In this document: piece after piece, positions 1-64,000 of the stretch
Numbering within the stretch: position 1 is the stretch's first letter
Layout: each line of letters begins with the position of its first letter
From: a virus
Reading direction: 5' to 3' (one strand)
DNA: 64,000 bases
IMG/VR virus record: IMGVR_UViG_3300024518_005299
Span: 62,001 to 126,000 of that record
The notes under the pieces: generated by a model
The model's input: the letters and a program-made list of their open reading frames with translations, nothing else
Told to the model about the DNA's origin: nothing
Database searches by the model: none
Translations under genes and position numbers: made by a program

Positions 1-6
1 AAAAAA

Positions 7-3000
7 ATGGCGCATTTACATTGTCATACCCGTCATTCTTTTTTAGATGGTCAATCTTCTATAAAAAAATTGGTTGCTAGAGTAAAAGAATTAGGGATGG
101 AGTCTTTGGCGGTTACCAACCATGGTAATATATTTTGCTGTGTTGAGTTTTATCAAGAGTGTAAAAAGGTAGGCATCAAACCCATCATGGGTATGGAAGC
201 CTATCTTACTGATGATCACGCGAATAAAACTAGGCATGCTCATCACCTTATTCTACTAGCTGAGAATGAGATTGGTTGGAATAATATTGTACGATTGACA
301 ACTAGAGCTAATGAAAACACTTATTACAAGCCCCGAATTGACTTTAAGGATCTAGCTGAACATAAAGAAGGATTGATTGTTCTCACAGCTTGTATGGCTG
401 GCCCTGTATCATATTGGTTATTTGATAAGATGACGTGGGCAAAACCAGGTGAGGAGTCTGTACTAAAAGAGGCAGCCAATATACCAAAAGCCTACGAATA
501 CTTGAGAGAGCTAGTAAAGATAATTGATTCAGACAACCTCTTCTTAGAAGTGCAAGATGGAGGTATTCCAGAGCAGCTTATTATTAATGACCGACTGCGT
601 AAAATGGCAGCAGAATTTAATCTACCAGTAGTAGCAACCCAAGACTCCCATTACGTATATAAAGAAGATGCTGCGGCGCACGGTTTTTTAAAGGCAATAG
701 CGTGGGGTAAGGCTGGAGTTCCAGCAGGAGAGAGTGGATTCTCGACCGAAGAATTCTACATTAAGTCTAGAGAGGAATGGCTGGAGGGCTCGGATCTTAC
801 CGAAGCAGAAGTGGATAAGACGCATGAGATTGCTTCTAGATGCAATGTTACACTACCACTTCATCAGATGCGACTACCCAAATATCCCACTACAGACCCA
901 CGCCCTTCTATTGAAATACTAAAAGAGAGGGCGCGCAAGGGTTGGACGCGTCGTAAAATTGAGGATAAGAATGAAGTATATGCCAAACGAGCTAAGCATG
1001 AGCTGGCTGATATTGAGCAAGCCGGTCTGGCTGATTATTTTCTTATTGTTTCTGATATTACGGACTATTGTCGTGATAATGACATTCTGCTTAGCCCCAG
1101 TCGTGGCAGTGCTGGGGGCAGTCTTATCAGTTTTCTCCTCGGGATCACACAGCTAGACCCTATTCAGTATGATTTGATTTGGGAGCGATTCTATAACGCT
1201 GGGCGTATTGGCTCGATGCCAGATATTGATACTGACGTGGAGAAGAGCCGCCGTGACGAAGTCATTGAATATATCCGCAAACGCTTTGGAGAAAAGAGAG
1301 TGGCGCAAATCGTTACCCTCTCTTCTCTAGGTGCTAAACAAGTAGTACGTGATGTTTTTAAAGTCGCGGGTGTTGATGAAAATACCAAGAATATCATAGC
1401 TGGATTGATACCAGCTAAGAATGATGACCATACTTCCATTAGCTTGGCAGAAGCCATTAAGGCAGTTCCCAAGCTTAAAGAGTATGCGGAGGATGATGAC
1501 AAGTTTGACATTAAAAGGTATGGAAGGGTTATTCGAACAACGTCCTGGAGGGAGCTGTTTGACATCGCCCAACGTTTAGAGGGGTGCTATAAGACTTCTG
1601 GGGTGCATGCCGCTGCAGTTGTTATTGCCGATGATGATTTTGATAATGCTGGTATACCTTTGGTAAGAGCGAAGGGTGAAGATAATAAGCCAAAAATGAT
1701 CTGTGGATGGGACATGGATACCATTGATACTTTTGGGTTGTTGAAGGTGGATATGTTAGGGCTCGCTACTCTAGATGTTCTTAGGTCTGCCCTTGCAATG
1801 ATCAAGGCTCGTCACGTAGAGCATGCGGATATGCCTAAACCTCAAGAGTTTTTGAATAATTTAAAGCTAGATGATAAGAAAGTTTTTGAGGTACTACTAC
1901 ATGGTCATACTCAAGGGGTTTTTCAACTAGAATCGAACTTAGGTAAGTCATGGTCTAAGAAATGTAAACCAACTAATATTGAAGAGATTGCAGAATTGAC
2001 AGCGATTATTCGTCCTGCGTGTTTGGATACGGGGATGGCGGAGACTTATGCTAAAATTAAGAAGGGAGAGGAAAATCCAAGCTATATCCATCCTATCCTT
2101 AAGCCAATTTTGGAACCTACTCTAGGTATCTTGCTTTATCAAGAACAAGTTATGGCTATTTGCCAGGTTGTTGCTGGTATGGATCTTAAAGAAGCTGATA
2201 TAGTTCGTAAGGTTGTGGCTAAAAAGAAGCCTGAAGAGCTGAAGGAGAAGAAGGCGCGCTTCTTACAGGGTGCTAAAAAGACTGTACCAGTTGAGGTAGC
2301 TGATGAGATTTGGGGTTGGATTGAGAAACAGGCTGGGTATGGATTTAACAAATCGCATGCTGTAGGATATGCTGTTGTGGCTTATTGGACAGCTTGGGTT
2401 AAAGCTAATTATTTCTTAGAATTCATATGCGCGAATCTTAGGCATGCCAAAAATAAGGCTAACCAGCAGAGAACTCCGCAAGATGTTATAGCGTTGTTCA
2501 TTAATGACGGTAAGTTAAAAGATATTGATGTTACCCCGCCATCTTTAGTGAAGAGCGACACAGATTTTACTATTATAGATGATACTACGATTTCTTATGG
2601 TTTCTCACATATTAAGAATGTTGGCAACTCAGCGCTCAAGTCTATAAAAGCCTGCCGTAAAGCACAATCCTTTGCTGATTTTTTAAGATTAGCCATGGCT
2701 AATAAGATGAACAAGCAGGTTATTGAGGCGTTGATTTGTGCCGGGGCATTGGATAGCTTTGGCGTCTCTAGAAGGAGCATGAAGGCTCAGTATACCCTCT
2801 GGGCTGCCACGACAGACAAAGAGCGTGAGCAACTGGCTGGTCTCTCAGGGGCGTTCCTGGAGCGATTGGAGGCCCTGGTGGACGAGAGCACGATAGAGTC
2901 GCGGAAGGCAAATAAAATCAAGGTTCCTAATGTAAATCGACGTCTTAAATTAAGAGAATTAATTAAAGACTTCCAGAAAGAACCACGTAGGGATACCATC

Positions 3001-3384
3001 GCTCAGATTCTAATGTGGGAAAAGCATTACTTAGGAGCCACTTTGTCTGGCAGTATGGCTGATCTCAATGTAGCTATGAGCGGCGCGCGTAACACTTGTA
3101 TAGAGCTGGGCGCTGGTAAGATTCCCGTTGGGGGATATGTTGATCTTTGTGTTGTTGTAGAGGATATGAGGGAAGTGACGGTCAAGCGCGGTAAAACGCA
3201 AGGTCGTCAGATGGCATTTATTACGCTAAGTGACTCCACTTATAGTCTAGATGGCTCTTGTGCTTTCCCTGATTTGTATGATGACATAAAAACTGCTGGC
3301 ATTGACGCAGGTGATGTAGTGTTAGCGAGAGGAAAGGTTTCTGATTGCGGTGGATTAATCATTAATAAGATGAGGTTATTGTAA
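7..3384 (+). CDS. dnaE: DNA polymerase III alpha subunit (DnaE-like, C family)
   Basis: Replicative DNA polymerase that presumably copies the phage genome. The N-terminal PHP domain opens with HLHCHTRHS (residues 3-11) and has further metal-site-like motifs at NHG (38-40) and DSH (213-215). The palm carries RGSAGG (366-371) and PDIDTD (405-410); D406 and D408 match D401 and D403 of E. coli DnaE, and D582 in KVDMLG should be the third catalytic aspartate. A helix-hairpin-helix and OB-like region fills the last ~250 residues. At 1125 aa it is close to the family length. The frame stays open to the window edge, so the true start could lie a few codons upstream. The stop overlaps the next start (TAATG). 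PHP ligands look largely kept, so proofreading activity is possible but inferred. Confidence 0.95.
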   Translation: MAHLHCHTRHSFLDGQSSIKKLVARVKELGMESLAVTNHGNIFCCVEFYQECKKVGIKPIMGMEAYLTDDHANKTRHAHHLILLAENEIGWNNIVRLTTRANENTYYKPRIDFKDLAEHKEGLIVLTACMAGPVSYWLFDKMTWAKPGEESVLKEAANIPKAYEYLRELVKIIDSDNLFLEVQDGGIPEQLIINDRLRKMAAEFNLPVVATQDSHYVYKEDAAAHGFLKAIAWGKAGVPAGESGFSTEEFYIKSREEWLEGSDLTEAEVDKTHEIASRCNVTLPLHQMRLPKYPTTDPRPSIEILKERARKGWTRRKIEDKNEVYAKRAKHELADIEQAGLADYFLIVSDITDYCRDNDILLSPSRGSAGGSLISFLLGITQLDPIQYDLIWERFYNAGRIGSMPDIDTDVEKSRRDEVIEYIRKRFGEKRVAQIVTLSSLGAKQVVRDVFKVAGVDENTKNIIAGLIPAKNDDHTSISLAEAIKAVPKLKEYAEDDDKFDIKRYGRVIRTTSWRELFDIAQRLEGCYKTSGVHAAAVVIADDDFDNAGIPLVRAKGEDNKPKMICGWDMDTIDTFGLLKVDMLGLATLDVLRSALAMIKARHVEHADMPKPQEFLNNLKLDDKKVFEVLLHGHTQGVFQLESNLGKSWSKKCKPTNIEEIAELTAIIRPACLDTGMAETYAKIKKGEENPSYIHPILKPILEPTLGILLYQEQVMAICQVVAGMDLKEADIVRKVVAKKKPEELKEKKARFLQGAKKTVPVEVADEIWGWIEKQAGYGFNKSHAVGYAVVAYWTAWVKANYFLEFICANLRHAKNKANQQRTPQDVIALFINDGKLKDIDVTPPSLVKSDTDFTIIDDTTISYGFSHIKNVGNSALKSIKACRKAQSFADFLRLAMANKMNKQVIEALICAGALDSFGVSRRSMKAQYTLWAATTDKEREQLAGLSGAFLERLEALVDESTIESRKANKIKVPNVNRRLKLRELIKDFQKEPRRDTIAQILMWEKHYLGATLSGSMADLNVAMSGARNTCIELGAGKIPVGGYVDLCVVVEDMREVTVKRGKTQGRQMAFITLSDSTYSLDGSCAFPDLYDDIKTAGIDAGDVVLARGKVSDCGGLIINKMRLL

Positions 3385-3614
3385 TGAAGTATATGGAATA
3401 TAAAGAAGTTAGGGCGCCAGATCAAGTTTTAGTGCATCTAGAAAAGAAGGCAATGGAGGTAGGACAGGATCCGAGCTTGTTCTGGCAAGAGGCTGGCTAT
3501 TATGATTTTCTGACTGAGCTTTCCAAAGACGGGTGGCGTCCTGTTTGGGTTAGCTTGCGCTTCCCGCTTATTGTGGTAGAGCGTGAAGTAATTAAAGAAG
3601 AAATCGAGAAATAG
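3384..3614 (+). CDS. Hypothetical protein, 76 aa
   Basis: Small soluble protein of unknown function, translationally coupled to the polymerase gene by a TAATG overlap. It is rich in charged residues with a helical first half, and its C-terminal half (GWRPVWVSLRFPL) looks like a short beta hairpin. No signal peptide or membrane segment is seen. It is the last gene before a promoter-like element, so it probably ends the polymerase transcription unit. Confidence 0.7.
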   Translation: MKYMEYKEVRAPDQVLVHLEKKAMEVGQDPSLFWQEAGYYDFLTELSKDGWRPVWVSLRFPLIVVEREVIKEEIEK

Positions 3615-3616
3615 CG

Positions 3617-3645
3617 CACGATTTTATTTTTTTGACACATAATAG
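3617..3645 (+). promoter_or_regulatory. Promoter-like 29 bp element, copy 1
   Basis: One of four copies of a conserved 29 bp block in intergenic DNA. It begins CACGATTTTA and ends GACACATAATAG. CATAAT (3638-3643) matches a sigma-70 -10 hexamer at 5 of 6 positions, and the CACGA block 16 bp upstream sits where a -35 element would. The ATG of the next gene begins at 3650, exactly 6 nt after CATAAT, so a transcript starting at the usual distance would have almost no leader. Promoter function is inferred from conservation and position. Confidence 0.7.
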
Positions 3646-3649
3646 GGAT

Positions 3650-4156
3650 ATGGCTGAAATTGTCACAACTATTGATGGTATCCACGGTGATATCAAAATT
3701 GCCATTTATGATGGCGAAGAAAAACAAACCATGGAATTTAAGTGGTGTGTTTTTGATGAAGATGGGTCAACAGGATTTATGACATCTTTTGCCCAGCATC
3801 CTATCGTAGTTACTGAGGTTGCTGCAGAACAATTTGTGCGGATCATCCTTAATAGTTTGATACGAACCTTTGAACTTTCGAAAGAAGATTTAAAGATTAT
3901 TAATCATTTCGGGGAGTTGATCCCTGATGTACAATTTTTGCCTCCAACCTTTCAAGGGAACGAGTCTGACATTATGGCGCTAGTAGCTCAACAAGATAGC
4001 TTATTAAAACTTTATGCTATGTATGAAGAGATCAACGTCTTAAATGAAGACCTCGTAGACCTAGCAAGGGAGGAAGGTATTTTAGATGATTTCTTAAGCC
4101 TTATTCAAATACGAGCTTCGGGAGTCTTTTTAGCGGTGAAAAAACCAAGTCAATAG
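3650..4156 (+). CDS. Hypothetical protein, possibly translated from a leaderless mRNA
   Basis: Acidic protein of about 168 aa with no family recognised. The first ~70 residues look like beta strands (an IKIAIYDGEEK-type hairpin); the rest is mostly helical. I chose the ATG at 3650 rather than the in-frame TTG at 3632 because the TTG lies inside the promoter-like element, ahead of the predicted transcription start. No Shine-Dalgarno sequence precedes the ATG. It sits ahead of the SSB gene, so a role in DNA metabolism is possible but unsupported. Confidence 0.75.
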   Translation: MAEIVTTIDGIHGDIKIAIYDGEEKQTMEFKWCVFDEDGSTGFMTSFAQHPIVVTEVAAEQFVRIILNSLIRTFELSKEDLKIINHFGELIPDVQFLPPTFQGNESDIMALVAQQDSLLKLYAMYEEINVLNEDLVDLAREEGILDDFLSLIQIRASGVFLAVKKPSQ

Positions 4157-4166
4157 GGAGTTAACA

Positions 4167-4574
4167 ATGGATCAAGGTTTCGGACTAGTTGTGGGTCGTC
4201 TAACGGGCGACCCTGTAATCAAAGGAGAGGAGAACCCAGAGAAGCAACGGGCTCTCTTCACAGTAGCCTTTAATCGTGGGCGTGCTGATAATCGGAAGTC
4301 GAATTTTTTCGACTGTATTGCTTGGGGTAAGCGTGCAGATATTATGCGCGATTTTCGTAAGGGGTTTGGGATTTCTGTAACTGGTGATCTTGAGCAGGAC
4401 ACCTTTACTAACGCGGATGGCGACAAGCGTAGCCGTTGGCAGCTAAATGTAAGTACTATTACTGCTACTCAAAATCTTCGTCGTAGCGAAGCCTCTGGTG
4501 ATAATAATAGTGAGAGTGGTGGTGAAGTGCGCGTAGGCGGTTCGGCTGAACAAACTGCTGATATTCCTTACTAA
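4167..4574 (+). CDS. ssb: Single-stranded DNA-binding protein
   Basis: OB-fold SSB that coats single-stranded DNA during replication and recombination. The N-terminal half has typical SSB strands: GLVVGRLTGDP, the FTVAFNRG strand, FFDCIAWGKRAD and a long GISVTGDLEQD strand. A Ser/Gly/Asn-rich linker follows from about residue 110, and the protein ends in DIPY, close to the DDDIPF-type tip that recruits partner proteins. Length (135 aa) is normal for a compact phage SSB. A GGGAG ribosome site precedes the ATG. It lies between the polymerase and sigma genes, fitting a replication and expression module. Confidence 0.93.
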   Translation: MDQGFGLVVGRLTGDPVIKGEENPEKQRALFTVAFNRGRADNRKSNFFDCIAWGKRADIMRDFRKGFGISVTGDLEQDTFTNADGDKRSRWQLNVSTITATQNLRRSEASGDNNSESGGEVRVGGSAEQTADIPY

Positions 4575-4586
4575 GTAAGGTTGGTT

Positions 4587-5228
4587 GTGATAACATTGTA
4601 TAAGATGGAAGAATCTGTTGATAAGGTTTGTGCACAGCATCGTGGATTGATTAGATCATTGATCAATTCTGTTGTGGTGAATAATCCATCAGTTGTTGAC
4701 GTTCAAGATTTACAACAAACTGGTGCTTTGGCATTGATAGTTGCACTCCAATCATATGATCCATCAGTTGGTTCTTTACCATCTTACATTCGTCAGTGTG
4801 TCCGTCGCGCTCTTTTAGAGCAAGCTAATTCATTCTCTAGTGTTTTCACTGTGGATGAGAAGGTGCGTCGTCAAGCTAATGCCATTATTAGAATGCGCGG
4901 CGAGGGGTTGAAGGACGAAGTTATCATGACTCGGCTCGGGATTAAAACCCGGGCCACATTTTTATCTCTATTGGGACTAGTTGAAAGTCATACTGTAGAC
5001 ATTAATCAAATCGATGTAGAAGCTGAGGCTTCGGTTGAAGAAAAGAGTATCTTTAAGGTACTTGAAGAGATTGGTCTAGTTGAATCAGAAATGCAATTTA
5101 TCAATTTAGTCGTCAATAATTATTCAATGGATGAAATTATAAAAGAAATGGAGATGAGCCGTTCTCATCTTTATACAATTAAAGCATCCATTCGTGACAA
5201 GATTTTGGCATGGGGTCAGGATTACTAA
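4587..5228 (+). CDS. Sigma-70-family-like factor
   Basis: Probable phage sigma factor that would direct host RNA polymerase to phage promoters. A region-2-like segment (about residues 34-78) contains DVQDLQQTGALALIVALQSYDP followed by SYIRQCVRRALLEQA, the pattern of the -10-binding helices of sigma-70 proteins. A region-4-like helix-turn-helix lies near the C-terminus (YSMDEIIKEMEMSRSHLYTI). The middle is shortened compared with host sigmas. The start is uncertain: GTG at 4587 has AAGG upstream, while ATG at 4605 lacks a clear ribosome site. The four conserved promoter-like elements in the window are obvious candidate targets, but that link is inference. Confidence 0.75.
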   Translation: MITLYKMEESVDKVCAQHRGLIRSLINSVVVNNPSVVDVQDLQQTGALALIVALQSYDPSVGSLPSYIRQCVRRALLEQANSFSSVFTVDEKVRRQANAIIRMRGEGLKDEVIMTRLGIKTRATFLSLLGLVESHTVDINQIDVEAEASVEEKSIFKVLEEIGLVESEMQFINLVVNNYSMDEIIKEMEMSRSHLYTIKASIRDKILAWGQDY

Positions 5229-5249
5229 GTAGGATCGGCGAGGAATCGT

Positions 5250-8200
5250 ATGGGTATCGAGAGTAAAGAAGGTTACAAGAAACGTATTTTATTTGTTGGA
5301 GAGGCGTCGTTCCTCAACACAGGATTTTCTAACATTTATGATCAGCTATTGCCTCGACTAGCTGCAACTAATAAGTATGAGCTTGCCGAGCTTGGTTCGT
5401 ACGCTGGTGATGATGACCCAAGGATCGCAAGCCACATTAAAGGTCAGTGGAAATTCTACGGTAATAACCCTCTCACACCCGAGGAGCAGGCGGCATTCAA
5501 TCAGGAAGACCCCGCTCAACCTGGGCAGAATACTAATCAATTTGGACGTTGGAAGTTTGATGCTGTTCTAGCTGATTTTCGTCCCGACATCGTTATTGAT
5601 ATTCGAGACTGGTGGATGGTGGCGTTCCAAGAGCGAAGTCCATTTAGGAAATACTTTGGTTGGTTGGTTATGCCAACAGTGGATTCTATCCCTCAGAGAG
5701 AAGAATGGATTCGAACGTATATTGATGCTACTTATGTAATGGCATATTCCGATTTTGGTATTGATTCCTTGCGTAAGTCTTCTCCTAGGTTGGAGTTTAA
5801 ATTTGATCCCCCAGAGAAACCTGGGTTTGTTGGTCTTAATAGACCGCATGGTAAATTACACCCCAAGCCTCTGCGTCCTGGCGTAGACCTTAAGACGTTT
5901 TATCCACGGACTAACGAAGAGAAGGGGAAGTTAAAGCAAAAATGGGGTGTTAAACCTGATATTCCAATCATCGTTTTAGTGCAAAGGAATCAAGCGCGCA
6001 AGCGGATCGCGGAAGTAATCTCTTCTTTTGCCATGATGAAGAATAAATATCCAGATAATGACATGATACAAAAGTCTATCTTGTTAATGCATTCTGCATG
6101 GCCAGATAATACTTTGTCGATTGACTTTCCTAGAGAGATCAAGCGTATTCAAACAGGATATCATGGCGCTCCCGTTAGTCGTAAAGGCATTATGCAGGAG
6201 ATCCATTCGACATTCATGTGTCAAAATCAAGCATGTGGAGATGTATTTATTGCGCCATCTATCACGCTAATAAATGGCCCTGTCATTATGTGTCCTAGTT
6301 GCGGACAACAAAGCGCTCGCACTCCCACTACGGGCTTTGGCATTACTCGCGAACAGCTATCAGAAGTGTTTGGCATGGCTGATATGATGGTGCAGATGAG
6401 CATTGCAGAAGGATGTTTTGCTAAAGGAACTTTAATAACAACTAGCGAAGGATTAAAGCCAATTGAGGAGATGAAAATTGGCGATTCGATTTTGAATCAT
6501 AAAGGTGATTGGGCTCCAGTGCATGACGTTTGGGAAAATGATAATCCTGGATGTATAGAAATCAACGTTGCGGGTGATCCTAATTCTGTTATTGTTACAA
6601 AGAATCATAAGATTTATATTTCACCTACAGAAAAGAAACGAGCTGATGAGTTAACATTAGATGACTATGTAATACGTCCAATTGATATGACAGAACTTCG
6701 TCGTGATGAATTGATCGTTGAATTAGAGGACGAGGATAATGTTATGATTAATGGTAAAATGCATCATAAATCAGAACGTTATTTTAATGGATATCCTACA
6801 AAAACAACTATTAATTCTGTTGATCTTGCAAAACATGGATATTTTCTTGGTGTATATATCGCAGAAGGATCAATCACTAATCACTACGTTAGCATAGCCT
6901 TATCTAAAGATGACAATCCAGAGATGGCGCAATCAGTATATGACCTCGCTGCTGATCTAGGTGTTAAAGTTTATGATCGACCTAAAGAGAATAATGGAAG
7001 AGAGTTAACTTTTAGCTCTCACGCTTTTAGTGCGAAATTAGGATCATTATTTGGTTACAATACCAAAGATAAAAAGATTCCATTAGAGTTTATGCAAGCT
7101 CCAAAGGATGTTCAGCGAGAATTTATTGGTGGTTGGTTTGATGGAGATGGAACTCTAGAGAAGCCATTAGTTTCAACGGGTAAAATGAGTCATCGATCAC
7201 TTACTACCCACACTCAAACATTGGCATATCAATGGCGAGACTTACTTGCTCGTTTTGGTATTGTAACATATCTTTATAAAACTAAACGAAATAATTTAGA
7301 ATATGTCGTAAAGGTTTATGGTCATCAGGCTTACTTGTTTGATGTTTTGATCGAGTCTTCAAAAGCACAAAACAGTGGGTATAAACCTACCAAACATACA
7401 AGAGAGTCTTTTAAAATTAAGATAAAAAATGGTTACATTTATTACAAAATTAAAAACATAAAAGATTCTGATTATGATGATTTTACATACAATCTTACTA
7501 TTGATAAATCAAGTGAGGATAGTGACATGGTTTCTAGTTACTCGCTTGGAACATTTAGTGTTAAAAATTGTGGAATGCCAGTTCAGGAAGGCAAGGCGTG
7601 TGGCGTGCCAGCACTAGTAACAGATTACGCCGCTCTTTCTGAAAAGGGCGGCATCCCTAATTATGAACATATCAATAAAGACACCTACAATGTTCATCTA
7701 GGTGGTAAAGCTATGAAGGTTTCGCAATTATATTATGAACCAGAGACCACTACTTGGCGCGCAGCAACTTCTATGGAAGACTGTATGAATAAGATCGCTG
7801 GCATGCTTAGCTCTCCTGAGGAATTAGCACAAATGAGTTTAGACGCTCGGAAATGTGCCGAGGAACATTATGATTGGGATAAGAATTGGAAGGAGTGGGA
7901 GTTTATTTTTGATCATATCACTCCCTTAGATCGTGATACTACATGGGATAAAGAGCTGTCATTGATTGATATTGATACCACCCAGCCATCTCTAGATCTT
8001 AATGATTCTGACTTTGTTGTTTGGTGTTATACGAGACTATTAGGTTATAGCATGAATGATATCGACGAAGAGGGGCATCGTAACTGGATGCAAAAACTTG
8101 CAGTCGAGTTGCAGAGGGGTGTACCAGCCGGGAAGACCCGCAATGAAATCGCAGAATATTTCCGCCAACAGGCAGAAGCACAAAATCAGGTTGAGACACT

Positions 8201-8273
8201 ACGGGCTGGCCAAAAGGCTATCCCGGCTAGTACTACAAAATCTGACGACGCGTTTGAGGCAATTATAATATGA
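5250..8273 (+). CDS. Glycosyltransferase (GT4-like, GT-B fold) interrupted by an intein
   Basis: Glycosyltransferase with an N-terminal Rossmann start (KRILFVGEASF) and, after splicing, the C-terminal donor-site motif EGCGMPVQEGKACGVPAL, the E-x7-E region of GT4 enzymes. The intein occupies residues 389-773, leaving an extein of about 622 aa. Four cysteines (C324, C329, C348, C351) form a zinc-ribbon-like insert in the GT domain, an unusual feature. The last ~130 residues are acidic and helical. The 3' end overlaps the next glycosyltransferase gene by ATGA. It starts the glycan island; donor and acceptor are unknown. Splicing is needed to rebuild the donor site. Confidence 0.85.
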   Translation: MGIESKEGYKKRILFVGEASFLNTGFSNIYDQLLPRLAATNKYELAELGSYAGDDDPRIASHIKGQWKFYGNNPLTPEEQAAFNQEDPAQPGQNTNQFGRWKFDAVLADFRPDIVIDIRDWWMVAFQERSPFRKYFGWLVMPTVDSIPQREEWIRTYIDATYVMAYSDFGIDSLRKSSPRLEFKFDPPEKPGFVGLNRPHGKLHPKPLRPGVDLKTFYPRTNEEKGKLKQKWGVKPDIPIIVLVQRNQARKRIAEVISSFAMMKNKYPDNDMIQKSILLMHSAWPDNTLSIDFPREIKRIQTGYHGAPVSRKGIMQEIHSTFMCQNQACGDVFIAPSITLINGPVIMCPSCGQQSARTPTTGFGITREQLSEVFGMADMMVQMSIAEGCFAKGTLITTSEGLKPIEEMKIGDSILNHKGDWAPVHDVWENDNPGCIEINVAGDPNSVIVTKNHKIYISPTEKKRADELTLDDYVIRPIDMTELRRDELIVELEDEDNVMINGKMHHKSERYFNGYPTKTTINSVDLAKHGYFLGVYIAEGSITNHYVSIALSKDDNPEMAQSVYDLAADLGVKVYDRPKENNGRELTFSSHAFSAKLGSLFGYNTKDKKIPLEFMQAPKDVQREFIGGWFDGDGTLEKPLVSTGKMSHRSLTTHTQTLAYQWRDLLARFGIVTYLYKTKRNNLEYVVKVYGHQAYLFDVLIESSKAQNSGYKPTKHTRESFKIKIKNGYIYYKIKNIKDSDYDDFTYNLTIDKSSEDSDMVSSYSLGTFSVKNCGMPVQEGKACGVPALVTDYAALSEKGGIPNYEHINKDTYNVHLGGKAMKVSQLYYEPETTTWRAATSMEDCMNKIAGMLSSPEELAQMSLDARKCAEEHYDWDKNWKEWEFIFDHITPLDRDTTWDKELSLIDIDTTQPSLDLNDSDFVVWCYTRLLGYSMNDIDEEGHRNWMQKLAVELQRGVPAGKTRNEIAEYFRQQAEAQNQVETLRAGQKAIPASTTKSDDAFEAIII
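6414..7568 (+). mobile_element. Intein with LAGLIDADG endonuclease in the glycosyltransferase
   Basis: Residues 389-773 of the glycosyltransferase frame. It begins with Cys (CFAKGTLITTSEG) and has a block B TxxH (TKNH). Two LAGLIDADG motifs follow (GYFLGVYIAEGS and FIGGWFDGDGTL), and it ends SVKN followed by Cys as the first downstream extein residue. It sits inside the EGC/GMP donor motif. The usual penultimate His is Lys (VKN). Inteins lacking this His can still splice, but sometimes slowly. The junctions give a natural GT4 sequence when joined. Confidence 0.9.
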
Positions 8274-9472
8274 AAATTCTTTATATCGCTCCCGTAAGAG
8301 ATTTTAGTGGCTACGCTGTAGCCGCTAGGGGTTACATCCGAGCCTTGCACGAGGCGGGTGCTGATCTAGTTGTACGACCAGTACGCTACGACCAGGCAGA
8401 TACGGGTACTGGCTACCAAGTGACTGATCTTGAAAGGGAACTTCTCAAGCGTGATCTCAATAATGTAGATGTTGTGATTCAACATTTAACACCAAATGAA
8501 ATGCGCCCTATAGAGGGCAAGGTTAATATCGCCATTGTGGCATGGGAAACAACTAGAATCCCACAGTATTGGGTAGATAAACTCAATCAATTTGATTCTG
8601 TTATTACTTTCTGTCAGGCAAGTGTCGATGCTTTTAATGACTGCGGAGTCAAGGTGCCGATTTATAAAGTGCCGCACACGTTTGATATTCCTAGCTATAG
8701 TTTGGAGGGCGTGGAGCCTATTTCTGCTCCTAGTAGCCCTAATATCCTTAAGGATCGTTTTATCTTTTATAACATTAGCCAATTCTCTAGCAAGAAGGGT
8801 ATTGATGTTTTATTACGATCATACTTTGGAGCTTTTCATGGTCGTCGCGACGACGTGATGTTGATTCTAAAGACATACATCAATATGAGAGATCGTGATA
8901 AAGAACGTCAGCAGCTACTACAATATATTGATAATGTCAGAGCAGGAATGAGATTGCCCCCGGAGGGCTATCCACAAGTCATGTTGATTACTAATACATT
9001 GACTGATGAACAAATGAAAAAGATCCATGCGACGGGTGATGCATATGTATGTAGCAGTCGAGGAGAAGGCTGGAACATTCCAGCATTTGACGCACTGGCT
9101 TATGGAAACGAATTAATAACCACGTTATGGGGCGGGATGGGAGAGTTCTCTTTAGTTGATGAAGTCAGCCGTAGAGAATCTGCTGGTAGTGGGGGTGCCT
9201 GCGTGCGTGCCAATGTTCATCCAGTAGACTATTCACTAGAGCCACTAGTGGGTCAGACGCATGGTGATCCTGATCTTTACACAAGCTTTGACTTGATTGC
9301 CGAGCCTTCAATTAGCTCAATGATGTATAAAATGAAACTAGTGGTTAATAATCGTGAAGTTCAACCCGCCCCAAACTTAATGGAGTTTGATCATTCGGTA
9401 GTTGGGCCAAGAATGCTGGATGTAATTAAAAATATAGCACCTGCTAAAATATTGGAGGCAACTGATGTCTAA
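8270..9472 (+). CDS. Glycosyltransferase family 4-like
   Basis: GT-B glycosyltransferase of 400 aa, family length. It starts KILYIAPVRDFSGYAVAARGY, a glycine-rich GT4 N-terminus. FYNISQFSSKKGIDVLLRSY opens the donor-binding domain, and SSRGEGWNIPAFDALAYG is the nucleotide-sugar-binding helix region. It overlaps the preceding glycosyltransferase by ATGA and the next small gene by 8 nt, so the three are probably co-translated. Donor sugar and acceptor cannot be told from sequence. Confidence 0.88.
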   Translation: MKILYIAPVRDFSGYAVAARGYIRALHEAGADLVVRPVRYDQADTGTGYQVTDLERELLKRDLNNVDVVIQHLTPNEMRPIEGKVNIAIVAWETTRIPQYWVDKLNQFDSVITFCQASVDAFNDCGVKVPIYKVPHTFDIPSYSLEGVEPISAPSSPNILKDRFIFYNISQFSSKKGIDVLLRSYFGAFHGRRDDVMLILKTYINMRDRDKERQQLLQYIDNVRAGMRLPPEGYPQVMLITNTLTDEQMKKIHATGDAYVCSSRGEGWNIPAFDALAYGNELITTLWGGMGEFSLVDEVSRRESAGSGGACVRANVHPVDYSLEPLVGQTHGDPDLYTSFDLIAEPSISSMMYKMKLVVNNREVQPAPNLMEFDHSVVGPRMLDVIKNIAPAKILEATDV

Positions 9473-9686
9473 AATATTACAGATAGAATATTTCTCAGAT
9501 CGTTTAATCGTTCATGGTGCCGCATTTGAAGACGTGCTAGTAGCACTTGGCGGCACGTGTGATAACGTTATGCGTATTATTAATGATGATAATTCGTTAT
9601 CATATGAAATTAAGAAAGATAATTATGATAAGGATATTATTTATCATAATGGCAAATTAAATAAGTCTATGCCGATATCTGAATGA
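9465..9686 (+). CDS. Hypothetical protein, 73 aa
   Basis: Small acidic protein of unknown function, rich in Asp, Asn and Ile. It overlaps the upstream glycosyltransferase by 8 nt and the downstream HNH gene by 4 nt (ATGA). No membrane segment or known motif is seen. Confidence 0.65.
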
Positions 9687-10312
9687 CAAAAGCGATTAAT
9701 CTTATTGGACAGAGGTTTGGTAGACTAGTTGTGTTAACTAGATCATCAAATACTAAGACCGGTAGGACGAGATGGCAATGTCAGTGTGATTGTGATAATA
9801 CTACAGTTGTTGTGTCTGATAAGCTAAGATCTGGTAAAACCAAATCTTGTGGTTGTCTACAGCAGGAAAATCGTTTACGGGGTAGACGAACTCATGGAAT
9901 GACAAAGTCTAGAGAGTATCATATTTGGCATGGTATAAAAGCCAGATGTTATAATGCAAATAACCCCGCATACTCTCATTATGGTGGTCGGGGTATTAAT
10001 GTTTGTGATCAATGGTTACAATCATTTGAAAACTTTCTAAAAGACATGGGTCTGGCGCCATCTGATAAACATTCGATTGACCGCATTGATAATAATGGTA
10101 ATTATAAGCCCAGTAATTGTAGATGGGCGACGTTTAAAGAACAAAATAATAACAGAAGAGATAATATATTTGTAGACAGTATTACAACTTTAAAACAATA
10201 TTGTGATAAAAATCATTTACCGTATCAAACAATTCATGCGAGAATTAATAGGCATGGATGGTCAATTGAACGCGCTATAAGAAAGCCAATAAAAAAATGG
10301 AACAAAAGATAG
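9683..10312 (+). CDS. HNH-type homing endonuclease (zinc-ribbon subtype), copy 1
   Basis: Probable free-standing homing endonuclease. An N-terminal zinc-binding region (WQCQCDCDN with SCGCL, residues ~31-59) precedes the HNH-like core [13 protein letters not shown]...NCRWAT (~129-150), in which H130, D133 and N145 are candidate catalytic or metal residues. A basic C-terminal helix-turn-helix-like region follows. It is AT-rich compared with the neighbouring glycosyltransferases. The start overlaps the upstream stop, and the 3' end runs 16 nt into the next glycosyltransferase gene. The window holds two paralogues at about 32.9 and 35.6 kb. Confidence 0.82.
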
Positions 10313-11361
10313 ATAATCCCTTTTCACGTAATTTACCCAACCAAATTTCCGCTATTTGTGATGCTATTGATTCTAAACCTAGGATCACTCAGGTGATCCA
10401 GTGTGTGAACGAGGAACATTTGATTGAACCCTGCGTAATGCAGCTTTATGATAAGGTCGATAGAATTGTCATCGTGGAAGGCGCCGTTCAAAACAAAGTA
10501 GACGCGGGGCAAGCTACTGCTGACGGTCATTCTATAGATGATACTGTTAGTATCATCAAGCGGATTAAGGCTGATAAAGATCCAGACAAGAAGATCACGT
10601 TTGTACAAATCGATCGTCCTTGGGCTGACTTGGAAGAATTAAAGAATACGTTCTTTCAGTACATGCAAGATGGTGACTGGATGCTGATCACTGATGCTGA
10701 TGAATTCATTATGCCTGAAGTAGTTGATAAGTTGCGCGAAGCTATTACAGTAGAGCCTTGGGCTACCGAGTTTGTGCCTGCGGGTTTTTATCACTTCTGG
10801 CGTGACGCTAGTCATATACGCAAACCAAGCGGCGACTGGGGTCAGCAACATCAAAGATTTATCAAATTCCATCCGGGGATGCATTACCAAAATCACCCAG
10901 TTGCCAGAGACAAGGATGGAATTTGCACTTACTTTAGTCAAGAGTATAAGAATCGTCGATTTGTCTTGAAGGATTTTGTGGTGTATCATTATTCGTATTG
11001 TCGAAATGACGAAGCAGATATCCAAGCGAAGAAAGACTTTTATGACAAAGAGCTAGGTCAGGATAAGCATGGAGACGTGGGGGCTTATGCGCGTGGTGGA
11101 CAAACAGATGAGTATCTTGATAAAACAGAAGATCTAAATACAGTGCTTCTCTTTAGTGGAGATCATCCACCTATCATAGCAAAGCATTTAGCCTGGCAGG
11201 GGCAGGGCGTGGTGTTGTCAGATGCGCATTTACAAGATAAAACATTCGAGGATTATAAGAGCGCTGAGCCCTACAACTTAGAAAACGTCCCAGTGTGTTG
11301 GATTTATGATCTAGAAGGCAAGCAGGGATATGTTAACTTTTTCAATACCGTGGATGTATAA
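10297..11361 (+). CDS. Glycosyltransferase, GT-A (GT2/GT92-like)
   Basis: GT-A type glycosyltransferase of 354 aa. After [18 protein letters not shown] comes a nucleotide-binding stretch, and [13 protein letters not shown] supplies the DxD metal site (D133, D135). Later [11 protein letters not shown] and [24 protein letters not shown] resemble the acceptor side of GT92-like enzymes. The first five codons overlap the HNH gene. Its place in the glycan island supports sugar transfer; the substrate is unknown. Confidence 0.82.
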
Positions 11362-11597
11362 TGACTGTTAAACTTCCAGAGAAACCAAGGCGTCATCGTT
11401 GGGTGACTGAAGCCATCAATGCGGGCGATCCTACTTTATCAGTCTGGCCATCTCCAGACGACCTCAAGAACGAAAAGAGGCGCGGTCGCTTCTTAGAGAT
11501 TATTGCCAAGGTTGGTAGCGATCCACGTGTGATGCGGGTCGAGAAATTCCCACATGATATTCATAGCGTGGTGTTTTTGTTTCATCTACAAGACTGA
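11361..11597 (+). CDS. Hypothetical protein, 78 aa
   Basis: Basic small protein, joined to both neighbouring glycosyltransferases by one-base stop/start overlaps. It contains a helical centre (NEKRRGRFLEIIAKVG) and a short beta C-terminus. No family recognised. Confidence 0.7.
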   Translation: MTVKLPEKPRRHRWVTEAINAGDPTLSVWPSPDDLKNEKRRGRFLEIIAKVGSDPRVMRVEKFPHDIHSVVFLFHLQD

Positions 11598-12400
11598 TGG
11601 TTAATATCTCTCATATCACTAGTTGTTTTAATAGTGAGCAGTTTCTAGATGGATTAATTGGTAATCTCCTACAACAGAGTGATGAAGACTTTGAGCATAT
11701 CATTGTAGATAGTGCATCCACTGATAGTAGTGTTGAGATCATCAAACGCTGGCAGCAACTAGATCCGCGAATTAAGCTTATAGAACAGCCCACGCGCACA
11801 AATTATGGCACCTCGTGGATGATAGGATGGCAGCAGGCTCAGGGTAAAATTGTTTGCAACTCTAACTCTGACGATAGGTCGTATCCTTGGCGCGGCACTC
11901 AAGTTATTAAAGCTGCACTAGATGCAAGTATTCAATCAGATACTAATAAGCGTTTTTATTACGGTGGTTATGAAACACGGGTTGATGGCGTAACCACAGC
12001 CAAGGGTTATCCGCCGCCGTATACAGAGCACGACCTACAGCAATTCTTTCGCTGTGGCGTGCATGTACATTGGGATAATGCGCTGCGCAATGTTGTGGAT
12101 TGGCCAACTGTGTTTCGCGCAGGCGCTGAGTATAGATCGGCCTTTGATTACTGGCTCGTACTATACTTTACTTCTCTAGGTGCAATAGGTGTCTCTATCC
12201 CCAACTGTTTTAGTATATACAACCAGAGAAAGGACTCGTTAGAACAGTCAGATAAGGAGAGAAGCAGCTTTGAAGCATTGCGCGCTATCTCTACTTTCTA
12301 TCCTAGTGGCCTCTCAATGCGTGACTTTGAGACTAAAACCAAAGTGGAGTCTCCTGAGTATTATAAAAAATATCAGGATTTTCTATCCGAATTCGTTTAA
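11597..12400 (+). CDS. Glycosyltransferase family 2
   Basis: GT-A fold enzyme of 267 aa. The start ISHITSCFNSEQFLDGLI and HIIVDSASTDSSVEIIKRW are the nucleotide-binding strands of GT2 proteins, and NSNSDD (~88-93) is the DxD equivalent. Full-length for a compact GT2 and soluble, with no membrane helix. It is the last gene of its unit: promoter-like copy 2 overlaps its 3' end. Confidence 0.88.
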   Translation: MVNISHITSCFNSEQFLDGLIGNLLQQSDEDFEHIIVDSASTDSSVEIIKRWQQLDPRIKLIEQPTRTNYGTSWMIGWQQAQGKIVCNSNSDDRSYPWRGTQVIKAALDASIQSDTNKRFYYGGYETRVDGVTTAKGYPPPYTEHDLQQFFRCGVHVHWDNALRNVVDWPTVFRAGAEYRSAFDYWLVLYFTSLGAIGVSIPNCFSIYNQRKDSLEQSDKERSSFEALRAISTFYPSGLSMRDFETKTKVESPEYYKKYQDFLSEFV

Positions 12401-12414
12401 TCGACGCATAATAG
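12386..12414 (+). promoter_or_regulatory. Promoter-like 29 bp element, copy 2
   Basis: Same 29 bp architecture as the copies near 3.6, 28.0 and 45.4 kb. It runs from TCCGAATTCG to GACGCATAATAG and overlaps the end of the upstream gene. CATAAT is at 12407-12412, and the next ATG (12419) again lies exactly 6 nt downstream with no ribosome site between them. Confidence 0.68.
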
Positions 12415-12418
12415 AGGT

Positions 12419-12640
12419 ATGACGAGACTTATCAGTGTCTGCATAGTCCTATTTGAGGTTTTGCTCTTAGCACTAGGTGTTGTCGCGCTTTGCTATCCGT
12501 TTACGTTATTACCACATCCAAGCAACGGACCACGGACACCTGAGCAATTGGAAGCTTTTAAGGAGCACGTAGTCCTATTACCTGCGGGGGTTATTTTAAT
12601 AGCCTTGGCAATTCAAAGGTATTTTAGATCTCATGAATGA
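12419..12640 (+). CDS. Small membrane protein with two predicted transmembrane helices
   Basis: 73 aa protein with hydrophobic helices at about residues 4-30 and 50-66, joined by a polar loop (PHPSNGPRTPEQLEAF), and a basic end (QRYFRSHE). The ATG follows promoter-like copy 2 so closely that a leaderless message is predicted. Function is unknown; small inner-membrane proteins of this type in phages are sometimes exclusion or lysis factors, but nothing here decides. Confidence 0.72.
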   Translation: MTRLISVCIVLFEVLLLALGVVALCYPFTLLPHPSNGPRTPEQLEAFKEHVVLLPAGVILIALAIQRYFRSHE

Positions 12641-13472
12641 TATAACAACTAAAGACAAAACGATTGTCGTCAGCAACATTCCTTTAATGAAATGTATCGA
12701 CGGTTTTCAAAAATGGGAATGGGTAAATGATAAGCAGAAAGAGTTTCTACTAGAGTATGCTAGGAAGCGCCATCTGCTATCTGACTTTTCTGATGAAGAA
12801 CTATTCGGACTCACTGCGTACTCAGCAGCCGAAGTTAATGCTTTCCTTGCCGAGCATGGTTTTGATATCGTCCTTCAGGATCATTCACACGTTCTTGCGA
12901 ATGAGCCCCCTGGTTCGATAGTGATATACATAGCATCTATTCTAAAGCTTGTCTTTGAATGGGACGGCATAGAAATCACCATTAAAGACAAATACCAAGG
13001 AACCTATCTATCAAAAAACCTTAGCTTTTTCGTTTCCTCAAAACATGATCAGCCTATCGTGCAGATTAAGTCTGGAGGAGATGACATCTATATAACCAAG
13101 GCCGAGCCCTCACTACTCTCTGAGCTAGATGATCTCCCATTACATGTTTGTGATGTATTCGATCGTGTAGAGTTTCCGTCCATTGAGTATGATAAAGTTA
13201 TAGATGTTTCGTGGATGGTTGATATGAATTCACCTCATGATATGGTGAGAGTTCTTGAGGCTGTGCAACAAGATAAATTCAGCATGAATCATAAAGGTGT
13301 GAAGATAGAGTCAGCCGCTGCTGTAGCCATACTTGCTAGTGGATGCGCCACCCCCTTTTTCAAACCTGTTGTTCTCACTATTGATGAACCGTTTGTATTT
13401 TGGGCGCGGCGTAATGGAGAGACATATTTTAAAGCTTATTTTGCGCAGGACTCATGGGTAAAAATAGCATGA
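12633..13472 (+). CDS. Serpin-like protein (C-terminal half), 279 aa
   Basis: The C-terminal ~100 residues follow the order of a serpin. FPSIEYDKVIDVSWMVDM resembles the helix and strand before the hinge. NHKGVKIESAAAVAILASG (219-237) resembles the HKA/EAAAATA hinge. A short reactive-loop-like stretch and VVLTIDEPFVFWARRNG (246-262) match the serpin C-terminal signature at all but one position as I recall it (E252 where R/K/H/Q/S is usual). The protein is shorter than cellular serpins (~375 aa), and its N-terminal half is not recognisable. There is no signal peptide. If real, it could inhibit a protease; the genome itself encodes a trypsin-like protease near 58 kb. The assignment is by eye only. 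Confidence 0.45.
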   Translation: MNDITTKDKTIVVSNIPLMKCIDGFQKWEWVNDKQKEFLLEYARKRHLLSDFSDEELFGLTAYSAAEVNAFLAEHGFDIVLQDHSHVLANEPPGSIVIYIASILKLVFEWDGIEITIKDKYQGTYLSKNLSFFVSSKHDQPIVQIKSGGDDIYITKAEPSLLSELDDLPLHVCDVFDRVEFPSIEYDKVIDVSWMVDMNSPHDMVRVLEAVQQDKFSMNHKGVKIESAAAVAILASGCATPFFKPVVLTIDEPFVFWARRNGETYFKAYFAQDSWVKIA

Positions 13473-14293
13473 AGCATGGTGTTTATCAAATACGGAATAC
13501 TCAAAATGGCAAGATTTATATAGGTAGCTCTATAGACATTGTTGCCAGGTGGCGAGGACATAAAGGTGATATAAAATATCATAGGCATCATTCTAGTAGA
13601 TTGCAATATGCATGGTATAAAGATGGAGCTAATGTGTTTGTTTTTGAAATTTTAGAAGAATGTAATTTAAATGAATTAGAACAACGTGAACAGTATTATT
13701 TGGACACTATGCTATTTGCTAGTTGTAATGATAACAGATTTTATCGTTTGGGATATAACAATTCTAGAGATGCTAGTCAAAAAACAGTAACAAATAAAAC
13801 TAGGATGAAGATGTCACGGGCGGCTAAGTTAAAAGCAAAACCATCACACATCACTCGACAACGAATGTCCGAAGCACAACAAGGCAAGCGATTGGGGGAA
13901 TTATCACCAGGAGCCAAGTCATCTACTCAAGATGTTAAGCAAATGTTGCTTATGGCTATCAATGGATGTTCTGATAGTGAGATTGCTCAAAAATTTGGTA
14001 GAACTATTAAGTCTGTAAATAACATTATTAATGGTAGGACCTGGCCTCATATTAAATTAGACGGTAAAGATCAAGGGAAACTAAAAATCATGAGATCTTT
14101 AAATAGAAATAAATTGAACGCTCGTAAAAGCGGAGAACTAAATGGTAGGAGTAAATTGACGCGACATATAGTTTGGGATATTAAAGATCAAATTGCATTA
14201 GGGTTTTCAAATGTTGAGATTGCCAAACGTTATGATGTTTCTCCAAGTACTATTAGCGGTATTAAAAGGGGCAAGACATGGAAAGACGTGTAA
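13469..14293 (+). CDS. GIY-YIG homing endonuclease, copy 1
   Basis: Free-standing homing endonuclease. The GIY-YIG core starts GVYQIRNTQNGKIYIGSS (residues 4-21), with the later conserved REQYYLD helix. A basic linker leads to two helix-turn-helix repeats of the form SDSEIAQKFGRTIKSV...GRTW and SNVEIAKRYDVSPSTISGIKRGKTW, the DNA-binding tail of this paralogue family. I chose the ATG that overlaps the upstream stop (ATGA). The 3' end overlaps the next gene by 16 nt. It is AT-rich relative to its neighbours. Confidence 0.88.
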   Translation: MKHGVYQIRNTQNGKIYIGSSIDIVARWRGHKGDIKYHRHHSSRLQYAWYKDGANVFVFEILEECNLNELEQREQYYLDTMLFASCNDNRFYRLGYNNSRDASQKTVTNKTRMKMSRAAKLKAKPSHITRQRMSEAQQGKRLGELSPGAKSSTQDVKQMLLMAINGCSDSEIAQKFGRTIKSVNNIINGRTWPHIKLDGKDQGKLKIMRSLNRNKLNARKSGELNGRSKLTRHIVWDIKDQIALGFSNVEIAKRYDVSPSTISGIKRGKTWKDV

Positions 14294-14970
14294 TTTCTTT
14301 TTCTCTTTGGGGAGATAATCCCAAGTATGTCATAGGTGCAATTCGTAATGCTGAATTAGCTAAACAAATTTATCCAGGATGGATTTGTGTATTTTATATA
14401 GATTATAACACTGTACCAACTATTGAGCTTCAATTTCTTAATGCTAAAACTAATACTGAGATATTAACGATGCCTAAAGAAATGAATGGCTGGAAGGGCA
14501 TGTTCGCGAGATTTTTACAAATTAATAATGAAAAAAATCAATGTACGATTATTCGCGACTGCGACTCACGCCTAAGTGAAAGAGAGGCTGCCGCTGTCAA
14601 AGAGTGGCTAGATGGACCTTCTTTGGTCCACTCAATGGGTGATCACCCATATCATTTTAATCCTTCTCAAGCTCTAATGGGAGGCATGTTTGGTATGAAA
14701 AAACATGCTTGTCCTGAGATGAAAACTTTAATTGATCAGTTTGTAAATCAATATCCAGATGCCTGGCAGTGTGATCAAGACTTTCTTAAAGATAATATCT
14801 GGCCTTTAGTGAATCATAAAGTATTAGCCTGTAGTGACATTCATCCTAATTGCAAACCATTTCCTACACCACGTATCAATGACGATTTTGTAGGTGCGAT
14901 TATTGGTCCAAACGAAGAGAGGCTGCATCCAGAACATCATATTGCGTTTCAAAGAATTGTGGAAAATTAA
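14278..14970 (+). CDS. Probable glycosyltransferase (DxD-containing)
   Basis: 230 aa protein with a GT-A like layout: RVISFSLWGDNPKYVIGAIRN, then GWICVFYIDYN, then IIRDCDSRLSEREAAAV, where DCD (94-96) matches a DxD metal site. The DSRLSxRE motif recurs in capsule- and phage-associated transferases. The first five codons overlap the GIY-YIG gene, suggesting that the homing gene was inserted right at this start. It is followed by a one-base overlap into the phosphoribosyltransferase gene. Confidence 0.65.
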   Translation: MERRVISFSLWGDNPKYVIGAIRNAELAKQIYPGWICVFYIDYNTVPTIELQFLNAKTNTEILTMPKEMNGWKGMFARFLQINNEKNQCTIIRDCDSRLSEREAAAVKEWLDGPSLVHSMGDHPYHFNPSQALMGGMFGMKKHACPEMKTLIDQFVNQYPDAWQCDQDFLKDNIWPLVNHKVLACSDIHPNCKPFPTPRINDDFVGAIIGPNEERLHPEHHIAFQRIVEN

Positions 14971-15443
14971 TGCCAAATAATACAATCAAAATTAATCAAC
15001 AGATAATTCCAGTACCCTGGTCTGATATTGAAGTTTATTCTCTAAAGATTGCTAGATGGATTGAAAGAACATTTGGTGATGCTGACGATAAGGATTGTCC
15101 GCTACGTAATTTGGATGTTAAAATTTATGGCATTCCTCGTGGTGGGATGATTCCAGCCATTCTGGTTTCCCACATATTAGAAACAAAGTATAAATTTAAT
15201 GTAAGATTTATACCATCATTAGATCATCTAACTCCAAAAGACATGCATCGTCTAGTTGTTATTGATGACATATGTGATTCGGGAGAAACCTTTAAAATAG
15301 TCAAGCAATTATTTCCCATGGCGAAAACAGCAGTTCTCTTCCGCCGCGAAGGCGCGGGGTTTCAAACCGATTTTCATTGTCACACGATTGTAGATGACCG
15401 ATGGTTAGTGTTTCCTTGGGAGGTTAATGATGGCGAGGTTTAG
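14970..15443 (+). CDS. Phosphoribosyltransferase (purine salvage type)
   Basis: Type I phosphoribosyltransferase fold, 157 aa. The PRPP-binding loop is LVVIDDICDSGET (~95-107), and VKIYGIPRGGMIPAIL is the early pyrophosphate-side loop. Size and motifs suit xanthine/hypoxanthine-guanine salvage enzymes. It overlaps the IMP dehydrogenase gene by 17 nt, so the pair could feed guanine nucleotides to replication or to GDP-sugar supply. The base specificity is inferred from the neighbour. Confidence 0.8.
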   Translation: MPNNTIKINQQIIPVPWSDIEVYSLKIARWIERTFGDADDKDCPLRNLDVKIYGIPRGGMIPAILVSHILETKYKFNVRFIPSLDHLTPKDMHRLVVIDDICDSGETFKIVKQLFPMAKTAVLFRREGAGFQTDFHCHTIVDDRWLVFPWEVNDGEV

Positions 15444-16455
15444 AGACAAACCAGCTTATAGTTTTGATGATGTCCTTCTCGTGCCTCAGTATTCACAAAT
15501 TACATCTAGAAGTGATGTAGATATCAGCACTAAGCTTGGTAAGTTGGAGTTGAAATTACCGTTGCTTTCCTCAAATATGGACACCGTTACTGAAGGAAAA
15601 ATGGCCATTGCTATGGCGCTGGCTGGTGGTGCTGGGGTGTTGCATAGATTTGCTGATCTAGAAGACCAAATGCAGTGGGCTAATGATTGTAGTCACACTA
15701 TGCATAGCGTCCCAATCATTATATCAGTAGGTATTACTGGCGAGCATCACAGCTTTATAAAAGAGATCGCGCCTGATATGATTTGTGTAGACGTGGCGCA
15801 CGGTGATCATCTACGAGTCATGAATCTTATCACAGGGCTTCGTGAAGATTATCCCGATATGGATATTATTGCTGGTAACGTAGCTACGGGTCAAGGCGCG
15901 AGGCGCTTAGTGGAAGCTGGTGCAAATATTATTAAAGTTGGAATTGGTCCAGGTTCTGTTTGTTCAACTAGAGTTGTAAGCGGACATGGATTTCCACAAC
16001 TTAGCGCCATCATTGAGATCAGAAAAGCGTTAGGACCCGCGCCGTGGTCTATTATTGCCGACGGCGGTATTCGTTATCCAGGTGATATTGTTAAAGCCCT
16101 GGCGGCTGGAGCAGATGCAGTAATGCTGGGCTCTCTTCTAGCTGGAACTGATGAAGCAGCAGGGGAGAGAATTGTTGAACATGGGCAAGCCTATAAAACC
16201 TTCCGGGGGATGGCGTCACGGGAAGCGCAAAAACAAAGAGGCGGCAAAACGCCACGCGTCGAAGGAGTATCTGCAAAAGTCCCTTACCGTGGTCCTGTCA
16301 GTGACACTCTTGCTAATCTTGAGGCTGGCATTAGGAGCGGCCTTTCTTATTCTGGTTGTCGCACTATTGTGGAATTGCGTGGAAAAGCTGAGTTCGTAGT
16401 TGTTACTGGTAATACTTTGAGGGAATCACACCCTTATCATCCTTACAGGCTTTAG
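15427..16455 (+). CDS. guaB: IMP dehydrogenase / GMP reductase family enzyme without CBS domains
   Basis: TIM-barrel enzyme that most likely oxidises IMP to XMP with NAD. The start YSFDDVLLVPQYSQITSRSDVDI is typical of the family. GIGPGSVCSTRVVSGHGFPQ holds the catalytic Cys (C179); IIADGGIRYPGDIVKALAAGADAVMLGSLLAGTDE and the C-terminal ESHPY follow IMP dehydrogenase more than GMP reductase. At 342 aa it lacks the regulatory CBS pair found in ~490 aa bacterial GuaB, so GMP reductase remains possible. The adjacent phosphoribosyltransferase supports a purine role. Confidence 0.88.
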   Translation: MMARFRDKPAYSFDDVLLVPQYSQITSRSDVDISTKLGKLELKLPLLSSNMDTVTEGKMAIAMALAGGAGVLHRFADLEDQMQWANDCSHTMHSVPIIISVGITGEHHSFIKEIAPDMICVDVAHGDHLRVMNLITGLREDYPDMDIIAGNVATGQGARRLVEAGANIIKVGIGPGSVCSTRVVSGHGFPQLSAIIEIRKALGPAPWSIIADGGIRYPGDIVKALAAGADAVMLGSLLAGTDEAAGERIVEHGQAYKTFRGMASREAQKQRGGKTPRVEGVSAKVPYRGPVSDTLANLEAGIRSGLSYSGCRTIVELRGKAEFVVVTGNTLRESHPYHPYRL

Positions 16456-16458
16456 ATT

Positions 16459-17043
16459 ATGATACAAAATTATAGAGTAAATTTCGGCGGCGAAGATATT
16501 GATTATCAAAGTAATTTCAAAGATTGCCGACGGTATTTTCCAGTTCTAGAGAAGTTGTATGATCGTATGAATCATTGGGCAATCCCAGATTGTTGGCATT
16601 TCTTTGAGCCCTATGTAGAATTTACGTGGGTTCTTCGTGATAATGACCCATCGGGCGAGGACATTCTATATGATGTTCTAGACATATTGACTAAAGAGAA
16701 TATCGAACCAACTTTGATTCATAAACCTAAAGATGGCGTGATAGTTGATTGGTACTGTAAGAGTCCAGAGGAACAAGAGTTCGGTTATAAAACTTATGCC
16801 CTAAGTGCCAAAATGGCAATGTTATTTTGGAAACATCAAGAGGCGATTGCTAAGGGATGTGGCGAGAAGAACCAATATATGAGGCGACCACACGTGCTCG
16901 CCAACCAGATTGGGATGAATTATGATGAGGAGTGCGCGGCGCTTTACCTCCGTAGCAAGCTGGCTGGTTTATTCTGGGAGCTAGGTGATCACGCCCAGGC
17001 TGTCGAACAATATGAAACATTAACTGGAGAGACATACTTATGA
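16459..17043 (+). CDS. Hypothetical protein, 194 aa
   Basis: Soluble, aromatic-rich protein (many Trp and Tyr) with no recognised family. The C-terminal ~70 residues look helical (AALYLRSKLAGLFWELGDHAQAVEQYETL), reminiscent of a single TPR-like hairpin. It lies 3 nt after IMP dehydrogenase and overlaps the MazG-like gene by 4 nt. Confidence 0.75.
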   Translation: MIQNYRVNFGGEDIDYQSNFKDCRRYFPVLEKLYDRMNHWAIPDCWHFFEPYVEFTWVLRDNDPSGEDILYDVLDILTKENIEPTLIHKPKDGVIVDWYCKSPEEQEFGYKTYALSAKMAMLFWKHQEAIAKGCGEKNQYMRRPHVLANQIGMNYDEECAALYLRSKLAGLFWELGDHAQAVEQYETLTGETYL

Positions 17044-17570
17044 GTGATATGATAAAAGTTGGAGATAAAGCAATTTATACACGTACTGGTGAAGTAGTAG
17101 AAATCACTAAAGTGGGCGCGGTTACTTATGGCGTCCTTGGTAAGGATAAGCACTTTGGATCTACAGTGCCGTGTGAGGATATCCAACCCCTTGGTCGAAT
17201 TAAGCAAAAACTATTTGAATATGTTGAGGAATCTGATATGGACTGTCTGAGTTTTAGTGAGTTAAGGGCAGCCAGTGAAGCTCGTAATAACGAGAATGCT
17301 GGTGGTGAAAGTGATTGGACTTTGGCTGACTGGGGTAATGCTCTAGCTGGTGAAACTGGTGAGCTATGTAACTTCATCAAAAAGTCTAGGCGTAATCTTC
17401 CAGGCGATCCTTCGTTAGATGACTTAAGACAGGATATGGCCAATGAATTGGCAGATATTGTGACCTATGCTGATCTAATTGCAAATAAGCTTGGTGTTGA
17501 TTTAGGAAAAGCAATCAGAGATAAGTTTAACGTCGTGTCAGCCAGACGAAATAGTCCAATCACATTATGA
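17040..17570 (+). CDS. MazG-like nucleotide pyrophosphohydrolase with N-terminal SH3-like extension
   Basis: All-alpha NTP pyrophosphatase. The MazG core is LADWGNALAGETGELCNFIKK followed by ANELADIVTYADLIANKLGVDLGKAIRDKFN, giving the ExxE...ExxD metal ligands. The first ~55 residues (VGDKAIYTRTGEVVEITKV...) look like a small KOW/SH3-like beta barrel fused ahead of it. Phage MazG proteins are thought to clear aberrant or alarmone nucleotides. The gene overlaps both neighbours by 4 nt. Confidence 0.82.
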   Translation: MSDMIKVGDKAIYTRTGEVVEITKVGAVTYGVLGKDKHFGSTVPCEDIQPLGRIKQKLFEYVEESDMDCLSFSELRAASEARNNENAGGESDWTLADWGNALAGETGELCNFIKKSRRNLPGDPSLDDLRQDMANELADIVTYADLIANKLGVDLGKAIRDKFNVVSARRNSPITL

Positions 17571-18091
17571 TTATTACCGGAATAGGATCTAGACAATGCC
17601 CCCAAGAGTTCTGTGAGCTATTTACAGAATTAGGAAAAGAAGCGAGAGAGCGTAAGTGGTGGCTAAGATCGGGACATGCTTCAGGGGCTGATTATGCCTT
17701 TGAAATTGGCGCTGGACATCGTTGTATTGTTTATCTTCCATGGAGTGGTTTCAACAAAGAAAAATCAATGCTTGGCAACGCTATAGCACATCCACTCAGA
17801 GATGAAGTGTTAGAGGTGGTTTATAAATATGAACCATATGCCAAAAATCTTAAAGATTCTATCAAATTTATTAAGTCGCGCAATGTCTATCAGGTTCTAG
17901 GTGCAGATTTAAAAAGCCCCTCAGATGTAGTTGTATGCTGGACAGAAGAAGGTAAGATTGAGGGTGGTACAGGACTAGCTATAAAGATTGCCATGGATCA
18001 TAATATTCCGATTGTAAATGTTGGCGACCATGAAACTAAAAAGAATTTCAATAGTATTATACAAAGGATAGCAGGAGAAATAGAGGTATGA
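17567..18091 (+). CDS. SLOG (DprA/YpsA-like) domain protein
   Basis: 174 aa Rossmann-like protein. IITGIGSRQCPQEF, then WLRSGHASGADYAFEIGA, then DVVVCWTEEGKIEGGTGLAIKIA and IPIVNV match the nucleotide-binding pattern of SLOG/YpsA proteins. Such proteins bind nucleotides or nucleotide-derived signals. In a phage this may relate to nucleotide metabolism or to countering nucleotide-based defences, which is speculation. ATGA-type overlaps join it to MazG and to the next gene. Confidence 0.75.
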   Translation: MIITGIGSRQCPQEFCELFTELGKEARERKWWLRSGHASGADYAFEIGAGHRCIVYLPWSGFNKEKSMLGNAIAHPLRDEVLEVVYKYEPYAKNLKDSIKFIKSRNVYQVLGADLKSPSDVVVCWTEEGKIEGGTGLAIKIAMDHNIPIVNVGDHETKKNFNSIIQRIAGEIEV

Positions 18092-18360
18092 CAACCAGAG
18101 AAGAAGTATATGCGGCGATTGATGGTGAGCGTGAATACCAGTGTAAGTGGGAAACTAGTGACTCTAAGGGGTTGCATGAGGTAGGTGCGTTTATTCTTTT
18201 TATGGAGGATTATCTACATGAAGCTCGACACCAATTGTCTCGTGCTGCTGACCCCGAGGCGTCTCAAGCGGCATTGAGCACACCCCGCAAGGTGATTGCT
18301 TTAGACGTGGCATGTATGGAACAACACGGAGCGCCAGAACGCGAGGGGTTTGAGTCATAA
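18088..18360 (+). CDS. Conserved-looking phage protein, 90 aa
   Basis: Helical protein with the pattern AIDGEREYQCKW...HEVGAFILFMEDYLHEA...RKVIALDVACMEQHG. It resembles small phage proteins often found near MazG-like genes, though I cannot name the family. The spaced acidic and His residues in helices could bind metal. It overlaps the SLOG gene by 4 nt and the next glycosyltransferase gene by 1 nt. Confidence 0.7.
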   Translation: MTTREEVYAAIDGEREYQCKWETSDSKGLHEVGAFILFMEDYLHEARHQLSRAADPEASQAALSTPRKVIALDVACMEQHGAPEREGFES

Positions 18361-19295
18361 TGAAAGTTTTAGTGACTGGTCGCGCTATTCTTACACAACC
18401 TGATCGTTGTACTGGACAGCAACTTTGTGAAGGATTTCGTCAGGCTGGTCATGACTGTACTTTTTACGGAAATTTTTATAGCGAGCCTTATCGTTGGTTA
18501 GGCGCGGAAGAAGCAACTACTAGTCAATTTGATCTAATTGTTATTACTGAGATGAACGATGGATACCCTCAGTATGAATTAAACTCATTGAATCTAAAAG
18601 GAACGCCTCGGCTATTCTGGGATTTTGATGTTAGCTATCATCCTGATCTTTCTTATGGTCGCGCCAAGTCTTACAATGCTGATGCTTATCTAGTAGGTAA
18701 TAGATATTTCTGTGGACCTGATGGGTTCGGACGATTTGGTAAGCCGGTTTTACATTTACCTTATGCATGTTCTCCGCAGATTCACAGGCAGCTAGAAGGC
18801 GAGAAGAAGGCGTACTATCTTGGATTTATTGGATCGATGACCGAGGAGCGCAAGCGACTCATTACATTAGCAAAGTCTGTTGCGGCAAGGCCAGGCTTTA
18901 TTCATAGTGCCGACGGCGTATTTGGTGATGACTTGATTCGTCAAACTAATCAATACCACGTTATGTTTCATAATAATCAAGACGCTTGTAAGGGTTTAGT
19001 GCCTGGGCGTCCTTGGGAAACAACAGGGTGCGGCACTACCCTACTTATGGATTATACCAGCTATATGGACTTTGTTGAATTTTTACCAATCGAGCTTCAT
19101 GATAGTATTTTTATGTATAAGGATGACTATGACATTCGTAAATGGCTAAGCCTTTTTGCTACTTGGAATAATAAAGAAGAGGAGTTGTTAGCTGCTGGCA
19201 AGCGACTAATGCATTACGTGCACGCAAATCATACTTATAAACATAGGGCAGAGAGTATTATTCAGTGGACTAAAGAACAGGGAATAACGACATGA
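18360..19295 (+). CDS. CgeB-like glycosyltransferase
   Basis: GT-B like protein of 311 aa. The N-terminal domain has KVLVTGRAILTQPDRCTGQQLCEGFRQAG, and the C-terminal domain has YLGFIGSMTEERKRLITLAK and GLVPGRPWETTGCGTTLLMDY, the donor-site region shared by CgeB/YkvP-type transferases. The terminal ANHTYKHRAESII is also typical. Substrate unknown. It overlaps the next gene by 4 nt. Confidence 0.75.
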   Translation: MKVLVTGRAILTQPDRCTGQQLCEGFRQAGHDCTFYGNFYSEPYRWLGAEEATTSQFDLIVITEMNDGYPQYELNSLNLKGTPRLFWDFDVSYHPDLSYGRAKSYNADAYLVGNRYFCGPDGFGRFGKPVLHLPYACSPQIHRQLEGEKKAYYLGFIGSMTEERKRLITLAKSVAARPGFIHSADGVFGDDLIRQTNQYHVMFHNNQDACKGLVPGRPWETTGCGTTLLMDYTSYMDFVEFLPIELHDSIFMYKDDYDIRKWLSLFATWNNKEEELLAAGKRLMHYVHANHTYKHRAESIIQWTKEQGITT

Positions 19296-19546
19296 TAGAC
19301 AAATACGAACAAGCACTACAAGAAATGGAAGAGGACGACCCTCCTATCGATCCGCTTTATGGTATTCTATTTCTAGATGATTTGGGGGAGGTTCGCAAGA
19401 TAGTGATGCATGATCGTCGAGACTTCCTTAATGTCTTTCGTTTGTTTGATAGTTGGGAGCCTTGCGATGGTGCAGTGATGTGCTATTGGGAAAGAGAGTC
19501 TTTGCAGGATTGGGAAGAAGGCTTGGCAATAATGGAGGGGCGATGA
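19292..19546 (+). CDS. Hypothetical acidic protein, 84 aa
   Basis: Very acidic small protein (EMEEDDPPIDP near the start) without recognised motif. It overlaps the CgeB-like gene by 4 nt, and its stop overlaps the aminotransferase start (ATGA). Confidence 0.68.
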   Translation: MIDKYEQALQEMEEDDPPIDPLYGILFLDDLGEVRKIVMHDRRDFLNVFRLFDSWEPCDGAVMCYWERESLQDWEEGLAIMEGR

Positions 19547-20685
19547 TTCCTCTTTTTAAAGTCCGTATGTCTGATCGTGCCCCTAGTGATGTTGCTAAGG
19601 TATTACGTAGTGGTTATATAGGTGAAGGTCCTAAGGTTAAAGAGTTTGAGGCGCAACTAGAGAAGCTTCTTGCGCCAAAGAACAAACTGTTCAGCCGTCC
19701 TGTAGTCGTAACTAATAGTGCGACATCAGCAGAGCATTTAGCTTATAGATTATTAAAAGACAGTAAGGATATTTCTGCAGGCGATGAAGTGCTAGCGACA
19801 CCATTGACCTGTATAGCTACTAACTTTCCCATCTTGGCAAATGGCTTGCATATCAAATGGGTAGATATTGATCCAACTACTATGAATATGGATCTAGATG
19901 ATCTCGCGCGTAAGATCACTCCTAGAACTAAAGCAATCTCTATTGTTCATTGGGGTGGCTATCCATTAGATTTGAATCGCATCGATGATATTAGGCAACT
20001 AGCACAAGAAAAGATAGGCGTGTTTCCTGCATTGATCCAGGACTGCGCGCATGCATTAGGTAGTACGTTCCACAAAGAGCCTTTATGCAGATGGGGTGAC
20101 TTCTCTACCTATAGCTTCCAAGCCATTAAACATCTGACATGTGGGGATGGAGGAGCTTTAGTTTCGTCCTACACGGCATGGAATAGAGAAGCCAAGCTGC
20201 TGCGCTGGTATGGCATTAACCGTGACGGTCCGCGCACAGATTTTAGGTGTGAGAACGATATTCCTAAATGGGGGTATAAGTTCAACATGAACGACATCGC
20301 GGCTACGATCGGTCTTGCTAATCTTCCTCTTCTAGATGATACTTTAAGAACACATAGGAGCAATGCTTGGTTTTATAATAATGAGCTACTCGACATCCCC
20401 GGTGTGACATTGCTTAAGTACAAAGAAGGGTTTGATTCGGCTTATTGGCTTTATACTATTCGTGTCGAGGATCGCGCAGGGTTTATGAAGATGATGAAGA
20501 AAAAGGAAGTAGAGGTCAGTAGAGTCCACGACCGTAATGACAAACACTCTTGTGTGGACCAATATCGCACTCTGCTCCCGAATCTAGATGCCGTATGTCA
20601 GGATATGATTTGTATCCCCGTGGGTTGGTGGGTGACGCCAAAACACAGGCAATATATTGTTAATTGCATCAAGGGTGGTTGGTGA
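19543..20685 (+). CDS. DegT/DnrJ/EryC1/StrS-family sugar aminotransferase
   Basis: PLP-dependent nucleotide-sugar aminotransferase, 380 aa. SYSFQAIKHLTCGDGGALVSS holds the Schiff-base lysine K196, and IQDCAHALG supplies D167, which pairs with the PLP ring nitrogen. The start GYIGEGPKVKEFEAQLEKLL is typical. With GDP-mannose 4,6-dehydratase in the same genome, a GDP-perosamine-synthase-like 4-amination is plausible, and the GNAT gene at 23.9 kb could acetylate the product. The ATG at 19543 has GAGGGG upstream and overlaps the previous stop; longer in-frame starts would cover the preceding gene. Confidence 0.9.
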   Translation: MIPLFKVRMSDRAPSDVAKVLRSGYIGEGPKVKEFEAQLEKLLAPKNKLFSRPVVVTNSATSAEHLAYRLLKDSKDISAGDEVLATPLTCIATNFPILANGLHIKWVDIDPTTMNMDLDDLARKITPRTKAISIVHWGGYPLDLNRIDDIRQLAQEKIGVFPALIQDCAHALGSTFHKEPLCRWGDFSTYSFQAIKHLTCGDGGALVSSYTAWNREAKLLRWYGINRDGPRTDFRCENDIPKWGYKFNMNDIAATIGLANLPLLDDTLRTHRSNAWFYNNELLDIPGVTLLKYKEGFDSAYWLYTIRVEDRAGFMKMMKKKEVEVSRVHDRNDKHSCVDQYRTLLPNLDAVCQDMICIPVGWWVTPKHRQYIVNCIKGGW

Positions 20686-21242
20686 TGAAGTCATCATATG
20701 AAAAGAATAATTTAGGTGACGTATTATATAAATTAGTCGTATGGTGGGAGCCTCAAAAAATAGTGGAGTTCGGTGTGTTCGAGGGGTATTCAACGATACA
20801 CATGGCTAAAGGTTTGCGCGATAGAGGTCGTGGTCACATTATAGCTTGTGATCTTTGGGATAAATATGATTATAATCATACTACAATGGATATAGCTCAG
20901 AAGAATATTGATGATGCTGAATTGACCGACTATGTTACTCTTTGGGAAGCTAATTACTATCAGTGGTTAGAAAATCCCTGTAGGTTTGATATGTTGCATG
21001 TGGATATTTCTAATGATGGTGATATCATTGAGAAGACTCTTACAAAGTTAGCACCCCAAATAGATGACGGTGCTATTGTGTTATTTGAAGGAGGTTCGGC
21101 TGAACGAGATCAGGTCGATTGGATGAAAAAGTTTAACAAACGTCCCATCAACCCCCTGCGGAAGAAGCTTAAGCTTCAGATTCTAGATGAACGATTCCCA
21201 TCTATCTCTATAGCGACAAGATCATGCAGCGACCAACAGTAA
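20685..21242 (+). CDS. SAM-dependent methyltransferase, class I
   Basis: Rossmann methyltransferase of about 185 aa. KIVEFGVFEGYSTIHMAKGL is the SAM-binding motif I, IIACDLWDKYD is the acidic loop after strand 2, and RFDMLHVDISNDGDIIEKTL is the later motif. It resembles the sugar O-methyltransferase type (Methyltransf_24) found in glycan loci. The start overlaps the aminotransferase stop (TGATG); the stop overlaps the next glycosyltransferase by 19 nt. Confidence 0.82.
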   Translation: MKSSYEKNNLGDVLYKLVVWWEPQKIVEFGVFEGYSTIHMAKGLRDRGRGHIIACDLWDKYDYNHTTMDIAQKNIDDAELTDYVTLWEANYYQWLENPCRFDMLHVDISNDGDIIEKTLTKLAPQIDDGAIVLFEGGSAERDQVDWMKKFNKRPINPLRKKLKLQILDERFPSISIATRSCSDQQ

Positions 21243-22006
21243 GCATATGTACTCCCACATTTGAGATGGGAGGTCGTGGTGTCTCTATGCTGACGAAATT
21301 ATTTGAGAGTGTGGAGATACAAACCTATAAAGATTACGAGGTTGTGGTATCAGATCATTCTCTTAATGACGATATCTTCAAGTTGTGTCGAGACTGGCGA
21401 TTTAGGATACCTATTGTTTATGTTCGCAACGAGAGGGGAAGGGGTAGTTGCGAGGCTAATTTAAATAATGCCATTGAGGAGTCTGCTGGTAAGTTAATCA
21501 AGCCTCTTTTGCAAGACGACTTTTTCTTTACGTCTGAGGGTCTTGATAAATTAGTCGGCGTGTTAAAAACTGATACTGACTGGTCTGCTGGTGGATGTTG
21601 GCATTGTGAGGAGGATGATGTTGATGATTTGCTTAACCCGCATTCGCCATCGTGGATCACGGATAGATCATTAGCGCTAGGGTATAACAGGATTGGCAGT
21701 CCAAGCGTTGTGCTTTATCCTAAGAATGTGAACAACCTTTACTTTGATGAAAATCTACTCTACTATATGGACTGTGAGCTTTACTATAGACTAGGCTTAG
21801 AGATTGGCCCTCCAATCTGTCTACCTTATCATCTTTATGTAATCCGTATGCGACATGATAGCATTAGCGATTCGGAAGTTACTGATGACGGCAAAGGGGA
21901 GGAGTACAATTACATTATAGCTAAGATGGATGAGTCTGGAAGAACTCTAGACGAGTTTCCAATCCTCTATGCTAGGGCGCAAAAATTAGGACTAAGACAA
22001 CCATGA
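21224..22006 (+). CDS. Glycosyltransferase family 2
   Basis: GT-A fold enzyme, 260 aa. PTVSICTPTFEMGGRG opens the Rossmann half, VVVSDHSLNDD is the nucleotide-binding strand, and LLQDDFF (96-101) is the DxD-like metal site. It is a paralogue of the enzyme at 23.2 kb (shared SDHS, EANLNNAI, QDD, GSPSVVLYP and DCELYYRLG elements), suggesting duplication within the island. It overlaps the next gene by 4 nt. Confidence 0.88.
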   Translation: MQRPTVSICTPTFEMGGRGVSMLTKLFESVEIQTYKDYEVVVSDHSLNDDIFKLCRDWRFRIPIVYVRNERGRGSCEANLNNAIEESAGKLIKPLLQDDFFFTSEGLDKLVGVLKTDTDWSAGGCWHCEEDDVDDLLNPHSPSWITDRSLALGYNRIGSPSVVLYPKNVNNLYFDENLLYYMDCELYYRLGLEIGPPICLPYHLYVIRMRHDSISDSEVTDDGKGEEYNYIIAKMDESGRTLDEFPILYARAQKLGLRQP

Positions 22007-22398
22007 AGGGTTACTTTAAGTATGTCCTCAATATGTTAGGTGACATAAGGCGCTATAAGGGAGTAGAAGAAATCCATTTGATTAAGATTGCTGATTTAAA
22101 AGTACGCATGCCAGGAGAGGGCATAGTTGCTATTGACGCCACTCCTCATTATCAGTACACCCTAGGTAAGACCAAGCCTTATAAAGATTGGCTAGTTGCC
22201 AACAATCATCTTTACGATTCTTCACTAGCTAGCTTTAAGCATTTAATGAATGACGACTCTCGGTATCTAGGCAAACCATATGATCAGGATTTTATCTTAC
22301 ATGATGATGACTTGGTGATTATAGACGGAGTGCATAGAGCCACGCGGTTGTATCAACTAGGGGTAATATATGCCCCGGTACTCAGGAAGATTACATGA
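22003..22398 (+). CDS. ParB-like motif protein, 131 aa
   Basis: Small protein ending in DDDLVIIDGVHRATRLYQLGV, which resembles the DGxHRaxal motif of ParB/sulfiredoxin-fold proteins. The remainder is not recognised. In this context it is unlikely to partition DNA; related single-domain proteins occur in sugar and capsule loci. It overlaps both neighbours by 4 nt. The assignment is weak. Confidence 0.5.
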   Translation: MKGYFKYVLNMLGDIRRYKGVEEIHLIKIADLKVRMPGEGIVAIDATPHYQYTLGKTKPYKDWLVANNHLYDSSLASFKHLMNDDSRYLGKPYDQDFILHDDDLVIIDGVHRATRLYQLGVIYAPVLRKIT

Positions 22399-23165
22399 CG
22401 TATGATCATAAAAACTTTGGGCTGTCTATCAAAGGGAGTTTAAAAGAACGCGATGCGGCTATCGCTCTATACATCGAGACTCATAAAGATAACTTCCCCG
22501 AGTGGTATATGCCTCTTCAAATTGGAGAGCACACTATTCAAGCAAGAACATATCCACATTTTAATAATCGGCCAGAGTCGCTAGAGGATGACACGTCTGG
22601 TATACGTAAATGGCATCTGACATTGCGAAGAGTGATGCCAGATCTTAAGGATAAAATCGTCTTTGATCTTGGTTGTAATATTGGTATCTTCTCATTAGAA
22701 ATGGCAAACCTCGGTGCGCTACATGTGCATGGTTTTGACCGTGGTTTTGGCATCGTACAGCCTAACAATCATGACCTAGGCGCTCAAAGCGTTGTACAAC
22801 AAGCCTATATGGTGCGCAATATCTACGAAGCGTATCACGGCAGGAAGTGGAAGAATGTCACGTTCCACGAGCAAGACCTTATGACGCTAGACCTAAAGAC
22901 GGCGCAGTGCAATGTCTTGGTTGCGCCTTGTGTTCTTTATCATCTAGGTGCTGAACGTATGGAAGAAATCATTAGAGATGCAAGTGAGCATATCCCAGAG
23001 ATTATCCTACAAGCTAATAATGGTCATGGTGGTGAGTTGGGCGCGCTGTCTTGCCTATCTAATCACGTAAGGTTACTAAATAAGTATGGTTACACGATCG
23101 AACAGACAGTAATGGGTCCAGTTGGGTATCCGCATCCATGCGTTTATGCCACGAAGGAGATCTGA
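22395..23165 (+). CDS. SAM-dependent methyltransferase
   Basis: 256 aa class I methyltransferase. KIVFDLGCNIGIFSLEMANLGA is a clear SAM motif I with the first acidic loop at VHGFDRG. NVTFHEQDLMTLD and NVLVAPCVLYHLGAERM match later motifs. The C-terminal GYTIEQTVMGPVGYPHPCVYA forms the substrate side. It probably methylates a sugar, given its position between two GT2 paralogues. It overlaps the next start (TGATG). Confidence 0.85.
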   Translation: MTYDHKNFGLSIKGSLKERDAAIALYIETHKDNFPEWYMPLQIGEHTIQARTYPHFNNRPESLEDDTSGIRKWHLTLRRVMPDLKDKIVFDLGCNIGIFSLEMANLGALHVHGFDRGFGIVQPNNHDLGAQSVVQQAYMVRNIYEAYHGRKWKNVTFHEQDLMTLDLKTAQCNVLVAPCVLYHLGAERMEEIIRDASEHIPEIILQANNGHGGELGALSCLSNHVRLLNKYGYTIEQTVMGPVGYPHPCVYATKEI

Positions 23166-23893
23166 TGAACAGTTTACCCGAAGTAAATATCTGTATTCCG
23201 ACCGCTAATTTAGGCGAGCGAAGCCTGGAGTACTTAGAATGCTGTTTGTCCTCAATTGAAGATCAAGACTATCCAAATATTACAGTGATTATTTCTGATC
23301 ATTCAAAAGACGATGATGTTTCATGGCACCTTGTGGATAACTGGCTAGACGAGGAGGGTAAACGTCCTTTTAAATTACGTTATACGCGCTATTATGAAAA
23401 CTACGGTAACGCAGTGGCTAATCTTAATAATGCTATTGATCAAGCTTCAAAAGGGTCATTGATTAAGATGTTGTTTCAGGATGATATACTGAAAACAAAA
23501 AAAGCAATTAGCACGATGGTGACTTGCTTAAGAGAAACTGGTCGCCGCTGGTTGGGCGCTGGATGTGATCATATTGATGATAATGATGATGATATGAATC
23601 ATTCCCATCTGCCTTGTTGGGTTGGTGACCTTAGCCTTGCGTATGGAGAGAATTTAATAGGATCTCCTAGCGTTGTAATGTTTCAAAACTGTGATTTGAG
23701 AATGGATTCTAATCTTTGTTATTTAAATGATTGTGAATTTTATTATCGGATGGGAAAAATATATGGCTCTCCTGCATTACTGCACGAAGAGCTAATCACT
23801 ATTCGTATGAGATCTCAAGGCTTAAGCTCAACTTTAGATTTGGATAAAGTAAAAATGGACGAAATTGCTTATTTGGATAAAAAATATGATTGA
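23165..23893 (+). CDS. Glycosyltransferase family 2
   Basis: GT2 enzyme of about 242 aa, paralogous to the one at 21.2 kb. It has VNICIPTANLGERSLEYLECC, VIISDHSKDDD, the metal site QDD (105-107), IGSPSVVMFQN and LNDCEFYYRMGKI. The ATG at 23165 overlaps the methyltransferase stop. Its 3' end overlaps the GNAT gene by 8 nt. Confidence 0.88.
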   Translation: MNSLPEVNICIPTANLGERSLEYLECCLSSIEDQDYPNITVIISDHSKDDDVSWHLVDNWLDEEGKRPFKLRYTRYYENYGNAVANLNNAIDQASKGSLIKMLFQDDILKTKKAISTMVTCLRETGRRWLGAGCDHIDDNDDDMNHSHLPCWVGDLSLAYGENLIGSPSVVMFQNCDLRMDSNLCYLNDCEFYYRMGKIYGSPALLHEELITIRMRSQGLSSTLDLDKVKMDEIAYLDKKYD

Positions 23894-24434
23894 ACTAGAT
23901 GCACTCAATATAGATGATCTTCCTATATTCCTAGAAATTAGGAATGAATGCGCAGATCAACTTCATGATAATAGCCGTTTTCAATTGTCGCAAGCATTAA
24001 TGTGGTGGAAGAAGCACTGGGGTGATGACTTCATCTCTAGTGGCAGCCCACGGTATTATAGCATAAATAAAATTAAAGATGATGAATCGGTAATGGTTGG
24101 CTATGCTCGTGCACGACAAGATTTTGACAACAGGATAGCAACAATTGGCGTGGATATTCATAAGGATCATCGACGCAAAAGGTATGCTTGTGAGGCATAT
24201 AAGTGGTTGTTGAATTATTTTTTTATAGACTCTAAGTGCAATAGAGTGCAGCTAGAGGTGCTATCAACTAATAAAGCAGCGCTAACACTTTATAAAAAGA
24301 TAGGCTTTCGCCAGGAAGGGATAAGGCGCCAAGCTGTATATCGTCAAGATCAAAACCTTTTCATTGATAGCATCATGATGTCAATTACGGCGGATGAGTG
24401 GGAGAGGGATAATGAAAGTAGTCAACCTTCGTAA
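23886..24434 (+). CDS. GNAT-family N-acetyltransferase
   Basis: Acetyltransferase of about 182 aa. TIGVDIHKDHRRKRYACEAYKWLLNYFF is the acetyl-CoA-binding loop and helix (R/Q-x-x-G/A type, here RRKRYA). LEVLSTNKAALTLYKKIGFRQEGIRRQAVYR is the classic GNAT C-terminal block. It may acetylate an amino sugar made by the aminotransferase at 19.5 kb. The start is placed at the ATG overlapping the preceding stop. Confidence 0.85.
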   Translation: MIELDALNIDDLPIFLEIRNECADQLHDNSRFQLSQALMWWKKHWGDDFISSGSPRYYSINKIKDDESVMVGYARARQDFDNRIATIGVDIHKDHRRKRYACEAYKWLLNYFFIDSKCNRVQLEVLSTNKAALTLYKKIGFRQEGIRRQAVYRQDQNLFIDSIMMSITADEWERDNESSQPS

Positions 24435-24720
24435 GGAATCATACACGGTTTATATTGGTCGCGGTGGACACGGGAAATGCGGCTACTGGGGCAATCCTAT
24501 TAAACTTAACTCTAGATGCATTTTGTGTTCTGAAACTCATGAGACTAGAGGTGATACGCTACCCTGTTATGAAAAATATCTACGGCAAAAACTAGCAACA
24601 AGTACGGCTTTTAAAGAGAGATTCTATAGTCTAAATGAAGATGATGTGTTGGGGTGTTTTTGTAAACCTGATGCTTGTCATGGCGAGGTGATGATAAAGG
24701 TATGGAATGAAGAAATATAA
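24412..24720 (+). CDS. DUF4326-like protein
   Basis: About 102 aa. It opens KVVNLRKESYTVYIGRGG, continues YWGNPIK and ends LGCFCKPDACHGEVMIKVW, the arrangement I know from DUF4326 proteins. Its Cys and His residues suggest a metal site. The biochemical function of the family is not established. The ATG at 24412 has GGAGAGG upstream. It overlaps the GNAT gene by 23 nt and the next glycosyltransferase by 14 nt. Confidence 0.78.
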   Translation: MKVVNLRKESYTVYIGRGGHGKCGYWGNPIKLNSRCILCSETHETRGDTLPCYEKYLRQKLATSTAFKERFYSLNEDDVLGCFCKPDACHGEVMIKVWNEEI

Positions 24721-25723
24721 AGTTCTACTGGCATGTCTTCAAAGCGATTTTGGTCAAGACGGCATTCAAAAGTTTGATGATCAGGGTAAGTTTATTAATC
24801 CCTCCTGGGAATTCGAAAACGTTTATAAAGAATGGAAGCAATTAGAAGACGAAGGGTTGGTAGAACTGGAGACCTTTTGGCTAGATAAACAATCTGACGC
24901 TGACCGTGATCGATTAGTCAGTCTTGCTAAAGAGGTAGATTTTATCTATCAGGCGCCAGTTACCCACGCCCTAGGCATCCATCTTCCTCAAGCTCAAAAA
25001 ATTATTGAGGGTGGGACGCCCATTGTGAGTTTTCACCCAGACCTTCACTTGCGTTATAAACATCCTTCCGGGGATCGATTCGTGCATTCTAGGGTAACAG
25101 AAGGATACGACACCCATACGATCACTCCCGCTAAACACATGATGCAGCAACTAGAAGATGATGGAGTAAAGGCATGCTGCATACCATTCGGGATTCCATC
25201 GTCGTGCGACAGGGCGCTAGATGTAGAGCAAATATACGACGTCTCCTTCGTGGGGCAGAAGCATGGTCTACGTGAGCAGGTTGTCTCCCAGTTGCGCGGA
25301 GCTGGCATTCAAGTGCATACCTGGGGTCACTTCTGGCCAGATCACAAGGACCACCATGGGCGTCCTGAGACGTCTGAGATGGTGCGCATCTTTAACCAGT
25401 CGAAGATCAATCTCAATCTCCGCTGGTGCTCCCGAGACGCTAATTATGGTCAAATTAAGGGGAGGGATATGGAATTAATGGGGTGCGGTGCTTTTATGTT
25501 GGCGTCTCAACATGCTGAGTGTGATGACTTTCACGAGCTATATACACCAGATAAGGAATTCGCTGAGTATCATTTTGTAGATGAAATGGTCGAGGGAATC
25601 AAATATTGGTTAGATAATGACGTTTCGCGCAATGCTGTAGCTATGAATGCTTATCATAAGCGCAAGGATAATCTTTGGCAAACTAGACTACGGGGCTTCC
25701 TTGCCGATTGGGGTACTTGGTAA
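24707..25723 (+). CDS. CgeB-like glycosyltransferase, second copy type
   Basis: 338 aa GT-B like protein. YKVLLACLQSDFGQDGIQKFDD starts the N-terminal domain. YDVSFVGQKHGLREQVVSQLRGAGI opens the donor domain, and INLNLRWCSRDANYGQIKGRDMELMGCGAFML is the CgeB-type donor-site segment. It is distantly related to the protein at 18.4 kb. Its stop overlaps the GIY-YIG start (TAATG). Confidence 0.78.
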   Translation: MKKYKVLLACLQSDFGQDGIQKFDDQGKFINPSWEFENVYKEWKQLEDEGLVELETFWLDKQSDADRDRLVSLAKEVDFIYQAPVTHALGIHLPQAQKIIEGGTPIVSFHPDLHLRYKHPSGDRFVHSRVTEGYDTHTITPAKHMMQQLEDDGVKACCIPFGIPSSCDRALDVEQIYDVSFVGQKHGLREQVVSQLRGAGIQVHTWGHFWPDHKDHHGRPETSEMVRIFNQSKINLNLRWCSRDANYGQIKGRDMELMGCGAFMLASQHAECDDFHELYTPDKEFAEYHFVDEMVEGIKYWLDNDVSRNAVAMNAYHKRKDNLWQTRLRGFLADWGTW

Positions 25724-26436
25724 TGCAAGCTGGTGTTTATAAAATAAAAAATCAAATAAATAATAAGTGCTATATTGGTAGCGCTATTGATGTTCAAATA
25801 CGTTGGACTATTCATAAATCTCAACTAGTTAATCAGTGTCATCACTCAATTCATTTACAACGTGCTTGGAATAAGTATGGAGTAGATACTTTTATATTTG
25901 AGATCCTTGAAGAATGTGATCCGAAACAGTGTTTGGTGCGTGAACAGTACTATTTAAATACTTTATTATTTGCTAGTCATGATGATAAAAGATTCTATGA
26001 ATTAGGTTATAATATTTGTCGTCAGGCGGATAACGTTATGGGTGGTCGTAAACATTCTCAAATATCTAAGATGAAAATGTCTAAGGCTCACAAGGGTAAG
26101 AAATTGTCAGAGCAAACAAAGCAAAAAATGAAAAGACGGTTTCAAAATTCTGAGGATCATCCAATGTATGGCAAAACTCATACTGATGAAGCCAAGCAAA
26201 AAATTAGTGAGGCTGGTCGAGGAAGGATTACCTCCATTAAATGTAGGAAGGCGCTCTCTAATGCTAATCGTGGAGAAGGAAGCTTTCATAGTAAATTAAC
26301 GGAGAGATCAGTGAAAGAGATTAAAAAGATGATTGCAGATGGCAAAGGGACCTCTATGATTGCGCGCAAGTATAAGATTTCACCATCTAGCATTTGCGAT
26401 ATCAAAGCGGGCAGGACGTGGACTTATATAGAATGA
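25723..26436 (+). CDS. GIY-YIG homing endonuclease, copy 2
   Basis: 237 aa. GIY-YIG core GVYKIKNQINNKCYIGSA (4-21), REQYYLNTLLF helix, then NUMOD3-like repeats (GGRKHSQISKMKMSKAHKGKK and GKTHTDEAKQKISEAGRGR) and a terminal helix-turn-helix, TSMIARKYKISPSSICDIKAGRTW. Strongly AT-rich. It fits between two genes with a one-base overlap at the start and is followed by a normal ribosome site (AAGGAG) for the next gene. Confidence 0.9.
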   Translation: MQAGVYKIKNQINNKCYIGSAIDVQIRWTIHKSQLVNQCHHSIHLQRAWNKYGVDTFIFEILEECDPKQCLVREQYYLNTLLFASHDDKRFYELGYNICRQADNVMGGRKHSQISKMKMSKAHKGKKLSEQTKQKMKRRFQNSEDHPMYGKTHTDEAKQKISEAGRGRITSIKCRKALSNANRGEGSFHSKLTERSVKEIKKMIADGKGTSMIARKYKISPSSICDIKAGRTWTYIE

Positions 26437-26455
26437 ATGATTTAAGGAGAAAAAC

Positions 26456-26686
26456 ATGGTAGAACATGCTATAGCGACAGCTAAGATTCGTGTTGGTGAA
26501 CTTACAGAGAATGAACTTTATATTGTGATTGATATGCTCACAAAGATATGTGAGCCTTTAGGCATTACGGTCAGCGAGCCAACTAAGCCGCGCCCAATGT
26601 ATCGAGACGTAGAAATTATTGGACCTTGGGAGAGGGTTGATCAAATAACAGCCTTGTGTCAAGATTGTGAGGTGATTTATGACTGA
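26456..26686 (+). CDS. Hypothetical protein, 76 aa
   Basis: Small protein with helix-strand alternation and no recognised family. An AAGGAG ribosome site lies 9 nt upstream of the start. It overlaps the next gene by 8 nt. Confidence 0.7.
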   Translation: MVEHAIATAKIRVGELTENELYIVIDMLTKICEPLGITVSEPTKPRPMYRDVEIIGPWERVDQITALCQDCEVIYD

Positions 26687-26921
26687 AAGAACATTTTTTG
26701 GAAAACCCCTTCGCGCTATTAGCTTGGAATATAATCGAGAGACGCTTTCTCTTAAGGAATTCATCGGAGAAATGAAGGATGGCTTGGATGGCTTTGAGGA
26801 GAATATGGAGCACCTAAGGTGTGACAACCCTGCTTATTTCGCTAATACTTCTCACTATATAGAGCGGTGGATGGAGACATTTTTAGCATGGTCCGAAGTA
26901 GAGTTTGAGGAGGAAGAATGA
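26679..26921 (+). CDS. Hypothetical protein, 80 aa
   Basis: Acidic helical protein ending in EVEFEEEE. No motif recognised. It overlaps its neighbours by 8 and 4 nt, the middle of a three-gene run of small unknown proteins. Confidence 0.68.
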   Translation: MTERTFFGKPLRAISLEYNRETLSLKEFIGEMKDGLDGFEENMEHLRCDNPAYFANTSHYIERWMETFLAWSEVEFEEEE

Positions 26922-27178
26922 GGAAAATTAAAACAACCGAAGAGTATACCTTAGACGGGCATACTCTAGTTGAACTTATAGCTAATGCCTTAAAACTTCC
27001 TAATGGAACACATGGACAATTTACCATTAATTTTCCTTTATCTTATATTATTGACATTGATGAAGAAGGTTGCATTTCGTTGTTTCATATCCCTGAATGT
27101 AGAGAGGACACGCCTGAACAAGTGGACTTAAGCAAGATGCGAGTTTTTGTCTCGACAGAGAAGGTGGAGTATGAATAA
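26918..27178 (+). CDS. Hypothetical protein, 86 aa
   Basis: Acidic protein with a likely mixed alpha/beta fold (DGHTLVELIANALKLP, then FTINFPLSYIIDIDEEGCISLF). No family recognised. It closes the run of small genes before the GT2 gene. Confidence 0.68.
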   Translation: MRKIKTTEEYTLDGHTLVELIANALKLPNGTHGQFTINFPLSYIIDIDEEGCISLFHIPECREDTPEQVDLSKMRVFVSTEKVEYE

Positions 27179-27207
27179 AATAAAAATAACATGTAGGGTG
27201 ATTTACA

Positions 27208-27936
27208 ATGACTAAAATTACGGTTGTAACGTATGTGCATGAAGCGCACAAAAAATGGATCCCATTTTGGGCTGAGCAAATTGGTCAACAAGAGTTTCAA
27301 GATTTTGAAATTCTATTTATTGCTCATAATTGGGGCCAAGAATCAAAAGATCAGGCTATGAGTAATCTTGAATACTTTACCGAAGTAGTTAATGGTTGTG
27401 CTATTTTCGATCTACCTCACTTAGTTCGATTCGAATCTTATTGGAGCGCGCCAGTTATTGGTGAAGTAATCGATGAGGGTTGTAGATTGGTTGAGACGGA
27501 ATACTTCGCTCATTGGGACATCGATGACATTATTCATCCTAAGCGTCTCCTACTACAATCTCAATTTCTAGATGCTAATCCTAATGTCGACTTCTTAGGC
27601 ACCAGAATGGTTGGATTCACTGGCGAACCTGTTCCTGAAATGTTCGAGCTAGACTATATTGAGCCTAATGAACCTAATCTAGATGCGACAGAGCACGATC
27701 AAATAAGGCATTGTCTTTTAAATAAGAATCAGAATTGTTTGGGTCATACGACTCTTGTGTATCGTCCTAGAGACTTGCAAGCCCTCGGGGGCTTCTCGCG
27801 ATCAGACGTTAAGCTAGACGGTAAGTCGCCAGACTTCGAAACCTGGAAAAAGGCTATTATGGCAGGCTTCACGTTTCATAGGTTACCAGAGCTTTGTGCG
27901 CTCTGGAGGCTGGACAGCTCCTCGATCAGGTTGTAA
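27208..27936 (+). CDS. Glycosyltransferase family 2
   Basis: GT2-like enzyme of 242 aa. ITVVTYVHEAHKKWIPFWAEQI begins the nucleotide-binding domain, and AHWDIDDIIHPKRL (~101-114) holds the DxD metal site. HTTLVYRPRDLQALGGF and PDFETWKKAIMAGFTFHRLPE are standard GT2 acceptor-side features. It ends its unit; promoter-like copy 3 follows. Confidence 0.88.
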   Translation: MTKITVVTYVHEAHKKWIPFWAEQIGQQEFQDFEILFIAHNWGQESKDQAMSNLEYFTEVVNGCAIFDLPHLVRFESYWSAPVIGEVIDEGCRLVETEYFAHWDIDDIIHPKRLLLQSQFLDANPNVDFLGTRMVGFTGEPVPEMFELDYIEPNEPNLDATEHDQIRHCLLNKNQNCLGHTTLVYRPRDLQALGGFSRSDVKLDGKSPDFETWKKAIMAGFTFHRLPELCALWRLDSSSIRL

Positions 27937-27958
27937 GCTAATATTTACAAAAACCACG

Positions 27959-27987
27959 CACGAATTCGTTATATCACCACATAATAG
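27959..27987 (+). promoter_or_regulatory. Promoter-like 29 bp element, copy 3
   Basis: Same 29 bp block, CACGAATTCG to ACCACATAATAG, with CATAAT at 27980-27985. This is the only copy whose downstream gene has a leader: an AGGAGG ribosome site at 27991-27996 and the ATG at 28003. Confidence 0.68.
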
Positions 27988-28002
27988 GGTAGGAGGTGCC
28001 TG

Positions 28003-28359
28003 ATGTTTGGATCAAAGAAGACAGAAGAACTGCATGGATTATTTGCTAGCATGATCAAACGGATTGATCGTTTGGACAACAATGGCAACGCGATAAGGGA
28101 TCGAATTAGAGACCTTGAGACTCAAAATGACGTGCTACGCGTCAGAATTGAGCAATTAGAAAAGAAGCAGGAGCAGTTACGTGGCGGTCTTAAGGGGTTG
28201 GTTTACGACGAGCCTTTTACCCTACCTATAGAATTTGTCTCCACAGCAGTTGATGTGCCAATAGTTGACCATGTCCACGTTAATAATGACCTCGCTGGGT
28301 GCCATCCGGAAGAATGCATCTATTGTCATCGGGAGTTGAATACGCATAATAATGACTAA
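28003..28359 (+). CDS. Coiled-coil protein, 118 aa
   Basis: An N-terminal heptad-like coiled coil (about residues 8-65, including LETQNDVLRVRIEQLEKKQEQL) is followed by a C-terminal segment with HVHVNNDLAGCHPEECIYCHREL, whose Cys and His residues could bind zinc. Strong AGGAGG ribosome site. Function unknown. It overlaps the next gene by 8 nt. Confidence 0.72.
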   Translation: MFGSKKTEELHGLFASMIKRIDRLDNNGNAIRDRIRDLETQNDVLRVRIEQLEKKQEQLRGGLKGLVYDEPFTLPIEFVSTAVDVPIVDHVHVNNDLAGCHPEECIYCHRELNTHNND

Positions 28360-29221
28360 AACCATAGGAATTATAGCCTGGGGCGCGCAAGCTGATGTGT
28401 TATATGCCACGCCTATTGTGCGGCATATCAGGGATAAGTTCCCAGATGCACACATTACTTGGCTAGTGCGTGATAAGTTCGCCGAGGTGATTGAAACCAA
28501 TCCATATATTGATAAGGTAAAAACTTTTACCTTACCGAAGGGGCATGCTAATAGGCAGGATGCAGAGTATGTGATGGATAAAACCATTCGAGAATTTGCA
28601 TCTAGAACATATAGCAGGGTATTTGACCTCCAATATTGGCCCACATTTAGTAATTTTTATGAACGCCCAACAGAAGATTTTATATCTTTAAGGGCACGAA
28701 ATGCAGGGTTGGATCCGGCAGAGATTAATGATCGTAGCGTTGTACTTGAACACACTTGTGAGGATGTGGCGCGGACGACTAGATTTTATCTAGATCATTT
28801 AGATGGAACTGAAGGATTTATTACTGTGAATCATATTAGCTATGCAGCAAGTCCTGTATGGTCATTTCAAAACTATAGTGATCTAGTTGATATGCTGGAT
28901 CATGAGTATAATGTAATGTCAGTATTCACAGGTGCTCCGAATGAGCCGATCCCCGAAGGTTGTATTGATGCGCGCGGCATGCCATATCGTCAGTGGGCGT
29001 CACTCATCTCAATGAGTGACCTGTGGTTGGGGTTGGATTCCGGCGCGGTCGCTTTAGCTTGTGCTAGCGATGTGCCTATTATTAAGTTACACAGTAAAGA
29101 TTTTCCATTAGCCAAGACAGGGATCAAAGCTATGGGGTTACGTCAAGAGAATGTATTAGAGCTTTATCCTGCACCTAGTGTAGAAAGAATGGCTGAGTTA
29201 ATTATAGAGAACATGCAATGA
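28352..29221 (+). CDS. Glycosyltransferase family 9 (heptosyltransferase-like)
   Basis: GT-B enzyme of 289 aa. IGIIAWGAQADVLYATPIVRHIRDKFPDAHITWLV is the GT9 N-terminus, and NPYIDKV follows the family pattern. In the C-terminal half, SLISMSDLWLGLDSGAVALACASDVPIIKL is the donor-site region. Relatives add heptose or related sugars to LPS cores, suggesting that the glycan is LPS-like; that is inference. Confidence 0.85.
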   Translation: MTKTIGIIAWGAQADVLYATPIVRHIRDKFPDAHITWLVRDKFAEVIETNPYIDKVKTFTLPKGHANRQDAEYVMDKTIREFASRTYSRVFDLQYWPTFSNFYERPTEDFISLRARNAGLDPAEINDRSVVLEHTCEDVARTTRFYLDHLDGTEGFITVNHISYAASPVWSFQNYSDLVDMLDHEYNVMSVFTGAPNEPIPEGCIDARGMPYRQWASLISMSDLWLGLDSGAVALACASDVPIIKLHSKDFPLAKTGIKAMGLRQENVLELYPAPSVERMAELIIENMQ

Positions 29222-29475
29222 AACAATATCTTTTATTTCTAGGTGAAAATTATTATCCATATGGTGGTTGGAAAGATTTTCATGGAGAGTTTGATTCCGT
29301 AAAAGAAGCCAAACAATTTGTGGCTGATAATCCTACGTTTGAGGACAATGGTCATCGGGCTAAGATGAGCTGGGCTCAGATTGTTGATACTACTATCAAT
29401 AAAATAGTTTCAGTATATAAATGGCGATGGAATGAATCCAAACTACATAATGAACCTGGGTGGAAAGAAGAATAA
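29218..29475 (+). CDS. Hypothetical protein, 85 aa
   Basis: Small protein with the pattern YLLFLGENYYPYGGWKDFHGEF...AKQFVADNP...WAQIVDTTINKIV, resembling small phage proteins that monitor or bind unknown ligands. No named family. It overlaps its neighbours by 4 nt and 1 nt. Confidence 0.7.
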   Translation: MKQYLLFLGENYYPYGGWKDFHGEFDSVKEAKQFVADNPTFEDNGHRAKMSWAQIVDTTINKIVSVYKWRWNESKLHNEPGWKEE

Positions 29476-30644
29476 TGAAGAGTGCTAGCAATTTACGTGA
29501 ATTAAATCAAAATGCTATATATCAAATAATCAATACAACAAATAATAAATGTTATATAGGCAGCACTGAGAGATTAGCTTTAAGATTTAATGAACATATT
29601 TCCTTATTAAGGCGCGGCCAACATCATTCAGTGAAATTGCAAAGAACCTGGGACAAGCATAATGCTGATGTTTTTCAATTCTTAGTATTAGAGCATCCTG
29701 CAGCTCATTGTCTAGTAGATCGAGAACAATATTATCTTGATACAGTTTTATTTGCTAGTTGTAATGATCAAAGATTTCAAGATTTGGGATATAATTGTCG
29801 TCGTAGAGCAGAAAGCAATCGAGGTTTTAAATGGAGTGAAGAATCAAAGAAAAAACTTTCAGAGGCTCTAAAGGGCAAGATTGTTGGCGTAAATCATCCA
29901 ATGGCTAGATTAAATGATAATATTATAAAAGATATTTTATTGACATATTTAAAATCAGATTTAACTAATGTGCAAATTGCTCAAGATTTTGGTGTTTCAA
30001 AAACTAATATTAATGACATCATAAGGGGTAAGATCTGGTCCCATATCCAATTAGACAATGTATATGATCAAGATAAATTAATTGAACTTCGATCTGAGTT
30101 ACAAAGATTAAGTGATACTAAAATGATTGGTAGAGGTATTCATCATGGCATGTCAAAATGGACAGAAAATGATATTATGGAAATACGTCGATTAGTTAAA
30201 AGTGGCGTCACACAAACTGCGGTTGCTGAAAAATATGGCATTAAGCAAGGTTGTGTTTCAAATATAGTTAATCATAAAATTTGGAAACATTTAGATTGGT
30301 TGCAACAAGGTTTATATGAATGGATCCGTTCTGATGAATTTCAAGCTAAGGCTAAACAGGGTGTGGATGTTGAATTTGGCGTATCAACAGTTTATTTGAT
30401 GGAACGTTTATTAATATCTCATGTTCGTGTCTGGCATTTAGAAGATAAAATCAGATTGACTGATGATGATGGAGAGCGTAGTGAGCTTAAACGTCAAATA
30501 GATTATATAAATTCTAAGGTTCGTCCTAGGTTAATATGCGCCATAGAAGATAGCTTAATCAAAGCATATGCTGAACAGGATATGACTATTATCAGTGATG
30601 GCAATCTTAAACATTATGGTAAAGAGTTTGAAGAAGGACTATAA
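29475..30644 (+). CDS. GIY-YIG homing endonuclease fused to a non-homing C-terminal domain, copy 3
   Basis: 389 aa, longer than its paralogues. The GIY-YIG core (AIYQIINTTNNKCYIGST), REQYYLDTVLF and two helix-turn-helix repeats (TNVQIAQDFGVSKTNIN and TQTAVAEKYGIKQGCVSNIV) end near residue 274. The remaining ~115 residues are unlike homing genes. They contain YLMERLLISHVRVWHLEDKIR and a long helical region ending SLIKAYAEQDMTIISDG, resembling a phage/sugar-locus helical protein of the DUF4254 type. The likeliest reading is an in-frame fusion of the homing gene with a pre-existing gene. Domain naming of the tail is tentative. Confidence 0.8.
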   Translation: MKSASNLRELNQNAIYQIINTTNNKCYIGSTERLALRFNEHISLLRRGQHHSVKLQRTWDKHNADVFQFLVLEHPAAHCLVDREQYYLDTVLFASCNDQRFQDLGYNCRRRAESNRGFKWSEESKKKLSEALKGKIVGVNHPMARLNDNIIKDILLTYLKSDLTNVQIAQDFGVSKTNINDIIRGKIWSHIQLDNVYDQDKLIELRSELQRLSDTKMIGRGIHHGMSKWTENDIMEIRRLVKSGVTQTAVAEKYGIKQGCVSNIVNHKIWKHLDWLQQGLYEWIRSDEFQAKAKQGVDVEFGVSTVYLMERLLISHVRVWHLEDKIRLTDDDGERSELKRQIDYINSKVRPRLICAIEDSLIKAYAEQDMTIISDGNLKHYGKEFEEGL

Positions 30645-30650
30645 AGCACG

Positions 30651-30974
30651 ATGAAAAATTTTGAAGATAAAATGAATGTTTTGGCCGGTCAATATAGTGG
30701 ACCAGTAGAATTGGAAATTGATGACAAAATTTTTGATTATACAATCAACATATTCTATGATTATACAGTACCCGAAGATGCCTTTGGTTTTATTGGATGG
30801 GCAGAAGGTTTACAAAAATATCAATTACCTAAATTTGGCAGCGCAGTAGATTCAATGAATAATAATGCTAATGCTGTTGGCGCTGGCGTATCTAAGGAAC
30901 ATATTGCCGAGCATATGATCCAAAAAATAAGAGATTCAATTCAACAAAAAGTCAGGGAGAGCGTGAAAGTTTAA
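30651..30974 (+). CDS. Hypothetical protein, 107 aa
   Basis: Acidic protein with a beta-rich first half (VELEIDDKIFDYTINIFYDYTV) and a helical end (AEHMIQKIRDSIQQKVRESVKV). No recognised family. It sits between two GIY-YIG genes and is AT-rich like them. Confidence 0.65.
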   Translation: MKNFEDKMNVLAGQYSGPVELEIDDKIFDYTINIFYDYTVPEDAFGFIGWAEGLQKYQLPKFGSAVDSMNNNANAVGAGVSKEHIAEHMIQKIRDSIQQKVRESVKV

Positions 30975-30989
30975 GGATTGTCAGACAAG

Positions 30990-31688
30990 ATGAATATGCC
31001 ACTTCCCAAATATAAACATGGTGTTTATTTAATACGCAATATTATTAGCAACGATCCTCATGCTTGCTATATTGGTAGCGCCTCTGGTCATGGCTTCAAA
31101 AGTCGTTGGGGCGACCATGTGCGAGACGCTAAGAATCAAAAACATCATTCAATAATATTTCAACGAGCATGGAATAAGTATGGTAGAGATGCGTTTATGT
31201 TTGAAGTTTTGCTTTATTGTGATCCAGAGCATTGTATAATGTATGAACAATTAAGTATGGATCATTATCAACCCAAGTATAATATTTGCAAGATTGCCGG
31301 TAGTAGTCTTGGCGTAAAAAGATCTGAAGAATGTAAAAGAAAAATCAGTGAATCAAAAAAGGGTAATAAAAATTCTTTAGGTATAAAACCATCAGAAGAT
31401 ACAAAAAGAAAAATTAGCTCGTCTTTAAAAGGCAGATTTGGTAAAGAGAAACATCCTATGTGGGGCAAATCTCATTCAGAAGAATCTCGAAGGAAAATAG
31501 CTATAGCTAAAACTGGTTTGAAGGGTGAAAGCGCTGGCAATAGCAAGCTTACCATTAAGCAAGTTAGAGAAATTAGACAAATGATAAATGATGGCATGAG
31601 ACGTATTGATATAGCATCAAAATTTGGCGTATCTCCTGTAACTATTGGAGATATTAAATCTGGAAAAAGTTGGAATGGTGTCATATGA
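30990..31688 (+). CDS. GIY-YIG homing endonuclease, copy 4
   Basis: About 232 aa. GIY-YIG core GVYLIRN...ACYIGSAS, then NUMOD3-like repeats (GVKRSEECKRKISESKKG, GIKPSEDTKRKISSSLKG, GKSHSEESRRKIAIAKTG) and a final helix-turn-helix (RIDIASKFGVSPVTIGDIKSGKSW). The start is uncertain: ATG at 30990 or TTG at 30978. The stop overlaps the ColD-like gene start (ATGA). Confidence 0.87.
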   Translation: MNMPLPKYKHGVYLIRNIISNDPHACYIGSASGHGFKSRWGDHVRDAKNQKHHSIIFQRAWNKYGRDAFMFEVLLYCDPEHCIMYEQLSMDHYQPKYNICKIAGSSLGVKRSEECKRKISESKKGNKNSLGIKPSEDTKRKISSSLKGRFGKEKHPMWGKSHSEESRRKIAIAKTGLKGESAGNSKLTIKQVREIRQMINDGMRRIDIASKFGVSPVTIGDIKSGKSWNGVI

Positions 31689-32860
31689 GTAAGCGATATT
31701 CGTTAGGGTCAACTAGTATTGGTGAACTAGAAAAGAAATACGTCAATGAAGTTCTAGATGAAAACTACGTAAGCCCAGGCCCTGTAGTTAAACATGTAGA
31801 AGAAGAATGCGCAAGGCTCCATGGTATGAAGCATGGATTGGCGCTAAACTCTGGTCAGGCAGCTATTCATGTGGCTATTCAGGCTATCGTAGAGACCAAA
31901 CTTAAGTCTGGTAAGGAAAAACCATTGGTGGCTGTGCCCGCCTGTACCTATATCTCTACTCTAGCTGCCGCTGTTCTTGCTGGCTGTGATCTTATTCTAG
32001 TTGATGTAGAAGAAGACACTGGCAATATGTGTCCTAATCAATTAAAGGAAACCTTAGAGCGTCATAAAAAACAAGGTGATCCTATCGATATTGTGATCCC
32101 GGTGCATCTTTATGGTCGGGCGTGTAACCCACGGATTTTTACCATTTGTGAAGAGTTTGGCGTATGGGTAGTGGAGGATGCTTGTGAGTCGACTTTCGCA
32201 CTAGGTATTGGCAAAGGTCATATTCTTACAACCTCCTTCTTTTCGAATCACTTGATTTCTGCTGGTGGCGGAGGGGTTATAATGACCAACGATTCGCAAC
32301 TAGATGAGTATTGTTGGAAGTTAATCAATCACGGGCGTAGTGCTCGCTTTGGCAATAATGATATCCATCAGATTGCGGATAAGTTTTGCTTCGATATATT
32401 TGGTCATTCGATGAAGTGGTCTGACCTACCCGCCGCGCTTGCTAAGGCGCAAATAGAAAGAAAAAATGAGTTATATGGGATTCGTCGTAGAAATGCTAAA
32501 GAATTAATTGCTATTCTGGAAGATTGGAAAGATTATATTATACTTCCATTATTAGATGATCATACTTTTATGATGTTTATGATCACTCTTCAAGAACCAT
32601 TAGATGTAAATAATGTTATTCGATATCTCAATGACAATAGTATTGAGGTTAGAAGAGCTATGCCAATTACAAATCAAAAAGTGGTTAGAGAATATTTTGG
32701 CAATAATGATCTAGTAAAGGAATTCCCAGTTGCAGATTTTCTTAATCGACAATCGTTTTATATTGGTGTTCATCCGGAGTTATCGTTGGACGATATACAA
32801 GATATGGGTAGTACTGTTTCTGAAGCTCTCAGGGGAGAAATTAATAGAGTAGAAGCGTAA
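31685..32860 (+). CDS. ColD-like PLP-dependent GDP-sugar 3-dehydratase
   Basis: Aspartate-aminotransferase-fold enzyme of 391 aa related to DegT/DnrJ proteins. The Schiff-base lysine is replaced by histidine: [19 protein letters not shown] places H189 where aminotransferases have Lys. This swap is the hallmark of ColD (GDP-4-keto-6-deoxymannose 3-dehydratase, H188, 388 aa), where His is the base. D165 (VVEDAC) is kept for the PLP ring. The end [14 protein letters not shown] also follows ColD. The usual EGG is GGG here. Neighbours encode GDP-mannose dehydratase and a GDP-fucose-synthase/ColC-like enzyme, the other steps of GDP-colitose synthesis. A related 3-dehydratase with another substrate is possible. 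Confidence 0.8.
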
Positions 32861-33507
32861 TGGGAAAATTCATAGATCTGACAGGAGAGATATTTAGCAG
32901 GTTAACTGTTTTGCGTTATGTCAGTAATAATACATGGGGTAATGCTCAATTTTTATGTGAATGTAGCTGTCTCGCTAAAACACAAGTAGTAGTTACTGGA
33001 TGCAACTTGCGTTCTGGCAATACCAAATCTTGTGGATGTTTACAAAAAGAAGCAAGAGTGAAATTTACATACATGCATACAACACATGGTGCTAGTAAAA
33101 ATGGATATCATACTAAAGAATATAGATGTTGGCGACGTATTAAAGAAAGGTGTTATAATCCAAATCATGAACATTACGAGCATTATGGAGATAGGGGTAT
33201 TACTATGTGCTCAGAATGGCTTAATTCTTACTCCACCTTTTTAAAAGACGTAGGCGAGGCGCCAACTCCTAAGCATTCCATTGACCGCATTAATACCAAT
33301 GGTAATTATGAACCTGGTAATTGTAGATGGGCCACTCCAACGGAACAGGCTAATAATAAAAGAAATAATTTAGTGATAGAGGATAAGACTTTGGCTCAAA
33401 TTTGTAAAGAAAAAGACTTACCATATGCTTCTATTCATGCTAGAATTAAAAAACTCAATTGGTCAATTGAAGAGGCAATCAATACACCCATAGGACAAAA
33501 ACGATGA
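32860..33507 (+). CDS. HNH-type homing endonuclease, copy 2
   Basis: 215 aa paralogue of the gene at 9.7 kb. Zinc-ribbon-like [10 protein letters not shown]...KSCGCL, then [27 protein letters not shown], and the HNH-like core [13 protein letters not shown]...NCRWAT. The C-terminal helix-turn-helix has [21 protein letters not shown]. One-base overlap with the ColD-like gene at the start and ATGA with the next gene at the end, so it separates two genes of one sugar pathway without damaging either. Confidence 0.85.
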
Positions 33508-35630
33508 TTTATGATAATTCAACTATTCTGATCACTGGAGCTGGGGGGTTCCTCGGTCATCATACAGTTAAAGCGTTTAAAGAGTATAAAAACGGTGGGA
33601 CTAATGGTGCTCGTAAGGGTATAAAAATTTTGATGCCAACACATAATGAATTAGATCTTTTAGAAGAAGATGACATTTCTTGTTATATGACAGAACATCA
33701 ACCTGATATCGTTATTCATCTAGCTGCTATATGTGGTGGGATCGGAGCTAATAGGGAAAGACCAGGAGAGTTTTTGTATAATAACCTTATAATGACTACG
33801 AACTTGATTGAATGGTGTGCCCGTCTAACTCGTAATCAGGATGGTCCTACTATTCATAAGTTTGTTGGTGTTGGTACTGTGTGCTTTACATCTGATGCAT
33901 TTATCAAAACTGGGAATAGTTATACTACTATTGATAACATTTCTTTAGATCATAAAGTTAGTAGTAGAAATTTTGCCGATTGTTCTGTAGTCGACATTTT
34001 TGAAAGACAATATTCAGGTAATTTATATCATATTAGACCATATGGGGCGGAAACGTTGACGGTTACTTCCGAGCATCCATTTTTAGTTCTTAGGAATCAA
34101 AATGAAATATGGGTTGAAGCACAAGATATAGTGGATACTGATAGATTAGTCATACCTATTTATAAACCGACTAAAAGATCGACAGTTGTACGGATTCCTC
34201 AATTCGAATGTAAATATCCGGTTGCTAATCTAAAAAATACTCATCCGTATCATTTACCATCTGAGTTAGTTGTTGATAAAAATATTGCTCGACTATTTGG
34301 ATGGTTCCTAGCAGAAGGATGTACTAATAAACAAGGTATTAACTTATATTTTGGTGATGAGCCAGATCAAATTCGGGATATTGCCGACATTACTCATCAA
34401 TTAGGTTTTAGTTCTCAACCAAAAAATATTCCAAACCAAAAGGGATCACGTTTAGATGTTAATAGCTACCAATTGAGAGATTTTTGTCGTCAACATTTTT
34501 ATACAAGTCAAGAAATTCATCGCTCCCACACTAAGAAAATTCCTGATTTTGTTTTCAGTTTACCAGATCAGCTACAGTTAGTCTTTCTGAGAAGTTTTAT
34601 AGATGGAGATGGCCATATTGAGTATGATTCTCGTAATCAAAAATTGAAATCAATACAAATTACTACCACATCTAGGTGCTTAGCATACCAGATAAGAGAT
34701 ATCATGTTACATTATGGCATATTTGGTAATATTCATCATAGATCAGCTCCAGGAATAGCTAAAATTTGTGGACGTTACGTTAATGCCCGTGAATCGTGGG
34801 TAGTTAAATGGACCGGACAAAATCTTACGAAGCTTTCAACATTGATATATCCAGAATTAGATGATCAAACAGCTAGGAAAAGTAGATGGGACGTTGTTGT
34901 TTGTGAAAATAGAGCGTATGTACCCATCTACCCTATTACTACTAGTCAATCTACTCTGAGTGTTTATAATTTTGGAACCGTTGACGAAACCTATACTGCT
35001 AACGGTGTTGTAGTTCATAATTGTAGTTATCCTAAACACACTCCTATTCCCTTTCGGGAAGAAAACCTATATAATGGGTATCCAGAGGAGACAAACGCAC
35101 CGTACGGGATAGCAAAACGAGTGCAACTAGAGATGTTAAAAGCATATCGCGCCCAATATGGGTTTAATGGCATCTATTTAATACCAGTAAATATGTGTGG
35201 CGAGTGGGATAATTTTGATGACTCTAGTAGCCATGTTATCCCTGCTATGCTTAAGAAGTTCCATCGTGCTAAGATGGAGAACGCATCTAGTGTCACATTA
35301 TGGGGTGATGGTTCAGCATCAAGAGAATTTTTATACGCAGGGGACTGCGCCGATGCTATTTTAAGAGCCACTTTACTATATGATGACTCTGAGCCAGTTA
35401 ATATAGGCACAGGTAATGAAGTCACCATCAAGGAACTTGCTGAAAAAGTAAGAAAAGTAGTGGGATATGAGGGGGTAATCCTGTGGGATATTAGTAAACC
35501 TAACGGGCAGCCTCGACGTTGCCTAGACACTAGTCGTGCTCGCGTTGGCTTTGGTTTTACTGCTAAAACCCCCTTGGATGACATGCTAGATCGTAGTTAT
35601 ACGTGGGCGCAGGAGAATGGAGTATTATGA
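33504..35630 (+). CDS. GDP-L-fucose synthase / ColC-like epimerase-reductase interrupted by an intein
   Basis: Extended SDR enzyme; the extein is about 328 aa once the intein (residues 127-506) is removed. It has NAD(P)-binding [10 protein letters not shown] near the start and [14 protein letters not shown]. The rebuilt active-site segment is [14 protein letters not shown], and YGIAK holds Y534 and K538 of the YxxxK pair. NMCGEWDNF...[12 protein letters not shown] and [17 protein letters not shown] match WcaG/Fcl. The family epimerises and reduces GDP-4-keto-6-deoxymannose to GDP-fucose; ColC does the same on the 3-deoxy compound. Where Fcl has the catalytic Ser of GSSC, this has T/V (GTVC). 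The ColD-like neighbour favours the ColC reading. Confidence 0.88.
33882..35021 (+). mobile_element. Intein with LAGLIDADG endonuclease in the GDP-sugar reductase
   Basis: Residues 127-506. It starts with Cys ([11 protein letters not shown]), has block B TxxH in VTSEHPFLV, two LAGLIDADG motifs ([10 protein letters not shown] and [12 protein letters not shown]), and a standard end VVVHN followed by Cys507. It splits the active-site strand GTV/CSYPK, so the enzyme should be inactive until splicing. All canonical splice residues are present. Confidence 0.93.
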
Positions 35631-36121
35631 TGGGTAAGTTGATTGATCTAATAAATAATAAATTTGATCGACTTCTTGTTGTATGTAGGGCGTCTAATAA
35701 TAAACATAAACAAGTTATGTGGGGCTGCCAATGTGATTGTGGTAATACCTTATTGGTTTCTTCATGCAACTTGCGCTCTCAACACACTCGCTCTTGTGGA
35801 TGTTTAGCTAGTGAAACAACATCTGAGCGATCATCAACACATGGGTGTTCGCGGGTTGGGAAAATGACCAAAGAATACAAGACATGGCGTAAGATGAAAG
35901 AAAGGTGTGGTAATGAAAATCATATGAATTATCATTATTACGGTGGTCGTGGTATTCAAGTTTGTGATAGGTGGAAAGCATCATTTGAGAATTTTCTAAC
36001 AGACATGGGGGAGGCGCCGACCTCTCAACATTCGATCGATCGTATTAATAATCACGGTCATTATGAACCATCTAATTGTCGATGGGCTACAGCAAAAGAG
36101 CAGGCTAATAATAGAGGTTAA
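35627..36121 (+). CDS. HNH-type homing endonuclease, copy 3
   Basis: About 164 aa, shorter than its paralogues because it lacks the C-terminal helix-turn-helix. Zinc-binding CQCDCGN...SCGCL, YKTWRKMKERCGNENHMNYHYYGGRGI, and core QHSIDRINNHGHY...NCRWATAKEQANN. The start is one of two adjacent ATGs (35627 or 35630) overlapping the upstream stop. It separates the GDP-sugar reductase from the GDP-mannose dehydratase gene. Confidence 0.84.
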   Translation: MMGKLIDLINNKFDRLLVVCRASNNKHKQVMWGCQCDCGNTLLVSSCNLRSQHTRSCGCLASETTSERSSTHGCSRVGKMTKEYKTWRKMKERCGNENHMNYHYYGGRGIQVCDRWKASFENFLTDMGEAPTSQHSIDRINNHGHYEPSNCRWATAKEQANNRG

Positions 36122-36124
36122 GCA

Positions 36125-37192
36125 ATGAAACAGATCACAGCAATCATTACCGGAATTTTCGGCCAAGATGGATTCTACCTAGCCAAATTACTATTAGAAA
36201 AGGGTTATAAAGTAATTGGCATTCAGCGTCGTACAAGTTCATCAACCGGTTGGCGTCTGACGGATATTCCTAATTATGAGGAAAAGTGCGCAAAAGGTCA
36301 ATTAATCGTTGAACCAGGTGATATCACTGACCTCTCTTCTATCGCGCGTATTGTGGCAGCTTATAAGCCTGCTGAATTTTATAACCTAGCTGCCCAGTCT
36401 CACGTATGGCACTCATTCAAAAGCCCACTATCAACATTGGAGATTACTGGTAATGGTGCTGCTATTTGTTTAGAGGCGGTTCGACAATTTGCTCCTGATT
36501 GTAGGTTTTATCAAGCTGGGAGTTCAGAGCAATTTGGCAATAGCGCAATATTTGGTAAAGATAAGCCAGAAGAGGGCGTGGTATTCGAACGTGTTTTAAA
36601 TGAAGACTCACCTATGTTACCCCGCTCACCCTATGGCTGTGCGAAGCTAACCGCTTATACCATGACGAGAAACTACCGAGAGGCATATGGTATGTTCGCG
36701 GTAGCTGGTATACTTTTTAATCATGAGAGTCCTTATCGTGGGATTGAGTTCGTTACTCGTAAAATTACTGATGGCATAGCATCTATTATGGCTGGTGAGC
36801 GAGAGTTTATTGAACTTGGCAATCTAGATGCCTATCGTGACTGGGGAGAGGCTTCAGATTATATGCGAGCTGCATGGATGATGCTTCAACAGGATGAGCC
36901 AAAGGACTACGTTATATCTATGGGGAAGACACATAGCATTCGTGACTTTTTAGATCTCGCATTTAGCTATCTCCATATTGATGATTGGAGTGAGTATGTT
37001 AGGATTAATCCAGAGTTTGTACGCCCATCTGAGATTGATGTATTGATCGGTGATTCAACTAGAGCACGTCAAGAATTAGGTTGGAAACCCAACTATTCTT
37101 TCCAGTATTTAGTTTATAGTATGATCTATAGAGACTGTTTGAGGAAGGGTGTAGTAGATAAAATTAAAAAGCATGTTTTTATCGACAGCTAA
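36125..37192 (+). CDS. gmd: GDP-mannose 4,6-dehydratase
   Basis: SDR enzyme that makes GDP-4-keto-6-deoxymannose, the branch point for fucose, colitose and perosamine. ITGIFGQDGFYLAKLL is the NADP-binding motif, and NLAAQSHV follows. The catalytic SSEQFG and the SPYGCAKL YxxxK pair are intact; LFNHESPYRGIEFVTRKIT and GNLDAYRDWGEASDYMRA are diagnostic of Gmd. At 355 aa it is full length. GDP-mannose itself must come from the host, since no guanylyltransferase is seen in this window. Confidence 0.94.
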   Translation: MKQITAIITGIFGQDGFYLAKLLLEKGYKVIGIQRRTSSSTGWRLTDIPNYEEKCAKGQLIVEPGDITDLSSIARIVAAYKPAEFYNLAAQSHVWHSFKSPLSTLEITGNGAAICLEAVRQFAPDCRFYQAGSSEQFGNSAIFGKDKPEEGVVFERVLNEDSPMLPRSPYGCAKLTAYTMTRNYREAYGMFAVAGILFNHESPYRGIEFVTRKITDGIASIMAGEREFIELGNLDAYRDWGEASDYMRAAWMMLQQDEPKDYVISMGKTHSIRDFLDLAFSYLHIDDWSEYVRINPEFVRPSEIDVLIGDSTRARQELGWKPNYSFQYLVYSMIYRDCLRKGVVDKIKKHVFIDS

Positions 37193-37204
37193 TAGGAGAA
37201 TATT

Positions 37205-37900
37205 ATGGATAATAAAAAACGACTAATTGGTGAAGAAGTTCCGCAGATTACTAAGGGCGATATCGACGTTTGGAATCGAGGAAAGGATGACGCGGTCAGG
37301 AATAAGCTACTTCGAGCTACTCAAAAACTATCACCCAAAAAGGCGATGGAATTGATTAAGATGTATGCTGCGGTAGGTGAAGTTCATTATCTTTCCACAC
37401 GCTTTGATATTGATACTGATGAAGTGCGCAGGGTTTTAAGTGTCTTTGGCGTCAATTCAATTGAAGATGCCAAGGCTGCAGTAAGCGATGGTATCATCGC
37501 CGAATATGATGAGGCTGTTACGCAAAATCGTGAAGAGCAGACTATAGAAAGAGCCGTCGAGCATACCGCTGCAACAAAACGGCTCGATCAATACGAACAG
37601 GATCAAGAGACTACTGAGAAAACGATAGAGGAGCAGGATATTGACCTAGCTCAGCGTCGTGATACGGCTCAGCGACTCAACAAAGAAGATCAACTGCGAC
37701 AATTAATAGCCGAAGGGATCGACCCTAAAACTAATATGTCAACATTTCGCATTCCATTCAATCAGGTTTCTCAATTTAAAAAGATGATCCCTTATGGAGT
37801 AAGTCAACTACAGCGCCGATTCGGTGGTTCAGGAAAGGATATTGTCGATGAGATACAACGACTAGCGCCCGACTTTAACACTGATATGCTGCGCCCCTAA
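37205..37900 (+). CDS. Hypothetical helical protein, 231 aa
   Basis: Charged, mostly helical. About residues 45-85 could form a helix-turn-helix (SPKKAMELIKMYAAVGEVHYLSTRFDIDTDEVRRVL). The middle is Glu/Gln-rich and probably coiled coil (residues ~100-165). No family is recognised; a DNA-binding role is possible. AGGAG lies upstream of the ATG. Confidence 0.75.
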   Translation: MDNKKRLIGEEVPQITKGDIDVWNRGKDDAVRNKLLRATQKLSPKKAMELIKMYAAVGEVHYLSTRFDIDTDEVRRVLSVFGVNSIEDAKAAVSDGIIAEYDEAVTQNREEQTIERAVEHTAATKRLDQYEQDQETTEKTIEEQDIDLAQRRDTAQRLNKEDQLRQLIAEGIDPKTNMSTFRIPFNQVSQFKKMIPYGVSQLQRRFGGSGKDIVDEIQRLAPDFNTDMLRP

Positions 37901-37903
37901 GTC

Positions 37904-38668
37904 ATGGTAGATATAAATGAACAGGATGTTCGGCGTCTTTATATAGATGAAGGTTTAAGTATGCGCGGGGTAGCTCAAAATATTCGAGTGTCCCTCGCTA
38001 CGCTTTCTCGTTTTATGAAAAGACATGGTATAATAACTCGTGATAAGGCACAGGCTCAAAAGAACTATTTAAAAGAGCATGACCATCAAATGAGTGGGCA
38101 TAAACATTCAGAAGAGACTAAGCAAAGTATTTCTTTAGGCTTAGGTAGATTTTGGGATGGCCTTACTGATGAAGCTAGAGGGGAATATAAGCGTAGGATG
38201 GGTTCAGGCTGGAAGCGTAAGTGGGAAGCTATGTCAGAACAAGAGCGCGAGGCTTTGATGAGGGATCTTTCCACTAAGGCGAAGGCGGTGCAGGGTCAAG
38301 GATCCCGATTAGAACGCTTTATCGCTGAAGAACTAAGGCAACGTGGGTATCTAGTAGTAGAACGCTCGACCAACCATACTGCTGGTAAAGATTTCGAGGT
38401 AGACCTAGCCCTACCGAAGGAAATGATAGCTATCGAAGTTGATGGACCTACTCATTTTCTTTCTATATTTGGAGAAAAACATCTAGAGAAGCAGCAAGAG
38501 CGCGATGCTCGCAAAGATGATATGATCAACGCTATAGGCTATAACGTATTAAGGGTGCGTGATAATAACGGAGCCCTCAGCCAACTAAGAATTACGAAAA
38601 TAGAACAGGCAATTAAGGAGATACAAGCAGATGGTGAACTATCAACTTGGTATATTGAACAAGATTAA
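37904..38668 (+). CDS. Vsr/EDxHD-like homing endonuclease with helix-turn-helix and NUMOD3-like motif
   Basis: 254 aa. An N-terminal helix-turn-helix (LSMRGVAQNIRVSLATLSRFMKRHGI) is followed by a NUMOD3-like motif (GHKHSEETKQSISLGL). The nuclease-like C-terminal half, from about residue 130, has EVDLALPKEMIAIEVDGPTHF and NAIGYNVLRVRDN, the core strands of Vsr/DUF559-type restriction-fold nucleases. Free-standing phage homing endonucleases of the I-Bth0305I type have this fold. The 3' end overlaps the next gene by 38 nt. Confidence 0.72.
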   Translation: MVDINEQDVRRLYIDEGLSMRGVAQNIRVSLATLSRFMKRHGIITRDKAQAQKNYLKEHDHQMSGHKHSEETKQSISLGLGRFWDGLTDEARGEYKRRMGSGWKRKWEAMSEQEREALMRDLSTKAKAVQGQGSRLERFIAEELRQRGYLVVERSTNHTAGKDFEVDLALPKEMIAIEVDGPTHFLSIFGEKHLEKQQERDARKDDMINAIGYNVLRVRDNNGALSQLRITKIEQAIKEIQADGELSTWYIEQD

Positions 38669-39596
38669 TAAAAAAGAAGTCGGCGAGGTAGTAGAGGATG
38701 TGTGTAATACGTCTCTAGATGTTCCGCCTCTTATTGATGAGGAAAATAAGAAGCCAACCATTATTACTGATATTGCCATACCAATGCCTACGCCTTCGTC
38801 ATCTAACATTGTCACTATACAGGAAATGGAAATGTCGACATCACCTAATAGTCATTTGGGAGATCCCAATATGGTCGAATATGAAGAATTGGATCCTGAG
38901 GTCGTCGTGCCTGATTTAGATACAGAAAATTGGATGTCTAAACTGCGGGAAGATGAAATTTTTAATACAGATAAGGGACCGGCACCTAGACTACATGGGT
39001 TGAGGCGTTTAGCCAAACCTTACGTGCAAGAAGAGGAAAGTAAGGTCAATTCTGTTGTTGTTGTGCCGCGTGAACACGTACACATGCTCACTACGTCTAA
39101 TGGTGAGGGTGACGTTATGTCTCAAAGTGAGGTAGTCGGCGTGCATCACTTTCCTATGGTGTCTGTCACTTTTACTGTCAAACTAGTTGATAGTAGGGTG
39201 TTTTCTGATTCAGCAGACGCATACTTCCCCAGTATTGGTGGTGATAAAGCAGTCTCTATTGGCTTATTCCCTACAGCAGTAGCATCAGCACGAGCTGAGG
39301 CAAGATGTCTACGTAAAGTTTTAGGTATCCGCGAACATGCTGCTGAAGAGCTAGTAGATAAAGATGCTAGTGAAGAGCTAGCGCCAAATGATGACAGCCC
39401 CATTAATAAAGTTCAGGTGAAACTTATTGAAAAGATCCTCCAGTCAATTGATATTAGTTTAGGTGAACTACTAGAAGACATTACTACTAGAGAAATATTC
39501 TCAATAGAAGAATTAACTACAAGCGAGGCGAAAAAAGCCTTGCGCTTACTCAACGATCGTAAAAAGAAAAATAAAAAGAAAGGTAACAAGAAATGA
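38631..39596 (+). CDS. Putative single-strand annealing / recombination protein
   Basis: 321 aa. The core (about residues 165-245) reads VSVTFTVKLVDSRVFSDSADAYFPSIGG...FPTAVASARAEARCLRKVLGI. This resembles the pattern in phage Rad52/ERF-type annealing proteins. The C-terminal INKVQVKLIEKILQSIDISLGELL looks like the small helical tail common in them, and a poly-Lys end follows. The first ~150 residues are low-complexity and acidic. The start is uncertain because it overlaps the nuclease gene; a later start is possible. Function is inferred from pattern only. Confidence 0.5.
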   Translation: MVNYQLGILNKINKKEVGEVVEDVCNTSLDVPPLIDEENKKPTIITDIAIPMPTPSSSNIVTIQEMEMSTSPNSHLGDPNMVEYEELDPEVVVPDLDTENWMSKLREDEIFNTDKGPAPRLHGLRRLAKPYVQEEESKVNSVVVVPREHVHMLTTSNGEGDVMSQSEVVGVHHFPMVSVTFTVKLVDSRVFSDSADAYFPSIGGDKAVSIGLFPTAVASARAEARCLRKVLGIREHAAEELVDKDASEELAPNDDSPINKVQVKLIEKILQSIDISLGELLEDITTREIFSIEELTTSEAKKALRLLNDRKKKNKKKGNKK

Positions 39597-40129
39597 ACGA
39601 CTCAACAAGCACACCTAAAAAAGAATACACTGCACGCAAGCCTGGTTATAACGTATACAAGCCATCAGCCAAGAGTGACGGGGGGTCTGCCCTTCAGTTT
39701 TCTTACGACTCCTTTAATCGCGCTGTCTTTTTACAGGCTGCGCGGCAAAAGGGCGCAAAACTACCACAAGGCGCTAAGGACCAATATGACTGGAAGGGCA
39801 AGAGTCACATTATCTTTAAGATTGGCGTGACGGACATCAGTCAGCTACTACTGTTCTTTTCAGGGCGAACAAAGACGGTAAAATGCTTTCATCGTCAACC
39901 AGGCAAGGATAGCACTAGCGTTCTAGAGCTGGGGCAGGGCGAGGTGTATAATGGGAAGCCTAGCTTTTCATTCCAACTGAATCGTACGGCAGACGGCAGC
40001 ACGCAGCGTGTTAATATGTTCCTTTCGGAAGAAGAAATCACTATTCTGGCCCACTTTATGCGCGAGTCGCTTACGCGCATGCTTGGTTTTTCTTTTGACG
40101 ACAACCCCAAGGTTAAAAAAGACCAATAA
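39593..40129 (+). CDS. Hypothetical protein, possible ssDNA-binding fold
   Basis: 178 aa. Alternating strands IIFKIGVTDISQLLLFFSGRTKTVKCFHR and FSFQLNR...RVNMFLSEEEITILAHFMRESLTRMLGF suggest a compact beta sheet with a final helix, reminiscent of PC4/Whirly-type ssDNA-binding proteins. No diagnostic motif. It overlaps the annealing-protein candidate by 4 nt and precedes dUTPase, so a DNA-metabolism role is reasonable. Confidence 0.65.
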   Translation: MNDSTSTPKKEYTARKPGYNVYKPSAKSDGGSALQFSYDSFNRAVFLQAARQKGAKLPQGAKDQYDWKGKSHIIFKIGVTDISQLLLFFSGRTKTVKCFHRQPGKDSTSVLELGQGEVYNGKPSFSFQLNRTADGSTQRVNMFLSEEEITILAHFMRESLTRMLGFSFDDNPKVKKDQ

Positions 40130-40131
40130 TC

Positions 40132-40614
40132 ATGGGATGGTGGAAGTCTAAGAAACAACAGCCTGAGATTATCTGGCATGTTCCTGAGGGGCGGGATGAT
40201 CTCGTGCCCCAGCGCGCAACTAAGGGGTCGATGGCCTATGATTTTGTCTCTCCAGAGACGATCACCGTACCTAAATATGATCCTAAGCTGGGAGTGGGCA
40301 GCGCGTTAATCAATCTAATGCTAGTTGCCACTCTCCCCCTAGGATATGGATTAGTTTTAAGATCGAGATCTGGCTTAGCCAACAAAGAAGGATTGACGGT
40401 AGAAGCTGGTGAGATAGACCAAGATTATCTCGGGTTGCTAAGAGTATTGTTGTTTAATCATAGCGGTGTTGACTACACTGTCAACGCTGGGGATCGTATT
40501 GCACAAGCAAGGGTCGTAAAAATTCATAAACTTAAAGAGAGTGTTTCGTACACGTATCCAGACCCCGATAAAACCCTCAGGGGTTCCAGAGGATTTGGGT
40601 CTACTGGGAAGTAA
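40132..40614 (+). CDS. dut: dUTPase
   Basis: Trimeric-type dUTP pyrophosphatase, 160 aa. All five motifs are visible: GSMAYDF (I), RSGLA (II), AGEIDQDYLGLLRVLLFN (III, with the catalytic Asp in EIDQDY), GDRIAQARV (IV) and RGSRGFGSTG (V). It hydrolyses dUTP to dUMP, which the window's ThyX can methylate, and keeps uracil out of phage DNA. An 18-residue N-terminal extension precedes the core. Confidence 0.95.
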   Translation: MGWWKSKKQQPEIIWHVPEGRDDLVPQRATKGSMAYDFVSPETITVPKYDPKLGVGSALINLMLVATLPLGYGLVLRSRSGLANKEGLTVEAGEIDQDYLGLLRVLLFNHSGVDYTVNAGDRIAQARVVKIHKLKESVSYTYPDPDKTLRGSRGFGSTGK

Positions 40615-40626
40615 TTAGTGTATTAT
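40615..40626 (+). promoter_or_regulatory. Conserved 12-mer TTAGTGTATTAT, copy 1
   Basis: Exact 12-mer shared with minus-strand copies near 54.46 and 57.10 kb, and with two mismatches near 61.10 kb. Here it lies just after the dUTPase stop and 14 nt before the next ATG, with AAGGA between. A promoter core or an RNA processing signal is possible; the sequence alone does not decide. Confidence 0.45.
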
Positions 40627-40640
40627 CATAAAGGATAAAA

Positions 40641-40952
40641 ATGATCGGCGCATCACAACATAAGAAAAATAAATCTATTCCAACTATTCGTATTATCTCT
40701 TGTCCTAATTGTGAGAAGAAAAGACTTAAAAAGTATGAGAATGAGGATGGTAGCGTGACCCCCGCAAGCGAAGAGACCGTTAAGGTGCGTGATGAAGATC
40801 GCTACCTTGAGGTGTGTACTTTTTGCGTGGCAAAATATCGTAAAGAAGATGAACAGTTTGTAAGAGAGAATATGCGCAAACTAGCCAAGTCGTTTAAAAA
40901 TGACGGTTCTGACGATAAGGAGTCTGACCATAAGGACTTCTCTCTTAACTAA
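40641..40952 (+). CDS. Zinc-ribbon-like protein, 103 aa
   Basis: Contains two CxxC pairs, SCPNCEKKR and VCTFCVAKY, spaced like a treble-clef zinc ribbon, then a charged tail. A nucleic-acid-binding role is plausible. The gene has its own AAGGA ribosome site downstream of the conserved 12-mer. Confidence 0.72.
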   Translation: MIGASQHKKNKSIPTIRIISCPNCEKKRLKKYENEDGSVTPASEETVKVRDEDRYLEVCTFCVAKYRKEDEQFVRENMRKLAKSFKNDGSDDKESDHKDFSLN

Positions 40953-40959
40953 CATAAGT

Positions 40960-42222
40960 ATGCTGACAAAAAAATATTCGTTCTGGTGGGAAAACTCCCC
41001 ACCAGATTTTTCATTCCAACCTCAGCTACCAAATTATGCCGATATAGTTATTGTAGGCGCCGGCTTTACGGGTGTCAGTACGGCTTTCTGGCTATTAAGT
41101 ATAGCTAAGAAGGCTCGAAAGAAGGGCTTAAGGGTCGTTATCTTAGACGAGGCTCCCTATGCTGGATTTAAATCTAGTGGGCGTATGAATGGTAGTATTT
41201 ACCTAGGTAGTAATCGTCCAGCCGAGCAGGTTGCGGGGATGGTAGGGCAAAAGGTAGCTGAAAAGCTTTATAACTATAGTTGTCGAAACAATATTCTGTT
41301 AGGTAAGATTATTGAGAGAGGCATAAGTTGTAGTTCAGAGTTTAATGGTGGCTTCCGTATGATTTCCACTGCTGCAGAAGCCGTAGAGGCAGACAATAGC
41401 GCAGAGCTTTTGCGAAGCTGGGGCTATTATCCTGCACGCTTTGATCATGAGCAATCACAACACGTGATGGTAGTGCCCTACACCAAAGGATCATTGTTTG
41501 TGCCTGGCGAGGGTATGTTTGATCCATTCGCTTTTACTAACAAGTTAGCACGTCGACTCCGTAGGGATAACTTATGGATTGTTTATGGAACTAGGGTATC
41601 ATATGCTGACACGTCATCAAGTATTGGACCACGACTACACCTAGACAATGGTCATATGCTCAGCGCTGGCAAGATTATCCACACCACTGCAAACACAGCG
41701 CCATGGGATCGCATTCAAGAGAATATGATCTGTCGTCGTGAGCAGGTCGTGCGCACCGAGCCATTAAACGCCGACCTTGATAACATGCCGCTACCGCTTA
41801 TGCCAGTAGAATTGAATGGTGGTGTCGACTCTATTAGGGTCCATGATCGAGCGATCATTATGACTGGGGGAAAATCAGGATTAAAGAATGATCCTGAGCT
41901 AGGTGTAATGAATGATACAGGGCATAACGAAAGAGTGTTAGGTAATCTAGACAAGACTATGATGCATCACTTTCCCATTACTAACCATATGGAGATTAGT
42001 CATACCTGGACTTATATTGAAAAAGAGATGCGGGATGGGCTGCCTTTAATGGGTGAGATTCCTGGCATGGAGGGGCATTATGTCAATATTGGTCATGGGC
42101 GTAATAAATTTGGTTTGGCTTTTGCGGGCGCTAGAAATATTGCAGAGAAGGTTCTGCGAGTAAAGATGAGCACCCCAGACTTTAAGATTTTTGATCCAAA
42201 GAGATTAACACGAGGGGAATAA
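40960..42222 (+). CDS. FAD-dependent oxidoreductase (DAO family)
   Basis: 420 aa flavoprotein. DIVIVGAGFTGVSTAFWLL is the FAD-binding GxGxxG motif, followed by VVILDEAPYAGFKSSGRMNGS as in glycine/sarcosine-oxidase-like proteins. TWTYIEKEMRDGLPLMGEIPG and YVNIGHGRNKFGLAFAGARNIAEKV are the C-terminal FAD contacts. The N-terminus KYSFWWENSPPDF resembles the conserved lead of cellular DAO proteins. The substrate is unknown. It is an uncommon phage gene; its stop overlaps the ribonucleotide reductase start (TAATG). Confidence 0.85.
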   Translation: MLTKKYSFWWENSPPDFSFQPQLPNYADIVIVGAGFTGVSTAFWLLSIAKKARKKGLRVVILDEAPYAGFKSSGRMNGSIYLGSNRPAEQVAGMVGQKVAEKLYNYSCRNNILLGKIIERGISCSSEFNGGFRMISTAAEAVEADNSAELLRSWGYYPARFDHEQSQHVMVVPYTKGSLFVPGEGMFDPFAFTNKLARRLRRDNLWIVYGTRVSYADTSSSIGPRLHLDNGHMLSAGKIIHTTANTAPWDRIQENMICRREQVVRTEPLNADLDNMPLPLMPVELNGGVDSIRVHDRAIIMTGGKSGLKNDPELGVMNDTGHNERVLGNLDKTMMHHFPITNHMEISHTWTYIEKEMRDGLPLMGEIPGMEGHYVNIGHGRNKFGLAFAGARNIAEKVLRVKMSTPDFKIFDPKRLTRGE

Positions 42223-44135
42223 TGGAATTAAAGGGACTTTCGCATGATCTTTTTATGGAACGATATGCCTATCCAGGTGATAAAGATTGGAATGACCGCG
42301 CTCATACGATTGCACACGTAGCCGCCTCTGCCGAACGAGATGATAAAAAAGAAGAATGGCGTCAGCAATTTTGGGATGCTTTAGAGCCTGGAGACTTCAT
42401 CCCAGGTGGCCGCATTATTTTCGGGGCTGGAAGACCTAAGTTTAATCTCTTGAATTGTTATGTGCTCTGGCCTGAAGATCATGTAGAGTCTATCGGTCAA
42501 GTCGTTAAAGACTCCTACTTGATTAGTTGTGGTGGCGGTGGTATTGGCTATGACTTCTCGCGCATTCGCCCACGTGGTGACGACATCCAGACTATTAAAA
42601 ATAGCGCGCCGGGCGCTGTTTCTAATATGAAAATGATTAATGAGATTGGAGAGCATGTACGTTCAGGGAAAAATCGCAGAACGGCATTGATGGGTATCTT
42701 GAGAGTAGACCATCCCGACCTCTTCGAGTTTCTAGTTGCTAAATTAGATAAAGAGTCTTTGAATAATTTCAATATCTCAGTCGGTATCACCGATGAATTT
42801 ATTGAGGCGGTACATAAAGATAAAGAATGGCACTTTACATTCAATGGTCGCCGTTATGATATGTATAAAGTGACAGGACGAGATACCCCTAATGGTGGTC
42901 CTGGAACACAAGTTTCTGTTCTAGTTGCAGCTCTTTCAGAAGAGGACGCTATGGGTCGTGCCAACGTTCAGTTAAAGCCCACCTATACTACGACATTTAA
43001 GAAGGCAACTAAAGTAAAAAACATGGCGCGCGGCATCTGGGATAGGCTATTCAAGTCTGCGGTGGAGTGTGGCGATCCAGGTATTTATAATGTCGATTTT
43101 GCTAACCGCTATACTAACGTTAGCTATTTTGAGTATCTGCCATCAACCAATCCTTGCGGTGAGATCCCCATCCCAGCCTATGGCAATTGTTGCTTAGGTC
43201 ATATTAATCTTAGTAATATGGTAGATTGGAATGGGCGGGTGCAGTGGAAAAAGATGGCTCGTACTATTCGCGCCGCGGTTCGTTTTTTAGATAATATCTT
43301 AACGATCAATCATTTTGCCGTGTCAGAATGCCGTGAGGTTGGTCATAATTCACGTAGGATTGGGATGGGCGTGACGGGCTTGCATTACTTTCTAATCAAG
43401 GCAGGTCATAATTATGGTGATGAAAGCTGTTGTGAGTTTGTGGAACGTTTATTCGCAACCATTAGGGACGAAGCATACAAAGCCTCTATTGAACTAGCTA
43501 AAGAGAAGGGCGCCTTTACTGCTTTTGACACCGATAAGTATCTTGAAGAAGAGTTCGCGAAGACTTTGCCCCCGCGTATCAGGCGTGAAATCAAGAAACA
43601 TGGTATACGCAATGCGGTTATGCTGACATGTGCACCATGTGGCACCAACTCTATGGTTCTAGGGGTGTCTACAGGAATTGAGTCTATCTTTTCCCCAGTA
43701 TATGAACGTTCGTATCGCGACAATAATGTGTGGAAGAAGCAACTAGTTGTTGATCCACTGTTTCGTCAGCTATATGAGAAGGGAGATTCTCGTGTAGAAC
43801 ATTGTCTAGGTGCGTTTGATATCACCCCTGAGGAACATATTCGCATTCAGGCTAGTATACAGAAATATGTAGACCAATCTTTATCTAAGACTTGCAATCT
43901 TCCCGAGAAGACTAAATACGAAGACGTGAAGGATATCATCTTAGATTATGCATCAGACGTTAAGGGGTTTACGATTTATAGATCTGGATCTCGTGGGCTT
44001 GAGCCACTTAAAGCCATCTCCATTAATAAAATGAAGAAGCCGGCATTAGAAAAATTGATGCAAGAAGCCGTTGGATATGGCACGGAAGAGTCCTCGCCGT
44101 CTATGTGCGATATTAATGGTAAAGGGTGTGAGTAG
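42222..44135 (+). CDS. nrdJ: Ribonucleotide reductase, probable class II (B12-dependent)
   Basis: Reduces ribonucleotides to deoxyribonucleotides for phage replication. C79 (NLLNC) and a Cys in GNCCLGHINL (~324-325) form the redox pair. STNPCGEIPIP gives the N310/C312/E314 radical site, and APCGTNSMVLGVSTGIESIFSP is the phosphate-binding loop typical of class II. The tail MCDINGKGCE carries the final thiols. At 637 aa it is short for the family. No small-subunit (NrdB) or activase gene is in the window, which supports class II, though one could lie outside. Confidence 0.9.
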   Translation: MELKGLSHDLFMERYAYPGDKDWNDRAHTIAHVAASAERDDKKEEWRQQFWDALEPGDFIPGGRIIFGAGRPKFNLLNCYVLWPEDHVESIGQVVKDSYLISCGGGGIGYDFSRIRPRGDDIQTIKNSAPGAVSNMKMINEIGEHVRSGKNRRTALMGILRVDHPDLFEFLVAKLDKESLNNFNISVGITDEFIEAVHKDKEWHFTFNGRRYDMYKVTGRDTPNGGPGTQVSVLVAALSEEDAMGRANVQLKPTYTTTFKKATKVKNMARGIWDRLFKSAVECGDPGIYNVDFANRYTNVSYFEYLPSTNPCGEIPIPAYGNCCLGHINLSNMVDWNGRVQWKKMARTIRAAVRFLDNILTINHFAVSECREVGHNSRRIGMGVTGLHYFLIKAGHNYGDESCCEFVERLFATIRDEAYKASIELAKEKGAFTAFDTDKYLEEEFAKTLPPRIRREIKKHGIRNAVMLTCAPCGTNSMVLGVSTGIESIFSPVYERSYRDNNVWKKQLVVDPLFRQLYEKGDSRVEHCLGAFDITPEEHIRIQASIQKYVDQSLSKTCNLPEKTKYEDVKDIILDYASDVKGFTIYRSGSRGLEPLKAISINKMKKPALEKLMQEAVGYGTEESSPSMCDINGKGCE

Positions 44136-44374
44136 TGAAACATTGAAACGACCCCCATCAGACTCTCGGTGAGCGTCTAAAGGCAGCTAAAGATAAAATT
44201 GTAGGAATTGCAGATAACATACGGGGCAGGGATGCGATACGTTTAAAAAACCTAACGAATATTCTGCGTGACATCGCCCGTGATCTAGAGATTAATGACA
44301 TGTATATAAGTGAACTACTAGAGAATATACACGAACAGGGTCGTACTATCAATCAGATGAAAAATGCAAGATAG
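44135..44374 (+). pseudogene. Small helical gene with an in-frame UGA at codon 4
   Basis: GTG at 44135 overlaps the nrdJ stop (TAGTG) and has AAGGG 8 nt upstream. Its frame reads M-K-H-stop-N-D-P-H and then stays open for 75 codons to TAG at 44372. The open part (PHQTLGERLKAAKDKIV and ILRDIARDLEIN) looks like genuine amphipathic-helix coding sequence, but no standard start lies between the UGA (44144-44146) and 44299. Possible readings are a nonsense mutation (TGG or CGA to TGA), a base error, or UGA read-through. The 3' end overlaps the dCMP deaminase gene by 11 nt. Confidence 0.5.
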
Positions 44375-44807
44375 ACCAAATTGGGATCAGTATTTTATGG
44401 AGATAGCTAAGCTAGTTGCAACTAGATCTCAGTGTCTACGAGGAAAAACAGGAGCGGTGATCGTCAGCCGTGACCATAGGATCATTAGCACTGGTTATAA
44501 CAACCCTCCTGCTGGAGTGCCGTCGTGTGAGGAGGTGGGCGCGTGTCTTATTGTTGATCGTGAGGGTCATGGTCCGTCATGTAGGCGCACTATCCATGCC
44601 GAGTTGAACGCCGTCATGCATCTAGGTGGTAGGCATAAAGAGGCTCACTTTCTTTATACTAAATTTGCCCCTTGCAACCCATGTTTAGAGCAAATAGTTA
44701 AATTTGGCATCAAGGAGATCATTTATATAGTACCATATGATACAGTAGATGTCGAACGTGAGGAATTATTGAAGGCACATGGGGCTGTGATGAGAGCATG
44801 CAGCTAG
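44364..44807 (+). CDS. dCMP deaminase
   Basis: Zinc-dependent deoxycytidylate deaminase, 147 aa. TIHAELNAVMH supplies the zinc His and catalytic Glu, and FAPCNPCLEQIVKFG supplies the two zinc cysteines. GKTGAVIVSRDHRIISTGYNNPPAGVP is the usual substrate-side stretch, and a further Cys/His-containing insert (CEEVGAC...GPSCRRT) is typical of phage-type enzymes. It makes dUMP for ThyX. Confidence 0.93.
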   Translation: MQDRPNWDQYFMEIAKLVATRSQCLRGKTGAVIVSRDHRIISTGYNNPPAGVPSCEEVGACLIVDREGHGPSCRRTIHAELNAVMHLGGRHKEAHFLYTKFAPCNPCLEQIVKFGIKEIIYIVPYDTVDVEREELLKAHGAVMRACS

Positions 44808-44912
44808 ACAGCCGAGAAGCTCGCTGGGGGCGATTAGACGGGTTTGATCAGGGGGAATGGCCCTCGAAGCCAGGTTCGATCTGGGGACGATCTGAGCCAT
44901 CTGGGAGGGCGC

Positions 44913-45356
44913 ATGACAACTGAAGACAAACCAGTTAAAATAGGCTCTATTGTGAAACGTCCGTGGGGATATTACAGCATTGTAATCCACGTTAAAGATT
45001 ACTCGATTAAACTGCTTTATATTAACCCTGGTGAAGAGACCTCGCTTCAACGTCACTCTAAACGTCACGAGATGGTAATGCTACTAGATGGCACCGTAAT
45101 AGTCACCCATAAAGAACATACATTCTCTAAAGATAGGTCACAGAGGGCATCTAGCTACCGAATATTAGCGGGGGACTGGCACCGATTTGGGGCGCCGGCT
45201 GATCAGGAGGGGTGCACCGTGTTATTAGAGGTGGCTTACGGCGAGCTTGACTTTGAAGACTTTCAGCGCAAAGAAGATAAATATAATCGAGAGCGCACAA
45301 AAGGCCCAGGTTTTATAGATAGAGCCATAGACAACGCTGCCTGGCGGAAGCTTTAA
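44913..45356 (+). CDS. Cupin related to mannose-6-phosphate isomerase type II
   Basis: About 147 aa single cupin. VKRPWGYYSIV, IKLLYINPGEETSLQRHSKRHEMVMLLDGTVIVT and DWHRFGAPADQ match the C-terminal cupin of ManC/AlgA-type proteins, with metal ligands in SLQRH and RHE. It may interconvert fructose-6-phosphate and mannose-6-phosphate and so support GDP-mannose supply for the sugar island, or act as a sugar-nucleotide epimerase-like cupin. The ATG at 44913 has GGGAGGG upstream, so the longer in-frame start is rejected. The 105 nt before it contain two small hairpins and no gene. Confidence 0.72.
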   Translation: MTTEDKPVKIGSIVKRPWGYYSIVIHVKDYSIKLLYINPGEETSLQRHSKRHEMVMLLDGTVIVTHKEHTFSKDRSQRASSYRILAGDWHRFGAPADQEGCTVLLEVAYGELDFEDFQRKEDKYNRERTKGPGFIDRAIDNAAWRKL

Positions 45357-45400
45357 GTCGCGCTAGTGTATTTATTCTCTAGTTGCTCCTGGAATATCAG

Positions 45401-45429
45401 CACGATTCTTTTTATTTGACACATAATAG
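45401..45429 (+). promoter_or_regulatory. Promoter-like 29 bp element, copy 4
   Basis: CACGATTCTT to GACACATAATAG with CATAAT at 45422-45427. The next ATG starts at 45434, 6 nt downstream, with no ribosome site between. It shares its last 12 bases with copy 1 exactly. A sequence like the separate 12-mer element (CTAGTGTATTTAT, 45363-45375) lies just upstream. Confidence 0.7.
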
Positions 45430-45433
45430 ATAT

Positions 45434-45766
45434 ATGAACTCATTACCACCAGACCTAATTCAAAAAATATGGTACGCCATCAGCCTTGGCACTAATCCAC
45501 ACGGCGATCCCGCCAAAGAGATCTTCGAGGCTTTCGTGACTATATTTATCGAGGAAAACGATCATTTTAGAGAGCAAATCTTAGAGCTAGGGTGCCAATT
45601 TAAAGAGGCAGCAGAGCGTGACGATGGGGACTATGGTGATATTCGTGCAGCTGCAGGGTGTGAATTCCTTTGTGAACATATTGTGACTGAGGTGATTCCA
45701 CATTACACCTACGAGCCAGAGGATGAAGACCCTAATGACGACATTTATCTTCTAGAGGATGACTAG
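45434..45766 (+). CDS. Hypothetical acidic protein, possibly leaderless
   Basis: 110 aa protein with helical N-terminal two thirds and a very acidic end (YEPEDEDPNDDIYLLEDD). No recognised family. I chose the ATG at 45434, directly after promoter-like copy 4; the longer in-frame ORF would start upstream of the promoter. Confidence 0.72.
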   Translation: MNSLPPDLIQKIWYAISLGTNPHGDPAKEIFEAFVTIFIEENDHFREQILELGCQFKEAAERDDGDYGDIRAAAGCEFLCEHIVTEVIPHYTYEPEDEDPNDDIYLLEDD

Positions 45767-46102
45767 ATGTCGGATCGTAAATTAGAGTTATCTTATAAGA
45801 TACAAGAACGAATCTTAATAGAGACTCGACAAGAGCTACAAGATGCGTTGGCAAATTTATTGGCTAGTCAAAATGAGGTTGATGTCTTAAATGAAAAAGT
45901 TATTGCATTAACTGAATATAAAAAGAAAACTGTAGACTCTTTCTTAAAAGAAGCAAGGAGCATCATTGATAATCAAAAGATGACCATTGCTGCACAAGCA
46001 GAAAAAATCAAAATGCTACAGACTAGGGTACAAAACGTAAGTAGAGAATATAACGAAGCCTATTCCAGAAGATCACCTATTACATGGTCCGAAGATAAAT
46101 GA
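45767..46102 (+). CDS. Coiled-coil protein, 111 aa
   Basis: Almost entirely heptad-like helix (residues ~10-95), with Leu/Ile/Val at coiled-coil spacing. Function unknown; perhaps structural or regulatory. It starts immediately after the previous stop and overlaps the ThyX gene by 4 nt. Confidence 0.72.
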   Translation: MSDRKLELSYKIQERILIETRQELQDALANLLASQNEVDVLNEKVIALTEYKKKTVDSFLKEARSIIDNQKMTIAAQAEKIKMLQTRVQNVSREYNEAYSRRSPITWSEDK

Positions 46103-47910
46103 CAATTGAAGTTAAAATTATAGAAGATTCTATTAGTCCAACTAGAGCACGCCTGACAACCTTTCAATTGAGGTATCCTAGGTTTATACATTGTTTTGAT
46201 GAACAAACTGAATTTTTATCTCAAATTAATGACGAGATTCCTCGGTTTAGATCATTTACTGCGATTAAACAGCTTCAATGTAAGATTGCCCAATATGAAG
46301 AGAGTGGAACAATATCATTTGTTTATCCAATGCGCGCTATTGAATCAACATATAGCGGTGATATGATAACTTTTGATAAGAAAAAATTCTCAATGAGCAC
46401 TACAGATGAACATCGTATATTTACCTTACGTCGTACTACAAACAACGTGTATTTACCAAATGTTGATTTGGCTAAGAATTTTGTTGAATCTTATATTGCT
46501 CATCGCCGTATTCCTCAAGCTGGGAGTTTATGCCAGACAGCTAGACAATACGATAATCCAGACGAAGCACAACTTATTGCATTTTATGTAGCAGATGGGC
46601 ATCGACCCAAAGCGGGTGCGCAGGTACAATTTCATTTTCGTAAACAACGTAAGATTAATAGGGTGTGTTTACTTTTGAATACCTTAGGAATTAATTATAC
46701 TAAAGCTAACTATGGCAAAGATACCGTGATTAGATTTGATACTCCAGAATGGGTATCTGATTGTTATGATAATAATGGAATCAAACAATATCCAGATAGA
46801 CTATATGGTATGACGTCTCGTGCCTTTGATGCATTTAAATTAGGCACTTTAGAATCTGATGGTTGTGAGGCTAATTCTGAAATAAATACAACATCTGTAG
46901 TTGCCGCCGAACAAATTCAAACACTGGCGTTATTGAATGGTATAGCGATGAACATCAGATCTTATCGTCAAAATGGTTATATCTCGTTGTATAAACAAAC
47001 ATATCAACAATACCCATACATTAGTCTACGTCCAGATAAAGATAAATTTCAAATATCCTCAGTAACTGATCAGGCGGTGTATTGTTTTACGGTACCATCC
47101 AATTATTTAGTAGTCAGACGTAATGGCGTTGCTTATATTTCGGGTAATTGTGAGGTAATGACGCACAGAACTTGGAGCAGGAACGCTTCATCTAGTCGCG
47201 CCATCCCCGCTAAGAAGCTTTTCGATATTATTGAGAAGGAGCCAGCACTACCTATCCATTGGGGTAAGAATCAAAAAGGAATGCAGGCTAATGAAGAAAT
47301 GGACGCCTTCCAGGCTCGTGCCTGCGAGGAGCTATGGTTAGAGGCAAGAGATAATGCGTTAGCAATAGCGCGCTCTTTAGAAAGTATGGGGCTGCATAAA
47401 CAAGTTGTTAACCGTATGATGGAACCCTGGGCGCATATTTCTGTAGTTTGCACAGCTACTGAATTTGACAATTTCTTTTTTTTACGCTGCCATCCAGCTG
47501 CTCAACCCGAGATGAGGGAATTAGCGGAGCAAATGGCGGATCTATATTTTAGTAATACACCACGTCGCCTTAATATAGGGCAGTGGCACCTACCATATAT
47601 AAAAGATGAAGAAAGATTTGCGCCTGGTAATTATAATAAACGTGGTGGGTTAAAAAATGAAGGTAGGTTAATCAAAGCATCTACTGCTCGATGTGCACGA
47701 GTATCTTACTTGACACACGATAAGAAAGAACCAGATATAGATGTAGATGTTGCATTGCACGATCGCTTGTTGAGTGATAAACATATGTCTGCCTTCGAAC
47801 ATTGCGCCACCCCTAATGTTGATCCGTCTGTCCATAGTGGAAATTTTAAAGGCTGGATCCAGTACAGAAAAATGCTCAAGAATGAGCAATGCACCAATTA
47901 TGAGCGATAA
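46099..47910 (+). CDS. thyX: Flavin-dependent thymidylate synthase interrupted by an intein
   Basis: ThyX methylates dUMP to dTMP using FAD and methylene-tetrahydrofolate. The spliced extein (~284 aa) reads LRYPRFIH then CEVMTHRTWSRNASSSRAIP, giving the ThyX signature RHRxxSxN...SxR as THRTWSRNASSSR. VVCTATEFDNFFFLRCHPAAQPEMRELAEQM is the later dUMP-binding block. The enzyme is full length once the intein (residues 32-350) is removed. With dUTPase, dCMP deaminase and ribonucleotide reductase it completes a dTTP route. Confidence 0.93.
   Translation: MTIEVKIIEDSISPTRARLTTFQLRYPRFIHCFDEQTEFLSQINDEIPRFRSFTAIKQLQCKIAQYEESGTISFVYPMRAIESTYSGDMITFDKKKFSMSTTDEHRIFTLRRTTNNVYLPNVDLAKNFVESYIAHRRIPQAGSLCQTARQYDNPDEAQLIAFYVADGHRPKAGAQVQFHFRKQRKINRVCLLLNTLGINYTKANYGKDTVIRFDTPEWVSDCYDNNGIKQYPDRLYGMTSRAFDAFKLGTLESDGCEANSEINTTSVVAAEQIQTLALLNGIAMNIRSYRQNGYISLYKQTYQQYPYISLRPDKDKFQISSVTDQAVYCFTVPSNYLVVRRNGVAYISGNCEVMTHRTWSRNASSSRAIPAKKLFDIIEKEPALPIHWGKNQKGMQANEEMDAFQARACEELWLEARDNALAIARSLESMGLHKQVVNRMMEPWAHISVVCTATEFDNFFFLRCHPAAQPEMRELAEQMADLYFSNTPRRLNIGQWHLPYIKDEERFAPGNYNKRGGLKNEGRLIKASTARCARVSYLTHDKKEPDIDVDVALHDRLLSDKHMSAFEHCATPNVDPSVHSGNFKGWIQYRKMLKNEQCTNYER
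46192..47148 (+). mobile_element. Intein with LAGLIDADG endonuclease in ThyX
   Basis: Residues 32-350 of the ThyX frame. It starts CFDEQTEFL, has block B TxxH in TTDEHRIF, and two degenerate LAGLIDADG motifs (LIAFYVADGHR and KLGTLESDGCEAN). It ends YISGN followed by Cys351. The penultimate residue is Gly instead of His. It is inserted just before the substrate-binding signature motif. Confidence 0.88.
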
Positions 47911-48115
47911 AATTGAAGTTGAACGGTTAGATCATATCAAGTTTGAGTACGACGAAGTTGTGTATACTGGTCAAGTCATATGTGATAATTTTTATCTACC
48001 TACGCCTGATCGTGATTACACCCTGCATTATGTAGTAACACCAGATGGAGAGGAGCTACTAGTAGAAAGTGATAGCATCATGCAGAACTTGACTCAAGAG
48101 CAAGAAATTGAATGA
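47900..48115 (+). CDS. Hypothetical protein, 71 aa
   Basis: Acidic beta-rich protein (IKFEYDEVVYTGQVICDNFYLP) resembling a small SH3-like barrel. The ATG at 47900 overlaps the ThyX 3' end by 11 nt; a longer in-frame ORF inside ThyX is rejected. It overlaps the next gene by 4 nt. Confidence 0.65.
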   Translation: MSDKIEVERLDHIKFEYDEVVYTGQVICDNFYLPTPDRDYTLHYVVTPDGEELLVESDSIMQNLTQEQEIE

Positions 48116-48357
48116 GTGATGATTTGATAAGAAACATGCGGTTTATCCTCACCGCAGGGCACGAAGAGCATGTGCTTGCGATACTCACACAAGAAGGCGA
48201 GTTTGATGCGCATGGATTGGTAGGACGTCCACCATCCACAGTCGATCATGATGGCGAAGAATATAATTTTAAGCGTCAAATGATGGAGGGCGTCTACGTA
48301 TATACTCAGTCAGACAGGAAAAAGATTAATGATTTCTTGGGCAATAAATCTCATTAA
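48112..48357 (+). CDS. Hypothetical protein, 81 aa
   Basis: Small protein with strands RFILTAGHEEHVLAILTQEGEF and a Lys-rich C-terminal helix. No family recognised. It overlaps the upstream gene by 4 nt and the downstream gene by 29 nt. Confidence 0.62.
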   Translation: MSDDLIRNMRFILTAGHEEHVLAILTQEGEFDAHGLVGRPPSTVDHDGEEYNFKRQMMEGVYVYTQSDRKKINDFLGNKSH

Positions 48358-48712
48358 GAGTAAGAAGAAAAAACATGATGAGATTGTAGGGCGGTATCGT
48401 TTGACCGCTTCGGTGATAGGTAGTGTTTTAGCCATGCCTTTTAATAAGGAAAACACTACTATCGGTCTTGAAGGACTGCCGTTTCAGGTTGACGACCCCG
48501 AACTTTATCATCTTTTGAATGAATGTGAAGTAGCCTACGCTGAATTAGGTTATCGCATCATACCACTGCAGGATTGGATAGACTATGGGGGTTGGAAAGT
48601 ATCAATGAAGTATTTATGGCTGGTAAAACGTAAGCAAAAAGAGCGTCCCGTATTTACAAAATTTGCTGACGTGCCAGAATTACCACAACGACATCCAGAC
48701 GCAGGTGACTAA
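48329..48712 (+). CDS. Hypothetical protein, 127 aa
   Basis: A basic N-terminus (SWAINLIKSKKKKH) precedes a mixed fold with LNECEVAYAELGYRIIPLQDWIDYGGWKVSMKYLW. No recognised family. The first 29 nt overlap the previous gene, so a later start is possible. The stop overlaps the next ATG by one base. Confidence 0.65.
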   Translation: MISWAINLIKSKKKKHDEIVGRYRLTASVIGSVLAMPFNKENTTIGLEGLPFQVDDPELYHLLNECEVAYAELGYRIIPLQDWIDYGGWKVSMKYLWLVKRKQKERPVFTKFADVPELPQRHPDAGD

Positions 48713-49086
48713 TGGAAGACTTACGAGAGGTTGGTAAAAAAGTTATAAAATCGGTACGCGACCTCGGAGCGTCTACCGCAGGCGATTTAGCACTCGGCAT
48801 TGGCAGGATCATTAATGAATTGTATAAGCATCCCGGGCAAGATAAAGAAAAGCTAGATTATCTAGATGGACTATTTAGAGAGTTTGCTTTTGGGGAAGAG
48901 TATGAACTTCGTCTTCGTGTGCTCACCCCAGCACCTACACAGGGAATGATGATAAATACTAACAAATACGTATTAGCCTCTGGTGCTAACAATACGCAAG
49001 TGTCTGCTGGTGTCGCTCAGCAAACATTATCAATTGGTCAGGTAATGTATCAGAATAAAGATGGGACATGGACAACTAGCATATGA
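48712..49086 (+). CDS. Hypothetical protein, 124 aa
   Basis: Helical N-terminal two thirds (LREVGKKVIKSVRDLGASTAGDLALGIGRIINELY) and a polar C-terminus rich in Asn, Gln, Thr and Ala. No family recognised. It overlaps the Fe-S carrier gene by 4 nt. Confidence 0.68.
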   Translation: MEDLREVGKKVIKSVRDLGASTAGDLALGIGRIINELYKHPGQDKEKLDYLDGLFREFAFGEEYELRLRVLTPAPTQGMMINTNKYVLASGANNTQVSAGVAQQTLSIGQVMYQNKDGTWTTSI

Positions 49087-49436
49087 CAAATTCAAGAAAG
49101 GGGATGGCGATAGATGTGACCTCTATGGCAATTAAAGAATTGAAGCGGATTTATTGGCTAGTTACAGAGACGAGCCTTCTTCGTATTCGTGTTGCCATGA
49201 AAGGCGGAGGATGTTCTGGCCAGACAATTCATATGGATTTTACAGACCAAGACCCAGACGAGTTTGATCTTGTATATGTTCAAGACGCGATAGAGTTTAT
49301 AGTAGATAAGAAGAGCGCTTTGTTTGTCCATGGCGCAACGCTAGATTTTGGTGGTGGATTACTTGACCGAGGCTTCAAATGGAGCCTCCCAACAAGCACA
49401 GGTGGATGCGGATGTGGCACAAGTTTTTCATTCTAA
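49083..49436 (+). CDS. A-type iron-sulfur cluster carrier (IscA/ErpA/HesB-like)
   Basis: 117 aa. It carries the three-cysteine signature of A-type carriers: GGGCSGQ (first Cys) and GGCGCGTSF (the CGC pair near the C-terminus), with AIKELKRI, LRIRVAMKGG and ATLDFGGGLLDRGFKW between. These proteins receive and hand on Fe-S clusters to apo-enzymes. In a phage the client is unknown; no Fe-S enzyme is obvious in the window. It overlaps the downstream membrane-protein gene by 25 nt. Confidence 0.85.
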   Translation: MTNSRKGMAIDVTSMAIKELKRIYWLVTETSLLRIRVAMKGGGCSGQTIHMDFTDQDPDEFDLVYVQDAIEFIVDKKSALFVHGATLDFGGGLLDRGFKWSLPTSTGGCGCGTSFSF

Positions 49437-49759
49437 AGAGTCGCGCTAGGCTCATTTCAGTTCTAGTTGTTCAGCAACTACTAGATCTATTTACCACTTG
49501 GTGGCTAGTATTCCATGCCAAGGTAGGTGTAGAGATTAACCCATTGCTTCAAGTAATTAATGGAGAGAATGGACTAACCTGGCTAGTTGGAACTAAAGTA
49601 GGCGCAGCTGCTCTCGGCGCATCAGTATGCTGGCTCAGTCTTTCTCCTCAGAATATCAAGAATTATTTCTGGTACCTGTGGAATGGACTTGCGTATTACT
49701 ATACACTTATTCTACTGTGGAGCACTTCTCTAGTTGTATACGCTTCCACCATGCTCTAG
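49412..49759 (+). CDS. Multi-spanning membrane protein (DUF5658-like)
   Basis: About 115 aa with three hydrophobic segments: RLISVLVVQQLLDLFTTWWLVF, WLVGTKVGAAALGASVCWLSL and YYYTLILLWSTSLVVYAS. The QQLLDLFTTWWLV...EINPLLQ pattern is like DUF5658 proteins. The start is uncertain; ATG at 49412 has AGGTGG upstream. It is the last plus-strand gene, and its 3' end overlaps the converging minus-strand gene by 53 nt. Function unknown. Confidence 0.7.
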   Translation: MWHKFFILKSRARLISVLVVQQLLDLFTTWWLVFHAKVGVEINPLLQVINGENGLTWLVGTKVGAAALGASVCWLSLSPQNIKNYFWYLWNGLAYYYTLILLWSTSLVVYASTML

Positions 49760-49997
49760 CCGTTCCTATTAGTAGCAAAAGAGCAACTAGAACAACAATT
49801 ATACCCAACCCCACCACGGACACAATTAAAAACGCCACAGCGTCCGTATTAAAAACCGACTCTACCACCTGAGGTGTCACTTCTTTGATGATTTGCTCTG
49901 TGCGCTCTCCAGCGCGATCGATCACTCGGCTGACCGCCCCGCAACTACTCAACCCCAAGGTCGCGCACAAGGCCAGTCCCATCTGTTGCGTCTCCAT
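49707..49997 (-). CDS. Lipoprotein with C-terminal transmembrane helix (u-spanin-like candidate)
   Basis: 96 aa. An N-terminal lipoprotein signal with lipobox LSSC (GLALCATLGLSSCGA) is followed by ~30 polar residues, then one long hydrophobic helix (AFLIVSVVGLGIIVVLVALLLLIG) and a short basic tail. A lipobox plus C-terminal TM helix is the arrangement of unimolecular spanins, which join outer and inner membranes at lysis. The periplasmic part here is short for that, so the call is tentative. It lies next to a holin-like gene and overlaps a plus-strand gene tail to tail. Confidence 0.55.
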   Translation of the reverse strand: METQQMGLALCATLGLSSCGAVSRVIDRAGERTEQIIKEVTPQVVESVFNTDAVAFLIVSVVGLGIIVVLVALLLLIGTARAWWKRIQLEKCSTVE

Positions 49998-50142
49998 CCT
50001 GCCCCTCGCTTTCTTCTAGTAGCTCTGACAATTTATCAATACAGTTTTGAAGTCGTTTGCTAGATTTTCCATTCATTTTTTTGACCTGATCATCCAAACG
50101 AGGAATTTCTAATTGTTCATATTGTGGCTTGGGATATTTCAT
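49945..50142 (-). CDS. Hypothetical protein, 65 aa
   Basis: Small charged protein (YPKPQYEQLEIPRLDDQVKKM) with a helical middle. Good ribosome site (AGAGGAAGG) before the ATG, which overlaps the holin-like gene's stop by 4 nt. Its 3' 53 nt overlap the start of the lipoprotein gene. Confidence 0.65.
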   Translation of the reverse strand: MKYPKPQYEQLEIPRLDDQVKKMNGKSSKRLQNCIDKLSELLEESEGQDGDATDGTGLVRDLGVE

Positions 50143-50408
50143 AACCTTCCTCTTAATTGTCTAAGTTCCTCAACAAGTTTTTCTAGAGCCTTACTCATAG
50201 CTTCGTCTGTATGATTTTTATCCGTCAATGCTGTTGTGACCTCTGCAACCATTTCGCTATGGGTAATATAAAGTTGTTGGCGTTCTTTATTCATCGCGTC
50301 AATCATTTCATAACTTTTCTTGTCCTTTTTCACCATTAGCCGCCAAGTTAGGATTAACATAGCACCAACGGCGCCGGTTTGAATAATAGGTAATATGACA
50401 TCAAACAT
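50139..50408 (-). CDS. Holin-like protein with one TM helix and coiled coil
   Basis: 89 aa from the ATG at 50408. One N-terminal TM helix (FDVILPIIQTGAVGAMLILTWRLMV) is followed by KKDKK and a cytoplasmic helical tail (~60 residues). This is the layout of BhlA/UviB-type small holins and of some phage membrane anchors. The longer in-frame ORF beginning inside the upstream gene is rejected because AGAAGAG lies close upstream of this ATG. Lysis role inferred from topology and neighbours; no endolysin was found in the window. Confidence 0.6.
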   Translation of the reverse strand: MFDVILPIIQTGAVGAMLILTWRLMVKKDKKSYEMIDAMNKERQQLYITHSEMVAEVTTALTDKNHTDEAMSKALEKLVEELRQLRGRL

Positions 50409-50410
50409 TA

Positions 50411-51457
50411 TTATATCTCTTCTAACTCTACCGTCACTGATACTTTGATAACAGCGCCAGCAGGACCATCTATAGTAAGCCAAAAGTCATCACAAGCATC
50501 AAATGTGACCGTGTCATCCCATTCACCTTCTGTGCAAGACGTAAGAGTTTGTTCTGGTTCTCCTAGAGGATGTTGATAAGCTCCGATATCCCAAGTACCA
50601 GTTCTAGTAATGCCAAGAATATCGTCTGTAAAATCACCACTAAGATCTGTACCATTATCAATAGCGTTGGATCCTGTTTTTAATGTATAGTCTTCGTTAT
50701 CTGCATCCGTAAACGTATTTGCTGTCGTTTCGTCTATTTGGGGTGAACTGCCTAGGGCAGTAGCGTCGCTTGTGAGATTATGAGACTTGGTTCCCACACC
50801 ACTCCCAGTGTCGTCCATGTCGTTGAAGGTACTATCAACGGAAGCGCAATTTCGGATGTTATTGTCGCCTGTGTCAGTGAGCCAGATCCCGGTATCTTCC
50901 CAGTCGCGGACAGTACAATTGTAAATATCTGAACTGCCACCAGCAGTAATTCCTATCCCAAAACTGGCTGTTGATGCTGTTCCGTCGCAGATGCAGTTCC
51001 AAATAATGATAAGCTCACCGGCAGCGTCGCTCCAGATCGCTCCGCTGCCTTCTGTTGCGCGAATAAACATTCGCTGCACTAGTGAATTATCAGATCCCGC
51101 TGTAACATAAATAGGACCCGCTCCGACAGCACTAATGATTAAAAAATCTTGAAATCTGAAAAACCCCTCAGAGAATACGAATCCATCAGTAGCAATGTCG
51201 GACGTCATAGTAAGTGTTCGACCGGTCGCCGCGACAGGATCATATTCATTGCCAGCATCTGGTCGAAGAACCCGGTAGTTGGAGGCGTCAGTAGTTGCGC
51301 CCGAGAGAGTTTGGGTTGCTGTTATTGTTAAATTATCTACTAGGTGTCCTTCTTCAATATCTCCAGCAGTAACTAGATCGTTGTCAGTAGCTGCTTCCCA
51401 AAGAGCTACCGTGGCGTAATCTTGACCGGCGCCAATCGTTGATACGTTAGTTGCCAT
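50411..51457 (-). CDS. Right-handed beta-helix protein, probable tail fibre or spike
   Basis: 348 aa, low in Lys/Arg and rich in Gly, Thr, Asp and Ser. Repeating short strands (DNSLVQRMFIRATEGSGAIWSD, ELIIIWNCICDGTAS, SDIYNCTVRDWEDTGIWL, DNNIRNCASVDS) give a pectate-lyase-like parallel beta helix. A typical end of such repeats (DNGTDLSGDFTDDILGITRTGTWDIGAYQ) and a short separate C-terminal beta domain follow. These folds occur in phage tail spikes that bind or cut polysaccharide. Its 5' end overlaps the next upstream gene by 11 nt. Confidence 0.75.
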   Translation of the reverse strand: MATNVSTIGAGQDYATVALWEAATDNDLVTAGDIEEGHLVDNLTITATQTLSGATTDASNYRVLRPDAGNEYDPVAATGRTLTMTSDIATDGFVFSEGFFRFQDFLIISAVGAGPIYVTAGSDNSLVQRMFIRATEGSGAIWSDAAGELIIIWNCICDGTASTASFGIGITAGGSSDIYNCTVRDWEDTGIWLTDTGDNNIRNCASVDSTFNDMDDTGSGVGTKSHNLTSDATALGSSPQIDETTANTFTDADNEDYTLKTGSNAIDNGTDLSGDFTDDILGITRTGTWDIGAYQHPLGEPEQTLTSCTEGEWDDTVTFDACDDFWLTIDGPAGAVIKVSVTVELEEI

Positions 51458-51938
51458 TATTTATCCCCCTTCTCCGACCTTGACCCCTAGGCTGCATGCC
51501 AGATGCTGGATTACGTACAAAAACCTGCCTTTCAAAAATTGTTTTAGATACTCGTGGACTTTCTCTCAGTCCGGTTCGTGGATTAACTGGATAAGTAGGA
51601 TGTCGGTCAAACCTTCTTTGGTCCTGAGGACCCATTGGGTCTCTTAGTCCAGATATGCTAGTTGTATAGAGACGTTTTTCTACTATTCGGTTTAATAGGA
51701 TGCCAGAGCTAGGGCCAGGAACGGTTTCTGTAACAGGCTCTTTTAAGTATTCCATAACTGATGCACGTACCCCAGGTAGCTCTATAATATAATAAGCTAA
51801 TTCGCCTATTGTCCCACCAGACACACCATCTTCTAAGACTTCTATACAATCACCTCTTTGTTTTAATAGTAATTGCCCAGATGGTGATGCTGTTTCAAAT
51901 TGATGATTGTTAAAAACTGATAAAAATACTCTACACAT
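51447..51938 (-). CDS. Hypothetical structural-region protein, 163 aa
   Basis: Contains TASPSGQLLLKQRGDCIEVLEDG and an Arg/Pro-rich C-terminus. The SPSGQL segment resembles the SPSGQLIAP and DASGQIRA segments in the two upstream tail genes, so it probably belongs to the same adhesion module. No catalytic motif. One-base overlap with the upstream gene. Confidence 0.65.
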   Translation of the reverse strand: MCRVFLSVFNNHQFETASPSGQLLLKQRGDCIEVLEDGVSGGTIGELAYYIIELPGVRASVMEYLKEPVTETVPGPSSGILLNRIVEKRLYTTSISGLRDPMGPQDQRRFDRHPTYPVNPRTGLRESPRVSKTIFERQVFVRNPASGMQPRGQGRRRGINNGN

Positions 51939-52435
51939 TATTGATTACCACTTGTTATAACATCAAAAGTTGTAGCCTGAACTCCGTTTTTATATAATCT
52001 TAAGGTCCAAACTCCCGACAAGGATGAAGAACTGGTGTGTTGAAATTTCACAGCCACTTTTGCTGTAGTATACGCCCTGGGGGCAGGAATGCCCACACCG
52101 CTAGGATTACTATTCATTAATGTAATACCGCTTACTGTACCAAAATCTTCACCATAAAAATTCATTGCAAAACGTGATGTAGATGCGGTTGCTTCACCCT
52201 GCAATAATATCCCACTATTGTTAACCGTAGGTCTATCTAAGAAGTTGCCACTTCCTGCAAATAAAGTATTCCATCGCCGTGCCGCATCGCCCAAACCTTG
52301 TATAAGATCAAGTGATGGACGTAATCCTACACCTGATACTATCACTTCATTGCTAGGTGCGAATATAAGATCTCCTTGTGGAGCTATTAATTGGCCACTA
52401 GGTGAGAAAAAATCAATTGGGCTATTAAATTCCAT
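51938..52435 (-). CDS. Tail-fibre-module protein, 165 aa
   Basis: Shares a long segment with the protein encoded upstream. FSPSGQLIAPQGDLIF, VGLRPSLDL, RRWNTLFAGSGNFLDRP and SGILLQGEA match FIDASGQIRAVHGDLTL, VSLRPEVD, LRWKTLYSCSGNFLDRP and SGVLLQGEA. Its C-terminal ~70 residues are a separate beta-rich domain. It probably assembles with or decorates the tail fibre. One-base overlaps join it to both neighbours. Confidence 0.72.
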   Translation of the reverse strand: MEFNSPIDFFSPSGQLIAPQGDLIFAPSNEVIVSGVGLRPSLDLIQGLGDAARRWNTLFAGSGNFLDRPTVNNSGILLQGEATASTSRFAMNFYGEDFGTVSGITLMNSNPSGVGIPAPRAYTTAKVAVKFQHTSSSSLSGVWTLRLYKNGVQATTFDVITSGNQ

Positions 52436-53925
52436 TACAAGTATCTCACAAGTTCAATTGAAAAATTGGAACCAGCTAAATGTTCATAAGTGCTAGCGCC
52501 AGAATTTCTTTGGGTTTCTACTTCAAGTGTGTCTCCCGCAGCTAGTTCCATTATAAAACTTTTACTAGCAGTGCCTTCTCCATCCGTAGTGTTACGATGA
52601 TACGACCATGAAGTACCCTGAGGAACAACTGTTGAACCATTAAGTGTGACTTGAGTCCTTGCTGTGCTACGACTACTACTAACAATTTGATTAGTATTAA
52701 CGTTATAACTGACTCTATACCAGCCTGCGGCATTAATGGTTATTGTGCCAGTACTTCGACTATAGTAGGTCGAATCTTCTACAATCGTTGTATCAAAAGG
52801 AACCGGAGTAAGGGTTGTCGTAAACGACCCCGTGTCTGAAGCAAGATAATATTCAGCAATACCTTGACTTAAACTTAGAACCGCACCAGAGGCTGATGGT
52901 AAGAAATCACCACCAGCAGTAATCCATCCCAGTTTGGAACCAGTCCATGATAATACTTCTCCGACGGCTGGTTCGTTATCAAAGTCTAATTTAAGCACTA
53001 TCCCAGACGCAGAACGGGCACCCTGGTCATCTAAAGTAATGCCGCTGGTAGCTGATAATTTTCTTGCATCAACTAAATGATTATTGTCATTATAGTCTGT
53101 CAAGATATAAGACGCGCCCGAGGGTGCGCCCGAAGTTGGGGTCGTTAACTCGATAATTTGGCTATTAACCTGAATGTTGATGCTATCATCCGGTGAATCT
53201 AAATCAATCACACCAGAAATACCTTCAATTGATTCCACTCCAACGACCGCGCCAGGCGTCCCAGCATCTCCAGTCAGACCCGAAGCACCTGTTGGACCCT
53301 GTGGGCCTCCCCCACAATTAAATATTGCTACTCCTGACATCGGCGACTGAAGCTCAATAATAGCGTGCCTGTTGCCAGACGGAGCGACATTTACTGGAAT
53401 GACAGCTCGTAAAGGATCAACATCATTGCGCCAAATATGCCATGAGAATAATTCTGTATTTAGACCATGTTGTACAACAAATTGCGTACCGCTTGCGGGG
53501 GTGAAAAAACCAGACGCACACGCGGCTGTGGTTGTAAGTTCAATAATTTGACTGCTTACATTGATAGTTATACTATCATCGGGCGAATCTAGATCAACTA
53601 CACCAGCAAGACCTTCAATGCTGGTTACGCCACCGCCGCCTCCAGCCGCCTCGCCTTGAAGTAGTACGCCACTACCATTTACGCTGGGTCTATCTAAGAA
53701 ATTACCGCTACAAGAATATAAAGTTTTCCAGCGTAACTCTTCTTGCCCTAAATCTATCGCATCTAACGCTGTGCAGTCAACTTCTGGACGTAGAGATACG
53801 CCACTGCCGATGACGATATGACCGCCACCGGCTTCATTTGCACGTAAGGTCAAATCACCATGAACGGCACGGATCTGACCTGATGCGTCTATAAATACAA
53901 CATCAGTATTAAAACGAGCGATAAT
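52435..53925 (-). CDS. Tail fibre protein with repeats and a collagen-like segment; non-standard start likely
   Basis: About 496 aa. Two copies of a G(L/I)xGVxDLDSPDDSI repeat, a short collagen-like GPQGPTGASGLTGDAGTPG, an SGTQFVVQHGL domain also found upstream, and a C-terminal C1q/TNF-like beta domain (YLASDTGSFTTTLTPVPFD...FSIELVRYL). The first standard start is TTG at 53853, but the open frame continues upstream as RFNTDVVFIDASGQIRAVHGD, which aligns with the N-terminus of the 165 aa neighbour. A GGAG-type site (53930-53934) sits just before ATT (53925) and ATC (53922). I therefore place the start there. The repeats suit a trimeric receptor-binding fibre. Confidence 0.75.
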   Translation of the reverse strand: MIARFNTDVVFIDASGQIRAVHGDLTLRANEAGGGHIVIGSGVSLRPEVDCTALDAIDLGQEELRWKTLYSCSGNFLDRPSVNGSGVLLQGEAAGGGGGVTSIEGLAGVVDLDSPDDSITINVSSQIIELTTTAACASGFFTPASGTQFVVQHGLNTELFSWHIWRNDVDPLRAVIPVNVAPSGNRHAIIELQSPMSGVAIFNCGGGPQGPTGASGLTGDAGTPGAVVGVESIEGISGVIDLDSPDDSINIQVNSQIIELTTPTSGAPSGASYILTDYNDNNHLVDARKLSATSGITLDDQGARSASGIVLKLDFDNEPAVGEVLSWTGSKLGWITAGGDFLPSASGAVLSLSQGIAEYYLASDTGSFTTTLTPVPFDTTIVEDSTYYSRSTGTITINAAGWYRVSYNVNTNQIVSSSRSTARTQVTLNGSTVVPQGTSWSYHRNTTDGEGTASKSFIMELAAGDTLEVETQRNSGASTYEHLAGSNFSIELVRYL

Positions 53926-53951
53926 ATAACTCCTAGAATAATGTCTTTAAA

Positions 53952-54395
53952 TTATGCTCCACAGGCAACAACAACAAAGCGCCCACTGGCAGCAGTGTCT
54001 AGCTCGACACGTACACTGTTTAAATCAACCGGCGTCCAACAAGTAATAACGTTATTGGCAACTGGACCGCTAGCTGGATCCACATCATACATTTGCACAA
54101 TTAAATCAAAACTATTCAAACTATGCGTTAAAGTATGAACAAAAGTTGCGGTGTCGACATTTTCAGTATAACACGTAACGCTATTATTACCAGACGTAGC
54201 AGTTAAGCCATCCATTAGTTCATTGAGGGCACCTAGAATAGATGCGCTAACGAATCTTGCGTCCAAACCGGCATGTCCTGTTTCAGCAATAGACAAAGTG
54301 TTCGTAATATAAGTATCTTCGAAGAGAATAGTATCGACATTGGCTTTAATTTTGCCACTGCCAATAAATTCGAGTTTTCCATTGATTAGGGCCAT
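53952..54395 (-). CDS. Tail-fibre-module protein, 147 aa
   Basis: The N-terminal half is a short fibre-like segment (LINGKLEFIGSGKIKANVDTILFED...LGALNELMDG). The C-terminal half (VTCYTENVDTATFVHTLTHSLNSFDLIVQMYDV...GRFVVVACGA) is a beta domain that also forms the start of the upstream 362 aa protein (CYTGSFSGVTSTSITHSLGSTDLLIEF...DVTIVACIE). This shuffled domain is typical of receptor-binding tail proteins. AAAGGA lies before the ATG. Confidence 0.72.
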   Translation of the reverse strand: MALINGKLEFIGSGKIKANVDTILFEDTYITNTLSIAETGHAGLDARFVSASILGALNELMDGLTATSGNNSVTCYTENVDTATFVHTLTHSLNSFDLIVQMYDVDPASGPVANNVITCWTPVDLNSVRVELDTAASGRFVVVACGA

Positions 54396-54451
54396 TGATA
54401 GGTTTCCTTTGGGTTAAGTTTTATGGCAATAAAAGTTTGTCAATTTAATTT

Positions 54452-54463
54452 ATAATACACTAA
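54452..54463 (-). promoter_or_regulatory. Conserved 12-mer TTAGTGTATTAT, copy 2
   Basis: Reads on the minus strand, overlaps the stop codon of the 362 aa tail gene and lies 57 nt before the next ATG. A weak AT-rich hairpin (TTTTAT/ATAAAA) follows near 54.42-54.43 kb. Exact match to copies near 40.6 and 57.1 kb. Confidence 0.45.
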
Positions 54464-55548
54464 ATGACTATACCAATTAAGTTGACAAAACCATTCATTG
54501 GGGTGTCTAAGCTTACAACGACATGGTTGATGCCTGATGCTACTACATTCTCTGGATAGACTATACAATCTGGAATAGTATCCGTGGTCCACATATCCCA
54601 GACAAATTTTGTTGTACTTAGATCATGCTGTATCACAAAATCTGTTCCGCTAAGCGAAGTGAAATCCAGAGAAACACCTGTATTTACATTTCCTGAACCA
54701 ACACCGCTATTTTGATCATCCACCCAGGCTAATTTTTGGCCATTCCAAGATAGAATCTGATCGGCAGTTGGTTCATTATCAAAGTCTAACTTAAGCACTA
54801 TGCCTGATCCAGATCGCGCGCCCTTATCGTCTATAATTACTCCACTAGTTGCGCTTAGTTTTCTTGCGTCAGTTAAATGAGCGTTGTCATTATAGTCAAC
54901 TAGGATATAGCTAGCACCAGACGGGGCGCCTGAACCTGGAGTGGTTAATTCAATACTTTGGCCATTAGTAACAATACTAATACTTTCATCAGGTGAATCT
55001 AGTGTGACAGTACCAGAAATACCATTGATTGACGTACCGCCTCCAGCACCACCAGCGCCTATAAGACCACTTAGTATATCAATATCGCGACACTTCTGCT
55101 CTAAGACAGCACCACTGGCTGGGGTAAAGATGGCATTTAGATTGATAACCTGCCCACTAGTTGATATATCTATACTACCGTTCGGTGAATCAAGATCAAT
55201 AACACCAGACAGACCTTCTAGAATCAATACACCAGCGCGGATGGGCGCCAGACCGCTCTCGATGCACGCTACGATCGTTACATCGCCAGTCGCTGCCGGG
55301 GAGAAGTCGGCTGAAATCACATTGGGGTTGGTGATCTGCCAGTTGTCGGGGACTAGGAGATTACCAGCAGAGTCCTTGAATTCGATCAACAAATCTGTAG
55401 AACCAAGGCTATGAGTAATCGACGTAGAGGTGACTCCCGAAAATGAGCCTGTATAACACGCGAGCCCGTCCGAAAGTGCTAAGCTATTACTGGCAGCGGT
55501 CGTGCTATGAGACCCTATATGAATCATCCCTCCTTGCACTAACCCCAT
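54460..55548 (-). CDS. Tail fibre protein, 362 aa
   Basis: Built of modules shared with the 496 aa fibre. It has two LDSP-type repeats (LEGLSGVIDLDSPNGSI and INGISGTVTLDSPDESI) and a ~75 residue block from SGAPSGASYILVDYND through LKLDFDNEP that is nearly identical in pattern to the other fibre. The final FVIQHDLSTTKFVWDMW domain also appears internally there. The N-terminal CYTGSFSG domain is shared with the 147 aa protein. It starts 1 nt after the stop of the GIY-YIG gene. Confidence 0.8.
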   Translation of the reverse strand: MGLVQGGMIHIGSHSTTAASNSLALSDGLACYTGSFSGVTSTSITHSLGSTDLLIEFKDSAGNLLVPDNWQITNPNVISADFSPAATGDVTIVACIESGLAPIRAGVLILEGLSGVIDLDSPNGSIDISTSGQVINLNAIFTPASGAVLEQKCRDIDILSGLIGAGGAGGGTSINGISGTVTLDSPDESISIVTNGQSIELTTPGSGAPSGASYILVDYNDNAHLTDARKLSATSGVIIDDKGARSGSGIVLKLDFDNEPTADQILSWNGQKLAWVDDQNSGVGSGNVNTGVSLDFTSLSGTDFVIQHDLSTTKFVWDMWTTDTIPDCIVYPENVVASGINHVVVSLDTPMNGFVNLIGIVI

Positions 55549-56169
55549 TTAAATATGACTCCAGTTTCTACCAGTTTTAATTTTACTAATACATGCTGGT
55601 TGAATATTAAATCTACGCGCAATTTCTTGCTGAGCTATGTCTTGTCGTAATAAAGTCTTGATTATTTTAACATCCGCTCCCGTCAGCTTCGCGCGAGGAT
55701 GATTTTCTCCTAAATATTTTCCTAATTTAGCCTGACGCATTTTAGCTTTGGACTCATCAGACAGTCTTCTACCCACACCATGTTTATGCCCCATCTTAGA
55801 TGCACTAATTTTAGCTTTAGCTGTAGCTGAACGTTTTACTCCTAGTGCACTTTTGGCTAATCTACATATATTATATCCAAGTTTATCAAAACGATTGTCT
55901 TTACAATTAGCAAATAGTATTGTATTTAAGTAATATTGTTCTCGTTCAATACAAAGTTGGGGTTCGCATTCTTCAAGAATTTCAAAGACGAAAGCATCAG
56001 CTTTATATTTATTCCATGCATTTTGGAGATGAAAAGAGTGGTGTATTAGTCGCCTTAGTTGACTTTTGTGTTGGCGCCAACGCCCATCAAGCCCTTCTTT
56101 ACCCGCAGCACTCCCAATAGACAGCTTGCCACTTACAAGGTTTTTGATTTGATAGACACCAGTATTCAT
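55549..56169 (-). CDS. GIY-YIG homing endonuclease, copy 5
   Basis: 206 aa. Core GVYQIKNLVSGKLSIGSAAG (the second Tyr of the YIG motif is Ser), REQYYLNTILF helix, NUMOD3-like repeats (GVKRSATAKAKISASKMGHK and GRRLSDESKAKMRQAKLG) and a final helix-turn-helix (AQQEIARRFNIQPACISKIKTGRNW). It is the only homing gene in the minus-strand structural region and sits seamlessly between two tail genes. The Y-to-S change could lower cleavage. Confidence 0.88.
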   Translation of the reverse strand: MNTGVYQIKNLVSGKLSIGSAAGKEGLDGRWRQHKSQLRRLIHHSFHLQNAWNKYKADAFVFEILEECEPQLCIEREQYYLNTILFANCKDNRFDKLGYNICRLAKSALGVKRSATAKAKISASKMGHKHGVGRRLSDESKAKMRQAKLGKYLGENHPRAKLTGADVKIIKTLLRQDIAQQEIARRFNIQPACISKIKTGRNWSHI

Positions 56170-56577
56170 TTAGCTAAGCTCTAAAATGCGCACGTCAGTT
56201 GACGCTGCATCTGATATTCCCCAGACATGAACATCACCATTAATATCAAGAGAAACAGTACCTTTAGCGGGGATTGGCCAACCCAGCCCCGTAGTTACAC
56301 TGCTATCAAATCCAAAGTATATATTATCCGTAGCGCTATTATTACAAATAGAAATTGCGCGTCTATACTTTAATGGGGTTGACGGTAGTTGTACCGCTGT
56401 CCCTCCTAGCGTGATTGCCGTAACTAAACCACTATATCCTGCGGATGCATCCTCTGGGTTTAGAATTACGGTCGCCGTGCCTCTTAAATGCCGCTCTTTC
56501 GAGGTAGTATTATAAGGGACTTTATTTTTCAGGGGTCCTATGCCTGAGCCAATGATGACGCTCGCCTCGTGGGCCAT
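56170..56577 (-). CDS. Structural-region protein, paralogue A, 135 aa
   Basis: Beta-rich protein, paralogous to the 135 aa product encoded just upstream. Both start MA(H/Y)E(A/S)SV and GSGI, share an RR(A/E)(I/L)xIxN element and end RxLE(L/I). AGGAGG lies before the ATG. Probably a virion decoration or tail-tip component; no enzyme motif. Confidence 0.68.
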   Translation of the reverse strand: MAHEASVIIGSGIGPLKNKVPYNTTSKERHLRGTATVILNPEDASAGYSGLVTAITLGGTAVQLPSTPLKYRRAISICNNSATDNIYFGFDSSVTTGLGWPIPAKGTVSLDINGDVHVWGISDAASTDVRILELS

Positions 56578-56590
56578 TTAGCTCCTCCTG

Positions 56591-56604
56591 CCCACTTCAG
56601 TGGG
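56591..56604 (-). other. Small GC hairpin between paralogous genes
   Basis: CCCAC/GTGGG stem with a 4 nt loop lying between the stop of the upstream gene and the AGGAGG of the downstream gene. There is no U-tract on the minus strand, so it is more likely an mRNA stability or processing hairpin than a terminator. Function inferred. Confidence 0.4.
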
Positions 56605-56622
56605 GTTAAAAACCAAGCTAGA

Positions 56623-57030
56623 TTATCGAATCTCTAGCACACGGAGGTCTGAGGTGCTCGCGCTGATTGCGTATATGTCCCCTAGATCTAATACATCTAG
56701 AGTAATGATAGTCCCTGATGTAATGCACAATCCACCTGTAGTTGTAACATCAGAGGCGCCTACGTACGCTAGACCAGGACCCATGTTTTGTATCCTAAGC
56801 TCTCTACGGCTACGTAGACGCTCGGCTGGACCTGTTACATGGATGGGGAAACCAGCCACGTGCAAACCAGATGATTGCACCACGCCGAGTTTAGAGTTGA
56901 GGTCTTCGTAGTTGACTATAACTGAATTGGTTCCACGCACGCCTGGTACTGCGCCAGGAAATCCTGGTCGAAGCCCTGCACGCAAGACAGAAATACCAGA
57001 CCCCTCCATCACTGAACTTTCGTAAGCCAT
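56623..57030 (-). CDS. Structural-region protein, paralogue B, 135 aa
   Basis: Same length and layout as paralogue A: an N-terminal MAYESSVMEGSGISVL, a Pro/Gly-rich loop (RPGFPGAVPGVRG) and C-terminal strands LGDIYAISASTSDLRVLEIR. GGGAGC lies before the ATG. A tandem duplication is the likely origin. The role is unknown. Confidence 0.68.
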   Translation of the reverse strand: MAYESSVMEGSGISVLRAGLRPGFPGAVPGVRGTNSVIVNYEDLNSKLGVVQSSGLHVAGFPIHVTGPAERLRSRRELRIQNMGPGLAYVGASDVTTTGGLCITSGTIITLDVLDLGDIYAISASTSDLRVLEIR

Positions 57031-57056
57031 AATTTGCTCCCGTTACTATTACTATT

Positions 57057-57097
57057 AAAAGAGTATAACACGTCTAAACAAGACGTTATCCCACTCT
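57057..57097 (-). terminator. Possible rho-independent terminator or leader hairpin
   Basis: On the minus strand an imperfect stem starts AGAGT, has a perfect 6 bp inner stem ACGTCT/AGACGT with loop TGTTT, and closes with ACTCT followed by TTTTAATAG. It lies after the upstream gene and the conserved 12-mer, and before paralogue B. The bulges and the leader position leave function open: terminator, attenuator or processing site. Confidence 0.45.
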
Positions 57098-57098
57098 A

Positions 57099-57110
57099 AT
57101 AATACACTAA
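57099..57110 (-). promoter_or_regulatory. Conserved 12-mer TTAGTGTATTAT, copy 3
   Basis: Exact minus-strand copy placed between the 97 aa gene and the long hairpin, 69 nt upstream of the next ATG. If it is a promoter core, the hairpin would be in the 5' leader. Confidence 0.45.
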
Positions 57111-57120
57111 CGAGATTGGC

Positions 57121-57414
57121 TCACATTATGAAAAAAGACCAAACCTTGTTCTGCGAGGGGATCTCGACCTTATAACCACCAGATTCTAACCTGACCTTGG
57201 CCCAGTCTTCTCCCTGGATAAGTCGATTATTAAGGTAAATATCAATATCTGGGCTGGCCACCCATGTTATAATCACAGTTTGGTCTTGCCCAAGCACAAC
57301 GGATAGAGCACGGAGAACGATAGGTTTAAAAACATACCGTCCATATTCGTGAACAATAGGAGCGCCGACCTCCTTTTGTCTCCATCTCTTAAGCTTGCCG
57401 ATCCACTTAAACAC
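57121..57414 (-). CDS. Hypothetical protein, 97 aa
   Basis: A basic N-terminal helix (FKWIGKLKRWRQKE) is followed by a beta domain with TVIITWVASPDIDIYLNNRLI and GGYKVEIPSQNKVWSFFIM, like a small immunoglobulin-like fold. It starts directly after the 79 aa gene's stop. No family named. Confidence 0.65.
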   Translation of the reverse strand: MFKWIGKLKRWRQKEVGAPIVHEYGRYVFKPIVLRALSVVLGQDQTVIITWVASPDIDIYLNNRLIQGEDWAKVRLESGGYKVEIPSQNKVWSFFIM

Positions 57415-57654
57415 TTACAAACTTTTAGGCTTAGGATCGCCCGGGAGGGGTTTGTTGCCACGGTTGGCAGATGTTTTATTGCCAGCCATACTACATTCTT
57501 CTGTGTAAACCGTACACCCTAGCTTCTTCCCCACGGGGGTAGCTTCGGCTTTTTCAATTACCTGCATGATTCTAATATGCAAACTCTTCTTTATCTCTTC
57601 AGGCAGTTTGGGAGTGGCATCAATTTCGTACCACAATTCTTCATTTAATCTCAT
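57415..57654 (-). CDS. Hypothetical protein, 79 aa
   Basis: Helical first half (LPEEIKKSLHIRIMQVIEKAEATP), one Cys pair (GCTVYTEECS) and a basic, Pro/Gly-rich tail. No family recognised. It overlaps the serine protease gene by 14 nt. Confidence 0.62.
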   Translation of the reverse strand: MRLNEELWYEIDATPKLPEEIKKSLHIRIMQVIEKAEATPVGKKLGCTVYTEECSMAGNKTSANRGNKPLPGDPKPKSL

Positions 57655-58489
57655 CTTTACTCTCCACTAGGAAAAAATTTTTGGGCACTACTTCTAACAT
57701 GATGTATGTTTTAAAAGCGACAGTGCTGTGGGTAACAGGTTCCCATTTATTCATTATACTATACCCATTAATAATACCGATTAGCTTACCTTGTTTATTG
57801 TAAATGCCCCCGCCTGAATCGCCATACCATACGCTAATATATGGACGGAAGAATCTATTCGGATGTCGATCCCAAGGAGGCGCCTGCTTTGCATTTTTTT
57901 GACGATAAGGATTTCCTTGTTCATTATGAGTTGATCCAATGATGCCATCACGACAATGCTGTCCGTAAGGTTGACCGCCACAACCTACTGCGTAAATTGT
58001 TTCAAATGGTTTGATGGCTTCGAATTCTTCTTGAGTTGCTAGCTGCACACAATTCATCTTGTCTGGCATATCAAAGCTAAAAGCCGCCCAGTCATTACTG
58101 GGGATCGCCCATTCAATATCATTAACGAGCACCTGTATCTTTAATGGCTTACCATGAAAGCTAGGCTGAAACATCATTTGCATGACATGATCTGCCTTAG
58201 CCTTGTCTTTTATAAATGCTTCCGACATCGTCCGAACAATATGATGTGCCGTTAATGCCCTGTAACGATACTTGTCACCGTCTATATTTTGACGTCCTAT
58301 CAAGGTTGCTGACCCACTAACATTATAGCCTATCAATGAGATAAGGAATGTTGCGCGCTGCGCTATGTCTAGCGAAGTAACCTCTACGCCTTGGGGAATA
58401 ATGTATGGTTCGACGGCAGGTTCTGACATTAAGTAAATGCTGCACAAACCTAGAGCACTAATAATAAATAAAATGAGAGCGCCTTTCAT
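57641..58489 (-). CDS. Exported trypsin-like serine protease
   Basis: 282 aa. A hydrophobic N-terminal segment (GALILFIISALGLCSIYLM) serves as signal peptide or membrane anchor, so the protease domain should lie outside the cytoplasm. The triad is visible: H83 in ALTAHHIV, D133 in SNDWAAF and S225 in YGDSGGGIY. GKLIGIINGYS follows as in chymotrypsin-fold proteins. Cysteines (C170, C179) could pair. The target is unknown: capsid or tail maturation is unlikely for an exported enzyme, so host envelope or secreted proteins are candidates. It overlaps the next upstream gene by 4 nt. Confidence 0.82.
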   Translation of the reverse strand: MKGALILFIISALGLCSIYLMSEPAVEPYIIPQGVEVTSLDIAQRATFLISLIGYNVSGSATLIGRQNIDGDKYRYRALTAHHIVRTMSEAFIKDKAKADHVMQMMFQPSFHGKPLKIQVLVNDIEWAIPSNDWAAFSFDMPDKMNCVQLATQEEFEAIKPFETIYAVGCGGQPYGQHCRDGIIGSTHNEQGNPYRQKNAKQAPPWDRHPNRFFRPYISVWYGDSGGGIYNKQGKLIGIINGYSIMNKWEPVTHSTVAFKTYIMLEVVPKNFFLVESKDEIK

Positions 58490-58671
58490 TGGTAGTCCTC
58501 TTCAAACCATTCGTCTTCTAAATAGTCATCATAATTAATATGCTCCCTCTTATAGGGGTTGCGTCTGCGAAGAGATGTATCGCTTGGTGCGCTAGGCTGA
58601 GCGACGCTATTACGCCTGCGTTGATACCGATCTTCCCGATCTTCCTTTTCGGTCTTGTCGTTCTGTGTCAT
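58486..58671 (-). CDS. Small charged protein, 61 aa
   Basis: Extremely charged: an Arg/Glu/Asp-rich start (EKEDREDRYQRRRNS) and an acidic aromatic end (INYDDYLEDEWFEEDYQ). Probably disordered. Linked to both neighbours by 4 nt ATGA-type overlaps, which supports real translation. Confidence 0.6.
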   Translation of the reverse strand: MTQNDKTEKEDREDRYQRRRNSVAQPSAPSDTSLRRRNPYKREHINYDDYLEDEWFEEDYQ

Positions 58672-58937
58672 GTTGGAAAGCTGACTCGTGCTGCAAACCG
58701 TGCAGCTACCATAATACTATTGATAAGTCGCGCCGCACCTCTCTTGGTCGCCGTTGCTTTATCTATGTTTCTAATTGCCTCTTCTACCTCATCTACATTC
58801 AAACTTGGTAATGGTCCTTGTTCATCTTCAAAGATAGAACTAATATCTGATTCGCCCTGCTGAGCATCAGCCCTAGCTTTTTCGGCTACCTGTTCTAATA
58901 TATCTTTGAGAGCATGCTTAATAGCTTCTGAGTCCAT
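58668..58937 (-). CDS. Hypothetical helical protein, 89 aa
   Basis: An acidic, helical N-terminal half (IKHALKDILEQVAEKARADAQQ) and a C-terminal half rich in Ala and Arg (AARLINSIMVAARFAARVSF). No recognised family. It overlaps the 61 aa gene by 4 nt. Confidence 0.65.
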   Translation of the reverse strand: MDSEAIKHALKDILEQVAEKARADAQQGESDISSIFEDEQGPLPSLNVDEVEEAIRNIDKATATKRGAARLINSIMVAARFAARVSFPT

Positions 58938-58939
58938 AA

Positions 58940-59425
58940 CTATTTAGTACCCTCCATCATTTTATTTAATCTCTTAATCCAAAATTCTACATTGTCTGCT
59001 TGAAGGGGGGTTGTAGATAGATAATTATATACAGCAGCAACTAGACGTAAACTAACATTATAATGCTTAAGAACCTGTCTGCGCATGTCGTCTGCGCGCT
59101 TATCAATCAAAGCATACGATTTTTCTAACTTTGTATCTCGTTCGTCTTCTGCCTGAGCGTTCCACAATAGCTTTACCTCTTGGTCCCAGTCAGGATTACT
59201 ATTGTTCTCATTTAATTTTGATTGGAACACATAATTTAAATGATACGTTACTGCCTTTCGACAATCTATTATATATTTGTCAATTAATTTCATTGCATTT
59301 TCTTCACCGATTAAAACGCTTTGATACACTGCACGCTGGCCATTTACTATTGTTTGTGGTGTGTCCGTAAACCAACTACAGCTTGTTAGAAGCAAGGCGT
59401 AGCAACCTATAAGAAGCATTTTCAT
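58940..59425 (-). CDS. Predicted lipoprotein, ~161 aa
   Basis: Begins MKMLLIGCYALLLTSCSW, a lipoprotein signal with lipobox LTSC. The mature part is mostly helical and charged, with no known domain. I chose the ATG at 59425, which has GGAAAG upstream and places the signal at the N-terminus; the longer GTG start would bury it. It probably sits in the host envelope. Confidence 0.72.
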   Translation of the reverse strand: MKMLLIGCYALLLTSCSWFTDTPQTIVNGQRAVYQSVLIGEENAMKLIDKYIIDCRKAVTYHLNYVFQSKLNENNSNPDWDQEVKLLWNAQAEDERDTKLEKSYALIDKRADDMRRQVLKHYNVSLRLVAAVYNYLSTTPLQADNVEFWIKRLNKMMEGTK

Positions 59426-59426
59426 A

Positions 59427-59768
59427 TTACTTTCCAGACTCACGCAAACGTCGCTTAATCTCTTGTGTTTTCATACTCATAAAGTCTTTTAACATAAATA
59501 ATGATACTTGTAAAATTTGACACTCTGGGTGAGATAATTCAGAGGATTCTAATTTAGTAGCCAGTTTGTTATAATTGGCAAGCATCCCCTCAAGTTGTTT
59601 CAAGTCTTTTTGTATCGATGGATTCACTAAGCTTACCGTTGACAGTAGGCGCTCCACATTTTTGAAAAATAATTCGTCTAAAGTTGACGTAATCATATTC
59701 GATAAAGTATTGCAAGGAATTTTTAGCATAGAGATCATTTGGTGTAAGCTCACCCCCCAGTTCCTCAA
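59427..59768 (-). CDS. Hypothetical helical protein, start uncertain
   Basis: Open frame encoding plausible amphipathic helices (LDELFFKNVERLLSTVSLVNPSIQKDLKQLEGML...KRRLRE). Its first ~180 nt overlap the 131 aa gene in another frame, which is unusual here. Either translation starts internally (for example near 59585, just after the upstream stop) or the two frames belong to one gene separated by an indel at a run of six C/G bases (59753-59758). Confidence 0.45.
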   Translation of the reverse strand: MRNWGVSLHQMISMLKIPCNTLSNMITSTLDELFFKNVERLLSTVSLVNPSIQKDLKQLEGMLANYNKLATKLESSELSHPECQILQVSLFMLKDFMSMKTQEIKRRLRESGK

Positions 59769-59985
59769 TCAACCTGCTATCTGTATTCAGCTCTAAATCC
59801 TTATCCTCAACCGTTTCACTTAAATCCTCGACGGCATCCATCATATCATTAAAGACTTGCCATCGATGGTTATATAAACAACCAGCATCATTTACAACGT
59901 AGTCAGGTAATTCATAAATAAATCGCGAACCGCTCTTGGATGCTGTGATGTAATAACCTCTTTCATTAAAGTAAGCTTGAATCAT
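59590..59985 (-). CDS. Hypothetical protein, 131 aa
   Basis: A beta-rich N-terminus (AYFNERGYYITASKSGSRFIYELPDYVVN) is followed by acidic helices (DMMDAVEDLSETVEDKDLELN). The start overlaps the lipoprotein stop (ATGA). The C-terminal ~58 residues after EELGG overlap another open frame and look less typical, so a frameshifted end is possible. No family recognised. Confidence 0.6.
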   Translation of the reverse strand: MIQAYFNERGYYITASKSGSRFIYELPDYVVNDAGCLYNHRWQVFNDMMDAVEDLSETVEDKDLELNTDSRLIEELGGELTPNDLYAKNSLQYFIEYDYVNFRRIIFQKCGAPTVNGKLSESIDTKRLETT

Positions 59986-60476
59986 CTGGACAAACCGTTC
60001 TCTAGTCCGTCCAGCAACGCTCGTAGTAGCCCTAGTTCTCTTTCAGTTAGTTTGGCGTCAATATCTATCATGATAGGACCAACTAGAACGTCCATGAGGA
60101 GTGCGGCATCTTTAATGTCTGCCCTAGATTCTGAGTTTAACCCCATCTTCTCACTGTATTGATCAACTAGTGTGCGAATAAGATTTGTAGTATTCAATGC
60201 TTGGAGTTTAGCTGGATCATTCAATAGGCCTTTCCCATTGTTAATGACTTCCAAAGCTTTATTTTTACGTTCATCATTCCAATTTTGGGAAATCCTACTA
60301 CTGGTGATTTCCGCTACGGAAATAATCTTAGTCTTTAATTGATTATACTCAGGTTGTGATAAGCCTGCAATATCATGTCGCTTATTAGAGATAGTAGAAC
60401 AACTAGCGAGAACAGTAATAATACCGCCCATTGTAAAGAGAGCTAGTCGTGACGGAGACATCCATAACGTTTTCAT
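59982..60476 (-). CDS. Predicted lipoprotein, 164 aa
   Basis: A long signal sequence (PSRLALFTMGGIITVLASCST) has lipobox LASC, with Cys at residue 26. The mature part is helical (YNQLKTKIISVAEITSSRI and ELGLLRALLDGLENGLSR). It is similar in layout, though not clearly in sequence, to the other lipoprotein 0.5 kb downstream. Envelope location is predicted; function unknown. Confidence 0.72.
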   Translation of the reverse strand: MKTLWMSPSRLALFTMGGIITVLASCSTISNKRHDIAGLSQPEYNQLKTKIISVAEITSSRISQNWNDERKNKALEVINNGKGLLNDPAKLQALNTTNLIRTLVDQYSEKMGLNSESRADIKDAALLMDVLVGPIMIDIDAKLTERELGLLRALLDGLENGLSR

Positions 60477-60485
60477 ATTTATATC

Positions 60486-61073
60486 CTAATCGTAGTATCC
60501 TGGCTGACTACCAGGCTCAGCATTAACGTTGACACCTGGAGGTGCTTTACGTTTTAACTTATCTTCCTGTTTAGTTTCTAAAGCTCGAAGTTTGCGCATG
60601 GCTTCTTTCTGAGCCCTTGCGCCCATAGTAAGTGAAGGTAAGGACCCCTCGTCGAATTTAGTAGACTCAAGTACAACCTTATCTGCTTGTACAGGGGTTG
60701 GCATTTTTAATCTATTAGTTGGATTTTCTGGGAACTCTAAAGGAGGTACGTCGTCATCCGGCATGACGTTCATAACGGGCTGTGGCATACTCCCAGGCCC
60801 CGCATCAAATGGGTCGCCCTGAACTTCGATATCGATTCCGGGCAAAGCAGGGACCAATCCCGGGGGAACTGGGTCACGATGCGTCGGCGTTTCTATCACC
60901 CTCACTGTCGTTTTATTATCCTGGGGTGCTGTTTCACCTTCTAGTTGTTCTAAAAGCAACCTCTTGCCTTCTTCCCCGACCTCAAACTCTTTGCCATCTA
61001 TATCGACAACAAAGGTAGGATCGTCCTTTTTGAGCGGTTGTTTGAGATAGTCACATATAATTATTCTAGCCAT
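60486..61073 (-). CDS. Hypothetical protein with Pro-rich linker, 195 aa
   Basis: The N-terminal ~48 residues (ARIIICDYLKQPLKKDDPTFVVDIDGKEFEVGEEGKRLLLEQL) form a compact beta-beta-helix unit reminiscent of Lsr2-type dimerisation domains. A long Pro/Gly/Asp-rich disordered region and a basic helical stretch (KEAMRKLRALETKQEDKLKRK) follow. The similarity is only suggestive. It lies 27 nt downstream of phoH with AGAGGAAA before the ATG. Confidence 0.65.
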   Translation of the reverse strand: MARIIICDYLKQPLKKDDPTFVVDIDGKEFEVGEEGKRLLLEQLEGETAPQDNKTTVRVIETPTHRDPVPPGLVPALPGIDIEVQGDPFDAGPGSMPQPVMNVMPDDDVPPLEFPENPTNRLKMPTPVQADKVVLESTKFDEGSLPSLTMGARAQKEAMRKLRALETKQEDKLKRKAPPGVNVNAEPGSQPGYYD

Positions 61074-61092
61074 TATTTTCCTCTTGTATTAT

Positions 61093-61104
61093 ATGGTACA
61101 CTAA
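61093..61104 (-). promoter_or_regulatory. Diverged copy of the 12-mer (TTAGTGTACCAT)
   Basis: Differs from the other copies at two positions and is followed directly by ATAATAC. It overlaps the phoH stop and precedes the 195 aa gene by about 20 nt, the same stop-overlapping position as copy 2. Confidence 0.35.
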
Positions 61105-61799
61105 AATAACGTTTCATTGAACCGCTCCATCAATTCAAATAAAAGATGATGCCGCTGAATATCATCTTTGTGGCATAATTCCACGATACCTACGCCAGTC
61201 ATACCATCTAAGCGCTCTATTGCATCAGAAAGCGCTGAGTCCTCAGAGCCTAAATCAGACTGGGCTAGATCACCATTGAAAACCATTTTAGAATGAGCAC
61301 CTAGACGACTCATAATCATATAGACCCCTTTTCCTGATAGTCTAATGTTTTGAGCTTCTTCAACAATGATAAAAGCGTTATTTAAACTACGACCGCGCAA
61401 CAATGTCAAAGGTGCAAACTCTATAGTGCCATCATAGATCATTTTATTTATAATATCTCGATCTAAAAAGGCATTTAGATTATCAAGAACTGACGATCCA
61501 AAAGGTAACATTTTTTCTACAATATTGCCAGGCAGCGCGCCAATAGATTCCCCAAACTTATTGCCAATCACTGGTCGGACAACTATAATTCTATGAACTT
61601 TATTGTCTGGATGTAATAACTCTAATATAGCTTGCCACGTGGCGAGGAAAGTTTTACCCGATCCCGCATAACCAATACCAAACGTAAACGTGTTACGTTG
61701 CATGCTCTCTAGGTATGCTGATTGATTTTGGGATCTTGGTTGAGCTTTAGATTTAAGATGAATTTCTGTTGATTGATTTCCTCTTGATTTTCTAGACAA
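61101..61799 (-). CDS. phoH: PhoH-like ATPase
   Basis: 232 aa P-loop ATPase common in phages. GIGYAGSGKT (41-50) is Walker A; IVVRPVIGNKFGESIGALPG and EKMLPFGSSVLDNL are PhoH-specific; AFIIVEEAQNI is Walker B; and MIMSRLGAHSKMVFNGDLAQSD is the sensor region. The N-terminal ~30 residues are basic. Family members couple ATP hydrolysis to RNA handling, but the phage role is not settled. AAGGAG lies before the ATG. Confidence 0.92.
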   Translation of the reverse strand: MSRKSRGNQSTEIHLKSKAQPRSQNQSAYLESMQRNTFTFGIGYAGSGKTFLATWQAILELLHPDNKVHRIIVVRPVIGNKFGESIGALPGNIVEKMLPFGSSVLDNLNAFLDRDIINKMIYDGTIEFAPLTLLRGRSLNNAFIIVEEAQNIRLSGKGVYMIMSRLGAHSKMVFNGDLAQSDLGSEDSALSDAIERLDGMTGVGIVELCHKDDIQRHHLLFELMERFNETLF

Positions 61800-61835
61800 T
61801 AATTTGCTCCTTATTAAATAAGTAAGTTATATAAA

Positions 61836-62396
61836 TTAATATGCAGACGCCCATCCTTTAAATTTGGGGTCGTCTAGTAGTAGCTTGCCGTCGAGATGAT
61901 CTAGTTCATGAAGAAAAATTCTAGCATCTAAACCTACAAACATTTCTTCCTTATAAGCTACGCCGTCTTCATCTGTATAGTCAACAAAGATACGACTTTG
62001 ACGTTGGACTTTAGCGCCTTTGACATTCTCTGGCAGGTTAGGCACTGAGAAACAATTCTCGACACCGACCGACTTTCCTTCGCCGCGAATAAGCTTAGGG
62101 TTAATAACTGTAATGATCTGATCACTACTGAACGGTTTGCGCATCACAAAGACTCGTTTAGCGACACCAAGCTGTATAGCCGCCATGCCCAAGCCATCAT
62201 TTTCCATCACGTAATCTTTTAGAGCCTGCACAAGCTCCTTAGTGTTCTTATCTATATATAATTGACCACTATTATCACCTAGAACAAATGCTACAGTGTC
62301 ACTAACTTTGCGCAAGGTTGCTACGTCTTGTTCGTTAGCAATAGTCAATAATTTGAATTTCTTTTCTTCTGTAGTAGTCGTTTTTTCTTCACTCAT
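61836..62396 (-). CDS. def: Peptide deformylase
   Basis: Removes the formyl group from new polypeptides. All three motifs are present: GLGMAAIQ (68-75), ENCFS with metal ligand C115, and HELDH (H163, E164, H167). An N-terminal Thr/Glu/Lys-rich extension of about 12 residues precedes the fold. At 186 aa it is longer than minimal phage deformylases. The ENC in place of EGC is a small variation. It overlaps the methionine aminopeptidase gene by 4 nt, so the two N-terminal processing enzymes are probably co-translated. Confidence 0.93.
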   Translation of the reverse strand: MSEEKTTTTEEKKFKLLTIANEQDVATLRKVSDTVAFVLGDNSGQLYIDKNTKELVQALKDYVMENDGLGMAAIQLGVAKRVFVMRKPFSSDQIITVINPKLIRGEGKSVGVENCFSVPNLPENVKGAKVQRQSRIFVDYTDEDGVAYKEEMFVGLDARIFLHELDHLDGKLLLDDPKFKGWASAY

Positions 62397-63136
62397 GTTT
62401 CATTACCGGTAAGATTAATTGCTCCGTTTAGACCAATAAAAATAGTATCCTCAAAATGTGACGCCCAACCATTAGAGGTCACAGAAAATCCATCGTAACT
62501 ATTGTGCTTTAATTTATAACTATCCATTGATAACACAGGCTCGACAGCGTATGCGCGCCCTACCTGAAACACCTCTGTTGATGACGTTTCATAGTTAGGT
62601 ATCTGTGGATCAATATGAATGGCGCGCCCTATACCATGCCCGCAGTATTCTTTGATCACTTTATAGCCTAGCATATAAGCACCCATTCCCACTAAAGAGC
62701 CGAAGGCACTAATAGGTTGATTGGGCATAATACAATCTTTGGCTGATTGAAAGATATGATTAGAATTCTGAATGAATTGCTTCTTCTTAACGTCGTTACT
62801 ATACGTAAATGTTCTAGCGGTGTCCGCATACCATCCTTGATATTGTACTACAAGATCTATTGTAATCATATAATTAGGATCAAGCAGCTTGTTGGGCACG
62901 CAATGCACCACATCATTATTAATCCCTAAGCAGATAGTGTGTTGATAGGGCTTGAGGGCAAACACAGGATGATAACCCTTGAGTCCTGGCGTGCCGCCTT
63001 CGTCTAGGATGTACTCCTCTAGATTTGCATCTAGTTGCTCTCCATCAATATAATTACGACACAATTCCATGCCTAATCTAATAGCCCCCGCGGCTATTTT
63101 TCCTGCCATGACCTGTTCTTCGGGAGGTTCAATCAA
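62393..63136 (-). CDS. map: Methionine aminopeptidase, type I
   Basis: Removes the initiator methionine after deformylation. Metal ligands of the pita-bread fold are all visible: D94 and D105 (ITIDLVVQYQGWYAD), H167 (CGHGIGRAIH), E199 (AVEPVL) and E229 (HFEDTIFI), plus the substrate His H78 (VVHCVP). At 247 aa it is close to E. coli Map. The 5' end overlaps the RuvB-like gene by 8 nt. Confidence 0.92.
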   Translation of the reverse strand: MIEPPEEQVMAGKIAAGAIRLGMELCRNYIDGEQLDANLEEYILDEGGTPGLKGYHPVFALKPYQHTICLGINNDVVHCVPNKLLDPNYMITIDLVVQYQGWYADTARTFTYSNDVKKKQFIQNSNHIFQSAKDCIMPNQPISAFGSLVGMGAYMLGYKVIKEYCGHGIGRAIHIDPQIPNYETSSTEVFQVGRAYAVEPVLSMDSYKLKHNSYDGFSVTSNGWASHFEDTIFIGLNGAINLTGNET

Positions 63137-64000
63137 TGCAATCCTCCCCCGTGACTTTTTTATATCCAGCCTTAGTGAGTCTACGACCTTTACCGGTGAT
63201 TTTTACCCATCCTTTTTCAAGCAGGAATGGCTCTATCTTTTTTAACACTTCTTTTTTATCTACCCTTAATTTACCAGCCATGGTTTCTAATCCGACCGTA
63301 CTATTATCAGCTAGGTATGATAGATAGTCTTGATCTTGATCGTTCACACCATCCTCATCGATACCCAAAATATCATCTAGAGTGCGAATGACATCATGTT
63401 TATTACCACCATAGAGGTTGTGGATATCAATGAATGTTTCACAGAGTTCATCTTTTAGATGGCGGATGCTACGTGAACGTCGTGCTAGCGCGTTACATAC
63501 TATTTCATTATGACCCTGTCCATGCTGACTAAGGTGCTTGATAGCTATCTGAATCTTATCTTCAATAGTATACGGCTCAAGATTAATCTTACGCAAACGA
63601 TTGAGAATAGCTTCTTCAAGCTGTGCTGGATCTGTAGTTGCAAGCGCAAAGGACATATTCTTAGGAAGAGACTCTCTCATAATGTCTCCCTTCTCAATAA
63701 AATGCATGCCATCTACACACTGAATCAAGCCCATGTCTTTCGGGGCGATGGTGCACAGGGTTGCCGGATCTTCTAGCACAGACAATAGATTGCGCTGCAC
63801 CTTATTAGGCAGCTCGTGGCACTCATCGATGAATATAATATAGTAGTTGCTTGGATTCTTCTGGGCGGCTTCGAAGAACTTGCGGAACGCCAGGGCGTCC
63901 TTGATAGCTGTACCATTAATATATATTTCTTTAGCTCCTAGTTCATCTGCCCACTCCGTCACTAACTTCGTTTTACCCAATCCGCTTCCACCAAAAATAC
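63129..64000 (-). CDS. RuvB-like AAA+ ATPase (5' end beyond the window)
   Basis: Partial gene; the frame is open to the window edge. The last visible upstream codons read IFGGSGLGKTKLV, a Walker A motif. IIFIDECHEL is Walker B and FALATTDPAQLEEAILNRLRKI holds sensor 1 and the arginine-finger region. The C-terminal winged helix (YLSYLADNSTVGLETMAGKLRV...IEPFLLEKGWVKITGKGRRLTKAGY) is the RuvB type. It may migrate Holliday junctions or act as a replication or recombination motor. No RuvA or RuvC is seen in the window. Confidence 0.85.
   Translation of the reverse strand, partial: IFGGSGLGKTKLVTEWADELGAKEIYINGTAIKDALAFRKFFEAAQKNPSNYYIIFIDECHELPNKVQRNLLSVLEDPATLCTIAPKDMGLIQCVDGMHFIEKGDIMRESLPKNMSFALATTDPAQLEEAILNRLRKINLEPYTIEDKIQIAIKHLSQHGQGHNEIVCNALARRSRSIRHLKDELCETFIDIHNLYGGNKHDVIRTLDDILGIDEDGVNDQDQDYLSYLADNSTVGLETMAGKLRVDKKEVLKKIEPFLLEKGWVKITGKGRRLTKAGYKKVTGEDCID

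Follow-up and report, generated by a model that had tools for sequence, protein, structure and literature searches.

A conserved phage promoter-like element with a recurrent start-codon spacing predicts leaderless mRNAs in an uncultivated phage lineage

The window analysed here comprises 64,000 nucleotides, corresponding to bases 62001-126000 of a viral contig of 131,680 bases. A 29-bp element occurs six times in the whole contig, and four of these copies fall inside the window. The copies were named A (contig 52465), B (60799), C (65617), D (74386), E (89959) and F (107401), and all six lie on the coding strand, oriented with the genes (Table 1). The preliminary description of this DNA had placed four 29-bp copies at window positions 3617, 12386, 27959 and 45401, and all were found there at that length. 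The CACGA said to be common to the four is present at 3617, 27959 and 45401, whereas the copy at 12386 reads TCCGA. Intergenic DNA makes up only about 2.9% of the contig, and four copies (A, C, E and F) lie entirely within it.

Downstream of copy C, both in this contig (G000) and in three related phages (G001-G003), the operon comprises the gene for a 168-aa protein followed by those for SSB and a sigma factor. The 168-aa protein had no match in Pfam or PHROG, and no relative of the 73-aa ORF behind copy D was found. Copy A is followed by genes for a UvsX-like recombinase, a DnaB-like helicase, a primase and an exonuclease, copy B by DnaE (the gene at window position 7, assigned by similarity), copies D and E by an extended region that includes an NAD-epimerase gene and, farther downstream, RNR, and copy F by ThyX. 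The terminase and portal genes are located in the other half of the genome, without the element. The element probably drives the replication and nucleotide-metabolism half, whose genes are probably middle genes, and this division of gene content suggests a timing in mid-infection.

LAGLIDADG domains were observed at window positions 5250-8273 (glycosyltransferase), 33504-35630 (NAD-epimerase) and 46099-47910 (ThyX-like); the first two genes also have intein splicing matches. Several further genes (window 13454-14293, 25708-26436, 55549-56169 and others), whose starts read GVYQI(R/K)N or similar, resemble one another as well as copies in the relatives, and by their sequences look like GIY-YIG homing endonucleases.

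Table 1. Copies of the element and associated features (window coordinates unless marked as contig; + and -, strand)
Feature	Coordinates	Strand	Remarks
Copy A	contig 52465 = window -9535	+	intergenic
Copy B	contig 60799 = window -1201	+	within Zn-ribbon-like ORF
Copy C	3617..3645	+	CACGATTTTATTTTTTTGACACATAATAG; CACGA-N12-GACA-CATAAT-AG; intergenic
Copy D	12386..12414	+	TCCGAATTCGTTTAATCGACGCATAATAG; TCCGA-N12-GACG-CATAAT-AG; overlaps stop codon of upstream gene
Copy E	27959..27987	+	CACGAATTCGTTATATCACCACATAATAG; CACGA-N12-ACCA-CATAAT-AG; intergenic
Copy F	45401..45429	+	CACGATTCTTTTTATTTGACACATAATAG; CACGA-N12-GACA-CATAAT-AG; intergenic
A-rich stretch of copy C	3607..3611	+	about -43..-39 (UP-element position); 17-site alignment
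168-aa conserved gene, function unassigned	3650..4156	+	ATG at predicted +1; orthologues 63-67% identical
SSB, second gene of copy C operon	4167..4574	+	Pfam SSB 2.7e-14
Sigma-70-family factor, third gene of copy C operon	4581..5228	+	start probably near 4602
73-aa ORF, hydrophobic N-terminus	12419..12640	+	predicted leaderless; ATG 6 nt past CATAAT
Shine-Dalgarno AGGAGG	27991..27996	+	in short leader of copy E
118-aa gene, coiled-coil-like	28003..28359	+	behind copy E
110-aa gene	45434..45766	+	predicted leaderless; behind copy F; G003 homologue 34% identical over 87%
Sigma-like gene	contig 3714-4337		region 2 only, inserted Cys cluster; 76% identical in G001
Sigma-like gene	contig 66581-67228 = window 4581		regions 2 and 4
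Sigma-like gene	contig 128189-128893		regions 2 and 4; kept in G009 at 50%
TAGTGTATWA sites	40616, 45364	+
TAGTGTATWA sites	54462, 57109	-
TAGTGTATWA sites	contig 11615-47134		before structural genes

Several tests separated the six copies from the background. A loose form of the pattern matched the window 3 times against 0.35 expected. When a matrix was built from the six copies themselves, they scored 40-47 bits and the next place 7; this test is circular, and the fair one uses a matrix built solely from other phages. The latter returned exactly the same six copies at 25.3-34.0 bits, with the next best place at only 14.5 bits. In 60 simulated (Markov) genomes the best place averaged 11.3 bits with this matrix and reached 20.0 at most. 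A near-match on the reverse strand at contig 130732 was rejected, as it lacks the ACGA box and could be a TTGACA-type promoter instead.

Whereas a search for relatives with a single protein gave no result, a scan for CGA-N12-GACACATAATAG across 2.9 million viral contigs led to the related phages G001, G002, G003 and others. The scan matches L012, L014, L018-L021, L024, L026 and L030 are probably due to chance, none of them encoding a relative of a tested gene. Searches of GenBank phages with window bases 1-25000, the sigma protein (tblastn) and the protein at 3650 gave no match, and neither did two genome scans for a host or prophage. Relatives with roughly 60-75% protein identity carry the element at the same genes; for the phages found by the motif scan, identity to the contig is about 72% for DnaE, 68-74% for the sigma factor and 63-67% for the protein at 3650, and across the relatives the sigma factor at 4581 is 61-74% identical. 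G009 (175 kb) was reached independently by a second motif scan and by a search with the sigma protein, while G010, found through the sigma search, turned out to carry the motif. In every examined contig that covers the locus, motif and sigma gene occur together. Judged by gene order, G003 has orthologous counterparts of five of the six copies (A, B, C, E and F), and none was seen for copy D. Copy C retains its spacing before the orthologues in five other phages and copy F its 6 nt before the orthologue in G003; copy E has a positional counterpart in G003, and G009 has a similar copy. G003 also has a copy before its orthologue of contig gene 99205, a gene that lacks one in G000.

The anatomy of the element was derived from an alignment of 17 sites, numbered with +1 set 7 nt past the -10 box; motif, layout, conservation and ATG spacing are all read directly from the DNA. 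An A-rich stretch at -43..-39, with A at -41 in 17 of 17 sites, is followed by a box at -33..-29, mostly (C/T/G)ACGA with an invariant CGA at -31..-29, and by a spacer of 12 variable bases. Next comes an extended -10 element, GACACATAAT at -16..-7, made up of G-A-C-A at -16..-13 and CATAAT at -12..-7, with invariant C at -14 and -12; most sites continue with AG at -6 and -5. The CGA and AG letters vary slightly in a wider set of relatives. Thus -10 and -35 boxes stand at a conserved spacing on either side of a variable spacer, and since the A-tract occupies the proximal UP-element place, ACGA the -35 place, and the spacer is near the standard length, the layout is that of a promoter for a multi-subunit polymerase.

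The 3' part of the element invites another reading, as TGACACATAATAG presumably resembles the 3' part of the SP6 promoter. The element would then serve a single-subunit RNA polymerase of the SP6/T7 type, with +1 at the G of ATAATAG and a leader of 5 nt. We consider this very improbable. Instead of one block of about 23 bp (-17 to +6), as in T7/SP6-type promoters, conservation forms three blocks (-43..-39, -33..-29 and -16..-5) around a variable middle and extends to -43, far beyond the 23-bp footprint, while the G itself is replaced by another base in several copies. The single-subunit polymerase family PF00940 had no match in the contig, which may be incomplete, and was silent in the control genomes too; no domain of this kind was found in nine of the large proteins. 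The family phrog_414, tried as a guessed polymerase family, was uninformative.

An asymmetric site repeated in a single orientation is also what stoperators look like, and the element might in principle be an operator, a stoperator or some other DNA signal without promoter activity. This is exceedingly improbable given the -10/-35 layout, the fixed distance to an ATG, a Shine-Dalgarno sequence or a tRNA, and the near confinement of the element to operon starts. The promoter reading offered by the preliminary description is strongly supported by the -40/-35/-10 layout, the conservation at orthologous genes, the gene-wise orientation and a tRNA-linked copy described below. The element is best read as a phage-specific promoter class of the bacterial multi-subunit RNA polymerase.

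The distance from the -10 box to the start codon was surveyed at 28 sites in six phages. The ATG was exactly 6 nt past the box at 12 of the 28 sites and 7 nt past it at two, and no ATG occurred at a spacing of 0, 1, 3-5 or 8-10 nt. The remaining sites mostly have their ATG at 14-21 nt, and the intervening bases include GGAGG, GAGG or AAGGAA. The twelve 6-nt sites belong to families C, D, F, H and I, with the addition of one G009 site whose ATG opens only a very short frame. For the window, the earlier claims held: the ATG is exactly 6 nt past CATAAT at three of four copies (at 3650, 12419 and 45434), and the copy at 27959 has a leader with AGGAGG and its ATG at 28003. Every 6-nt case starts at ATG, and Shine-Dalgarno-like letters in the gap (AGGGAT, AGAAGT, AGAGGT, AGATAT, AGGGGT, AGAGAT, ATTAGT and AATACT over all cases) are absent or too close, in line with the earlier statement that no ribosome site precedes these starts.

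Family C retains the 6-nt spacing in six of six phages, its gaps being AGGGAT, AGAAGT, AGAGGT (twice), AGATAT and AATACT. The last two, in G009 and G010, have no Shine-Dalgarno letters, and therefore a Shine-Dalgarno sequence cannot be what family C conserves; the proteins of this family align from Met-1 among the relatives. In family F the 6 nt are kept between G000 and G003 at a protein identity of 34%. Approximately half of the gene families under the element have a short leader with a Shine-Dalgarno sequence instead. Judging from the start regions, the genome in general relies on Shine-Dalgarno sites, which were counted near the start of 59% of ORFs compared to 12% at a random position, the two countings being not quite alike. 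The proposal of leaderless mRNAs is thus well supported by the 6-nt spacing for a part of the copies, the genes at 3650, 12419 and 45434 being predicted leaderless, and does not extend to all of them.

In G009 a copy with one mismatch (14253; L114 1501-1608) precedes a tRNA-Ile gene, which begins 2 nt past the predicted +1. If this copy is active, the element works without a start codon and transcription starts no more than 8 nt past the -10 box. The latter limit bears on the idea that the element is a real promoter and its genes are not leaderless, either because the start is shifted by a few bases, because the mRNA reads through from upstream, or because another start codon is used. The leaderless reading is itself drawn from the DNA sequence, and in copies C and F the motif contains an in-frame TTG that precedes the end of the -10 box by 12 nt. 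However, the TTG of copy C is TAG in G002 and G003 and TGG in G001, while the proteins align from the ATG, and the Shine-Dalgarno-like letters of the 6-nt gap are too near the ATG and are missing in G009 and G010. We therefore regard this idea as improbable, and leaderless starts at the 6-nt ATGs as the preferred reading.

Two arrangements fit the favoured reading less well. A copy in G003 (18166, minus strand) has an ATG only 2 nt past the -10 box, which opens a frame of 18 codons that overlaps the start of the following gene by ATGA. Copy B, inside its Zn-ribbon-like ORF (contig 60674-61060, window -1326 to -940), has no start codon nearby. The corresponding motif of G001 and G002 is likewise inside an open frame, with an in-frame internal ATG 7 nt past the -10 box, which could, on the sequence, give a shorter, leaderless product.

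The contig encodes three sigma-like genes (Table 1). The one in the copy C operon (window 4581) scored 53.4 bits with the NCBIfam sigma-70/ECF model TIGR02937 against a cut-off of 42.9, covering regions 2 to 4 (residues 7-202), and also matched Pfam Sigma70_r2 (1.6e-7) and phrog_351 (1e-13). Its nearest solved structure is FliA; the structure model was poor (pLDDT 51-55) and too weak for fold comparison. In G009 and G010 the C gene and the sigma gene are kept at the same distance. A sigma factor with region 4 is expected for the ACGA class on account of its -35-type box, which points to the product of contig gene 66581 or 128189. The former ranks first because of its shared operon with copy C and its co-occurrence with the motif, and we put the odds that it is the cognate factor at about even. 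With three sigma-like genes the cognate factor is not fixed, and the sigma factor of the middle operon could serve late promoters instead.

This last point would also fit a scheme in which the -10 box is recognised by sigma-70 holoenzyme of the host and ACGA, at about -31, by a MotA-like activator from the phage, the operon's sigma being free for the second, late-type motif. CATAAT is near the sigma-70 -10 consensus and the -35 box is unlike TTGACA. Such a scheme, which would leave the leaderless reading unchanged, is a possible but unlikely one: the -10 element is conserved across 10 bases (GACACATAAT), beyond usual sigma-70 promoters, full-length sigma genes are present in the contig, and no MotA-like gene was identified among the genes that were assigned.

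The second repeated motif, TAGTGTATWA, was found at 13 sites compared to 2.0 expected. It is -10-like, with no -35 box by eye, and some of its sites are conserved in G001 and G003; it probably represents a late promoter class. At contig 15178 an ATG is 7 nt past TAGTGTATTA, the distance being 8 nt in G001, and this spacing suggests that late genes may be leaderless too.

Similarities to known systems are partial. T4 middle (MotA/AsiA) and late promoters, like the element, combine a -10 box with a phage-specific box near -30 and serve mid-infection genes; the box sequence differs, and no MotA or AsiA was identified. In T4, leaderless starts are not known to be the rule. Actinobacteria and Deinococcus-Thermus translate leaderless mRNAs routinely, many other phyla less so. 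In bacteria, leaderless genes are marked by a -10 box adjoining the ORF (PMC3160421; PMC12340547), and in Deinococcus-Thermus or TA-led leaderless genes the -10 element is, as here, about 10-12 bp before the start codon. These are host promoters with a short -10 box, in contrast to the long phage-specific element with a -35-type box. Most middle and late mRNAs of the Thermus phage phiYS40 are said to be leaderless (PMC3594737, a review), so both phages would use their own promoters to make leaderless mRNAs from a particular class of genes; in the present phage this is predicted for only about half of the families, and an associated sigma gene is present. A search with working controls found no IF3-like gene in the present phage. 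The phages phiEco32 and 7-11 are described (PMC4331800) as having a phage sigma factor and few well-conserved promoters, one of which feeds the sigma gene. The present phage resembles them in its phage-encoded sigma, in its few well-conserved promoters with one upstream of the sigma gene, and in probable middle and late classes with the host polymerase. In contrast, leaderless genes are not reported in the passages of PMC4331800 considered here, and the present sigma lacks a tblastn match among GenBank phages. Each part is known, namely leaderless phage mRNAs, a -10 box next to an ORF and sigma-fed promoters, and what is new is the combination and the motif.

The scheme that follows is inferred as regards where transcription starts, which sigma factor is used, when the genes are expressed and how they are translated. 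The element is probably a phage-specific promoter, often giving rise to leaderless mRNAs, that is used by the host core polymerase with a phage sigma factor. This pair would be its most likely reader, with the FliA-like factor whose gene is third in the copy C operon as leading candidate; that factor would then boost its own production. The predicted start of transcription is about 7 nt past the -10 box. Where the ATG is exactly at +1, the mRNA would be leaderless and initiated via the 5'-terminal AUG pathway, while at other sites it would begin just upstream of a Shine-Dalgarno sequence. More speculatively, and with rather low confidence, a single sigma-dependent promoter class may set both translation mode and timing, sorting the middle genes into leaderless and led ones, with the sigma operon leaderless.

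The motif belongs to a lineage without close GenBank relatives, and it provides a defined and testable promoter class for uncultivated phages that lack GenBank phage matches (as searched with the window DNA and the sigma protein). The two motifs together with the three sigma-like genes outline a testable transcription programme. The 6-nt rule also corrects miscalled gene starts, the TTG starts at 3632 and 45383 being probably false. More generally, it represents a start-codon placement for leaderless mRNA that is conserved over large protein divergence in phages. If the sorting of middle genes by translation mode is true, a leaderless sigma operon would let the switch go on operating when normal initiation by ribosomes is impaired in the infected cell.
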